From Butyrivibrio sp. (lineage in GTDB: Bacteria; Bacillota; Clostridia; Lachnospirales; Lachnospiraceae), in the NCBI GenBank assembly GCA_024692165.1, contig JAILMY010000204.1, forward strand, positions 1-37,292: DNA of 37,292 nucleotides, in the 5' to 3' direction. This document shows positions 1 through 37,292 of this stretch, in pieces (the stretch's first letter is position 1; each line of letters starts with the position of its first letter). The notes under the pieces are model-generated. The model did no database searches, was not told where the DNA came from, and was given only the letters and a program-made list of their open reading frames with translations. Made by a program: the position numbers and the translations under genes.

Positions 1-633
1 TACATTGCTAAGCGGAATGCTGTTGGTAAAAGCATTTGCAGATGCGCCTGAATTCTGCTTTTTGAAAAGAGCGATATTTCTGGTGCACAGGGCAATGAAC
101 TGCATGAGGATGGAATAGATCTCCAGCTCATGGTAGGGCTCCAGCTCAGTAACTGACATAAGGCTGTCATCCATGGAGTCGTCGGTGACCCGAATGGCAG
201 GAGCGGATCCGAAATACAGCACCATTATCTTATCAAGATATTCGCAGAGCTGAGCGTATATTTCCGGCGGACAGGTCTTTTTCCTGATGTGAAGCGCCGG
301 CGACATGATACGGAACGCTTTATCCATTTCTTTTAAAGTGATGATGCCGGAAAATGCTGCCTGAATATAGAGCCTCGCCCCGGGCGCCGGTGAAAAAATC
401 TCGTGAATGACAGCAGGACAGATCAGGAGAATATCATCAATCTCCACGTTAAATGACTCATTGGCGCAGACTACCCTATAAGGGGCTTCTTTGGGCCAAA
501 TGATCTCGATGTCGGTGTGCCAGTGAGGCGGAAAGTCAGAGTGTAGGCGGTTTATGAACATGCGAAGATTGGTGTTGATCTTATGGTTCACATGCTCTTT
601 TGCGCTTGAATTCAGATCTAAAGTACTTTTCAT
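1..633 (-). CDS. AraC-family transcriptional regulator, N-terminal part (cut by left window edge)
   Basis: The minus-strand reading frame is open from an ATG at 633-631 to the window edge, giving 211 residues. An AGGAGA ribosome binding site precedes the ATG. Residues near 35-45 read PPHWHTDIEIIW, the His-rich strand typical of the cupin-like sensing domain of AraC regulators, and residues 60-80 (IDDILLICPAVIHEI) fit the same fold. The C-terminal pair of DNA-binding HTH motifs expected in this family (usual length near 290-330 residues) lies outside the window. The ligand is unknown; sugar or glycan sensing is common in this family. Family assignment is by inspection of the sensing domain only. 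Confidence 0.75.
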   Translation of the reverse strand, partial: MKSTLDLNSSAKEHVNHKINTNLRMFINRLHSDFPPHWHTDIEIIWPKEAPYRVVCANESFNVEIDDILLICPAVIHEIFSPAPGARLYIQAAFSGIITLKEMDKAFRIMSPALHIRKKTCPPEIYAQLCEYLDKIMVLYFGSAPAIRVTDDSMDDSLMSVTELEPYHELEIYSILMQFIALCTRNIALFKKQNSGASANAFTNSIPLSNV

Positions 634-665
634 GCTGTAAATCTCCTATCATAAATAACGAAAAA

Positions 666-734
666 CTATTAAACAATGTTTTATGGGATGGCAATAATTA
701 TCTAGTGACCATAAGTTAAAAATTGCCATAAGTT
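666..734 (-). promoter_or_regulatory. Promoter and tandem direct repeat upstream of the AraC-type regulator
   Basis: On the minus strand a -35 TTGCCA (694-689) is followed after 17 bp by a -10 TAATAG (671-666). Immediately upstream of the -35 the 9-mer AACTTATGG occurs twice at a 17-bp period (plus-strand CCATAAGTT at 709-717 and 726-734). Tandem half-sites at this spacing suit an AraC dimer, so autoregulation is a reasonable inference. Confidence 0.45.
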
Positions 735-998
735 CTTTGATATATTTTGTAGAGATAGATTTGTTTCATGAAATTTTATGAACATTATAACACAAGATTT
801 TGGAAAAATGCTGTTGTTTATAGTCATATTGTATAATAAATATTAACAAAATATAAACTGAAATATAATATATGTAGACATAAGATAGCAATATTTGTAT
901 GGCAATTAGCAACTTTTATTGTGCAATAGTTGCCGTTGGATCAACGACATTTTATTTCTTACAAAACACCAAAAATGAATTTTTGTTTTTTTGTTTAA
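735..998. other. AT-rich intergenic region without a recognisable gene
   Basis: This stretch is strongly AT-rich and has no open frame with a ribosome binding site. It contains an inverted repeat (GCAACT near 910 and AGTTGC near 930) and a small hairpin, CGTTG-gat-CAACG near 935-950. I could not assign a function; it may hold distal regulatory sites for the divergent genes on either side. Confidence 0.4.
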
Positions 999-1031
999 AT
1001 TGTTTACAATCTAATTCACTTTTGGTATATT
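999..1031 (+). promoter_or_regulatory. Promoter with palindrome over the -35
   Basis: TTTACA (1003-1008), a 17-bp spacer and TATATT (1026-1031) form a good sigma-A-type promoter for the 108-residue gene. The -35 lies inside the inverted repeat ATTGT-TT-ACAAT (999-1010) followed by CTAATT. Nearly the same 18 bp (16 of 18 matches) recurs at 24828-24845 over the trxA -35, in the same register. Confidence 0.65.
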
Positions 1032-1074
1032 TTTCTCGTAATATGCTTTTTAGATAGATTGGAGTAAGAAAGAA

Positions 1075-1401
1075 ATGTTTACAGTCGGCGACATGCTCGC
1101 AATTGATTATTTTGATGTTATCAAAGCAGAAGACGATGATTTTGAACTGATTTCAAAGAACACAAAAAACACATGGAAGATCCTTAGAGATGGCAAATAC
1201 TACGTGCTTTATCTGGCTAAAGATAAAGTGCAGAAGTTCCAGGCCATGGGCTACTTCGAGCGTCTTCTGGATGTAGTGCTGGATATAATAAAGATTGACG
1301 ATCTCAAGCTTAAGATCAAGCTTCCCAGAGAGAGGAAGAACAGAAGGGTCCTGGAGATGAAGTCCCTGGCAGATATTCTGGTTGAAGCTTACGCTGGTTG
1401 A
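1075..1401 (+). CDS. Hypothetical protein, 108 residues
   Basis: I do not recognise this family. The start is an ATG preceded at a loose distance by GGAG and by a convincing promoter at 1003-1031. The product is charged, with no signal peptide or membrane segment. The N-terminal half (residues 1-50) looks beta-rich, with aromatic residues in WKILRDGKYYVLYLAKD; the C-terminal half is helical and basic (KLKIKLPRERKNRR) and ends in a short amphipathic helix. The gene is monocistronic, with a hairpin terminator at 1450-1489. Its promoter shares an operator-like palindrome with trxA, which hints at co-regulation but says nothing about function. Confidence 0.6.
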   Translation: MFTVGDMLAIDYFDVIKAEDDDFELISKNTKNTWKILRDGKYYVLYLAKDKVQKFQAMGYFERLLDVVLDIIKIDDLKLKIKLPRERKNRRVLEMKSLADILVEAYAG

Positions 1402-1449
1402 TCCGAAATTTATACGGTCAAAAGTTTACACAATTTTCAAATTCTATAG

Positions 1450-1489
1450 AGCTACTGATTCGGTGAAAGCCGCGTCAGTGGCTGTTTTT
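1450..1489 (+). terminator. Rho-independent terminator
   Basis: AGCTACTGA pairs with TCAGTGGCT (one G-U pair). Inside is a second stem, CGGT-GAAA-GCCG, with a GNRA-type loop, and GTTTTTA follows. It ends the transcript of the 108-residue gene. Confidence 0.7.
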
Positions 1490-1588
1490 AACTGTCCGGT
1501 TTATAACCCACCTTGCCTGGTAGTATAGAATCAGCAACAAGAAAGTCACACCAGTAAGCAATAACTTGCAAAAGAAATGGAGGCGACC

Positions 1589-2032
1589 ATGACTGCATTT
1601 TTCTATCCGGAACAGACAATATGCTCAAACGTTACATATGGACTTCTTAGCACAGCGGTTTTTGCCAACAGGAAGAGCCTTAGGGATCTGTCGGGCCACA
1701 CGGTGATCATCGTCACAGATGAGCTTGTCGATGACACCCTGAGCAGGGCTGTGGCAGATCTTATCCTTAGAAGGGGCTGCAAAAACATCGCATTTTGCGG
1801 AGAATCATCAGAGGAGATGCAGGAAATTTTTGACCAGGAGGACCGGGAGATAAATGGCTTTAACGATGTTACCGGCTACGAGGATTTCGCCATCACAAGA
1901 CGATTCGAGGATATTCAGGACCTTTCGGAAGAAATTTCCATGTGCTGGGGCGATGTCCTGGTTCTTTGCAGTAATATGGGCCTTTTGAGGGAATGCCAGA
2001 GAGTTATAAACGAAGAAATAGCGATTTATTAA
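1589..2032 (+). CDS. Hypothetical protein, 147 residues
   Basis: An ATG at 1577 is also in frame, but the GGAGG at 1579-1583 sits correctly only for the ATG at 1589, so I chose that start. The product is soluble and acidic. Its alternating hydrophobic strands (HTVIIVTDELV, NIAFCGES, DVLVLCSNMG) and intervening helices suggest a small Rossmann-like alpha/beta fold that could bind a nucleotide or act as a receiver-like module, but no catalytic signature is visible. It is flanked by terminators on both sides and so is probably transcribed alone. No family is assigned. Confidence 0.6.
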   Translation: MTAFFYPEQTICSNVTYGLLSTAVFANRKSLRDLSGHTVIIVTDELVDDTLSRAVADLILRRGCKNIAFCGESSEEMQEIFDQEDREINGFNDVTGYEDFAITRRFEDIQDLSEEISMCWGDVLVLCSNMGLLRECQRVINEEIAIY

Positions 2033-2040
2033 AGAAAAAT

Positions 2041-2064
2041 GGCCAGAGAATAAATTCTCCGGCC
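2041..2064 (+). terminator. Possible terminator hairpin
   Basis: GGCC-a-GAGAA, loop TAAA, TTCTC-c-GGCC forms a stem with one A-C mismatch just after the stop codon. The T-run follows only about 12 bases later (TTTGTTTTTTG), so termination is plausible but not certain. Confidence 0.45.
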
Positions 2065-2243
2065 GGTGCATCATTTGTTTTTTGTGTGTGGTCAAACAAA
2101 GTTTGTGCAAGAAGAAGTTACCAAAGAAATGAAATTGTGTCAACAGGAAAATTAAATTTTGTAATTTCTTTCAAAAAAACACCAAAAGTTTCATATTTTT
2201 TGTTAGACTTTTCTGAGAAGGGAAGGAAACAGATGAGAAAAAG

Positions 2244-2271
2244 ATTGTGTGCGTCAAATCTAAGATATAAT
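2244..2271 (+). promoter_or_regulatory. Likely promoter of the lipoprotein gene
   Basis: A consensus TATAAT at 2266-2271 lies 26 bases upstream of the ATG. The -35 is weak (ATTGTG with 16 bp or TTGTGT with 15 bp). Confidence 0.45.
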
Positions 2272-2297
2272 TATTAATATAGTAGGAGGAGAAAAAT

Positions 2298-2768
2298 ATG
2301 AAAAGATTTACAGGAGTATTAGTTGTGGCAGCTATGGCTGTGGCTTTGTGTGCGTGCGGTAAGGAAACTGCGGAACAGAGCAGTGGTCTGACTGTGGAGC
2401 CAATCGAGAATACTGAGAGTGTTTCCGAACCGGCAGCAGACGTGACCCTTGCAACACCACAGGTGAAGGATGGTGTCATGAGACAAGGAGAGGATAGCAT
2501 CGAGGTTTACTTTGAATGGGATCCGATTGAAGGTGCTGATGGATACGAGGTTTCTTCAAAGAATAAGTTTTATGAAGAAGAAAACTTCAGAGAACCTGAG
2601 GAGACAGTAGAGGTGACCGATACTTCTTTTGTCACAGGAGCACAGGATTATTTTGACTTCCTTATTAAGGTAAGGGCCTTCAAAGGTAGCGGAGACAGCA
2701 GGGTTTACAGCGAATGGAGCGAAGAGGCAGCAGGCTTTACCTATACAGATGATGAGATAAATAAGTGA
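2298..2768 (+). CDS. Lipoprotein with a fibronectin type III-like domain
   Basis: The start is an ATG with GGAGGAG eight bases upstream. Residues 1-20 are a lipoprotein signal ending ALCAC, with Cys20 as the likely lipidated residue. An acidic Ser/Thr/Glu linker follows (about 21-55). Residues 56-150 form a beta-sandwich-like domain with the FnIII-type pattern EVYFEWDPIEGADGYEV, then TSFVTGAQDYFDFLIKVRAF and YSEWSEEAAGF. The protein should be anchored on the outer face of the membrane. Such domains usually mediate protein or carbohydrate contacts; no enzymatic residues are visible. The HD-domain gene starts 13 bases downstream, so the two are probably co-transcribed. Confidence 0.7.
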   Translation: MKRFTGVLVVAAMAVALCACGKETAEQSSGLTVEPIENTESVSEPAADVTLATPQVKDGVMRQGEDSIEVYFEWDPIEGADGYEVSSKNKFYEEENFREPEETVEVTDTSFVTGAQDYFDFLIKVRAFKGSGDSRVYSEWSEEAAGFTYTDDEINK

Positions 2769-2781
2769 AGGACGATGGTAC

Positions 2782-3585
2782 ATGCTAGATCGGAAAAGAG
2801 CCGAAGAGGCATTTAACACATACACAGCTAAATATGACCAGGGCAACACCTTGATATGGCTTAAGGTGGTGCACACCTTCAAGGTTGCAGAGAACTGTGA
2901 CAGAATAGGAATGAGTCTACGTCTTGAAGGTGACGATGCTGATCTTGCGTGGCTTGTGGGGCTTTTGCATGATTTTGGACGCTTTGAGCAGGTAAGGAGA
3001 TTTAATACCTTTTCTGATGCGGCTTCCGTGGATCATGCTGAACTGGGAGCAGATTTGCTGTTTCATGAAGGTTTCATTAAGGAGTATGTTCCGGACAACA
3101 TGCCGGAGGAGACCTTAAGGATGTTGGAAACAGCTATCAGGCTTCACAACAAGCTGGCTCTGCCGGAAGGACTTGATGAGCGGACTCAGCTCTTTTGCAA
3201 CATTATAAGAGATGCGGACAAGTCAGATATCTTCCGTGTGATAACAGAGCTTCCCCTTGAGCAGCGCATAGGATCCAGCAAAAATGCGTTTACTGAGGCA
3301 GATGAAGCCAGCCCTGAGATTATGGAGCGGGTAATGGAGCACCGCTGCGTGCCAAGGGCGATGAAGCATACACGTTTTGAACTTCATATTTCGCATTGTT
3401 GTATGGCTTTTGAGGTGGTTTTCCCAGAGAGCAGGCGCATTATTAAGGAGCAGGGATTTCTGGAGAAGCTCCTTCTGGGATGCGATGAGGAAGGAAATCC
3501 AATGTGGAATGAGCGTGAAATGGCGCAGCTTGCAATCGTGCGAAGAGAAATCCATGACGCTTGGGATAGTAAGGGATTACAATAG
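2782..3585 (+). CDS. HD-domain metal-dependent phosphohydrolase
   Basis: The 267-residue product carries the HD signature: His31 (VVHTFKV), His63-Asp64 (LLHDFGRFEQ), His85 (VDHAELGA), His122 (RLHNK) and Asp144/Asp146 (RDADKSD). Together these can hold one or two divalent metals. HD proteins hydrolyse nucleotides or phosphate esters; the substrate here cannot be read from sequence. The C-terminal third (ISHCCMAFEVVFPESRRII) is specific to a clostridial subgroup often called simply HD domain protein. An AAGGA lies upstream of the ATG. It follows the lipoprotein gene by 13 bases and ends at a strong terminator. Confidence 0.8.
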   Translation: MLDRKRAEEAFNTYTAKYDQGNTLIWLKVVHTFKVAENCDRIGMSLRLEGDDADLAWLVGLLHDFGRFEQVRRFNTFSDAASVDHAELGADLLFHEGFIKEYVPDNMPEETLRMLETAIRLHNKLALPEGLDERTQLFCNIIRDADKSDIFRVITELPLEQRIGSSKNAFTEADEASPEIMERVMEHRCVPRAMKHTRFELHISHCCMAFEVVFPESRRIIKEQGFLEKLLLGCDEEGNPMWNEREMAQLAIVRREIHDAWDSKGLQ

Positions 3586-3588
3586 ACT

Positions 3589-3625
3589 GACTTTGGCGAC
3601 TCATATAGCGCCAGAGTCTTTTTTT
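3589..3625 (+). terminator. Rho-independent terminator
   Basis: GACTTTGGC pairs with GCCAGAGTC (one G-U pair) and is followed directly by a run of eight T. It ends the lipoprotein-HD transcript. Confidence 0.85.
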
Positions 3626-3658
3626 GCATATAATTGATTGCATAGGAGGTGGAGGATT

Positions 3659-4003
3659 ATGCCATTTATTGATTCAAGAGTAAGTGTAAAGACAACACAG
3701 GAGCAGAGAATAGAGCTTAAGGAGAGACTGGGACAGGCGATTGCCCTGATTCCGGGAAAGAGTGAGAGCTGGCTCATGATCGATCTGGCTGATGAGCAGG
3801 AAATGTATTTTAGAGGTGAAGGACAGGAACCAACTGCTTTTATCGCGGTAAATATCTACGGAGATCCCAATCCCGGCGCATTTTATAAACTGACAGCTGA
3901 GATGACCAAAATCTACGGCGAAGTTCTGGGAATTACTCCAGACCACATATATGTCAAATATTCAACTACCCACGACTGGGGCTGGAACGGTGGCAATTTC
4001 TGA
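3659..4003 (+). CDS. MIF-like tautomerase, 114 residues
   Basis: The chosen ATG at 3659 follows AGGAGGTGGAGG and gives MPFIDSRVSV, so Pro becomes N-terminal after removal of Met. Pro1 is the catalytic base of the tautomerase superfamily. The length (114) and the second-half pattern, FIAVNIYGDPNPGAFYKLTAEMT followed by ITPDHIYVKYSTTHDWGWNGGNF, match macrophage migration inhibitory factor-like phenylpyruvate/dopachrome tautomerases, including the C-terminal W-GWNG segment. It should act as a cytosolic trimer. The physiological substrate in bacteria is usually unknown. An upstream in-frame ATG at 3638 lacks a ribosome binding site and would hide the catalytic Pro. Confidence 0.85.
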   Translation: MPFIDSRVSVKTTQEQRIELKERLGQAIALIPGKSESWLMIDLADEQEMYFRGEGQEPTAFIAVNIYGDPNPGAFYKLTAEMTKIYGEVLGITPDHIYVKYSTTHDWGWNGGNF

Positions 4004-4072
4004 TTGCAGGACATGCACGTGATTTAGAGCCTCCTTGGGAATGCAGGGAGATTTAAAGCAGAGAGGAATATT

Positions 4073-4306
4073 ATGGAATCTATTTTGATAAAAGACACAA
4101 CACGAGAGCAACGGGAACAGATCGTGGCGGAATCCATAGGAAATATCAGCGGTTCATGCGATGGATGTATGTCAGGACTGGCTGATATGTACCAGGACTA
4201 TATTGATGGGAAAAAGGAAATCCGCGAGATAAACATGGAGTTCAGGGCACACTATGAATCCGGCGTTGACGGTCCGGAGAAAGCAGATTGCGGGTACAAG
4301 AGATGA
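4073..4306 (+). CDS. Hypothetical protein with a CxxC motif, 77 residues
   Basis: I do not recognise this family. The ATG follows GAGAGGAA. The product is acidic and largely helical, with CDGC at residues 29-32 that could bind metal or be redox-active, and a further Cys near the C-terminus. It has no signal or membrane segment. Its stop codon overlaps the start of the Spx/ArsC-like gene (ATGA), so the two are translationally coupled and probably work in the same process, plausibly thiol- or metal-related; that last point is inference. Confidence 0.65.
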   Translation: MESILIKDTTREQREQIVAESIGNISGSCDGCMSGLADMYQDYIDGKKEIREINMEFRAHYESGVDGPEKADCGYKR

Positions 4307-4644
4307 ATATTCAGATTTTTGGTACAAAAAAGTGCAACGATACCAAGAAGGCAGAGCGTTTCTTCAAGGAGAGAGGCATCAAGTTCCAGTTCATTGACAT
4401 GAAGGAAAAAGGAATGAGCAAGGGCGAGCTGACATCTGTTGCCAGTGCCAATGGCGGGCTCATGAACATGATTGATCCTGACGCCAAGGATAAAGATGCA
4501 GTGGCGCTGATACAGTACATTGCAGACGAAGACAAGCTGGAAAAGCTCCTTGAGAACCAGCATATAATCAAAACGCCTGTAGTCCGCAATGGCAAGCAGT
4601 CCACCCTGGGCTATCAGCCTGATGTCTGGAAGAAGTGGGAATAA
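4303..4644 (+). CDS. ArsC/Spx-family (thioredoxin-fold) protein
   Basis: The ATG at 4303 overlaps the previous stop. The TTG 15 bases upstream would add five residues and is less likely. The 113-residue product begins MNIQIFGTKKCNDTKKAERFF. Cys11 sits in the P-loop-like active site of the ArsC/Spx/YffB thioredoxin fold, and it continues with IKFQFIDMKEKGMSKGEL and the cis-Pro-like HIIKTPVVRNGK, both usual in this family. It lacks the second Cys (CxxC) of classical Spx. It could be an arsenate-reductase-like thiol enzyme or a regulator; sequence alone does not decide. Confidence 0.8.
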   Translation: MNIQIFGTKKCNDTKKAERFFKERGIKFQFIDMKEKGMSKGELTSVASANGGLMNMIDPDAKDKDAVALIQYIADEDKLEKLLENQHIIKTPVVRNGKQSTLGYQPDVWKKWE

Positions 4645-4674
4645 CGAAGACACTGGGAATTAAGGGGAGTCCAT

Positions 4675-5376
4675 ATGAGAGCTAAGACATTTTCTGATAA
4701 TTTTTTGATCAGGTCCAAGGAAGATCTTAAGAAGCTGATCGATGAAGTGGGATTTGTTCCTTTTTTCCAAAATGAGATTGAGGGATTTTCCATTGAAGAG
4801 CACATCGGTCCCGGATGTTGGTATCACGATGGGACAGACGGGTTCTGGCCTGTCTGGGAATGGAAAGGCCCTGTCATCAAAGAGATGAAGTGCGCCTACG
4901 GAAAGTTTCTTCGGGGAAAAGCAATGTACATCAGTAAGAAGTGGTTCCCGGACTTTGCAAATTTTCGAAGGGACGGCTACGACTTTGACGCCAGGTATGA
5001 TGATGGATTGGCATCTTACAATGATAAGGTGCTGTTTGAGCTGCTTGATGCCAATGCGCCGATTCTTTCCAAGCCCTTTAAGAAGATGGGAAATTACGGT
5101 AAGGGTGGCAAAAAAGGCTTCGACACCATGATAACCAGGCTCCAGAAGCAGTGCTATGTTGTGATCAGCGACTTTCAGTATGCCACTGACAAATTTGGTG
5201 TTCAGTACGGTTGGGGTATTGCAGAGTATTCCACTCCGGAAAAATTCTTTGGGGAATCTTTCAGAGAAAATGTGTACAAGTGCTCTCCGGAGGAATCCTA
5301 TGAGAAGCTTATGAAGCATTTTAAAAAGATCCTGCCTGAAGCCGATGAGAAGCTGATCGGGAAGATGTTGAAGTGA
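4675..5376 (+). CDS. AlkZ-related protein, 233 residues
   Basis: The ATG lies seven bases after AAGGGGAG. The product begins with the pattern SKEDLKKLIDEVGFVPFFQNEIEGFSIEEH, and has WYHDGTDGFWPVWEWKGPV and a C-terminal winged-helix-like region. This is the layout I associate with the clostridial AlkZ-related family, distantly linked to the AlkZ DNA glycosylases that unhook DNA crosslinks. The catalytic QxQ/QxD motif of true AlkZ is not obvious, so a glycosylase role is unproven. The protein is soluble. The gene is the last of a + strand run and ends at a long hairpin. The name is from memory of family members and could be wrong. Confidence 0.6.
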   Translation: MRAKTFSDNFLIRSKEDLKKLIDEVGFVPFFQNEIEGFSIEEHIGPGCWYHDGTDGFWPVWEWKGPVIKEMKCAYGKFLRGKAMYISKKWFPDFANFRRDGYDFDARYDDGLASYNDKVLFELLDANAPILSKPFKKMGNYGKGGKKGFDTMITRLQKQCYVVISDFQYATDKFGVQYGWGIAEYSTPEKFFGESFRENVYKCSPEESYEKLMKHFKKILPEADEKLIGKMLK

Positions 5377-5441
5377 AGGTTGGGATCACGAGAACTACTG
5401 TCGGTCGGAGAACTATAAGTTCTACAATAAAGTGATTGTCA

Positions 5442-5482
5442 GGGGCTTCGCACGGATCACATAGTGCGAAGCCCCTTATTTT
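5442..5482 (+). terminator. Rho-independent terminator between convergent genes
   Basis: GGGGCTTCGCAC (5442-5453) pairs perfectly over 12 bp with GTGCGAAGCCCC (5464-5475), and TTATTTTG follows. The T-run favours the + strand; the stem may also slow transcription coming from the xylanase gene. Confidence 0.85.
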
Positions 5483-5518
5483 GTTGTGGTTTCTTAATAA
5501 GTCTTATTATTTATGTCA

Positions 5519-7369
5519 TTAGTTGTTTGCGTTTGACCAGATCTTGTACTCAACGTTAGGGTTAACACCCTTTTTCTCAAAGAGCTCACTAACTGTAACG
5601 AAGGTGTAGCCCTGATTCTTGAGACCCTCGATGATCTGAGGAAGCGCCTGTACTGTCTGTGAGTTGCCCTGGAAGTCGTGAAGTAGGATGATCTGTCCGT
5701 CTTTTGCTGCGCCAAGGGCGTTATTTACTCTCTGCTGTACAGAAGTGCTGTTTTCCCAGTCATTGATAAGAGCACCCTGGATGAATGGGTAGTCGATGTT
5801 CTGGTACATTGTGTTGTTAACTGAGATGTAAGGTGGTCTAAAGAACTTAACAGTAGCGCCTACTGAATTCTTGATTGCTGAAGATGTCCACTCCATCTCG
5901 TTTCTGATGCTCTGAGCACTCATGTTTGTCATATCCTGATGTGTGTATGAGTGGCTAGCGAGCTCGTGACCGTTTCTGATCTGCCTCTGCATGATAGAAA
6001 GGGTGTTGCTGTTTACGTTCTGGCCGATGAGGAAGAATGTGGCCTTAACGTCGTATTTTTCAAGAATATCGAGAACTTCGCTGGTTGTGCTTGTTGGGCC
6101 ATCGTCAAAAGTGAGAGCGATAAGCTTCTGATTTGCTGTATTGCCTTGGTTGCCCTGATTTCCTGCATTGCCGGCTGTTTCGCCATTGCCTGCGCTGTTT
6201 CCGCCAACGCCTGCGCCTTCAATCTTCAGGTAATCGATGTAAGCATCCCACTGTCCGTCATCTGCTGTAACTACCAGTTCGATAGTCTGATTGCCTGTTC
6301 CGTGGCTTACGTTCTTGATCGTGTACTCAGCAGGATATGATCCGCCGTAGTAGAATGTTCCCTTTGTCTGGCCGCCGATCTTAAGATCAACTCTTGCCAT
6401 CTGGTCGTTGTTGGAGCATCCGCGAAGTGTGAAGTCATGGGTTCCGTTGGCAAAATACTGTGTGTAGGAAACCTTGTCGTTATTGCCGTAAAGAGCAACG
6501 CCGCCAAATGGGCTGTTAACGTTTCCTGTGTACTGGCCACCCTTTGTCATTGCTTCGCACTGAACAATGGTATCATTTCCGGAAGTCTGGCTGCCGGTGT
6601 TACCACCCTGATTACCACCCTGATTGCCGCCCTGGTTTCCGCCCTGGTTACCACCCTGATTTCCACCCTGGCCTGATCCGCCGATTGTCATAACGTTTTT
6701 GTAAACATTTGCAGAACCGCTGCTCTGGTAACCTTCAACGTTAAGAGCTGCTTCGTAGATGCTGCCGACTCTCATGCCCATTCTTTCCCAGGCTTTGAAG
6801 TGCTCACTAACAGTGATAGTTCCGCTGGTTCTCTTTGATGTACGTACACTCCAGTACTGCTGGAATGTAGTGTTGCCCTGAATTGAAGGCTGATTGTAAC
6901 GAGTTGTCTCGTAAACATCATAGGTTCCGCCGTCAACGGTGATCTGTCCCTTGGGAGATGATCCCGGTGGACGCCATGAACCCCAGCTGTCTACGATGTA
7001 ATACTCTACAAGAGGACTTGTGGTCCATCCATAGACGCACAGATATGAGTTTCCATTTGGTCGATAATCACATCCATAGTCAAAAGAAATATTGCCGATC
7101 TGCTGATATGACTGATTACCGCTGAACTTTTTGCCCTTTCTGAAAAGGCAGTTATTGATGTTACTCCATTGACAGCTGAAATTTCCCCCTTCATTCAGTG
7201 TCATGCTAGTGTTTCCACTATCCTTCCACAATTCGTAGTCATAACCGTCTTGTGTTCCGGTCTTGTTCTCATAAAGTGTAGTAGCCGCCTGAACCTTCAC
7301 TGAAGGAACAAGGAGCGAAACACCCATGAGGACAGCCATAACCAATGCTTTGATTCCTCCCTTTTTCAC
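5519..7369 (-). CDS. Secreted multimodular xylanase/deacetylase: GH11 + CBM36 + CE4
   Basis: The start is a GTG at 7369-7367 with AGGAGGT upstream; the longer in-frame start at 7405 lacks one. The product has 616 residues. Residues 1-28 are a signal peptide (VKVQA, then ATT). Residues 29-225 are a GH11 endo-beta-1,4-xylanase with nucleophile Glu122 ([12 protein letters not shown]) and acid/base Glu212 ([11 protein letters not shown]). After a GGNQ linker, residues 266-385 match CBM36, a calcium-dependent xylan-binding module ([17 protein letters not shown]). After a second Gly/Asn linker, residues 415-600 are a CE4/NodB deacetylase: TFDDGP (Asp422, Asp423), HSYTH (His473, His477), RPPY (Arg511) and LLHDF (His564). 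It should cut xylan and remove acetyl side groups outside the cell. Confidence 0.95.
6601..6672 (-). repeat. 12-bp tandem repeat encoding the GGNQ linker
   Basis: About six near-identical 12-bp units encode five GGNQ repeats and one GGNT between the GH11 and CBM36 modules. The codons vary slightly between units. Such linkers are flexible, and the copy number is likely to differ between strains by slippage. Confidence 0.85.
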
Positions 7370-7594
7370 CAAAGTACCTCCTCTCTTAGTTTTCCGCCAC
7401 AACAAAAGGTGAAATATAGGTATTCACTGATACTTATACTATAGCGGATTGAATTGTCTGAATTAATGTAAAAGTTTTACTTTGTTAAGCACATTTTTTA
7501 CTTTTTTTACATTTTCTTAATATTTTCTTAATATTTGGGGCCGGGTATGCTCGTAACATTAGAAGAGAGGTATATCTTTGAGGAGTAAAATTTA

Positions 7595-8578
7595 ATGTTT
7601 CAGAACAATAATCTGGGAAAAAAAGTAACTGTCATCGGGGCAGCAGTTGTGGACATAATGGCCGGTCCGGTGGATAAAAGTCTGTTTGATAAAGGTTCTG
7701 TTCCGGCAGAGCACATGGGCATTTCCTGCGGCGGAGATGCTTTGAATGAGTCTGTGATCATTTCAAAACTTGGCATGGATACTGAGGTTGTAAGTCTCTT
7801 GGGAAAAGACGGCCCGTCAGAAATGATCTTTAGATGCCTTCGGGACAACGGGATTTCCGGGAAAAAAGTGACTGTGGATAAGGAGATTGTAACAGGAACC
7901 AATATCGTTCTTGTGGACGGGGAGGGCGAAAGGTCTTTTATTACAAATCCTGTGAGCAGCCTTCGGAAGCTGTCAAAGGAGCACATTCTTCCACATGTGG
8001 AGGAAATGGGGGATATTGTCAGCTTTGCCAGCATCTTTGTTTCGCCGATGTTAAAGGTTGAAGATATGGCTGAAGTCTTTGCAAATATCAAAGAAAAGCC
8101 TGGGCGCATTCTGGTGGCAGACATGACTACAGCCAAGAATGGGGAGAAGATCACGGACCTTGCGCCGATCCTGAAATACATAGATTATATTATTCCAAAT
8201 GAAAAAGAGGCCATGCTTCTGACAGGAGAATCCGATCCGGAAGCGGCGGCCAGATCATTTATAGAGCACGGCGCGAAATGCGTCGTTATCAAGTGCGGGA
8301 AAAGAGGGTGTATCTACGCCAATGGAATTGAAAGTGGAAGCGTCGCAGCCTTTCCGGCCAAGGTTATAGATACCACAGGCGCCGGGGACAGTTTCGTGGC
8401 CGGATTCATTTACGGACTGGCAGGCGGCAGCAGGACGAATGGCGGAGAGCGTGCGTCCGGCGGCAATTCCCTTGCGGACTGCTGCAGGCTTGGCTGCGCA
8501 GTGGCGTCCATTGTGGTGGAACATCTTGGTACCCAGGGATTCGACGTGAATCCTGAGGAAGTGGTGGAAAGACTTTAG
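7595..8578 (+). CDS. PfkB-family carbohydrate/nucleoside kinase
   Basis: The 327-residue product has the ribokinase-family signatures: N-terminal TVIGAAVVDIMAG, the glycine pair SCGGDALNESVIISKLG (near 47-62), substrate-lid strands, and the C-terminal anion-hole motif DTTGAGDSFVAGF with the catalytic Asp. It should phosphorylate a sugar or nucleoside with ATP in the cytosol; the exact sugar cannot be read. GAGGAG lies upstream of the ATG. A Gly/Asn/Ser-rich insertion of about 15 residues (GGSRTNGGERASGGNS) interrupts the usual helix after the GAGD motif. The gene is divergent from the xylanase, so a role in pentose use is possible but only by position. Confidence 0.85.
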   Translation: MFQNNNLGKKVTVIGAAVVDIMAGPVDKSLFDKGSVPAEHMGISCGGDALNESVIISKLGMDTEVVSLLGKDGPSEMIFRCLRDNGISGKKVTVDKEIVTGTNIVLVDGEGERSFITNPVSSLRKLSKEHILPHVEEMGDIVSFASIFVSPMLKVEDMAEVFANIKEKPGRILVADMTTAKNGEKITDLAPILKYIDYIIPNEKEAMLLTGESDPEAAARSFIEHGAKCVVIKCGKRGCIYANGIESGSVAAFPAKVIDTTGAGDSFVAGFIYGLAGGSRTNGGERASGGNSLADCCRLGCAVASIVVEHLGTQGFDVNPEEVVERL

Positions 8579-8640
8579 GAAGCCGGCAGCTTTTTTCCCA
8601 AATTAGAGGATTATAGCGGGTTAAAGAAGTGATGGCAAGG

Positions 8641-8669
8641 TTTAAGAGTGCGCTTTATCGTACTAATAT
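8641..8669 (+). promoter_or_regulatory. Possible promoter
   Basis: TTTAAG (8641-8646), 17 bp, TAATAT (8664-8669), located before the 136-residue gene. The hexamers are moderate matches. Confidence 0.4.
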
Positions 8670-8700
8670 GGTGTCATGGTAAACATTTACTTTCGTTGGA

Positions 8701-8721
8701 GATGCGCCTTCGGGAGGCATC
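8701..8721 (+). other. 5' leader hairpin with UUCG loop
   Basis: GATGC pairs with GCATC around an inner CC-TTCG-GG, giving a stable stem 24 bases before the start codon. It could be a weak terminator or an mRNA-stabilising element. Confidence 0.35.
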
Positions 8722-8745
8722 TTGTGAATAATGATTGGAGGACAC

Positions 8746-9156
8746 ATGAATACAATGGATAGAAGAGAAGTTAACGAAGCAATCAACGCAGCGGATGAGG
8801 CTATTGAGCATTTAAAGAGAGCAAGACAGTGCCTTAACAGCGCCGGCAACTGGGGAATTGTGGATCTGCTTGGAGGAAACGTGTTGACCGGTTTCCTTAA
8901 GCACAGTAAAATGAACAATGCTGAGCGTGAGATCGACGAAGCCAGATGGGCTCTGCAGAAATTCAGCAAGGAGCTCCGCGACGTTGATGGCGCCTCATCA
9001 ATTCATATAAATGATTTCCTTACCTTCGCAGATTTCTTCTGGGATGGATTTGTAGCTGACGTTCTGGTTCAGTCCAAGATCAGCAACGCCAAGAAGCAGT
9101 GCGACGAAGCAATCATGCGCGTTCAGCAGATCCGCGAGGAACTGAGAAGGATGTAA
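8746..9156 (+). CDS. Hypothetical helical protein with internal duplication, 136 residues
   Basis: The ATG at 8746 follows GGAGG by four bases and is preferred to the in-frame ATG at 8731, which lies before that site. The product is almost entirely helical. Residues 36-77 (NWGIVDLLGGNVLTGF..HSKMNNAEREIDEA) and 89-133 (NDFLTFADFFWDGFVADV..QSKISNAKKQCDEA) are two copies of one unit: a hydrophobic glycine-containing turn, then SK-NA and an amphipathic helix with DEA. This suggests a gene duplication giving a helical hairpin pair. It may associate with membranes. Similar proteins occur in clostridia without known function, as far as I recall. Confidence 0.7.
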   Translation: MNTMDRREVNEAINAADEAIEHLKRARQCLNSAGNWGIVDLLGGNVLTGFLKHSKMNNAEREIDEARWALQKFSKELRDVDGASSIHINDFLTFADFFWDGFVADVLVQSKISNAKKQCDEAIMRVQQIREELRRM

Positions 9157-9182
9157 TACTGATTTCAATTTAGGAATGAAGT

Positions 9183-9545
9183 ATGAATATTTCGATTTCG
9201 TTTATGATCAATATGGTGATCTTTGTAGTCACGTGTTTTCTGGTATTTCAGTTTTTCAGAGAAGACGGGCAGTGGAATCTTGGCAGGGCCAGACGGGCCT
9301 TCAGATACTACACGACTCAGAGTAACGTGCTCTGTGCGATTTCCGCGCTGTGCATGAGCTTTTTTCATGATGCGCTCTATGCGCCGCTGTATCTGTACAA
9401 GATCGTTTATGCGCCTGAAAAGAAGCGGTGGGAGGATTTCTACGGCTTCAACCAAAAGGGAATGTGGAGGATTTCTTACGTACTGATGCTGCTTGGAACA
9501 GCACTGATCTGCGTGGGATTGTACTTTGGACTAAATTTATTGTGA
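9183..9545 (+). CDS. Small multi-pass membrane protein, 120 residues
   Basis: Hydrophobic segments lie at about 5-25 (FMINMVIFVVTCFLVFQFF), 45-65 (VLCAISALCMSFFHDAL) and 97-118 (YVLMLLGTALICVGLYFGL), so three membrane passes are likely. The stretch RAFRYYTTQSNVLCAISAL resembles the FTTQSN region of Pr6Pr/FAR-17a-like membrane proteins, which are usually about 200 residues, so this may be a short relative. A weak AGGAATGAAG precedes the ATG. It starts 26 bases after the helical-protein gene and 14 bases before the phosphatase gene, suggesting an operon of three. Confidence 0.6.
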   Translation: MNISISFMINMVIFVVTCFLVFQFFREDGQWNLGRARRAFRYYTTQSNVLCAISALCMSFFHDALYAPLYLYKIVYAPEKKRWEDFYGFNQKGMWRISYVLMLLGTALICVGLYFGLNLL

Positions 9546-9559
9546 TTTGGAGAGGATTT

Positions 9560-10093
9560 ATGGACCATTTTTATTTTATTAGACACGGAGAGACCGTTTG
9601 GAATGTGGAGAACAAGATCTGTGGAGCTACGGACATTGAGCTGACTCAGAAGGGCCATGATCAGGCGATTGAGACCGGCAAGAAGATTCTTGAGGCAGGC
9701 ATCAAGACGGACATAATCCTTACATCGCCGCTGGTTCGCGCCTCCGAGACTGCAAGGCACATCTCCGAGATGACGGGAATTCCCATGAAGGTGGAACCAA
9801 GGCTTATTGAGCAGAACTTCGGACGATATGAATCTACGCCAAGAGACGGTGCTGAATTCCATGAGGCAAAAAAGGACATGGCAAGCCGCTTCGGTACCGG
9901 CGAGTCCATGCTGCAGCTGGCGCAGCGAATCTACAACCTGCTGGATGATATCAAGGCCGGAGATCAGGAATGCATCCTGGTGGCCCACAACGGCATTGCC
10001 CGCATCGTGGAGTCCTATTTCAGAGAGATGGACAACGAGGACTTTTCCTCATTTGGTATAAAGAACTGCGAAATCAAGAAGTACGAATTCTAA
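9560..10093 (+). CDS. Histidine phosphatase family protein (phosphoglycerate mutase-like)
   Basis: The ATG follows GGAGAGG and gives 177 residues starting MDHFYFIRHGETVWN. RHGE holds the catalytic His that forms the phospho-enzyme. The partner signals are Arg in SPLVRASETA, Glu in LIEQNFGRYES and the second His in LVAHNGIARIV, all in family order. The length fits the branch that includes alpha-ribazole phosphatase and broad-specificity phosphatases rather than glycolytic mutase, which is longer. The substrate is open. It is the last gene of a + strand group and converges on the iron ABC operon with a gap of only 22 bases. Confidence 0.85.
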   Translation: MDHFYFIRHGETVWNVENKICGATDIELTQKGHDQAIETGKKILEAGIKTDIILTSPLVRASETARHISEMTGIPMKVEPRLIEQNFGRYESTPRDGAEFHEAKKDMASRFGTGESMLQLAQRIYNLLDDIKAGDQECILVAHNGIARIVESYFREMDNEDFSSFGIKNCEIKKYEF

Positions 10094-10115
10094 AGAACCG
10101 CCGCAGGGCCTGGGC

Positions 10116-10910
10116 TTAGCAGGCTACACTAAGGGCGCAGCTTCTTGGAATCACGTAAGGGTCTCGGGTCTCGGGATCTGCGATGATCGAGCACTCCAGC
10201 CCATAAATTTCGCGCATAAGATCAGTAGTAATGATTTCTCTAGGGGAGCCCTCAGCCACGAGCTTCCCTTTTTTCATGGCAAAAATGTGGTCTGCGTATC
10301 TGATTGAAAGGTTTATGTCGTGAAGTATGGCCACGATAGTAGTCTTTTTTTCCCTATTGAGCTTCTCCAGACAGTCCAGGATCTCGACCTGATAGGCGAT
10401 GTCCAGATATGTTGTAGGCTCGTCCAGAAGGAGAATGTCTGTATCCTGAGCAAGAACCAGCGCAATCCACACTCTCTGGCGCTGACCTCCGGATAAAGAA
10501 TCCACTGGCTTATCCGCCAAGTCCAGAATTCCCATGGCCTCCATGGCATCTGAAATAGCCTTGTAATCTGCTTTTGTCAGCTGTCCCAGAAAGTTCTGAT
10601 AAGGAAAGCGTCCTCTGGATACAAGATCAGCCACTGTAATACCGGATGGCACCAGAGGAGACTGAGGCAGCAGGCCTATCTGCTTTGCCAGGCAGAGGGT
10701 GGGAATCTCATAAATTGATTTTCCGTCCAGAAGCACGTTTCCACTCTTTGGTTTAAGGAGCCTTGCAAAGCTCTTTAGAAGGGTGGACTTTCCACAGCCG
10801 TTGGGTCCTATGATCACACAGAATTTTCCCTCGGGAACAGTAATACTTAGATTTTCCAATATGAGTCTGTCCTCGTATCCAACTGACATATTAGTGCCGG
10901 CAAAGTTCAT
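10116..10910 (-). CDS. Iron-siderophore ABC transporter ATPase (FecE/FepC-like)
   Basis: The 264-residue product has Walker A GPNGCGKST (33-41), Q-loop LLPQSPLVPSG, signature LSGGQRQRVWIA, Walker B DILLLDEPTTYLDI and the H-loop Asp-His pair LHDINLSIRYADH. YLDIAYQVEIL after Walker B is typical of the FecE/FepC branch that powers ferric-siderophore, heme or cobalamin importers. The start ATG overlaps the stop of the upstream permease (ATGA). It is the last gene of the four-gene operon. It should act on the inner membrane face with the two FecCD permeases. Confidence 0.92.
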   Translation of the reverse strand: MNFAGTNMSVGYEDRLILENLSITVPEGKFCVIIGPNGCGKSTLLKSFARLLKPKSGNVLLDGKSIYEIPTLCLAKQIGLLPQSPLVPSGITVADLVSRGRFPYQNFLGQLTKADYKAISDAMEAMGILDLADKPVDSLSGGQRQRVWIALVLAQDTDILLLDEPTTYLDIAYQVEILDCLEKLNREKKTTIVAILHDINLSIRYADHIFAMKKGKLVAEGSPREIITTDLMREIYGLECSIIADPETRDPYVIPRSCALSVAC

Positions 10911-11944
10911 ATTTTTTCTCCCTTCTTGTTAAGGCTTAGTAAAAGAAACAGTAAATACGGGGCGCCCAGGATTCCGGTGATCACGCCCACGGGATATTTG
11001 GTGCTGAAAAGATTTTTTGACGTCAGCTCTGCTGCGTAAACAAGGATTGTTCCAATGAGACCGGACAAAAACATTGAATTCTTACCGTTTTCGGTGAGCC
11101 TTGTGGCGATGGGGCCTGACAGGAACGCGATTGATGCAATTGGTCCAGTGGCCGCCGTAGCTACAGATGACAGCACCAGAGCGCAAATCATACTGCAAAG
11201 TCTTATGGCATTCAGGGAAACTCCCAGGGTTGAAGCATATTCATCCCCCAGCTGCATCATGCGCAGATGCCTGTTCAAAATAAGTAGTAGTCCTCCGGCG
11301 AGAATCGTTGTGGTCACCACCGCAGGAATATCGCTGTTTGTAACGGAGTTAAGGCTTCCTCTGAGCCAGCGCAGGGCTGTTCCCACGTCGTACTCGGAGC
11401 CCACCAGCAGCATCCAGGAAATAAGGGCGTTAAGTACCGCCTGCATTCCAATGCCTATGAGGATCATCCGCATTCCGAAGGCATGTCCTTTTCCTGACAA
11501 GAGGAAGATCAGCAAAGTTATCACCAGTCCGGCTACCACGGAAAATACTGAGGCCAGCGGACCACTGATCCCGACTATAAGTATGCAAAACACTGCTGCG
11601 GCTGAAGAACCGGCTGTGACTCCGATGATATCAGGGCTCGCCAGCGGATTTCTTAAAAGGCTCTGAAAAGTGTAGCCGGCAATTCCAAAGGAAAAGCCTG
11701 CAAGCCCGCCCACAACGAGCTTTGGAAGCCTTAGGGTCTTTATGGTATAAGCTGCCCCGGAAGATCCTTTGCTGCCAAGGGCTGAAAGGACTTCTGCAAT
11801 GGAATAGTTGGTATTTCCAAGGGTCATCATAAGTACCCCCAAAGCGCATACCATAAAAAGAGCTCCCAGTCCGCAGATCAGATTGTGCCGACGGGATTTT
11901 CTGTATATATCTTGAATTAGTTGCTGTGATTCGTTGTTTCTCAT
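10907..11944 (-). CDS. FecCD-family ABC transporter permease (second permease)
   Basis: The 345-residue product is a ten-pass-type membrane protein of the FecCD/BtuC family. Visible signatures include TIKTLRLPKLVVGGLAGFSFGIAGYTFQSLLRNPLASPDIIGVTAGSSAA near the N-terminus and GDEYASTLGVSLNAIRL, the cytoplasmic coupling segment, in the second half. It should pair with the other FecCD protein to form the channel. Its ATG overlaps the stop of the upstream permease by four bases and its stop overlaps the ATPase start, so translation is coupled along the operon. Confidence 0.92.
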   Translation of the reverse strand: MRNNESQQLIQDIYRKSRRHNLICGLGALFMVCALGVLMMTLGNTNYSIAEVLSALGSKGSSGAAYTIKTLRLPKLVVGGLAGFSFGIAGYTFQSLLRNPLASPDIIGVTAGSSAAAVFCILIVGISGPLASVFSVVAGLVITLLIFLLSGKGHAFGMRMILIGIGMQAVLNALISWMLLVGSEYDVGTALRWLRGSLNSVTNSDIPAVVTTTILAGGLLLILNRHLRMMQLGDEYASTLGVSLNAIRLCSMICALVLSSVATAATGPIASIAFLSGPIATRLTENGKNSMFLSGLIGTILVYAAELTSKNLFSTKYPVGVITGILGAPYLLFLLLSLNKKGEKI

Positions 11945-12957
11945 ATACTCTTAGCTTTCGTTCTCCACACGATCCAGATGAATATTGGTGCGCCCAATAT
12001 GGCGGTGATTATTCCTACTTCAAGTTCCCCGGGGCGTCCAAGTACGCGCCCTATCACATCTGATATGACCAAAAGTCCGGCGCCGCCAATGGCTGAAAAA
12101 GGAATGATGAGCCGCATGTCGTTATCAAGGAGTTGCCTGATAAGATGAGGGATCATAAGTCCCACAAAGCCAACAGGACCTGCAATCGCAGTGACAACTG
12201 CGCAGAGCAGCACTCCTGCAAAGGCTGAGAAGGCTCTGATAATGCCCACCTTTACTCCCAGGGATACAGCCATTTCGTCCCCCAGAGCCATGGCATTCAG
12301 CGGCGATGCGCAGGCAAAAGACATTGCGATTCCCACAAGCACAAAGGGCAAAACAAGCTTTATGTCGTCCCAGGTGGCTCCTCCGATGCTTCCAACCTGC
12401 CAGAATCTGAATTCCTTCATGACCTGAGAATCCGGAAGCATTATGGTGTTAACAAGAGCGCCAAGGGCAGTGCTTACTGCAGCTCCTGACAAAGCCAGTT
12501 TCAGGGAGCTTGCGCCACCAAATCCGCAGGATGCAATTCCGTAGACGAAGAGCGCTGTCAGTACCGCTCCGGTAAAAGAAAGAGCGATCAGCCCAAGGCC
12601 TGAAGTGATATTGAGGTACGCGATACCAATCACCACAAGAAGGGATGCTCCTGTATTTACCCCCAGGATACTGGGATCTGCCACGGGATTTCTTGTTATG
12701 GACTGCATCAAAGCACCGGAAACCCCAAGCGCAGAACCGGCCAGGACACCAAAAACGGTTCTTGGTATTCTGGCACCTACAACTGCTGCTTCAAAGGAGT
12801 CGGCATTTGGATCAAACAGGTAGCCCATCACATCACTAAGGGGGATGCTCTTACTGCCGTAAGCCACTGAGCAAAGAATTCCCAGCATGACAAAAGCGAT
12901 CTCTAAAGCTAGAAATATTGAAATGTGTAATTTACTGAATCTTTTCTGCTGCATCAT
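11941..12957 (-). CDS. FecCD-family ABC transporter permease (first permease)
   Basis: The 338-residue membrane protein has the same family landmarks as its neighbour: ARIPRTVFGVLAGSALGVSGALMQSITRNPVADPSILGVNTGASL, coupling segment GDEMAVSLGVKVGIIRA, and the closing IGRVLGRPGELEVGIITAILGAPIFIWIV. Together with the second permease it forms the import channel for an iron chelate. The gene overlaps the 3' end of the binding-protein gene by 26 bases and the next permease by 4. The pair of different FecCD proteins, rather than one homodimer, is the usual arrangement in Gram-positive siderophore systems. Confidence 0.92.
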   Translation of the reverse strand: MMQQKRFSKLHISIFLALEIAFVMLGILCSVAYGSKSIPLSDVMGYLFDPNADSFEAAVVGARIPRTVFGVLAGSALGVSGALMQSITRNPVADPSILGVNTGASLLVVIGIAYLNITSGLGLIALSFTGAVLTALFVYGIASCGFGGASSLKLALSGAAVSTALGALVNTIMLPDSQVMKEFRFWQVGSIGGATWDDIKLVLPFVLVGIAMSFACASPLNAMALGDEMAVSLGVKVGIIRAFSAFAGVLLCAVVTAIAGPVGFVGLMIPHLIRQLLDNDMRLIIPFSAIGGAGLLVISDVIGRVLGRPGELEVGIITAILGAPIFIWIVWRTKAKSI

Positions 12958-14035
12958 TAAGTGCCTTTAAATAATCGTCGATGCAATAAGGAATAGAAAG
13001 AATTGTTGGTGTGCTTGCTGCTGCAAGGGTCTCATTTGAATCAAGAAGTACAAATGCGCCGTTGTTTACAGCAGGAACCTTTGAGAATCTTCCATCCTTC
13101 TGCATTGCTTCAATAAGTGATTCCTGTCCGTAGGTAATGATGATATCCACATCTGTAAGGACATCTGCGTTTTCTGCGCTGACAGTTACATAGAAAGCAT
13201 CTTCATCATCGATAAGGCTTGTAACGCTGTCAGGAGTTAAAAGGCCAAGGTCTCCGAGGAATGCGGATCTTGGGTCATTATTTGTATAGATGTAGAAAGA
13301 ACCAAGGTCGTCTTCGCTGAGCCAGAAGAAACCAACTTTTTTGCCCTCAAGATCAGGATAAGCGCTGAGTTTTTCTGAGATAAGCTTTTCTGTTTCAGCC
13401 ACAAGCTCTTTTCCCTCAGCTTCAAGTCCAAGAGCTGCTGCGTCGTTCACGGTCTCCTCCTGCCAGGTTGTAGCCCATGCCACAGTAGGATAAGCAACTA
13501 CCGGCGCGATCTCGCTGAGTCTGTCGTAGTCTTCCTGGCTAAGGCCTGAGTAAGCCGCAAGGATGACGTCAGGATTGCAGTCCGCAATGGCCTCATAATC
13601 CCATCCGTCTGTGTCGCTGAAAACGTTGGGCTCTGTCACACCGAGATCCTCGAATGCTTTTGCAGTCCAGGCAAGAAGGCCGTTCTCATCTCTTGGGCCA
13701 AAGTTTGCTTCTGAAATTCCGGCAGGAACAATGCCAAGAGCCAGAGGTACATCAGGGTTACCCCATGCGATGGCAACGATGTTCTCAGGCTTTTTTTCAA
13801 TGACAACTTCACCAAGAGCGTGCTTGATTGTCATAGGGAAAGCTGTGTTCTCCACTGTTCCCTGGCTGATTTCCTGAGTGTTTTCACTTTCTGCAGAATT
13901 AACAGCGCTTTCTGCTTCAGTGCTTTCTGCTTCAGTGGTCTCTGATACTGTTGAATCTGCAGTGGCTGCGCCGCATGCAGAAATACTGGTTACTAAAATA
14001 GTTGATAATACGAGTGTTAAAAGTTTCTTTTTCAT
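12932..14035 (-). CDS. Iron-siderophore ABC transporter substrate-binding lipoprotein
   Basis: The start at 14035 follows GAGGTG and gives MKKKLLTLVLSTILVTSISAC, a lipoprotein signal with Cys21; the longer frame lacks a ribosome binding site. An acidic Ser/Glu-rich tether follows (24-60). The body is a FecB/FatB-type periplasmic-binding fold: VENTAFPMTIKHALGEVVIEKKPENIVAIAWGNPDVPLALG, then DGWDYEAIADCNPDVILAAYSGL and VAETEKLISEKL. It should capture a ferric siderophore or related chelate outside the membrane and hand it to the FecCD pair. It is the first gene of the operon. The exact ligand is not readable. Confidence 0.9.
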   Translation of the reverse strand: MKKKLLTLVLSTILVTSISACGAATADSTVSETTEAESTEAESAVNSAESENTQEISQGTVENTAFPMTIKHALGEVVIEKKPENIVAIAWGNPDVPLALGIVPAGISEANFGPRDENGLLAWTAKAFEDLGVTEPNVFSDTDGWDYEAIADCNPDVILAAYSGLSQEDYDRLSEIAPVVAYPTVAWATTWQEETVNDAAALGLEAEGKELVAETEKLISEKLSAYPDLEGKKVGFFWLSEDDLGSFYIYTNNDPRSAFLGDLGLLTPDSVTSLIDDEDAFYVTVSAENADVLTDVDIIITYGQESLIEAMQKDGRFSKVPAVNNGAFVLLDSNETLAAASTPTILSIPYCIDDYLKALNDAAEKIQ

Positions 14036-14052
14036 TAAATTCACCTCAATAT

Positions 14053-14100
14053 TTTTGTTAGCAATAACTAACGTCAGATTGTTGCATATGGCTAACAAAA
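14053..14100. promoter_or_regulatory. Operator region of the iron-uptake operon (two half-conserved palindromes)
   Basis: TTTTGTTAGC (14053-14062) and GCTAACAAAA (14091-14100) form a perfect 10-bp inverted repeat. The inner site TTAGCAATAACTAA (14058-14071) is itself TTAG-N6-CTAA, and TTGCATATGGCTAA (14082-14095) is a weaker copy. TTAG-N6-CTAA resembles the inverted repeats bound by DtxR/IdeR-type metal repressors; that link is inference. The sites overlap the spacer and flank the -10 of the minus-strand promoter, as expected for repression. Confidence 0.65.
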
Positions 14101-14106
14101 TGTCAA
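14078..14106 (-). promoter_or_regulatory. Promoter of the iron ABC operon
   Basis: On the minus strand TTGACA (14106-14101), 17 bp, AACAAT (14083-14078). The -35 is consensus; the -10 is weaker. The operator half-site GTTAGC lies in the spacer. Confidence 0.65.
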
Positions 14107-14117
14107 GGGGTTATAAT
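14089..14117 (+). promoter_or_regulatory. Promoter of the PHP phosphatase gene
   Basis: Consensus TATAAT at 14112-14117 with a weak TGGCTA 17 bp upstream (14089-14094). It diverges from the iron promoter and shares the same operator DNA, so metal control of both directions is possible. Confidence 0.5.
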
Positions 14118-14176
14118 GGAATTACTTTATTTTTGTTTGGAGGAAATTTTGGTTTAGGAGGAAAGAAGGTATCAAG

Positions 14177-14950
14177 ATGCTGGCGAATTATCACACGCAC
14201 ACGGTAAGGTGCAAACATGCAGTGGGGACTGAGAGGGAGTATATTGAGCGCGCAATTGAGAGGGGATTTAAGGTGCTGGGCTTTTCTGATCACACGCCGC
14301 AGCCCTATACAAGCGGATTTGTTTCAAACATCAGAATGGACATGGATGAGATCCCGGACTACACAGGGACTCTGGTGAAGCTTCGGGAGGAGTACAAGGA
14401 CCGGATTAAGATCTACATTGGATACGAAGTGGAGTATTTCAGAGCTTTTTTCCCAACGCTGATCGAGGAACTAAGGAAATATCCGCTGGACTATCTGATC
14501 CAGGGGCAGCACCACATTCCTCAGGAGGAGAATGGAATCTATGTTGGCTTTAAGACCGCCGACGAGAAGGTCCTTGCAGACTACGTTGAGCACTGCATCG
14601 AGGGCATGGAGACCGGTCTTTTCCTGTATCTGGCTCATCCGGATCTGATAAATTTTGTGGGAGATGAGAAGATTTATTTAAAGCACATGGGGCATCTGGT
14701 GGATGCGGCCAAGAGCCTGAACATGCCACTGGAGGTCAATGTCTACGGCTTCATCGACGGAAGGCAGTATCCCAGCGATCTTTTTTTCCAAATGGCCTCC
14801 GAGAAGGGCGCGAAGTTCGTTGTTGGCTGCGATGCACACGCGCCAAATGTTATCCGGCAGATCGAGGATATTCCGGGTTTTGGCGAGTTTCTTGCCCGCA
14901 ATAAGATCGACGTTGGGGACAACGTGTTGGAGATAAAAGGGTTATTCTAA
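14177..14950 (+). CDS. PHP-domain histidinol-phosphatase-like phosphoesterase (HisJ/HisK type)
   Basis: The 257-residue product opens NYHTHTVRCKHA, the first metal-binding motif (HxH) of the PHP fold. GFSDHTPQPY, IYIGYEVEYF, GQHHI, YLAHPDL and VVGCDAHAP supply the remaining His, Glu and Asp ligands of the metal cluster. The order and length match histidinol-phosphatases of the PHP type, which release phosphate from L-histidinol phosphate. No other his genes are nearby, so a different phosphoester is possible. AGGAGG lies upstream of the ATG. The OYE gene starts 13 bases after the stop, indicating one transcript. Confidence 0.85.
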   Translation: MLANYHTHTVRCKHAVGTEREYIERAIERGFKVLGFSDHTPQPYTSGFVSNIRMDMDEIPDYTGTLVKLREEYKDRIKIYIGYEVEYFRAFFPTLIEELRKYPLDYLIQGQHHIPQEENGIYVGFKTADEKVLADYVEHCIEGMETGLFLYLAHPDLINFVGDEKIYLKHMGHLVDAAKSLNMPLEVNVYGFIDGRQYPSDLFFQMASEKGAKFVVGCDAHAPNVIRQIEDIPGFGEFLARNKIDVGDNVLEIKGLF

Positions 14951-14963
14951 TAAGAGGAAAGGT

Positions 14964-16043
14964 ATGGGGAAAGAAATGACTAAAATTAGCGATCCGATCA
15001 GGATTAATAGAACTACAGTGAAGAACAGGCTCACCATGGCACCAACAGTAAAGTTTGATTACGCTGAGGATGACGGCAAGGTTACTCCAAAGCACATCGA
15101 GCACTACAGGGAGAGGGCTGAGCATCAGTGCGGCATGATCTGCGTGGAAGCTACGGCTGTGACTCCGGAGGGGAGATTTTGCAAGACACATCTTGGACTC
15201 TGGGAAGACGGACAGATTGAGGGGCACAGGACTTTGGTGGAGGAGTGCCACAAGTTTGGCACTGTGATGCTGATCCAGCTCAATCACACAGGAATCACAG
15301 CGAATCCTGAGTGCGGCCCGGCCATTGGGCCTTCAGCTGTGCCAACGAGAGATGAGAATGTTTTGGCAAAAGAGATGAGTCTTGATGAAATTCATTCGAT
15401 GCAGGAAGCCTATGTGGCTGCGGCTGTTCGGGCAAAGAAAGCAGGCTACGACGGAATCCAGCTTCACGGATGCCATAGCTATCTGATAAATCAGTTTATT
15501 GCTCTGAAGACCAATCACCGCACCGACGAGTACGGCGGAAGCGCTGAAAACAGGGCGAGATTTGCCTGCGAAATAATAAGAGCCATCAGGCAGCAGTGCG
15601 GAGATGATTTTATTATCTCCATCAGAACTCCCGGCGTTGAGCCAACTGTGGCCATGGCTATTGAGATTGCTGAAGAATATGTTAAGGCAGGCTGCGATTA
15701 TCTTCAGGTTTCAACAGGAATTGAGTGGGATGATCCAACGCTTGTGGAAGACGGTTCTCCCTACAACCTTATCTGTGCTATGGGAGTACGTTTCCATGAG
15801 CACTTCAAGGGCAGGGTCCCTGTATCCTGCGTCAACAGTATCTTTGAGCCGGACCTGGCTCGATATTTGGTAGAAAATGATCTGGTGGACACCGTGGACC
15901 TTGGAAGAGCGATCCTTGCAGATCCTGCCTTCTGCGAAGCGGTACTTCAAGGAGCACCCTTCGTGAAGTGTTTCGACTGCCCACGCTGCCAGTACGGGCC
16001 TTTCACACCTCACAAGTGCCCGGCCCTCTTAAAACGCAGCTAA
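14964..16043 (+). CDS. NADH:flavin oxidoreductase, old yellow enzyme family
   Basis: The 359-residue product is a single TIM-barrel OYE-type FMN enzyme: DPIRINRTTVKNRLTMAPTV at the N-terminus, LIQLNHTG for FMN contact, GYDGIQLHGCHSYLINQF with the active-site His, NHRTDEYGGSAENRARF, and the C-terminal phosphate site VDLGRAILADPAF. The C-terminal KCFDCPRCQYG and HKCP segment keeps four Cys that resemble the 4Fe-4S site of 2,4-dienoyl-CoA reductases, but the large second flavin domain of those enzymes is absent. It should reduce activated C=C bonds with NAD(P)H. It is probably co-transcribed with the PHP gene. Confidence 0.88.
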   Translation: MGKEMTKISDPIRINRTTVKNRLTMAPTVKFDYAEDDGKVTPKHIEHYRERAEHQCGMICVEATAVTPEGRFCKTHLGLWEDGQIEGHRTLVEECHKFGTVMLIQLNHTGITANPECGPAIGPSAVPTRDENVLAKEMSLDEIHSMQEAYVAAAVRAKKAGYDGIQLHGCHSYLINQFIALKTNHRTDEYGGSAENRARFACEIIRAIRQQCGDDFIISIRTPGVEPTVAMAIEIAEEYVKAGCDYLQVSTGIEWDDPTLVEDGSPYNLICAMGVRFHEHFKGRVPVSCVNSIFEPDLARYLVENDLVDTVDLGRAILADPAFCEAVLQGAPFVKCFDCPRCQYGPFTPHKCPALLKRS

Positions 16044-16100
16044 GGTCCTCGGCAGATCTATATTATAATAGCAGGGTGACTGTATTAGAGAGGCAAGAAT

Positions 16101-16736
16101 ATGCATAGCAATGGATCGTTGGATTTTTTAAATATGATACGTAATGATAAGGCAGCGAGCCGGAAGACCGGCTCCGGTGGCGGCAATCTGATCGCGGTAA
16201 TTGATACCGAGACAAACTGGCACAACCAGGTCATGTCTCTGGGGATTGCCTACGCGGACGATAAGACTTTTAAGTGCGTGGATAGCAGCTACTATATATT
16301 TAAGGAGGAGAGCCGCGTGGGAGGCATGTTCTCCGGAGTTCTTTACAGATGCAAGGAGCGCCCGAAGGTCTTTTGCCGGAGCGAAGCTATGGATGCCATA
16401 AAGGCTGAGCTTATTAGCACCGGGGTGAGGAAGATATTCGCCTACAACGCGAAGTTCGACTACGGCCATCTGCCTGAACTGGCGGACTATGAGTGGTATG
16501 ACATCATGAGGCTGGCGGCTTACAAGCAGTACAACCCCGCTATTACTGATGCGGATGATTGCTGTAAGACAGGACGTCTTAGGTCAAACTACGGCGTGGA
16601 GCCCATTACAAGGATGCTCTCTGGAGATTCCGGATATTTCGAAATCCACAACGCAGTATCCGACGCCGTGGACGAACTTCATATCATGGAGCTGCTGGGC
16701 CAGGAACTTGAAGTCTATGCCTGCGCCAGACTGTGA
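16101..16736 (+). CDS. DEDD-type 3'-5' exonuclease-like protein (RNase H fold)
   Basis: The 211-residue product has the exonuclease motifs in order: DTETNWHNQVMSLG (Asp-x-Glu, motif I), YNAKFDYGHL (motif II Asp) and HNAVSDAVDELHIM (motif III, His and Asp). The His five residues before Asp marks the DEDDh class. These residues would hold two metals for 3'-5' nucleic acid trimming. A Gly-rich, basic N-terminus (about 1-28) precedes the domain. No fused polymerase or helicase is present. An isolated TATAAT at 16064-16069 may serve as its -10. The substrate (DNA or RNA) is not readable. Confidence 0.75.
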   Translation: MHSNGSLDFLNMIRNDKAASRKTGSGGGNLIAVIDTETNWHNQVMSLGIAYADDKTFKCVDSSYYIFKEESRVGGMFSGVLYRCKERPKVFCRSEAMDAIKAELISTGVRKIFAYNAKFDYGHLPELADYEWYDIMRLAAYKQYNPAITDADDCCKTGRLRSNYGVEPITRMLSGDSGYFEIHNAVSDAVDELHIMELLGQELEVYACARL

Positions 16737-16791
16737 CGTTTAGCGATGGGAAGCGCATCTGCGGAAAATAGTAATTTACGAGGTTTTTTTG

Positions 16792-17358
16792 ATGAAGAAA
16801 TTGAAGATAACTTTTAATTCCCCAGTGGTGCTGGGGTTCATGTTTATAAGCTTTATGACGCTGTTTCTTAATGTATTGACTCTGGGAAAGAGCAATGCTT
16901 TGCTGTTTATGACTTATCATTCGGCATTGACGGATCCACTGACATACGTAAGGCTCTTTACCCATGTGCTGGGGCATGCCGGCTGGGAGCACTATATCGG
17001 CAATGCGGCGTACATTCTTTTGCTGGGACCAATGCTGGAAGAGAAGTACGGATCCAAAGAGATTGTCTATGTAATCCTGATAACTGCGATGGTTACGGGA
17101 GTGATGAACTATATCTTTTTCCCGGGAGTGGCCCTTTGCGGCGCCAGCGGCGTTGTTTTCGCATTCATTTTGCTTACTTCTTTTACCAACTTCAAGAACG
17201 GCGAGATTCCGGTGACCTTTATCCTGGTGGCTGTGATCTATCTGGGGCAGCAGGTGTACGAGGGAATTTCCATCCAGGACAATATTTCGAATCTGTCCCA
17301 TGTGGTGGGCGGTATCATCGGCTCCATCGTGGGCTATCGCAAGAACAAAAAGAGATGA
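16792..17358 (+). CDS. Rhomboid-family intramembrane serine protease
   Basis: I chose the ATG at 16792 rather than the TTG before it. The 188-residue product has six hydrophobic segments. The rhomboid signature GWEHYIGNAAYILLLGPMLE is at about 64-83, the catalytic Ser119 lies in GASG, and the catalytic His170 lies in NLSHVVGG, in a later membrane helix. Such enzymes cut membrane proteins within or near the bilayer; the substrate is unknown. The family is usually about 190-230 residues, so this one is complete. GAGG lies upstream of a T-run before the start. Confidence 0.88.
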   Translation: MKKLKITFNSPVVLGFMFISFMTLFLNVLTLGKSNALLFMTYHSALTDPLTYVRLFTHVLGHAGWEHYIGNAAYILLLGPMLEEKYGSKEIVYVILITAMVTGVMNYIFFPGVALCGASGVVFAFILLTSFTNFKNGEIPVTFILVAVIYLGQQVYEGISIQDNISNLSHVVGGIIGSIVGYRKNKKR

Positions 17359-17394
17359 TAGCTGAAAGTTATCGCTGACAATAACTACGGTGTA

Positions 17395-17424
17395 TTGGAA
17401 ATAATGGACGGATAATTGTATAGT
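17395..17424 (+). promoter_or_regulatory. Possible promoter of the small Cys-rich ORF transcript
   Basis: TTGGAA (17395-17400), 18 bp, TATAGT (17419-17424). It would give an A-rich leader of about 120 bases before the ORF at 17554. Confidence 0.4.
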
Positions 17425-17553
17425 TATCTCATCAGGAAGCTGAAGCAAACAAAGCAAAGGCATTCCATTAGTTAAAACTTAGCTTAGCAGTAACAAACAA
17501 ATTTAGCCGACAAGAAACAAGATGAAATTTCACAGGAAAGGACGGGACGAACA

Positions 17554-17658
17554 ATGAAGAACATCATGATCTGTAGAAGCAATTGTATGTGTAGCCGAAT
17601 GGAAGAGAATCGGGCAACTAATATGGCAGGTGCGATGTGTTGTTGTTCAAACCGTTAA
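17554..17658 (+). CDS. Six-cysteine small ORF, 34 residues (leader peptide or peptide precursor)
   Basis: This ORF starts at an ATG with AGGAAAGGACGGG upstream. It encodes 34 residues with Cys at 7, 11, 13, 29, 30 and 31. Three consecutive TGT codons stand just before the end (AMCCCSNR), and two hairpins, the second a terminator, follow within 100 bases. That layout is what a cysteine-sensing attenuator would show: ribosome stalling at the Cys codons would alter hairpin choice. No cysteine gene follows, so the element may be orphaned. Alternatively it is a Cys-rich peptide substrate for the radical SAM enzyme 1.5 kb downstream. Neither reading is proven. Confidence 0.5.
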   Translation: MKNIMICRSNCMCSRMEENRATNMAGAMCCCSNR

Positions 17659-17683
17659 CCTAAAGACAACCTTTCGCAAAAAC

Positions 17684-17759
17684 CTCCGGAGATCACCGGA
17701 GTGAAAACAAAAACGTATGCCAAATGCCCGGGAGACTCATTCGTTCCCCGGGCATTTTT
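17684..17759 (+). terminator. Tandem hairpins ending in a strong terminator
   Basis: Hairpin 1 is CTCCGG-agatca-CCGGAG (17684-17701). Hairpin 2 is AAATGCCCGGG (17722-17732) pairing perfectly with CCCGGGCATTT (17747-17757), with a T-run. CTCC of hairpin 1 could also pair with GGAG at the foot of hairpin 2 (17730-17733), so an alternative fold is possible. Confidence 0.8.
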
Positions 17760-17850
17760 CTACCCTAAAACGGGTACATAACATTTTTACCGGTTCCATT
17801 AGCCGGAACAATCGGTCTCATTAGCCAAATCATAAATTACCCCCTACCTA

Positions 17851-17870
17851 GGAGGCCCGCCTGGGCCTCC
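17851..17870. other. GC-rich perfect hairpin
   Basis: GGAGGCCC-gcct-GGGCCTCC is an eight-bp perfect stem with a tetraloop and no T-run on either strand. It sits about 40 bases before the 13-codon ORF. Function unknown; a transcript-end stabiliser or regulatory fold is possible. Confidence 0.5.
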
Positions 17871-17912
17871 GCAACTAAAAAACTTAAAAAAGAAATATAG
17901 GAGACAAAAGTC

Positions 17913-17954
17913 ATGGAAAAAGAATTTGAGAAAAAAGAGGCGTCTGCGGCTTGA
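17913..17954 (+). CDS. Very short ORF, 13 residues (possible leader peptide)
   Basis: ATAGGAGACAAAAGTC precedes an ATG encoding MEKEFEKKEASAA and a stop; a terminator hairpin follows at 17994. The first five residues (MEKEF) match the start of the radical SAM protein at 19166, and the DNA differs there at only a single base over the first 15. It may be a leader peptide or the remnant of a duplicated 5' end. A very basic frame also overlaps it (from about 17927 to 18040) but lacks a ribosome binding site. Confidence 0.3.
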   Translation: MEKEFEKKEASAA

Positions 17955-17993
17955 ACTTAAAGCAATGAGGAGGAGATATATACTAAACGTAGT

Positions 17994-18035
17994 ACGGAGA
18001 GCTAATCCAAGAACATGGACGCTCTCCGTTTTCTT
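17994..18035 (+). terminator. Rho-independent terminator
   Basis: ACGGAGAGC (17994-18002) pairs perfectly with GCTCTCCGT (18021-18029), with TTTC following. A second small hairpin, GTAGG-t-AGC with GCT-CCTAC, lies at about 18041-18064. Confidence 0.7.
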
Positions 18036-18160
18036 ATGAATGTAGGTAGCTTGACAGCTCCTACATGAAGGTGAAATTATCATAACATTGTTTCACTGAA
18101 ATATCTATAAAATAGAAATAAAATTATCACATTAACGTTGTACTCAACTGAATTGTATAA

Positions 18161-18412
18161 AGAGACGGCAGGCAGCTAAGGGGCAATATCCTGGGGCTGA
18201 ACTTTGAACTTCTGGATGAAAACGGCGAGATTATTGCGGTTATATCCCAGAAGCTGATATCAATCCACGATAAATATTGCATTGATATCTACAAAACTGA
18301 GTACGAGCATATCGTAATTGCGATCCTTGTTACTCTGCAGCACATGATAAAAGACCGTGAGGCGAGAAATTCTGCTCCTTCATCAAGTTCATCATCATCT
18401 TCAGCGTCATGA
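18161..18412 (+). pseudogene. Remnant of a LURP-one-related (Tubby-like, YxjI-type) protein
   Basis: Between a stop at 18158 and a TGA at 18410 the frame has no ATG, GTG or TTG, yet encodes about 83 residues that look like a real protein end. GNILGLNFELLDENGEIIAV, ISQKLISIHDKYCIDIY and EHIVIAILVTLQHMI follow the closing strands and helix of the LURP-one/Tubby-like fold, then a Ser-rich tail. The usual family length is about 160-200 residues, so the N-terminal half is gone. A terminator follows directly. The assignment rests on pattern recognition; the absence of a start and promoter argues that it is dead. Confidence 0.6.
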
Positions 18413-18445
18413 GGCGCAACAAATTTTAAGGAAATTATATAGATC

Positions 18446-18497
18446 TCCGGACAGGGCATGAATACTGGATTCATACGGCTTTGTCCGGAAATTTTTT
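18446..18497 (+). terminator. Strong rho-independent terminator
   Basis: TCCGGACA (18446-18453) pairs with TGTCCGGA, and an inner ATGAAT/ATTCAT stem stacks inside. A run of seven T follows. It isolates the DUF3990 promoter from upstream transcription. Confidence 0.85.
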
Positions 18498-18502
18498 TAA
18501 TA

Positions 18503-18516
18503 TTAGAAATTGCTAA
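18503..18516. promoter_or_regulatory. TTAG-N6-CTAA operator shared with the iron operon
   Basis: TTAGAAATTGCTAA. Its reverse complement, with one flanking base, reads GTTAGCAATTTCTAA, matching GTTAGCAATAACTAA at 14057-14071 in 13 of 15 positions. It lies eight bases upstream of the DUF3990 promoter -35. Confidence 0.6.
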
Positions 18517-18524
18517 CAATTTAA

Positions 18525-18552
18525 TTGCATTTAATCTAAAATGTGCTATAAT
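18525..18552 (+). promoter_or_regulatory. Promoter of the DUF3990-radical SAM cassette
   Basis: TTGCAT (18525-18530), 16 bp, consensus TATAAT (18547-18552) preceded by TGTGC, giving a partly extended -10. An alternative CTAACA (18513-18518) with TAAAAT (18537-18542) overlaps the operator. Confidence 0.6.
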
Positions 18553-18589
18553 CGAATTGAAATCGATAAATGTTTTGTATGGTGAATAT

Positions 18590-19141
18590 ATGATCAAAGT
18601 ATTTCATGCAGGATACGAGGAGATAACTGCGCCCGACATCCATAGAGGGCGCAAAAATGCTGATCTTGGCCAGGGTTTCTATCTGTCGGATAACTATGAA
18701 TTCGCCAGTCGCTGGGTCAGGGAAAAAAAGGGCGCTGACATTATCGTAAATTCCTACGAGTTGGATGAGAGCGGCCTTAATATCAAGCGCTTTGACAGGG
18801 ATGCGGAGTGGTTTCGCTATGTCTTTTCCAACAGAAGAAGCATGCCGGATGCGCTTAAAGACGTCGATGTTATTATCGGCCCCATCGCCAACGACACGAT
18901 CTATAACACCATGGGAATCATGACAAGCGGTTTTCTGACTGATGAGGAGGCCCTAAAGCTTTTGTGCGTCGGACCCGATTACAGTCAGATCGTGTTAAAA
19001 TCCCAGAAGGCGGCTGACCATCTGCATTTCGTATCATCGGAGGTCATTTCCGGGGACGTTATTGCAGCAAACAAGAAGATTGTCGCCGACGAAGAGGATA
19101 AATATCTTCAGCTTTTTGCTGAAACAATGGAAAGTTTTTAA
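18590..19141 (+). CDS. DUF3990-family protein (ADP-ribosyltransferase-like fold)
   Basis: The ATG at 18590 gives 183 residues; a longer in-frame start at 18458 would run through the terminator and promoter and is rejected. The N-terminal motif FHAGYEEITAPDIHRGRKNADLGQGFYLS is the DUF3990 hallmark. His6 and Tyr31 fit the His and Tyr positions of the ADP-ribosyltransferase H-Y-E arrangement. VNSYELDES, EWFRYVFSNRR and VDVIIGPIANDTIY follow in family order. The C-terminal helix ends AETMESF. Whether it modifies protein, nucleic acid or a small molecule is unknown. It lies 24 bases upstream of the radical SAM gene, so the two are co-transcribed. Confidence 0.8.
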   Translation: MIKVFHAGYEEITAPDIHRGRKNADLGQGFYLSDNYEFASRWVREKKGADIIVNSYELDESGLNIKRFDRDAEWFRYVFSNRRSMPDALKDVDVIIGPIANDTIYNTMGIMTSGFLTDEEALKLLCVGPDYSQIVLKSQKAADHLHFVSSEVISGDVIAANKKIVADEEDKYLQLFAETMESF

Positions 19142-19165
19142 AACAAAACAAAGGAATAATTTGAT

Positions 19166-20254
19166 ATGGAAAAAGAGTTTGACATTCAGGAGTATATGAC
19201 GAAAGGCGTGGAGCGAGTTGTGACAGATGCTGTCAGGGCTACGCTGAAGAATCCCAAGGAGAGCGCATACATGGCAAAGTTTGCTCTTGCCAGCAAAGCA
19301 GCATCCAGGAAGAGAGCACAACTTGAGGAGCAGGGCGAGCATGTGCCGCCATTCCTTATCGCCAGCATTACCAGCAGTTGTAATCTGCACTGCGCAGGCT
19401 GCTATTCAAGATGCAACAGCGCAACAGAGGATTCAGAGCCTGTTGACCAGCTTACTGACGATGATTGGTCCAAGGTCTTTAATGAGGCCGATGATCTGGG
19501 AGTTAGCTTTATCCTTCTTGCAGGCGGAGAGCCACTCCTTCGCAGAGGAGTTATCGAAGCTGCGGGGAAAAAGCCTTCTATTCTTTTCCCAATCTTTACA
19601 AACGGAACATTCATGACTGAGAAGTACTTCGATGAGTTCGACCGCCACAGAAACCTCATACCCATTATGAGTATCGAGGGCGAAAAGGAGGCCACAGACC
19701 ACCGCCGCGGCGATGGTGTTTACGACAAGCTGGTTTCAAACATGGATGAGTTAAAGAGCAAAGGTATTATTTTTGGCTCTTCAGTCACCGTTACAACTGA
19801 GAATATCAAAGAAGTTTCTTCTGAGAGTTTTATAAATATGTTGTCCGAGAAAGGCTGCAAAGCAGTGATCTTTGTGGAGTTCGTGCCGGTTTCAGAGGAT
19901 TCCGAGCACCTGGCTCCGGATGATGACGACAGAGAATATCTGAAGGCTGAGATCATGAGGCTTAGACAGGAGCATCCAGAGATGGTCTTTGTTTCTTTCC
20001 CCGGAGATGAAAAGAGTTCCGGCGGATGTATTGCTGCAGGCAGAGGATTTTTCCACATCAATTCTCACGGAGGAGCTGAGCCTTGCCCATTTTCTCCATA
20101 TTCAGATATAAATGTAAAAGAGACATCTCTCAGAGATGCCATGAAATCCAAGCTTTTCATGGATCTTCAGAATGAAGGCGTTTTGCTTGATGACCACAAG
20201 GGCGGCTGCGTTCTTTATCAGAAGAGAGAGATGGTTAAGGAGCTGTTGGCGTAA
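19166..20254 (+). CDS. Radical SAM enzyme with SPASM-like C-terminal cysteines
   Basis: The 362-residue product has CNLHCAGC at residues 72-79, the CX3CX2C that binds the SAM-cleaving 4Fe-4S cluster, and the LLAGGEPLLRRG glycine motif. After the barrel, SGGCIAAGRGFFHINSHGGAEPCPFSPYSD and a late KGGCVLYQ supply Cys residues in the layout of a SPASM/twitch domain, which carries auxiliary clusters in peptide-modifying enzymes. Residues 1-60 form a helical N-terminal extension rich in Ala and Lys that is not part of the barrel. AAAGGAA precedes the ATG. The substrate is unknown; the neighbours are a DUF3990 protein and a nitroreductase. Confidence 0.85.
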   Translation: MEKEFDIQEYMTKGVERVVTDAVRATLKNPKESAYMAKFALASKAASRKRAQLEEQGEHVPPFLIASITSSCNLHCAGCYSRCNSATEDSEPVDQLTDDDWSKVFNEADDLGVSFILLAGGEPLLRRGVIEAAGKKPSILFPIFTNGTFMTEKYFDEFDRHRNLIPIMSIEGEKEATDHRRGDGVYDKLVSNMDELKSKGIIFGSSVTVTTENIKEVSSESFINMLSEKGCKAVIFVEFVPVSEDSEHLAPDDDDREYLKAEIMRLRQEHPEMVFVSFPGDEKSSGGCIAAGRGFFHINSHGGAEPCPFSPYSDINVKETSLRDAMKSKLFMDLQNEGVLLDDHKGGCVLYQKREMVKELLA

Positions 20255-20304
20255 GGGAATAAGCACCGTAGATGTAGAAGAGAGTTTTTAGGAGGAAATT
20301 TACA

Positions 20305-21120
20305 ATGAGTGAATTTTTGGAACTGGTAAAAAGCAGAAGAAGTGTGAGAACTTTTGACGGACAGGCGCTTGACAATACTGTAGTTGAGGATCTTAAGTCT
20401 TTTGCACAGAGTATTGTTAATCCATATGGGATTCCTGTGAGATTTGAATTCCTTGATGCCGATGAGCACAAGCTTTCAAGCCCTGTGCTGGCAGGAGAGA
20501 AATTGTATGTCTCAGCTGTTGTGGCAAAGGGAGAGCATGCGGAAGAGGCCTATGGATATGCCTTTGAAGCTCTTTTGATGCATGCTCATGAGATGGGCCT
20601 TGGAACCGTCTGGATTGGCGGAACAATGCCAAGGGATAAATTCGAGAATGCTACAGGACTTGCAGATGGCGAGGTTATGCCTTGCGTGAGTCCTCTTGGC
20701 AAAGAAGCAAAGAAGATGTCCGTGAAGGAAGCCCTGATGCGCAAAGGCGTTAAGGCTGACAGCCGTTTTGATTTTGAGGAGCTCTTTTTTGTCGGAGATT
20801 TCGGAACAGCTATGACCCCTGGAAAAGCCATGGAGGCAGGACTTCGCGACGCACTTGAGAGCGTTCGCCTTGCTCCATCTGCAGTAAACAAGCAGCCTTG
20901 GCGCGTTGTGATTGGTGACAGAGTTGCCCACTTTTACGAGAAGCACGACAAGGGTTACATCACACCTGACTACGATCTTCAGAAGATTGATATCGGAATC
21001 GCGATGTACCACTTTGAGCAGGAACTGCTGGCAGAAGGCAGAACTCCTAAGTGTGAAATCAGTGATCCTGGGATTTTGGTGCCAGCCGACGTGGACTACG
21101 TAGCAAGCTTCAGGTGGTAA
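20305..21120 (+). CDS. Nitroreductase-family FMN oxidoreductase (TM1586-like)
   Basis: The 271-residue product opens EFLELVKSRRSVRTFDG, the nitroreductase FMN-binding Arg motif. It has AYGYAFEALLMHAHEMGLGTVWIGG in the middle and, in the second half, LRDALESVRLAPSAVNKQPWRVVIG, which repeats the SxNxQPW FMN site. The combined two-lobe length is that of the TM1586-type nitroreductase family, which may fold as a pseudo-dimer in one chain. It should transfer electrons from NAD(P)H. TTTAGGAGG precedes the ATG. It starts 50 bases after the radical SAM gene without a terminator between, so it is likely the third gene of the cassette. Confidence 0.85.
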   Translation: MSEFLELVKSRRSVRTFDGQALDNTVVEDLKSFAQSIVNPYGIPVRFEFLDADEHKLSSPVLAGEKLYVSAVVAKGEHAEEAYGYAFEALLMHAHEMGLGTVWIGGTMPRDKFENATGLADGEVMPCVSPLGKEAKKMSVKEALMRKGVKADSRFDFEELFFVGDFGTAMTPGKAMEAGLRDALESVRLAPSAVNKQPWRVVIGDRVAHFYEKHDKGYITPDYDLQKIDIGIAMYHFEQELLAEGRTPKCEISDPGILVPADVDYVASFRW

Positions 21121-21180
21121 ACGCGGCGCGTCACAAGCGGCAAGTTAGATAAAATTGATAGAATATTTGAAGTAACTATG

Positions 21181-21222
21181 AATACCCTCGGTTAGCCTAA
21201 TTTCTTGCTGACCGGGGGTATT
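21181..21222 (+). terminator. Long 16-bp hairpin after the nitroreductase gene
   Basis: AATACCCTCGGTTAGC (21181-21196) pairs over all 16 positions (two or three G-U pairs) with GCTGACCGGGGGTATT (21207-21222). The T-run is poor (GACATTTT), and the TetR promoter -35 starts at its foot. Confidence 0.7.
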
Positions 21223-21249
21223 GACATTTTGGCAGGGCGAGATTATACT
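21221..21249 (+). promoter_or_regulatory. Promoter of the TetR gene
   Basis: Consensus TTGACA (21221-21226), 17 bp, TATACT (21244-21249). It is one of the best promoters in the window. Confidence 0.8.
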
Positions 21250-21271
21250 GACTATAAATTCGAATTTAGTC
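21250..21271. promoter_or_regulatory. TetR operator 1 (GACTA-N12-TAGTC)
   Basis: GACTA (21250-21254) and TAGTC (21267-21271) are perfect arms around 12 bp whose core AATTCGAATT is itself palindromic. The site starts one base after the -10, so binding would block initiation. The same 22-bp architecture recurs at 21948-21969. Confidence 0.75.
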
Positions 21272-21290
21272 AAAAAGGATGTGATGAGAA

Positions 21291-21881
21291 TTGCCGAAGT
21301 CATACTCTGATCAGGAAAGAGAATATATCGTTCAGCGCCTTAAGGAAGAAGCGGCGAAATGCCTAGCCCAGTACGGCGTGCGACGCACAACAGTGGATGA
21401 GCTGGTTAAGCGTGTTGGAATCCCCAAGGGCACGTTCTATCTCTTTTACAAGTCCAAGGAATTGTTGCTGTTTGAGGTGATCCAGGACCAGCATGAAGCT
21501 ATCAACAATGAACTTGGCGCCGCCCTTTCGGCTATCTCCAAGACGAAGCTGTCGGCAGAGACTTTGACGGATCTGGTTTTTCAATTTTTTAAGAAGACTG
21601 AGGAAATGCCCATTTTAAGACTTCTTGACACCGATGAAGTTGAGCTTCTGGTGCGCAAGCTCCCACGGGAAGTGGTGGAAGCGCACTTCCAGGATGACAC
21701 CGACACAATCGGGCAGATGCTGTCTATGTTCCCCATCAAGAAGGACTTGGATGTGAATACCGTCAGCGCTGCTTTCCACGCAGTTTACTTCGCAACGCTG
21801 CACAAGGCCGACATCGGAGAGAATTACGACGAAGCCCTCCGCTTCCTTATTTACGGCATTGTGAAGCAGATGATGAAATGA
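21291..21881 (+). CDS. TetR/AcrR-family transcriptional regulator
   Basis: The start is a TTG at 21291 with AAGGA 12 bases upstream; the nearby GTG/ATG at 21281-21284 is in another frame and stops after eight codons. The 196-residue product has the TetR HTH at about 20-60: AAKCLAQYGVRRTTVDELVKRVGIPKGTFYLFYKSKELLLFEV. The remainder is an all-helical ligand and dimer domain. It likely represses its own gene through operator 1 and the ABC operon through operator 2, released by an unknown small molecule. Regulators of this kind next to ABC exporters usually respond to toxic compounds; that is inference here. Confidence 0.88.
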   Translation: MPKSYSDQEREYIVQRLKEEAAKCLAQYGVRRTTVDELVKRVGIPKGTFYLFYKSKELLLFEVIQDQHEAINNELGAALSAISKTKLSAETLTDLVFQFFKKTEEMPILRLLDTDEVELLVRKLPREVVEAHFQDDTDTIGQMLSMFPIKKDLDVNTVSAAFHAVYFATLHKADIGENYDEALRFLIYGIVKQMMK

Positions 21882-21908
21882 TATATGGAGTATTTTTTTG
21901 AGATATTA

Positions 21909-21934
21909 AGTCCGGTTAAGCACCGGACTTTTAC
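21909..21934 (+). terminator. Terminator or attenuator between tetR-type gene and ABC operon
   Basis: AAGTCCGG-ttaagca-CCGGACTT with TTACC after it: an eight-bp stem with a short T-run. Confidence 0.55.
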
Positions 21935-21947
21935 CGGAAGTTTATTT

Positions 21948-21969
21948 GACTAAACAGTGAAACATAGTC
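21948..21969. promoter_or_regulatory. TetR operator 2 (GACTA-N12-TAGTC)
   Basis: GACTA (21948-21952) and TAGTC (21965-21969) with a 12-bp spacer, the same geometry as operator 1; the inner bases differ. A TTGACT that could serve as a -35 overlaps its left arm (21946-21951). It lies 59 bases before the ABC ATPase start. Confidence 0.65.
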
Positions 21970-22027
21970 AGAAAGACAAAACAGCACCCGAGGACGAAAT
22001 CTTTAGAAACAATGACAGGAGGAGAAA

Positions 22028-22873
22028 ATGATACAGGTCAACAATCTGACATTCAGCTATAGCAAGAAACCCTTCATCGAGGGCTTGAGCTTTGAAGTTA
22101 AGGCGGGGGAGATCTTTGGATTTCTCGGGCCTTCAGGAGCTGGAAAGAGCACGGTGCAAAAGATACTGCTGGGGATGCTCCCGAATTATGAGGGCTCAGC
22201 GGTGGTGGGCAGTGTTGAGTGCAAGAAGCACGGCTCAAATTTCTATCAGAACATTGGCGTGGACTTTGAGTACTCGACCATGTATGAGAAGCTTTCAGCA
22301 AGAGAGAATCTGGAATTTTTCTCGTCGCTGTACAGGCTAAGGCATCGCTCCATCGATGAATTACTTATGGCGGTGGGACTTGAGAATGACGCCGACAAAA
22401 GGGTTGCTGATTTCTCCAAGGGCATGAAGAGCCGACTCAATTTCATTAAGGCCCTGGTGCATGATCCGAAGCTTCTTTTTCTGGATGAGCCAACAAGTGG
22501 ACTTGATCCCACCAACAGCCGCCTCATGAAGGATATGATCCTCGAGGAAAAGCGAAGGGGAAAAACAATTCTTTTGACAACCCATAACATGCAGGATGCC
22601 ACGGAGCTCTGCGACAGAGTGGCATTTATCGTGGGGGGCAAACTCTTTGCACTGGACAGCCCTCACAATCTAATAATGTCGAAGGGCGCTGCGAAGGTGA
22701 CCTACACTTGGATTGAGAATGGCGAGCAGTCAGCAAGCTGCGACCTCACAGAGATGGCCGGTGATAAAAAGCTCCGGAATCTGATCGCTGAGAATCGCCT
22801 TCAGTCCATCCACAGCAGCGAGCCTACGCTGAACGACATCTTCATGGAGATAACCGGAAAGACGCTTGTTTAA
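22028..22873 (+). CDS. ABC transporter ATPase (drug-export or CcmA-like type)
   Basis: The 281-residue product has Walker A GPSGAGKST (34-42), Walker B LLFLDEPTSGLDP and the H-loop LTTHNMQDATELCDRV. The signature is degenerate: FSKGMKSRL in place of LSGGQ, which is common in the DrrA/ABC-2 exporter branch. A C-terminal extension (about 215-281) ends LNDIFMEITGKTLV, also typical of that branch. It should power the two membrane proteins encoded next. AGGAGGAG precedes the ATG. Control by the upstream TetR protein is suggested by operator 2. Confidence 0.88.
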   Translation: MIQVNNLTFSYSKKPFIEGLSFEVKAGEIFGFLGPSGAGKSTVQKILLGMLPNYEGSAVVGSVECKKHGSNFYQNIGVDFEYSTMYEKLSARENLEFFSSLYRLRHRSIDELLMAVGLENDADKRVADFSKGMKSRLNFIKALVHDPKLLFLDEPTSGLDPTNSRLMKDMILEEKRRGKTILLTTHNMQDATELCDRVAFIVGGKLFALDSPHNLIMSKGAAKVTYTWIENGEQSASCDLTEMAGDKKLRNLIAENRLQSIHSSEPTLNDIFMEITGKTLV

Positions 22874-22895
22874 CTTTTGATAGGAGAAATCAAAA

Positions 22896-23594
22896 ATGCT
22901 CACAATCGATAAAAGATTTATTAACCTTCTTCGCTGGGACTTACGGTTTCAGGCCAGGTACGGATTTTATCTGCTATATGTGCTTCTGACAGTTTTTTAT
23001 ACCCTGGTTCTATTTGCAATTCCCGGATCATGGAAGGAGAAGACCGCTGCGATGCTGATTTTTTCTGACCCGGCGGCCATGGGATTGTTCTTCATGGGAG
23101 CAATCGTACTTTTGGAAAAGAGCCAGAAAGTCACATCATACTTTGCAATCACGCCGATGAAGGCAAGAGAATACGTGTGGTCGAAGGTGTTGTCCCTCAG
23201 CGCCATATCCCTGGTGGTGGCTACAATCCTTGCCACCGTCGCCGGATACACGGCCATATTTCCACTGCTGGTTGGAACGTTCCTTGCCAGTGCTATATTC
23301 ACTCTGTGCGGAATCATCGTGGCTACGAAGATCAGCAGTCTGAACCAGTTTATACTGGCCACGGTGCCAATTGAAATTATTGGATTCGTGCCGGCAATCC
23401 TTCATATTTTCGGTGTCACCGGCTCTATTGCAGACAGGTTGTATCCCGCCAACGTGTGCATGGACATGATCATGGGGGATCGCCCCTTTGCCGCAGGTCT
23501 TTTGCTCACAGTGGCGCTGATTGCTCTTTTGCTACAGGTGGCCTGCAGGAGCGTCCTGAAAATGTGGCAGGAGCAGGGAGGAGTGAAGCTATGA
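22896..23594 (+). CDS. ABC exporter permease, first subunit
   Basis: The 232-residue product has six hydrophobic segments: about 20-40, 50-72, 90-110, 115-140, 155-180 and 195-218. A cytoplasmic N-terminus (MLTIDKRFINLLRWDLRFQARYG) resembles ABC-2-type fluoroquinolone/drug exporter permeases. It carries no enzymatic motif. The segment YFAITPMKAREYVWSKVLSLSAISLVVA is typical of this family. It follows the ATPase by 22 bases with its own AGGAG, and its stop overlaps the start of the second permease, so the pair is made together and likely forms a heterodimeric channel. Confidence 0.82.
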   Translation: MLTIDKRFINLLRWDLRFQARYGFYLLYVLLTVFYTLVLFAIPGSWKEKTAAMLIFSDPAAMGLFFMGAIVLLEKSQKVTSYFAITPMKAREYVWSKVLSLSAISLVVATILATVAGYTAIFPLLVGTFLASAIFTLCGIIVATKISSLNQFILATVPIEIIGFVPAILHIFGVTGSIADRLYPANVCMDMIMGDRPFAAGLLLTVALIALLLQVACRSVLKMWQEQGGVKL

Positions 23595-24358
23595 GCGCAG
23601 CGCAGACCGGCACTTTACACATTCCAAAGGTTAGGAAAAAAGATATGAGAGCAATACAGATAAGTTTTTTGCATATGCTTAAATTCATGAAAAAAGATAT
23701 GATGCTGCTGGCAGCGGGACTTTCGCCGCTTCTCATGGGAGCAGCAATAAGGCTTGGAATTCCGGCTATAGACAAGGCACTGCGTAGTTTTACCGGGCTT
23801 TCTCAGATCTTGGGCCCGTACTACAGTCTCTTTGACATTTTTTATTCGGCCATAACTCCATCCATGTTCTGTTTTGTGGCGGCCATGGTGATGCTGGAGG
23901 AGAGGGACGATCACATCGACCGATACCTTTTTGTGACGGATCTTGGGAAAAGAGGGTACTACATTTCGCGAATTGTGATTCCGGCCCTGGTGGCTTTCGT
24001 GATCTCGGCGGTTTTGCTTCCGATTTTCAGGCTGGCCGTAAGCTCTTTTGCCATGATTCTGTTCCTGTCGTTTTCAGGAACATTGCAGGGAATAATCATT
24101 GCGCTGTTGGTGGTGAATATTTCATCCAACAAACTTGAAGGAATGGCGCTGACAAAGTGCGCATCCCTGATGATGCTGGGAGCAATGGGACCTTATTTCA
24201 TCGAAAGACCCTCCAGCCACATTCTGTTTTTCATGCCATCCTATTGGACGGGGCTTGTGATCACTGAAGGAAGAGCTATTTATGTGCTGCCAACCGTCCT
24301 GGTTTCAGTAATCTGGATCGTGATCCTAAGCTGCGGCAAATTTCGCCGCTACACATAA
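23591..24358 (+). CDS. ABC exporter permease, second subunit
   Basis: The ATG at 23591 overlaps the previous stop (ATGA); the longer frame upstream runs inside the first permease gene and is rejected. The 255-residue product has a 30-residue cytoplasmic N-terminus, then six membrane segments. MMLLAAGLSPLLMGAAIRLG begins the first, and VMLEERDDHIDRYLFVTDLGKRGYYISRI lies in the cytoplasmic coupling region. It parallels the first permease in topology, so a heterodimer is likely. It is the last gene of the TetR-linked operon. The substrate is unknown; export of an antimicrobial or peptide is the usual guess. Confidence 0.8.
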   Translation: MSAAQTGTLHIPKVRKKDMRAIQISFLHMLKFMKKDMMLLAAGLSPLLMGAAIRLGIPAIDKALRSFTGLSQILGPYYSLFDIFYSAITPSMFCFVAAMVMLEERDDHIDRYLFVTDLGKRGYYISRIVIPALVAFVISAVLLPIFRLAVSSFAMILFLSFSGTLQGIIIALLVVNISSNKLEGMALTKCASLMMLGAMGPYFIERPSSHILFFMPSYWTGLVITEGRAIYVLPTVLVSVIWIVILSCGKFRRYT

Positions 24359-24359
24359 C

Positions 24360-24387
24360 AAAAAGACTCCGGGCATAGCGTCCGGGG
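24360..24387 (-). terminator. Terminator of trxA (minus strand)
   Basis: Read on the minus strand, CCCCGG pairs with CCGGAG around a nine-base loop, followed by TCTTTTTG. Confidence 0.6.
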
Positions 24388-24445
24388 CCTTCGTCTGTAT
24401 TGTTATAGGTAAGAAGGAATTTATATATGATTCATCGCTTCGTTA

Positions 24446-24763
24446 TCAAAGCGCTGCATCCAGTAACTTTGCGAGAGCGTCAGGTGACATTGCACCCATT
24501 CCGCTGTTAACAACTTCGCCGTTCTTGAAAACGAGGAAGCTAGGGATTGACATGATGTTGTACTTAGCAGCAATAGCGCTCTCCTCATCGGAATTGATCT
24601 TGCCTACCTTAGCCTTGCCTTCGTAAGTCTCAGCCAGCTTCTCAACAACCGGCATCATCATCTTGCAAGGGCCGCACCAGTCTGCGTAGAAATCTACAAG
24701 TACAGGTACATCACTCTTTAAAACTTCAGTTTCAAAATTTTCCTGTGTGAATCTATATTCCAT
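24446..24763 (-). CDS. trxA: Thioredoxin
   Basis: The 105-residue product has the WCGPC active site (Cys30 and Cys33), the buried Asp in VDFYADWC and the cis-Pro loop MSIPSFLVFKNGE. Length and order are those of a normal thioredoxin, which reduces protein disulfides in the cytosol using thioredoxin reductase. GGAGG precedes the ATG on the minus strand. It is monocistronic, with its own promoter at 24835-24807 and terminator at 24360. No reductase gene is in the window. It may serve the peroxidase encoded at 28.5 kb, since Cys-type peroxidases of this family often use thioredoxin; that link is inference. Confidence 0.95.
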   Translation of the reverse strand: MEYRFTQENFETEVLKSDVPVLVDFYADWCGPCKMMMPVVEKLAETYEGKAKVGKINSDEESAIAAKYNIMSIPSFLVFKNGEVVNSGMGAMSPDALAKLLDAAL

Positions 24764-24806
24764 AGTAATTATCCTCCATTCGTGTTATTGTTTACTTGAT
24801 GATTGT

Positions 24807-24835
24807 ATTATGGCACACATCAATTAAATTGTCAA
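24807..24835 (-). promoter_or_regulatory. Promoter of trxA
   Basis: On the minus strand TTGACA (24835-24830), 17 bp, CATAAT (24812-24807). The -35 lies in the centre of the palindrome at 24821-24846. Confidence 0.75.
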
Positions 24836-24846
24836 CAATCTAATTG
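24821..24846. promoter_or_regulatory. 26-bp palindrome between trxA and the cyclase gene
   Basis: CAATTAAATTGT-CA-ACAATCTAATTG has 12-base arms with a single mismatch. It overlaps the trxA -35 and lies upstream of the divergent cyclase gene. The core ATTGT-N2-ACAATCTAATT recurs at 999-1016. Confidence 0.65.
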
Positions 24847-24895
24847 TAAATAATTTATAAATAATATTATGTACATATGGAGGAGGTCAGATTCA

Positions 24896-25489
24896 ATGAA
24901 AATCTACGATATTTCCCAGGAAGTCTTTGGATGCAAGGTTTTTCCCGGTGATCCCAGCCCCAAAAGTGAGAGGACTCTTAAAATAAGTGACGGTGCGATT
25001 TGCAATCTGACCGTCTTTAGCATGTGCGCTCACAACGGAACCCACGTGGATGCGCCATATCACTTTTACGACGACGGTAAGACCATCGATCAGGTGGATC
25101 TGGATAAGTTCGTTGGCTATGCCTATGTGGCTGAGCACTCCGGTGATATTACTGCAGCAGATGCAAAAGAAATTCTGAAGGCAGCAGCCGATGCAGATCA
25201 GCGCGCTAAGGAAAGAATACTGATCAAGGGCAACGCCACCATGACCAAGGAAGCGGCAGAAGTTTTCGCGGCCGCAGGAATCAAGCTTTACGGAAATGAA
25301 TCCCAGACTGTGGGCCCCGAGGATGCACCAAGGGAAGTGCATCTTGTCATGCTTGGAGCTCAGATCGTGCTTTTAGAGGGCATCAGGCTTGCGGCTGTTC
25401 CTGAAGGGGTGTATCTGCTTAATGCTGCGCCAATCAATCTTGGCGGCTGCGACGGAGCTCCCTGCAGAGCAATACTGATGGAGATGTGA
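24896..25489 (+). CDS. Cyclase-family metal hydrolase (kynurenine formamidase-like)
   Basis: The ATG at 24896 follows GGAGGAGGT; the in-frame ATG at 24869 does not. The 197-residue product has the family motif HNGTHVDAPYHF (His46, His50, Asp52, His56), which binds Mn or Zn, near the usual N-terminal position, and ends with NLGGCDGAPCRAILMEM. Members hydrolyse N-formylkynurenine, isatin or other cyclic amides. Tryptophan-catabolic genes are not nearby, so the substrate is open. It is divergent from trxA and shares the palindrome at 24821-24846. The 52-codon ORF follows 55 bases downstream. Confidence 0.85.
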   Translation: MKIYDISQEVFGCKVFPGDPSPKSERTLKISDGAICNLTVFSMCAHNGTHVDAPYHFYDDGKTIDQVDLDKFVGYAYVAEHSGDITAADAKEILKAAADADQRAKERILIKGNATMTKEAAEVFAAAGIKLYGNESQTVGPEDAPREVHLVMLGAQIVLLEGIRLAAVPEGVYLLNAAPINLGGCDGAPCRAILMEM

Positions 25490-25544
25490 GCGAATCTCCG
25501 AATCGGAGCAAAGCATATAAGAATTAATATAAGAGGAAATAGAA

Positions 25545-25703
25545 ATGGGGAAGATTTGGGAAATCCTGCACCAGCCGGAGACGGTGGAGCGCCTATACGG
25601 TTTACATGAAGCAGACACCCTTCTGCACAGCCCATCCCATGATATTTATGGAGAATCTGTAGATATAAAGTTTAACAATATTTCGTTTATGATAAAATGG
25701 TAG
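25545..25703 (+). CDS. Possible small protein, 52 residues
   Basis: AAGAGGAAATAGAA precedes an ATG with an open frame to a TAG at 25701. The product opens MGKIWEILHQPETVERLYG, has several His residues and ends in a hydrophobic SFMIKW. I do not recognise it. It may be a genuine small protein co-transcribed with the cyclase gene or the remnant of a larger gene, since other broken genes occur in this region. Its 3' end overlaps a TATGATAAAAT that could be the -10 for the acetyltransferase gene. Confidence 0.35.
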   Translation: MGKIWEILHQPETVERLYGLHEADTLLHSPSHDIYGESVDIKFNNISFMIKW

Positions 25704-25734
25704 GTGGGAACAAAAAAATAAGGAGTGCACTTCC

Positions 25735-26292
25735 ATGTGGTTGGAGAAACTAAGTAAATCCCAGGTGGAATCCATTTACAGGGAAAAGATGGTGGTGGAT
25801 TTCCCGGCAGCGGAGATCAAGCCCCTTGAGGCAATCCTGAAAGCCATGGACAAAGGGCTGTATGAAAGCTTCGGCCTATACGACGAAGCGGGGATCATGG
25901 GCTACACCTTCCTGGTAAAAATTGACAGAGACTACCTCGTTGATTATCTGGCGGTGTTTGACGGCCGCAGGAACAACGGAGCCGGAAGTCAGATGATCCG
26001 GCTTCTTGCAGAGTATCTAAAGGATGCCGACAACATCATACTGGAAGTGGAGAATCCGGATTTTGCTGATGATCAGGAAAAAGAGCTGCAGACCAGGCGC
26101 TACAATTTCTACAAGAGGAATGGCTGCAGCGACACAGGGCTCAGAGTAAGATGCTTTGGAGTGCCCTTCAGAATCATACGCATGAACCGGAACTTTAGTA
26201 AGGACCACGACAGTCTTTGGGCTCTGTATCAGTCTTTTTACCGTATGATGTTACCCAAAGAATTGTTTGAAAAAAATCTGGAACGAATGTAA
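25735..26292 (+). CDS. GNAT-family N-acetyltransferase
   Basis: The 185-residue product has GIMGYTFLVKIDRDYLVDYLAVFDGRRNNGAGSQMIRLLAEYL. RRNNGAGSQ is the acetyl-CoA pyrophosphate loop (RxxGxG/A) of the GNAT fold, with the strand LVDYLAVFDG before it. NFYKRNGCSDTGLRV gives the closing motif B, and a C-terminal helix follows. The acceptor is unknown. AAGGAG lies upstream of the ATG. It leads a run of four + strand genes with short gaps (acetyltransferase, PIF1-like ATPase, SRAP protein, cupin). Confidence 0.8.
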   Translation: MWLEKLSKSQVESIYREKMVVDFPAAEIKPLEAILKAMDKGLYESFGLYDEAGIMGYTFLVKIDRDYLVDYLAVFDGRRNNGAGSQMIRLLAEYLKDADNIILEVENPDFADDQEKELQTRRYNFYKRNGCSDTGLRVRCFGVPFRIIRMNRNFSKDHDSLWALYQSFYRMMLPKELFEKNLERM

Positions 26293-26321
26293 CACGGAAA
26301 ATATTAAATGAGGGTTAGCAT

Positions 26322-27134
26322 ATGATGAACGCCGGAGTCGACTTAACACTTGATCAGGAACGTGCTATGCAGCTGATGCGCTCGGGAAAAAACATTTTTT
26401 TGTCCGGAGGCGCGGGAACCGGAAAGAGTTTTCTTGTGGACCAGTACATAAGCGAAAATGACGACAAGAACATTTTTCGCTTTGCCTGGATACCCACACA
26501 GATGCACAAGGTTGGCGAGTTCAATCCAAGCCCTATAAGGGAGTTGGAACAGGCGGACATTATAATCATTGATGATATCAACAAGTGCAGGATCGATGCT
26601 TTTGAATATCTTATCCGCACTTATAAGGATGTTGAGTTTCGGAAAAGAATGGAACACAACACGGAGCATTATGATAAGCAGGTCATCCTTGTAGGGGACT
26701 TTTACCAGGCGCCGTCTGCTTTGAACAGGGAAGAGAAGGTTTCGATTCTCTCCGAATGGGGTCTCATGAGGAGTGAGGATCTGCTTGCCTTCAATTCTAC
26801 TCTCTGGGACGATCTGGAGCTGGAGGACCTGATCCTTAAGACTCCACACTGTGAGAGGGATGAGTCGGAGTTTTTGGAGAACCTGCACAAGCTCCAGGCA
26901 GGGGAGGATTCCAACAGGTCCTTCAAGGTGGTATTTGATTTTTACGACAGCGACGAGGAGCTGCATTCCCCGATGCCCAAGGTTGAAAAAGTGGACGCTA
27001 AGGCCTACGGGCACTGGAGTCTGGAAGAGGATCAGCAGCTACGGAACGAGTGGGCAGAAGGGTATCTTATCAATGAGATCGCTCAGATCCACGACCGCAC
27101 CATCGGCGCCGTTCGCGCGCAGCTGTTGAAGTGA
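26322..27134 (+). CDS. Shortened PIF1-like ATPase fused to a Myb/SANT-like helix-turn-helix
   Basis: The 270-residue product has Walker A GGAGTGKS (29-36), Walker B IIIIDDI (80-86) and the superfamily 1 motif III VILVGDFYQAP (121-131). The segment LKTPHCERDESEFLENLHKLQAGE matches where PIF1-type helicases begin their second RecA-like domain. The chain then jumps to HWSLEEDQQLRNEW and INEIAQIHDRTIGAVRAQL (about 232-270), a SANT/Myb-like HTH seen at the end of many clostridial helicases. The second motor domain is missing, so it may be an ATPase that does not unwind DNA. The reading frame is intact. It lies next to the SRAP gene, 7 bases apart. Confidence 0.7.
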   Translation: MMNAGVDLTLDQERAMQLMRSGKNIFLSGGAGTGKSFLVDQYISENDDKNIFRFAWIPTQMHKVGEFNPSPIRELEQADIIIIDDINKCRIDAFEYLIRTYKDVEFRKRMEHNTEHYDKQVILVGDFYQAPSALNREEKVSILSEWGLMRSEDLLAFNSTLWDDLELEDLILKTPHCERDESEFLENLHKLQAGEDSNRSFKVVFDFYDSDEELHSPMPKVEKVDAKAYGHWSLEEDQQLRNEWAEGYLINEIAQIHDRTIGAVRAQLLK

Positions 27135-27141
27135 GAAAAAT

Positions 27142-27702
27142 ATGTGCGGAAGATATGTGTGTTATTCGCAAACTGAAGATGATGTGGAAGAGGAGCTTGG
27201 GCTTGCCCGGGGCTCCCTTGAAATGGCGGCCGGGGACGTGTGCCCCACGGACTTAGCTGTGGTGCTGACAAATGGTTTAAAGATCAACACAATGCCCTGG
27301 GGCCTTAAAGAGAAGTCCCTTATCATCAACGCCAGGGCTGAGACAGCCCTTGAAAAGCCCACCTTCGGGGACAGTATCCTTCGAAGGCGCTGTATCATGC
27401 CGGCAGGAGCTTTTTACGAATGGGACAAAGACAAGAATAAGGTGACTTTTTTCCGGCAGGACGAATCGCCGATCTACCTGGCGGGCTTTTACCAGCTGTC
27501 GGACAACAAAGATTCTTTTGTGATACTGACAACTGCGGCTAACGAATCCATGATAAAGGTACACGACCGAATGCCGCTGATGATAGAAAAGGACGCAGTA
27601 AGGGACTGGCTGGGGGATACCGATGCGGCAAAAGAGATGCTGAAGGCCGAAATGCCGCAGCTTAAGAGCCACCGGGAATACGAGCAGCTAAGTTTATTCT
27701 AG
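27142..27702 (+). CDS. SRAP-domain (SOS response-associated) abasic-site protein, YedK/HMCES-like
   Basis: The start MCGRY is fixed by the family: Cys2 becomes N-terminal and bonds covalently to abasic sites in single-stranded DNA. INARAET, CIMPAGAFYEW (with the conserved Glu) and VHDRMPLMI (with the conserved His) complete the active site in the usual order. The length, 186 residues, is slightly short of the usual 210-230, mostly at the N-terminal side. It begins seven bases after the PIF1-like gene, suggesting a shared DNA-maintenance function. No LexA box was found upstream, so SOS control is not shown here. Confidence 0.9.
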   Translation: MCGRYVCYSQTEDDVEEELGLARGSLEMAAGDVCPTDLAVVLTNGLKINTMPWGLKEKSLIINARAETALEKPTFGDSILRRRCIMPAGAFYEWDKDKNKVTFFRQDESPIYLAGFYQLSDNKDSFVILTTAANESMIKVHDRMPLMIEKDAVRDWLGDTDAAKEMLKAEMPQLKSHREYEQLSLF

Positions 27703-27755
27703 AGAAGAGAAAACGATTTTGCCAAGCAGGGCCACAGGCCCGGGAAAGGACGTTT

Positions 27756-28235
27756 ATGGCACGGGAAGATGATCTTATCAACGAATACGCACTGGAAATG
27801 CATCCGGAGGGCGGCTGGTTTTCAGAATGCTATACATCCAGCGGTGAACATGAGGGTAGAGCCATGGCAGGCAGCATCTACTACCTGATGCGCGGCGCGG
27901 AGATTTCCCATTTCCACCAGCTGGACAGCGACGAAATCTGGTTTTACCATGAGGGCTGCGGCATGAGGATCACTGTGATCACAAGCTCCACCAGGGATGA
28001 GTACCTTCTTGGCGGCAACATCGAAAACGACGAGAGAGTCATGGTTTACATTCCCAAGGGAGCAATCTTTGCCGCAGAGAACCTGGACGAAGACGGATAC
28101 ACTTTCGTATCCTGCGTAACCACGCCCAAATTCACCTACGACGGTTTCAGACTGATCCGTGAAACCCAGCTTAGGGCCGAGTACCCCAACGTGCCGGAGG
28201 AGCTGTACTACCTGGCATACAGGGACGGGGAATGA
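27756..28235 (+). CDS. DUF985-family cupin protein
   Basis: The 159-residue product has the DUF985 opening LEMHPEGGWFSECYTSSGEH, then SIYYLMRGAEISHFHQLDSDEIWFYHEGCGMRITV with the cupin His cluster (HFH), and CVTTPKFTYDGFRL near the end. The fold is a single beta-barrel that may bind a metal or sugar nucleotide; no reaction is established for the family that I can name. An AAAGGACG lies upstream of the ATG. It is the last gene of the run starting with the acetyltransferase and is closed by a 12-bp terminator. Confidence 0.85.
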   Translation: MAREDDLINEYALEMHPEGGWFSECYTSSGEHEGRAMAGSIYYLMRGAEISHFHQLDSDEIWFYHEGCGMRITVITSSTRDEYLLGGNIENDERVMVYIPKGAIFAAENLDEDGYTFVSCVTTPKFTYDGFRLIRETQLRAEYPNVPEELYYLAYRDGE

Positions 28236-28280
28236 CCCGTAAGTGCGCATGGGATGCGTTCAAATAAATGAGAACATAAA

Positions 28281-28318
28281 CAAGGTACTGAGAACTATAC
28301 TCAGTACCTTGTTTTTTT
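28281..28318 (+). terminator. Strong rho-independent terminator
   Basis: CAAGGTACTGAG (28281-28292) pairs over 12 bp with CTCAGTACCTTG, followed by seven T. Confidence 0.9.
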
Positions 28319-28438
28319 GCCGGAGTCTTAGGTTGTCGATTAAACGTTGTTTTTTGACATTAAAAAAGGTATAGAATTAATATGCAGAGGATAAGTGATA
28401 TTCAGGCACTGTTTGAAGGTGAAAGGTTTATTTGAGTA

Positions 28439-28501
28439 TTGCTTTTTAGGCAAGGATGGTTTATGATATTATCATAAATTGCACACAATCATATAGTGCA
28501 A
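28439..28501 (+). promoter_or_regulatory. Promoter and palindromic operator of the glutathione peroxidase gene
   Basis: TTGCTT (28439-28444), 17 bp, TATGAT (28462-28467). The -10 lies inside TTTATGATATTATCATAAA (28460-28478), nine-base arms around one base. The size and AT-rich dyad symmetry recall PerR/Fur-family boxes, but the bases do not match the consensus closely. A second dyad TTGCAC/GTGCAA spans 28479-28501. Confidence 0.6.
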
Positions 28502-28524
28502 AATCATATTAGGAGGAAACAATA

Positions 28525-29064
28525 ATGATTTATGATTACAAGGTTACTACAGGAACTGGAGAGGAACTGAGCCTTTCCGAGTTTAAAGGTAAAGTGATTC
28601 TCGTGGTTAATACTGCTACAGGCTGTGGCTTCACACCTCAGTACAAGCCACTCGAGGATTTATATGAAAACTATCATGACAAGGGATTAGAGATACTTGA
28701 TATTCCTTGTAATCAGTTTGGAGGACAGGCTCCGGGTTCAGACGAAGAGATACATGAGTTCTGTACTCTGAATTACAACACCACATTTCCTCAGATGAAG
28801 AAGTCTGACGTAAATGGAGAGAATGAGCTTCCTCTTTACACTTACCTCAAGTCTCAGAAGGGATTCGAAGGTTTCCAGGAGCATCAGTACAAGGAGCTTC
28901 TTGAAAAGATGTTCTCAGAAGCAGATCCTGATTGGGCTAAAAAGCCTGATATCAAATGGAACTTTACTAAATTTGTAATCGACAGAGAAGGTAATGTTGT
29001 TGCACGTTTTGAGCCTACAGCAGATGTTGCGGATGTAGAAGCTTGCATTAAATCTTTGCTGTAA
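28525..29064 (+). CDS. Glutathione peroxidase-family peroxidase (cysteine type)
   Basis: The 179-residue product has VNTATGCGFTPQY with Cys34 where animal enzymes use selenocysteine; the codon is TGT, so no recoding is needed. IPCNQFGGQAPGS supplies the Gln and IKWNFTKFVIDREG supplies Trp-Asn of the catalytic tetrad. Bacterial members usually reduce peroxides with thioredoxin rather than glutathione, and trxA is 4 kb away. Cys80 may act as the resolving Cys; this is inference. AGGAGG precedes the ATG. It is monocistronic, with a palindrome over its -10 suggesting peroxide or metal control. Confidence 0.92.
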   Translation: MIYDYKVTTGTGEELSLSEFKGKVILVVNTATGCGFTPQYKPLEDLYENYHDKGLEILDIPCNQFGGQAPGSDEEIHEFCTLNYNTTFPQMKKSDVNGENELPLYTYLKSQKGFEGFQEHQYKELLEKMFSEADPDWAKKPDIKWNFTKFVIDREGNVVARFEPTADVADVEACIKSLL

Positions 29065-29092
29065 TAATATGGAAGGTAATAGCTTTACATTT

Positions 29093-29130
29093 AAAAAATG
29101 CCGGCTTTGATGCCGGCATTTTTATTTATT
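29093..29130 (+). terminator. Bidirectional terminator
   Basis: AAAAATGCCGGC-tttgat-GCCGGCATTTTT is symmetric, with A and T runs on both sides, and can end both the peroxidase gene and the convergent minus-strand gene. Confidence 0.88.
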
Positions 29131-29131
29131 T

Positions 29132-29386
29132 TTATTCATATTTTTTGATCTTTTTTGATACCGAATACAGTGCAAAGCTGATGGCAACAGCTGCCAAAGA
29201 GATAATAAGGCATGTGTAAAGTACCGGTCTTAAGCGAGGCGAATACTCCTCGGGAGCCAGAATGCCGTCCATTTTCAATTTGACTGAAAACCAGATCCAG
29301 TAGATAGTTGAAACAATGGCAGTAATCCACAGGATTACGCGCAGAACGAACAGGATTATTAAAGATCTTTTTTGCTTATTTTCCAT
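29132..29386 (-). CDS. Two-pass membrane protein, 84 residues
   Basis: The chosen ATG at 29386 follows AAGGGGAAAACT; the longer frame from 29425 lacks a comparable site. The product starts with a basic cytoplasmic tail (MENKQKRS), then has hydrophobic segments at about 9-33 (LIILFVLRVILWITAIVSTIYWIWF) and 57-77 (LYTCLIISLAAVAISFALYSV), and ends in lysines. I do not recognise a family. It converges on the peroxidase gene and shares its terminator. No partner gene is obvious. Confidence 0.6.
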   Translation of the reverse strand: MENKQKRSLIILFVLRVILWITAIVSTIYWIWFSVKLKMDGILAPEEYSPRLRPVLYTCLIISLAAVAISFALYSVSKKIKKYE

Positions 29387-29506
29387 AGTTTTCCCCTTGA
29401 AATATATTTTTTTCCAAATATTCAAGCGTTATATTCCACTTAGTTTGGCCACCGTTTATAATTATACCATCTGGTGAGCCATTTTAAAGAAATGCAGGGT
29501 GATTTG

Positions 29507-29633
29507 ATGCTAGATTTTAATACAAAAAAGCTTGGTTTTGGCACAATGAGGTTGCCTTTTACGAATCTGCCCTCAGCACATCGAGATAAGACAGTATCTT
29601 GAAGAGTTCAAAAGCCTGTATGAGAGTGTTTAA
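29507..29633 (+). pseudogene. Aldo-keto reductase reduced to its two ends
   Basis: An ATG with AGGGTGATTTG upstream opens MLDFNTKKLGFGTMRLPF, the start of Lachnospiraceae aldo-keto reductases. Without any middle, the next frame gives CPQHIEIRQYLEEFKSLYESV and a stop, the usual C-terminus of the same 4Fe-4S-type family. About 1 kb of the normal 370-residue gene is gone, and the junction near 29560 shifts the frame by one. The result is one gene with an internal deletion, not two genes. The short first ORF ends at 29602. It is dead, although its upstream TATAAT (about 29456) survives. Confidence 0.75.
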
Positions 29634-29665
29634 AGGAAAAATTATACGAAAATGCGCTAAAATCC

Positions 29666-29694
29666 TTGCAATTTTATGTTATGAATCTTACAAT
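29666..29694 (+). promoter_or_regulatory. Promoter of the HU gene
   Basis: TTGCAA (29666-29671), 17 bp, TACAAT (29689-29694), 66 bases before the ATG. Confidence 0.65.
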
Positions 29695-29759
29695 TATACT
29701 TAGTTAGGTAATTAACACGTTACAGCTAACAAAATAACATTATAGAGGGAGAAAAAAGA

Positions 29760-30038
29760 ATGAACAAAACTGAATTAGTAGAAGCTATCGCAAAGGCAAC
29801 TGGACTTTCAAAGAAGGATTCAGAGAAGGCTGTTAAGGCTTTCACAGACACAGTTACTAAGGAGCTTAAGAAGAAGGGCAAAGTTCAGCTTGTTGGCTTT
29901 GGTACTTTTGAGACAGCTAAGAGAGCAGCTAGAACCGGTAAGAATCCTCAGACTGGCGCAGCAATCAAGATTCCTGCAGCTACAGTTCCTAAGTTCAAAG
30001 CTGGTAAGGCTCTTAAGGATACTGTTAATAAGAAATAA
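29760..30038 (+). CDS. hup: HU-family DNA-binding protein
   Basis: The 92-residue product is a complete HU: MNKTELVEAIAKATGLSKKDSEKAVKAF forms the N-terminal helices, VQLVGFGTFETAKRAARTGKNPQTGAAIKIPAATVPKFKAGKALK gives the beta arms with RxGxNPxTG and the Pro at the arm tip. It binds DNA as a dimer without strong sequence preference and compacts the nucleoid. Codon use is strongly biased, as expected of a highly expressed gene (GCT, AAG, GTT favoured). GGGAG precedes the ATG. It has its own promoter and terminator. Confidence 0.95.
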   Translation: MNKTELVEAIAKATGLSKKDSEKAVKAFTDTVTKELKKKGKVQLVGFGTFETAKRAARTGKNPQTGAAIKIPAATVPKFKAGKALKDTVNKK

Positions 30039-30056
30039 TACTACCAAATATAAATG

Positions 30057-30091
30057 GAGCCGCGACGAATGCGTCGCGGCTCTATTATTTT
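30057..30091 (+). terminator. Terminator of the HU gene
   Basis: GAGCCGCGACG-aatg-CGTCGCGGCTC is an 11-bp perfect stem with TATTATTTTG after it. Confidence 0.88.
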
Positions 30092-30253
30092 GCTTATTTC
30101 GGGGAATTATGTCGCTTTCTTGGAGTCAAAACCTGTGACGGCACAATATCTAGTGGTTGATTTTTAGAACAACTGTTCGTATAATGAATGCATATAAGAA
30201 CAAATGTTTGCACCACACGCTATGCTTGTAATGACAATAGGAAGGGGAAGAGT

Positions 30254-30574
30254 ATGATTTTTGCGATAGATTTTGACAATACACTTAGCTTCGGGGAATG
30301 GCCCTCAGTCGGACCGGCCAATAAAGAGCTTTTCGACTTCCTTCTGAGAAGGCAGATGTACGGAGATAAACTGATCTTATGGACATGCAGAGCAGGGAAG
30401 CCTTTGCAGGATGCGATAGACTTCTGCAGGGATAACGGTCTGGTTTTTGATGCTGTAAATGACAATCTGCCGGAGATCGTCGAGCAATATGGATCAAATT
30501 CCAGGAAGATCACTTGCGATATTTATATAGATGATAAGGCCTACAACGTGGATAGTATGGTTTTTACCGCCTGA
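30254..30574 (+). CDS. Small HAD-superfamily hydrolase-like protein, 106 residues
   Basis: The ATG at 30254 follows AAGGGGAAGAG; the upstream in-frame ATG at 30188 lacks a site. The product opens FAIDFDNTLSFGEWPSVG, the HAD motif I with nucleophile and acid Asp. LILWTCRAGKPL supplies the motif II Thr, and CDIYIDDKAYN supplies the motif IV acidic pair. It is a cap-less minimal HAD, about half the usual length, like the group known from BT0820-type structures. The likely reaction is phosphate-ester hydrolysis; the substrate is unknown. Confidence 0.8.
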   Translation: MIFAIDFDNTLSFGEWPSVGPANKELFDFLLRRQMYGDKLILWTCRAGKPLQDAIDFCRDNGLVFDAVNDNLPEIVEQYGSNSRKITCDIYIDDKAYNVDSMVFTA

Positions 30575-30711
30575 TACCGGATATGCCTTCTGAAAGTTTA
30601 TTAAGGAATTTTTTATGTGTGTGACAGTTCTGTGATAGTTAACTTGCTATGATTAACTCAAGATAAAGAACAACACAGCAGCCGATAATTAGGGCTGAGA
30701 TAGGAGCGCAC

Positions 30712-30804
30712 ATGAGAAAATTTGATAAGATCCTTAATTTTTTTGGAATTTACAGGAAAAGATATATTAGCTGTCCGATACGTAGAGTTAGACAAGCAAT
30801 CTGA
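30712..30804 (+). CDS. Small basic peptide, 30 residues
   Basis: GATAGGAGCGCAC precedes an ATG encoding 30 residues. The product starts MRKFDKILNFFGIYRKRYI and ends with PIRRVRQAI; it has about ten Arg/Lys and only one acidic residue. The first half can form an amphipathic helix with aromatic residues. It ends 18 bases before a second small ORF with a stronger ribosome binding site. The two share one terminator at 31005, so they look like a two-gene transcript. Antimicrobial or toxin-like activity is conceivable from composition only. I do not recognise a family. Confidence 0.5.
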   Translation: MRKFDKILNFFGIYRKRYISCPIRRVRQAI

Positions 30805-30822
30805 AAAAGGAGGTACAAAGCC

Positions 30823-30984
30823 ATGGGTGATTTAACTAAGTTTTTCGATGATATTTGGAAGAAGTACGTTGATATCCCTGTACAGCGTATGGATTCCTCA
30901 GATATAAGTGATCAGGATCTTAAGAATATTGAAATGGCGCTTATTAGATTTGCTGATATGAGCTGCAAGAGAGCGTTCCTATGA
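30823..30984 (+). CDS. Small acidic protein, 53 residues
   Basis: AAAGGAGGT lies nine bases before the ATG, one of the best ribosome binding sites in the window, which makes this ORF credible despite its size. The product is acidic and helical: MGDLTKFFDDIWKKYVDIPV, then SSDISDQDLKNIEMALIRFA and a C-terminal MSCKRAFL. It has no signal or membrane segment. The acidic protein downstream of a basic peptide resembles toxin-antitoxin or peptide-immunity pairs in layout, but this is speculation. No family is recognised. Confidence 0.6.
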   Translation: MGDLTKFFDDIWKKYVDIPVQRMDSSDISDQDLKNIEMALIRFADMSCKRAFL

Positions 30985-31004
30985 TGAGCAAATTGATAAT
31001 ATAG

Positions 31005-31055
31005 CACTTCCGGTAAAGGTGGCCTTTGCTTCACTGTAGCCGGAAGTGTTTTTTA
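31005..31055 (+). terminator. Rho-independent terminator of the small-ORF pair
   Basis: CACTTCCGG (31005-31013) pairs with CCGGAAGTG (31040-31048) and six T follow. An inner AAAGG/CCTTT stem lies in the loop. Confidence 0.8.
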
Positions 31056-31132
31056 TTTTCGCAACACAGTTTTTCCTTATTTTAGTGGTATAATCCCTAA
31101 TTAAGTGGAAAATTAGAAATTGGGGGTGTGTT

Positions 31133-31396
31133 ATGGGCGGAATTTTAAGTTTGATCTTGGGATTGTTCGGGCTGGCAGTGATGGCCGTGGTTCTCACGAT
31201 AGCAGCAATTCTGATAGGAACCTTTTTTACAGGAATCATTGGAGGAATTATTCTTCTTGTAACAGGGAATAAGCTTTCAAAGAATACGAAAAGAAAAGTT
31301 TTGAGCCGTGTATGCATCGGCGTGGGAGTTGTTTTGCTGATTCTTGCCTGCGGATCTGCAGGAGTTATCATCAATTTTGCTATGAATCTAAGGTGA
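31133..31396 (+). CDS. Small membrane protein, 87 residues
   Basis: The product is almost entirely hydrophobic, with Gly-rich segments at about 2-48 (MGGILSLILGLFGLAVMAVV and LTIAAILIGTFFTGIIGGII) and 62-83 (VCIGVGVVLLILACGSAGVII). A basic loop (NKLSKNTKRKVLSR) between them would face the cytoplasm by the positive-inside rule. GGGGGTG precedes the ATG. No family is recognised. It is directly followed, seven bases on, by the NUDIX remnant. Confidence 0.6.
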   Translation: MGGILSLILGLFGLAVMAVVLTIAAILIGTFFTGIIGGIILLVTGNKLSKNTKRKVLSRVCIGVGVVLLILACGSAGVIINFAMNLR

Positions 31397-31402
31397 CAAA
31401 AT

Positions 31403-31537
31403 ATGGGTGAGTTGTGGGATGTTTATACAATTGATAGAAGATTAACCGGAAAAACCTGCTTTCGCGGAGATACGAGTCTTACTGCTGCACTTCGTGAAGT
31501 GTACGAAGAGGTTGGTTGGAATTTGAAGTTAGATTGA
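31403..31537 (+). pseudogene. NUDIX hydrolase remnant with an internal deletion
   Basis: An intact short frame of 44 codons encodes MGELWDVYTIDRRLTGKTCF, the standard start of IPP-isomerase-like NUDIX proteins. It then jumps after RGD straight to TSLTAALREVYEEVGWN, the REVxEE part of the NUDIX box. The roughly 40-50 residues in between and everything after the box are missing; normal members have about 170-200 residues. The helix of the NUDIX box alone cannot catalyse. The frame is preserved across the deletion, so a short product could be made, but I expect it to be nonfunctional. Confidence 0.65.
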
Positions 31538-31585
31538 GGATTTAAATTTGATTGGGAATTTAAATAGATAAGGGAAATTGGAAAA

Positions 31586-32419
31586 ATGATCTACAAAGAA
31601 TTTGAAATAAATGAAGAGGGATCGCTTCCCGGAGCTAAGTTAACAGTCTATATCCAGGACCTTTATAATGAGATATCGATTGAAAAGAGGCCGCTGGTAC
31701 TGCTTTGTCCCGGAGGCGGATATGCCTATACATCTAATAGGGAGGCAGAGCCCATAGCCATGGCATTTATGGCAAAGGGCTACAGCACAGCGATACTCAG
31801 GTATTCATGCTATCCGGCCCATTATCCGACAGCTCTTTTGGAACTGGGACGAGCAATGTTGATAATTCGCGAGAATGCTAAAGAGTGGCATGTGGATGAG
31901 GACGCCATTGTGCTTCAGGGCTGCTCTGCCGGCGGACACCTGGCGGCAAATTACGCATGTACATGGAGAGAAGATTTCTTTTCCCAAAAACTTCTTGGAA
32001 AAAGCGTCGATCAGGAAAAAGAACTGCTTCGCCCCAATGGCCTTATTCTGTGCTATCCGGTGATCACTTCAGGCGAACATGCCCACAGGGACTCATTTAT
32101 AAGACTTCTTGGGGATAGATACGATGAACTTCTTGAGAAGGTATCACTTGAAAACGCAGTAAACGAGGATGTTCCCAGGACCTTCATGTGGCATACATAC
32201 ACAGATCAGAGTGTTCCGGTGGAGAATTCTCTTTTGTTCGCCATGGCTCTGAAGAAATTTAACATAAATACTGAGCTTCATATTTTCCCGGAAGGCTGTC
32301 ACGGCCTTGCACTGGCTAGCAATATCACCATCAGTAGTCCCGAGGGAAAAGAGCTGGTGCCTTCCGCACAGCCCTGGATCGACCTGGCGACCACATGGAT
32401 GAAGCATTACGGGCTGTGA
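31586..32419 (+). CDS. Alpha/beta hydrolase, esterase/acetylxylan-esterase-like
   Basis: The 277-residue product has the alpha/beta hydrolase elements in order: oxyanion loop CPGGGY (41-46), nucleophile elbow GCSAGG (Ser114), Asp206 in HTYTDQSVPVEN and His238 in FPEGCHGL. No signal peptide is present, so it is cytosolic. The layout matches the BD-FAE/Aes-like carbohydrate esterases often found in fibre-degrading Lachnospiraceae, which would fit deacetylation of imported xylo-oligosaccharides, though substrate cannot be read. GGAAATTGG lies upstream of the ATG, a weak site. Confidence 0.85.
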   Translation: MIYKEFEINEEGSLPGAKLTVYIQDLYNEISIEKRPLVLLCPGGGYAYTSNREAEPIAMAFMAKGYSTAILRYSCYPAHYPTALLELGRAMLIIRENAKEWHVDEDAIVLQGCSAGGHLAANYACTWREDFFSQKLLGKSVDQEKELLRPNGLILCYPVITSGEHAHRDSFIRLLGDRYDELLEKVSLENAVNEDVPRTFMWHTYTDQSVPVENSLLFAMALKKFNINTELHIFPEGCHGLALASNITISSPEGKELVPSAQPWIDLATTWMKHYGL

Positions 32420-32464
32420 AATTAAGGCGCGATATATATTTTTTAATTGCGAGATTTAGTGTGA

Positions 32465-32611
32465 CTTTTTTGTTCATTAGGATGGCTTTTAACCGGATGC
32501 TTATACTGCATCACAATCATCGGAATTCCTTTTGGAAAGCAGTTCTTTAAGCTTGCATCACTTTCACTTTGTCCTTTCGGAACAGTAGTTGAAAGAGGAC
32601 ATTTTGCATAA
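32465..32611 (+). pseudogene. YccF-family membrane protein remnant
   Basis: From after a TGA at 32462 to a TAA at 32609 the frame reads LFCSLGWLLTGCLYCITIIG then IPFGKQFFKLASLSLCPFG, followed by TVVERGHFA. This is the second half of a YccF domain protein, whose family signature is the ITIIGIPFGKQ-F-LA stretch. No ATG or other good start precedes it and the N-terminal half (family length about 120) is lost. It is closed by a terminator of its own at 32644, so the 3' end of the old gene is intact. Confidence 0.75.
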
Positions 32612-32643
32612 GAAAGAGCAGAAATTAAATATGAGAAATAGTT

Positions 32644-32687
32644 GCCGGCTACTGTGGTTAAAACCGTGGTAGTCGGTTATTTTTTTG
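32644..32687 (+). terminator. Rho-independent terminator
   Basis: CCGGCTAC pairs with GTAGTCGG (one G-U pair) around an inner GGTT/AACC stem, with TTATTTTTTT after it. Confidence 0.8.
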
Positions 32688-32704
32688 AAATCGAATTAAA
32701 GAGC

Positions 32705-32733
32705 TTGAATTTGCCACAGCTGATATATAAAAT
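32705..32733 (+). promoter_or_regulatory. Promoter of the zinc-ribbon/J-domain pair
   Basis: TTGAAT (32705-32710), 17 bp, TAAAAT (32728-32733), giving an 80-base leader. Confidence 0.6.
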
Positions 32734-32814
32734 CATGGGATGAACGGTTAGAATTTAAACATAGACATACCATGGGCAAAGAGCCTGAGAAATACATGAA
32801 TCAGAGGGTTTGAT

Positions 32815-33240
32815 ATGAACGGATTGAGACAGTTTTTATTTCAGATGAGTAACATGATGGGCCGAGGCCTGTACGGAAGAAACGGTTTTGATAGCCTGGC
32901 AAGAACCTGTTACAGCGCGGCGCTGGTTCTTATGATAATAAATTTATTCGCTGACAATGTGGCGATTTATTTTATTTGGGTGATTCTTTTCGGATATGGC
33001 TCCTTCAGAGTTTTTTCCAAGAACATATCCAAAAGATATGCTGAGAACGAAAAGTTTTTGGTCATGACAAAGGGCCCACGAAGCTATATGAATCTTTTGA
33101 GATTGCAGGTAAGAGACAGAGCCACCAGCAGATATTTCGTTTGCAGTCACTGTCACCAGCAGATCAGAGTACCCAAGGGTAAAGGAAAAATTGAGATCAG
33201 ATGTCCGAAGTGCGGTGAGCGCTTCATCAAGAGAACCTGA
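32815..33240 (+). CDS. Membrane protein with a C-terminal zinc ribbon, 141 residues
   Basis: Residues 30-68 hold two hydrophobic segments ([13 protein letters not shown] and [16 protein letters not shown]), so the protein is a membrane hairpin with both ends inside. After a basic region ([14 protein letters not shown]), residues 108-138 form a zinc ribbon: [16 protein letters not shown] and [12 protein letters not shown], that is CxxC-x(n)-CxxC. The metal site faces the cytoplasm. The J-domain gene starts 14 bases downstream, so the two are co-expressed and probably act together in membrane protein quality control. No enzymatic motif is present. Confidence 0.75.
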
Positions 33241-33254
33241 TCGGAGGAAAAGAC

Positions 33255-33752
33255 ATGATGATGGATCCCTACAAAGTTCTTGGGGTAGCACCGGGAGCTT
33301 CAGAAGAAGAGATTAAAAAAGCACATAGAACACTGGCGAAGAAGTATCATCCCGACATGAACCCGGGAGATGCCTATGCCGCTGAGAAGATGAACGAGAT
33401 AAATGCGGCATATGACATTCTGACAAGATCCGGAGCCGAGAGATACAGACAGCCATACACATACGCAGAGCCCCAGTCTCAGGCTCGTCCTTACGCAGAA
33501 AAGGAAGCAAATCCTTTCGAGAACTACGGCACATACTGGAGATGGACCTGGACATCAGGTGGCGATTCCGAGGAAGACGAGAATCGTTTTGAGGAGTCCT
33601 GGAATAATCAGAGAACCTGGAATAATCAGAGTGGATGGAACACCTGGAATAGAACTCCGTCCTTCAGACTGGGCACATTCGGAAGGCTGCTTAGGTTCAT
33701 CATTTTAATGCAGATTCTGTCCATGCTCTTTAGAATGTTTTTGTTCTTCTAA
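33255..33752 (+). CDS. J-domain (DnaJ-like) membrane-anchored co-chaperone, 165 residues
   Basis: Residues 1-60 are a canonical J domain: [20 protein letters not shown], then [16 protein letters not shown] with the HPD tripeptide that stimulates DnaK ATPase. It lacks the Gly/Phe, zinc-finger and substrate domains of DnaJ. Instead an aromatic, Asn/Trp-rich middle ([16 protein letters not shown]) leads to a hydrophobic C-terminal tail ([21 protein letters not shown]) that should anchor it. It therefore probably recruits DnaK to the membrane beside the zinc-ribbon protein. CGGAGG precedes the ATG. Confidence 0.88.
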
Positions 33753-33779
33753 AAAGTTTTCGTTGTCATGACGGCACAA

Positions 33780-33818
33780 GGGGCGCCCACCGGTCATTAC
33801 CCGGCGGGCGCCCTCTTC
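33780..33818 (+). terminator. GC-rich terminator after the J-domain gene
   Basis: GGGCGCCC-a-CCGG and CCGG-c-GGGCGCCC form a 12-bp stem with one mismatch, followed by TCTTCTT. Confidence 0.75.
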
Positions 33819-33862
33819 TTAAAGGATGAATATTATGAAATAGAAATATTACGATGTTTGCA

Positions 33863-35494
33863 TTACTTGTTGAATCTGTCGAGAGCTGACTGCTTGAGCT
33901 CAACAACTCTCTCAAGGTTCATGCTCTTAACTGTCTCGATGAACTGATCGTACTCATCAAGGCTCTTAGAACCTGTTACGAATGAAAGAAGGTTTTCCTG
34001 GATGTATGTGCTCAGGTCTGAGAAGATGTCAGAGTATTCAGCTGTCTCCTCCAGGTTGAGTGATGCGTATGAAGGATAGTATGTAGCTTCGTGATCGAAG
34101 TCATTCCATACATAGCACATCTTGAAGTCGTCCTCAGATACGAACTGAAGCTCTCTCTCCCAATCGTAGTAGATACCGGGCCATGAAGGCTCGTATGTGT
34201 AAATACGCATTGCCTCGTCGTATGAAAGTCCATCAGCGTTGTTTGAAATAACATCTGTGTAAACAGGCTTGCCGTCTACCATGTTGAAGGTCTCACCCTC
34301 TTTTCCGTAGTTACCGAAAAGAGCACCCTCTTCTGTGTACATGTAGTCAATCCACTTAAGAATGAGCTCAGGGTTTTTGCAATCAGCGGAGATAACCCAT
34401 GCAGCGTTTGTGTCAGGAACTACATAACCTGCCTTGAGCTCATCGCCCTTGTTCTCAACAGGATATTTAATAGCTGAGAATGAAGCGTCTGAATCGCTCA
34501 TTGAAGGAAGGAATAAAGCTGAAGGAATTGTGTACATTGTGCATGTAACACCTGTGTTGTCGTTAGCAATAAGTACTGAGTTGCCCCAGAAGTTTGTCTC
34601 GGAAGCAAAGTCAGGATCAAGAAGTCCCTCTTTGTACCAACTGTTAAGAGTTGTAAGGAACTTACGTGTCTTTTCAGGCTCATCGAGAAGTGCCTGCTTA
34701 ACCTTGCCATTTTCCTGATAGAAATCTGTTATGTTGTAAACACCCATGCCATAGCCAAGGTTCCAAAGGAATGTAGGAACAGTGCTAAGTGCTGCGGATG
34801 CACCGTATTTGTCCTTGAAAGTCCTTAACATGTTCTCCCAGTCATCGAAGGTCTCCGGCGTAGAGAGTCCGCACTCATCAAGCCAGTCCTGACGAACTAC
34901 ATATCCGAAGAATGAAGGCTGTGAATTCTGAAGGATTGAATAGATCTGAACATATCTGCCTGCATCTGTTACAGCAGCCTTCTGAACGTTTTCGCTGGAC
35001 TTTTTTAGCGCCTCGAGATAGTGAGGAGCATACTTTGGTAAAAGATCTGTAAGATCAAGGAAGTATCCGTCTTCAACCGCTGCATCAAGACCATCTTTAT
35101 AATAAACAGTTCCTGTGTTGTAGTACATCAGATCAGGAAGCTCTCCTGATGTGAAAAGAAGATTGAACTGCTCTGCCTCTGTCTGAGCTGCAGGAACCTG
35201 CCATTCAACATGTACGTTAGTCCGTGCTTCCAATTCCTGATAATATGGATTGTTGTTGTAATCGCCACCGTTCTTTGCCATTGCTGTGGTGTCGTTTGTC
35301 ATCCATACAGTAATTGTTTCTTTCTCATCTGTAAGTGGAAGTGTCAATTCTGTTGCTTCAGTTGAAATAGCTGTATCAGAAGCGGATGAGCTTGTCTGTG
35401 CACTCTTTCCTGTCTCCTCAGAAGCACCACATCCTGCTATAACGGATGATGTCATAATGAGTGAGAGCAAAAGAGCTATACCTCGTTTTTTCAT
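33863..35494 (-). CDS. Extracellular solute-binding lipoprotein of an oligosaccharide ABC transporter
   Basis: The 543-residue product starts with a lipoprotein signal (MKKRGIALLLSLIMTSSVIAGC, Cys22), a Ser/Thr tether, and then a LplA/LipO-like CUT1 binding protein: TITVWMTNDTTAMAKNGGDY, DLMYYNTGTVYYKDGLD, FGYVVRQDWLDECGLSTPETFDDWENML and FGNYGKEGETFNMVDGKPVY. It should bind a plant-polysaccharide-derived oligosaccharide outside the membrane. The LplB/YtcP-type permease genes normally beside it are not downstream; they could lie elsewhere. TTAGGAGGG precedes the ATG. The divergent AraC-type regulator is a usual partner of these genes. Confidence 0.9.
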   Translation of the reverse strand: MKKRGIALLLSLIMTSSVIAGCGASEETGKSAQTSSSASDTAISTEATELTLPLTDEKETITVWMTNDTTAMAKNGGDYNNNPYYQELEARTNVHVEWQVPAAQTEAEQFNLLFTSGELPDLMYYNTGTVYYKDGLDAAVEDGYFLDLTDLLPKYAPHYLEALKKSSENVQKAAVTDAGRYVQIYSILQNSQPSFFGYVVRQDWLDECGLSTPETFDDWENMLRTFKDKYGASAALSTVPTFLWNLGYGMGVYNITDFYQENGKVKQALLDEPEKTRKFLTTLNSWYKEGLLDPDFASETNFWGNSVLIANDNTGVTCTMYTIPSALFLPSMSDSDASFSAIKYPVENKGDELKAGYVVPDTNAAWVISADCKNPELILKWIDYMYTEEGALFGNYGKEGETFNMVDGKPVYTDVISNNADGLSYDEAMRIYTYEPSWPGIYYDWERELQFVSEDDFKMCYVWNDFDHEATYYPSYASLNLEETAEYSDIFSDLSTYIQENLLSFVTGSKSLDEYDQFIETVKSMNLERVVELKQSALDRFNK

Positions 35495-35552
35495 TTGTTA
35501 CCCTCCTAAAAATCCCCTATATATTTTTTGCCGATCACCGGCTCGTGAGCTT

Positions 35553-35582
35553 AGTATATTTTTTTACCCCCTGTCCAAACAA
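35553..35582 (-). promoter_or_regulatory. Promoter of the solute-binding lipoprotein gene
   Basis: On the minus strand TTGTTT (35582-35577), 18 bp, TATACT (35558-35553). A small GCCG/CGGC hairpin lies in the leader (about 35531-35543). The rest of the 293-base divergent region is AT-rich and holds no other gene. Confidence 0.5.
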
Positions 35583-35787
35583 GACCCAGGTTTTTTGGTC
35601 GGTGATTTTTTTGAGAAAATATACACCCAAAAATTGATTTTTCTTCTCACAAATTGATATACCAATTTTTTCTATTTGCTTAAAATGGGGCTTGTGATAA
35701 AATGACTTGGCATCAAAATTAGTTTATAATTTTTCATGGATAAATGTTTTTTTGTCATAAAGCATTTTGAAATTTTGGAGAACCACG

Positions 35788-37292
35788 ATGAAAGAACTGA
35801 ACACCAGACTTTTTGGCGGCAGTATTTTTAAATCCATAATGAGTTCTTACCTTATAATCTGCGGAATTATCCTGATCGGTACCATGACAGGATATTTATA
35901 CAATTATAGGGTTATTAATGACAATATTTCCTCAATCGCCCAGCAGAGGTCTGAGATTTCTGCTGCCAACCTGGATAAAGAGTTTGCACAGCTTTTGACC
36001 AGTATCGATAACATTTCTTCCGACAGGGGACTGACCAAGACCCTCGCTCTTTCAGAGTCTGAAATGGGAGCGCGGATCCATGAATTGTCAGAACTAAGGA
36101 ATGTAATTCTTGATAATATACACAGAAATACAATTAAAGAGGCTTATATCTATTATTTTGATACGAATTCTGTCTTTTCCACATCCAGTAGATTATGGAA
36201 TTCCAAGGTAATTGATTCCTACATCAAAAATTTGGGGTTGGAACCGGAGGAATTCCAGGAAATCGTGAAATTTCCGGGGCTTTACGGTGGGTCAATTTTT
36301 GATGACGGTCGAATTTGGGTCATGGAAAATGTCTACGATGATCATTATAAAAAGAAGGCTGTTATTGTATTTGAGTGCCTCATGAGTGAGATTGACGTGG
36401 GAGAGGCCGATGAAACAGTTACTGTTTTGACAGATAATGTAAAAGATATCTATTTGTCAGATCAGGCTCAGGCAAACATAGCGGATGATATTTTAATCGG
36501 AGAAGGTGAAGCTGTTCCTGCGCAGATTATCAAGGATCGCTATTACTATGTGGGGGCAAATCTCACAACCATGCCATGGCGCGTGTATGTTGGAACTCCT
36601 AAGTCCAGCCTTTACAGGTCTCTCAGGATTTTCTGGGCAATTTTTGCTATTGAGTTTTTGGGGGCTATCATATTGACCCTGTTTTTGTCATTCAAATCCA
36701 CTTCCCGCCTGTGGAAGCCTGTTCAGGAGCTTCTGGATGTTATTCAGGAAAAAGAGGATGTGGGTTTCATGGAGACCTTCAAAGGCGTTAATGACAAGGT
36801 TTCCAAGATCATGTCTGAAAATTCCCTGATGCAGAGGAACGTGACAAAACTTGAACCATATATGTATGAGAACCGTATCGGTCGTATTCTTGACGGTGAT
36901 ATCAAGTCGAGTGACGCGGTGATCAAGACTTTCAGCGAGTTTACAGGTGTAAATGAAGGAAACACCTGGGCTATGGCTATGGTTCGTCCCCAGAAAGAGA
37001 AGCAGGGAGCTCTTTTAAAAGAGAAGGGCACCAGTGTTAATGATACAGCTGATAAGGACATAATGTCTTTTACCTTGAAAAACATCATAGATGAGCTTAC
37101 AGGCTCAACTTCCAGCAGGGTATACAAGTATGGGGAAGATTATCTGATCTTCTTTACGGCATCAAGTGATGCCGGGCCCGGCGCAGAAGACAGAGCTGTT
37201 TTTAAGGCAAAGCTTGATGAGATGCGTGCTTTTTATGAAGAAACTCTGGAAGAACCCATCTATATTATTCTGAGTGAGATTTACACCAGTTT
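35788..37292 (+). CDS. Membrane-bound AraC-type sensor-regulator, N-terminal part (cut by right window edge)
   Basis: The frame is open from an ATG at 35788 (TTTGGAG upstream) to the window end, 501 codons. Residues 18-43 are a membrane helix (SYLIICGIILIGTMTGYLYNY). Residues 45-275 form an external sensor of the dCache-like type. A second helix lies at about 276-300 (FWAIFAIEFLGAIILTLFLSF), then cytoplasmic helices (LWKPVQELLDVIQEKEDVGF). This is the layout of the large YesN-like AraC regulators of Paenibacillus and Lachnospiraceae; the C-terminal HTH would lie beyond the edge. It is divergent from the solute-binding gene, which it probably controls. Confidence 0.75.
   Translation, partial: MKELNTRLFGGSIFKSIMSSYLIICGIILIGTMTGYLYNYRVINDNISSIAQQRSEISAANLDKEFAQLLTSIDNISSDRGLTKTLALSESEMGARIHELSELRNVILDNIHRNTIKEAYIYYFDTNSVFSTSSRLWNSKVIDSYIKNLGLEPEEFQEIVKFPGLYGGSIFDDGRIWVMENVYDDHYKKKAVIVFECLMSEIDVGEADETVTVLTDNVKDIYLSDQAQANIADDILIGEGEAVPAQIIKDRYYYVGANLTTMPWRVYVGTPKSSLYRSLRIFWAIFAIEFLGAIILTLFLSFKSTSRLWKPVQELLDVIQEKEDVGFMETFKGVNDKVSKIMSENSLMQRNVTKLEPYMYENRIGRILDGDIKSSDAVIKTFSEFTGVNEGNTWAMAMVRPQKEKQGALLKEKGTSVNDTADKDIMSFTLKNIIDELTGSTSSRVYKYGEDYLIFFTASSDAGPGAEDRAVFKAKLDEMRAFYEETLEEPIYIILSEIYTS

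Follow-up and report, generated by a model that had tools for sequence, protein, structure and literature searches.

A recurring redox-type promoter element upstream of a DUF3990, radical SAM, and nitroreductase gene cassette in Butyrivibrio

Genes and promoter features of the cassette locus

The window (the whole stretch of DNA that was analyzed, 37,292 nucleotides of Butyrivibrio sp. contig JAILMY010000204.1, from the genome designated G000 here) contains three adjacent genes for a DUF3990 protein, a radical SAM protein, and a nitroreductase. These gene names had been given in a preliminary description of the DNA and were borne out by Pfam matches. The genes and features that concern this study are as follows.

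10116-14098, minus strand, FecCD-type iron ABC transporter operon with a periplasmic binding protein (Pfam)
14057-14072, no strand assigned, iron operator GTTAGCAATAACTAAC, FecCD-type operon promoter
18502-18517, no strand assigned, iron-box-like dyad ATTAGAAATTGCTAAC, with 2 mismatches to GTTAGC-N4-GCTAAC, which overlaps redox element copy 1 in its 5' half
18503-18536, plus strand, redox element copy 1, core ATTG-CTAA-CAAT-TTA-ATTGCATTTAAT at 18509-18535
18525-18552, plus strand, likely promoter of DUF3990, read by eye
18590-19141, plus strand, DUF3990 protein, 183 aa (PF13151, E 5.8e-37)
19166-20254, plus strand, radical SAM protein, 362 aa (PF04055, E 4.7e-12)
20305-21120, plus strand, TM1586-type nitroreductase, 271 aa (PF14512, E 9.4e-33)
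21291-21881, TetR gene, after the cassette
24446-24763, minus strand, thioredoxin
24822-24855, plus strand, redox element copy 2, between the thioredoxin gene and the cyclase-family gene
24869-25489, plus strand, cyclase-family gene
28472-28505, plus strand, redox element copy 3, weak, before glutathione peroxidase
28525-29064, plus strand, glutathione peroxidase

The likely DUF3990 promoter consists of a -35 box, TTGCAT (18525-18530), a 16-base spacer that carries TG at 18544-18545, and a -10 box, TATAAT (18547-18552). TATAAT was invariant across 21 aligned promoters, which had been selected with a pattern that itself contained TATAAT. Upstream of DUF3990 and radical SAM genes, an element was first seen as ATTG-N4-CAAT-N-TAATTGCAATAAAT, followed by the -10 box; in 109 loci of relatives, the form that recurs before DUF3990, radical SAM, or nitroreductase genes is ATTG-N4-CAAT-N3-ATTGCAATAAAT, lying over the -35 box. 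Using a matrix from which the window's sites had been left out, the copies at 18503 and 24822 scored 36.4 and 36.9, respectively. A score of 12 was reached by 0 of 483 shuffled upstream regions, and 1.02 Mb of reversed sequence contained no site scoring at least 20. The copy at 28472 scored 11.5, less than the 12.7 of an unrelated place (minus strand, 983). No Rfam family was found at gathering score within the window.

The structure of the DUF3990 protein was modeled with a pLDDT of 88.4, and its best Foldseek matches were RES and ParT (E 5.2e-4 and 9.6e-3, respectively, in an overall range of 5e-4 to 7e-2). It shares its predicted fold with RES-domain and ParT/MbcT ADP-ribosyltransferase (ART)-like proteins at TM scores of about 0.4 to 0.5 and an identity of ~8%, so that by predicted fold it weakly resembles members of the ART superfamily. 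Excerpts of PMC7955679 list DUF3990 in the Pfam ART clan. H6, Y31, and Q133 were invariant in 14 of 14 aligned DUF3990 proteins (an alignment that excluded L158 and L192) and may represent the H-Y-E/Q triad of ARTs.

In the radical SAM protein, a CX3CX2C motif (C72, C76, and C79) and three further cysteines (C288, C307, and C348) were kept in 23 of 23 aligned sequences. The nearest folds to its structure model (pLDDT 81) are the peptide-modifying SPASM enzymes SkfB, SuiB, and anSME. The barrel, the CX3CX2C motif, and the extra conserved cysteines are common to the cassette enzyme and the SPASM/twitch group (SkfB, SuiB, and anSME, with AhbD/NirJ by profile). Unlike those enzymes, the cassette protein stays under the cut-off of every one of the NCBIfam matches listed (25 of 58).

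The iron operator and the dyad upstream of DUF3990

The preliminary description had proposed that the cassette shares a metal-responsive operator with the iron transporter operon. The two sequences compared, GTTAGCAATTTCTAA (reverse strand, 18503-18517) and GTTAGCAATAACTAA (14057-14071), are present as described and identical at 13 of 15 bases, and the extended comparison, TTAG-WW-ATTGCTAACAA, was confirmed by eye at 15 of 17. DtxR/IdeR-type metal repressors bind TTAG/CTAA inverted repeats.

The exact palindrome GTTAGC-N4-GCTAAC occurs 6 times in the 3.14-Mb genome, compared with 0 for the reversed pattern. Its sites in G000 are at genes for a flavodoxin, an ABC protein in which membrane and ATPase parts are fused, FeoA (PF04023), a protein without a Pfam match followed by an FMN-binding/ferric-reductase-like protein, and an FeoB-like fragment (FeoB_N) with a divergent DUF3793 gene. 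The sixth exact palindrome is a member of a pair ahead of a small-RNA candidate. Across the family, the exact palindrome was present in 139 of 397 genomes, in up to 12 copies, and the reversed control was present in 22 of 397 (by eye). As judged from sequence, GTTAGC-N4-GCTAAC is a real operator motif at iron genes, the FecCD transporter included.

Besides G000's own, seven DtxR-like genes were present in the loci examined, and both Fe_dep_repress domains were found in the two relatives checked. An iron box (2 mismatches or fewer) lay within 300 bases upstream of the DtxR-like gene at 5 of these 7 loci, 6 of which had been selected for containing a box. The DtxR-like gene of G000 has no box in its 3-kb locus. 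In excerpts of PMC7762939, the DtxR consensus is given as TTAGGTTAGCCTAACCTAA; TTAG/CTAA arms, iron-uptake targets, and DtxR-like genes beside boxes are common to this DtxR/IdeR iron box and Butyrivibrio. Unlike it, the operator here is GTTAGC-N4-GCTAAC, which in G000 is several times paired (24 and 40 bases apart), and the cassette carries a lone degenerate match. The open literature on the motif, represented mostly by titles and listings along with passages of PMC7762939, did not name the iron operator for Lachnospiraceae. The suggested DtxR/IdeR-type regulator would be a reasonable one for the FecCD transporter; as a general control of the cassette, it is unsupported.

In its bare form, TTAG-N6-CTAA, the dyad is nothing unusual: it has an expected count of 0.42 in the window, and at least two copies occurred in 12 of 100 shuffles. 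Genome-wide, the motif counts did not exceed those of the controls: TTAG-N6-CTAAC gave 25 strand hits versus 33 in the reversed control, and GTTAGC-N4-GCTAAC with up to two mismatches, the level of the 18502 site, was found at 39 places versus 40 in the control. A weight matrix was then built from 11 G000 sites, 10 of which lie outside the window. It gave 21.4 for the 14057 site, which is one of the 11 training sites, and 16.2 for the 18502 site; the lowest leave-one-out score among the 11 was 15.4, the next best place in the window scored 10.6, and a poor second match at 14081-14096 scored 6.7. The score of 16.2 was reached by 0 of 2,000 shuffles of 18441-18589 and nowhere in 0.89 Mb of reversed genus sequence. 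In its resemblance to the iron operator, the dyad at 18502 exceeds bare chance, yet it overlaps a second, conserved element.

The dyad extends over the 5' flank of the redox element and over 9 of 12 bases in its first ATTG-N4-CAAT (18509-18520); the copy at 18503-18536 starts TTAGAAATTGCTAACAAT. The GCTAAC half results when N4 is CTAA, as is the case in 4 of 82 element copies, and among these 82 only the window's copy has, in addition, a correctly spaced TTAG. When the right half was kept and left flanks were drawn at random with the composition of the other copies, the probability of a score this high was 0.0054.

An iron score of at least 15.4 was found at 1 of the 82 copies of the redox element (the window's) and in 2 of 17 DUF3990 promoters, namely, those of the window and of L153, the latter with a pair of iron boxes next to a divergent DUF3793 gene. 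None of the 101 radical SAM promoters and none of the 25 nitroreductase promoters had such a score. Of the 60 family loci, one (L069) has TTAGC-N4-GCTAA (1 mismatch or none) within 350 bases 5' of its radical SAM gene, and the iron core there overlaps a redox-like element. A shared iron operator as the main control of the cassette was dropped for want of conservation in the promoters of relatives, and sharing of the operator by the cassette is weakly supported. At best, the proposal that one metal regulator serves both finds partial support, mainly in the iron operator at the FecCD transporter.

A narrower alternative is dual control in the window's strain, in which a DtxR-like iron regulator would also bind 18502-18517 and the cassette would respond to iron as well as to peroxide. 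The score at 18502 falls inside the range of the sites used, and the shuffled, reversed, and random-flank comparisons all favor this reading, but two conserved bases are altered at the site, and at two mismatches the iron motif is not commoner than its control. Pairs of iron boxes were found no more than 2 kb from DUF3990 in 4 of 9 loci (L153, L154, L156, and L157); in the last three, they are downstream of DUF3990 genes whose upstream regions lack the redox element. Radical SAM genes have iron boxes nearby in L170, L171, and L195, and in L187 a site scoring 14.4 stands just 5' of a radical SAM gene without the redox element, whereas none of the radical SAM or nitroreductase promoters in the scored set reached 15.4 and a single element copy carries such a site. 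Moreover, repressor sites do not usually lie 5' of the -35 box, as the dyad does. We regard dual control as rather doubtful; at the cassette, the iron dyad is possibly, at most, a second, strain-specific input.

The redox element and gene order in relatives

The pattern CAATNNAATTG-N16-22-TATAAT gave 58 strand hits in 79 genus genomes, compared with 5 in the reversed control (by eye). Twenty-one of the 30 pattern loci listed precede radical SAM (12), DUF3990 (5), or nitroreductase (4) genes; 8 of the 21 are new DUF3990 or nitroreductase promoters, and the remainder were known when the pattern was designed. A sequence model (R1) for which only DUF3990, radical SAM, and nitroreductase promoters had served as training data had matches in 49 of the 79 genomes, with 30 of 79 having no match at an E of 0.01. 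R1 also picked up promoters of thioredoxin, thioredoxin-reductase-like, glutathione peroxidase, and flavodoxin genes, on which it had not been trained, and it matched copy 2 of the window, unseen in its training, at an E of 1.8e-6. A wider model (R2), run over 40 genomes, added further sites of the same gene kinds, followed up for the most part to an E of about 0.007. Copies 1 and 2, both of which were R2 training sites, were matched by R2 at 18504-18535 (E 9.4e-7) and 24823-24855 (E 8.2e-6). The two best R2 sites of the whole G000 genome are both within the window, and the third (C97:9752, E 0.015) is before another glutathione peroxidase gene.

Seventy-one distinct motif-found sites scored at least 20 (counted in loci L201-L276 and L316-L365, with L238, L273, L345, and L346 assigned separately). 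Sixty-two of them are at genes of the trio or at thioredoxin, thioredoxin-reductase-like, glutathione peroxidase, or flavodoxin genes, including two at which an alpha/beta hydrolase gene comes first and flavodoxin follows; the other 9 are located elsewhere. Rows of alignment A2 account for 32 of the 71 sites, and among the others 33 of 39 are at such genes. At three sites, DUF3990 and thioredoxin genes stand back to back over a single element. Methionine sulfoxide reductase was represented by one site, with a low score of 14.5.

To assemble promoters, protein matches starting no more than 10 residues in and with at least 45% identity were taken with 100 bases upstream, and duplicates were merged on the last 60 bases. 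Scores of at least 20 were reached by 24 of 101 radical SAM, 10 of 17 DUF3990, 6 of 25 nitroreductase, and 3 of 8 glutathione peroxidase promoters, in a set that had been enriched by motif-fetched loci. Because only these fractions of an enriched set score this high, control by the element would be far from universal. At the sequence level, the element recurs at separate loci before genes of each of the three cassette families, as well as before thioredoxin, thioredoxin-reductase-like, glutathione peroxidase, and flavodoxin genes.

The order of the three genes, by which the preliminary description had suggested that the cassette be traced, was not retained. It was found in 0 of 109 loci, many of which stop at contig ends, so that an absent neighbor is not always real. 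These loci comprised, for radical SAM, the best 60 family orthologs outside G000 of 172 genomes matching at an E of 1e-30 and 40 of 46 genus loci and, for DUF3990, 9 loci, of which six carry the name Butyrivibrio. As a unit, the cassette is not fixed. The nitroreductase gene is immediately 3' of radical SAM at 4 of the 60 family loci and at 6 of the 40 genus loci. DUF3990 and radical SAM are neighbors at 2 of the 40 genus loci, and among the 9 DUF3990 loci the order DUF3990-nitroreductase occurs in 2 and nitroreductase-DUF3990 in 1. The missing three-gene order would fit genes that are neighbors by chance and have no common function; we consider this quite improbable, since pairs of the three recur and the same element precedes each of them at separate loci. 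In G401, the radical SAM gene has one copy of the element and the nitroreductase gene another.

A candidate regulator and the proposed regulon

The OhrR box is given as TACAATTNAATTGTA and GCAACTNAATTGC in excerpts of PMC6034001, and the middle of the redox element, AACAATTTAATTGCA (18515-18529, over the -35 box), matches the former at 12 of 14 bases. G000 encodes a single OhrR-like protein, a MarR protein at C168:6363-6800, whose best match among solved structures is 1z91 (organic hydroperoxide resistance regulator; E 6e-40), presumably the OhrR of B. subtilis. Against the NCBIfam OhrR model it scored 181.8 bits (E 5.1e-54), below the cut-off of 200. C17, Y31, and Y42 were kept in 30 of 30 loci examined; we take these residues to be the reactive N-terminal cysteine of OhrR and its two tyrosine partners. 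An OhrR-like protein is encoded by 74 of the 79 genus genomes, including 47 of 47 high-quality ones, and because it is found in nearly every genome, its presence does not discriminate.

The CAATT-N-AATTG center, the position of the OhrR cysteine, and peroxide/thiol-defense targets are shared with the OhrR boxes and regulons of Bacillus, Agrobacterium, and Streptomyces. Unlike those regulons, the one proposed here has an extended tandem element with a 15-base period and scattered targets, and it includes DUF3990 and radical SAM genes. OhrR is likely to be the reader of the element, as predicted from these features. Butyrivibrio hydrogenates unsaturated fatty acids, the hydroperoxides of which are sensed by OhrR proteins.

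Another protein might read the element instead, such as a second MarR protein, the neighboring TetR (21291-21881), or a Rex- or Spx-like redox factor. Such a reader would accord with the ohrR promoters themselves, which matched the element weakly (best score, 9.4; median, ~3; 30 of 30 scored). Two MarR_2 proteins of G000 are above the Pfam cut-off, besides a DtxR-type hit, and of these C168:6477 is OhrR-like and C115:4422 is not. C115:4422 was rejected as the regulator; its locus has no good element, and the best match there (12 of 15) falls within its own coding sequence. The TetR gene follows the cassette, and an 89% relative lies ~2 kb from a radical SAM gene in L185, but the near-palindrome before it (TGACTATAAATTCGAATTTAGTCA, 21249-21272, with the perfect core AAATTCGAATTT) differs from the element, and TetR was likewise rejected. 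As the element center and the gene content fit OhrR, we find a different reader somewhat doubtful. The weak ohrR promoter matches did slightly lower our confidence in an OhrR-type account.

On balance, the cassette is probably, though by no means certainly, part of a Butyrivibrio redox-stress regulon under an OhrR-type repressor that is released by organic peroxide or thiol stress. In the proposed mechanism, a dimeric repressor, most likely the OhrR of the genus, would bind the tandem element over the DUF3990 -35 box at 18503-18536, i.e., ATTG-N4-CAAT, 3 bases, and ATTG-N4-AAAT, with the middle CAATTTAATTG. Organic hydroperoxides or thiol stress would oxidize the reactive cysteine of OhrR and release the repressor, and the three cassette genes would then be turned on together with thioredoxin and glutathione peroxidase. 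A single operon for the three genes, OhrR as the regulator, its action by repression, and the nature of the inducer are all inferences. As an account of the cassette, a predicted peroxide/thiol regulon is better supported than a shared iron operator.

A bolder extension, which we think unlikely, is a broad OhrR-type peroxide/thiol regulon in strict rumen anaerobes that would include an uncharacterized pathway of an ART-like protein, a new radical SAM enzyme, and a flavin nitroreductase, perhaps for the repair or rewiring of oxidized flavin, NAD, or protein. In the window's strain, an iron repressor would then also read the promoter through the overlapping half-site and tie the supply of iron-sulfur enzymes to peroxide stress. 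No such unit appeared in the open literature on OhrR in Butyrivibrio, on OhrR together with radical SAM and nitroreductase, on clostridial OhrR regulons with thioredoxin, or on DUF3990, as represented by titles and the starts of abstracts. These analyses would shift three genes of unclear purpose from iron toward peroxide and thiol stress and name a candidate operator and regulator for them. If the proposal is true, oxidative stress and radical chemistry would be newly connected in oxygen-sensitive rumen bacteria, through a radical SAM enzyme and an ART-like protein controlled by a peroxide switch.

Elements within and beyond the window

The source genome encodes two glutathione peroxidases. 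At each gene the redox element (the tandem ATTG-N4-CAAT element that covers the -35 box of the DUF3990 promoter and is also present before thioredoxin genes, among others) occurs as a weak copy.

Window 28472-28505: weak copy, glutathione peroxidase gene
Contig C97:9752: weak copy, second glutathione peroxidase gene

Just upstream of the TetR gene, which starts at 21291, is a near-palindrome, TGACTATAAATTCGAATTTAGTCA (21249-21272), whose core, AAATTCGAATTT, is perfectly symmetrical. This possibly is a TetR self-operator. Separately, the stretch from 17400 to 18450 has few long reading frames and contains a Cys-rich frame, after which terminator-like hairpins were noted by eye.

Window 17554-17658: reading frame of 34 codons, six of them Cys

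DtxR-like and Fur-like genes beside iron boxes

Iron boxes (GTTAGC-N4-GCTAAC, two mismatches or fewer) were located within 300 bases upstream of DtxR-like genes in L114, L117, L135, L138, and L363, five of seven loci scanned, six of which had been fetched for holding a box. The DtxR-like protein of these loci is a candidate regulator of the iron operator. Iron boxes also adjoin two genes for Fur-like proteins of about 80 residues each, whose match to the Fur profile is confined to its first half; DUF3793 also adjoins the source-genome copy.

L014:2600-2839 (source genome, contig C235), minus strand: short Fur-like protein
L156:2035-2298: short Fur-like protein

A candidate small RNA

Directly behind iron-box pairs in two genera are related segments (83.6% identity over 73 bases).

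L010:7345-7456 (source genome, contig C55), minus strand: candidate small RNA
L135:2124-2194 (genome G257, contig C17): candidate small RNA
L010:12219-12387, minus strand, apart from the candidate pair: Clostridiales-1 RNA (Rfam RF01699, 108.8 bits)

Rfam gave no match at either candidate. Both contain an anti-Shine-Dalgarno-like stretch, AAGAAATCTCCTACCT, and a terminator-like hairpin, in which the stem differences, read by eye, are paired changes. On these sequence features, the pair is a candidate iron-starvation small RNA.
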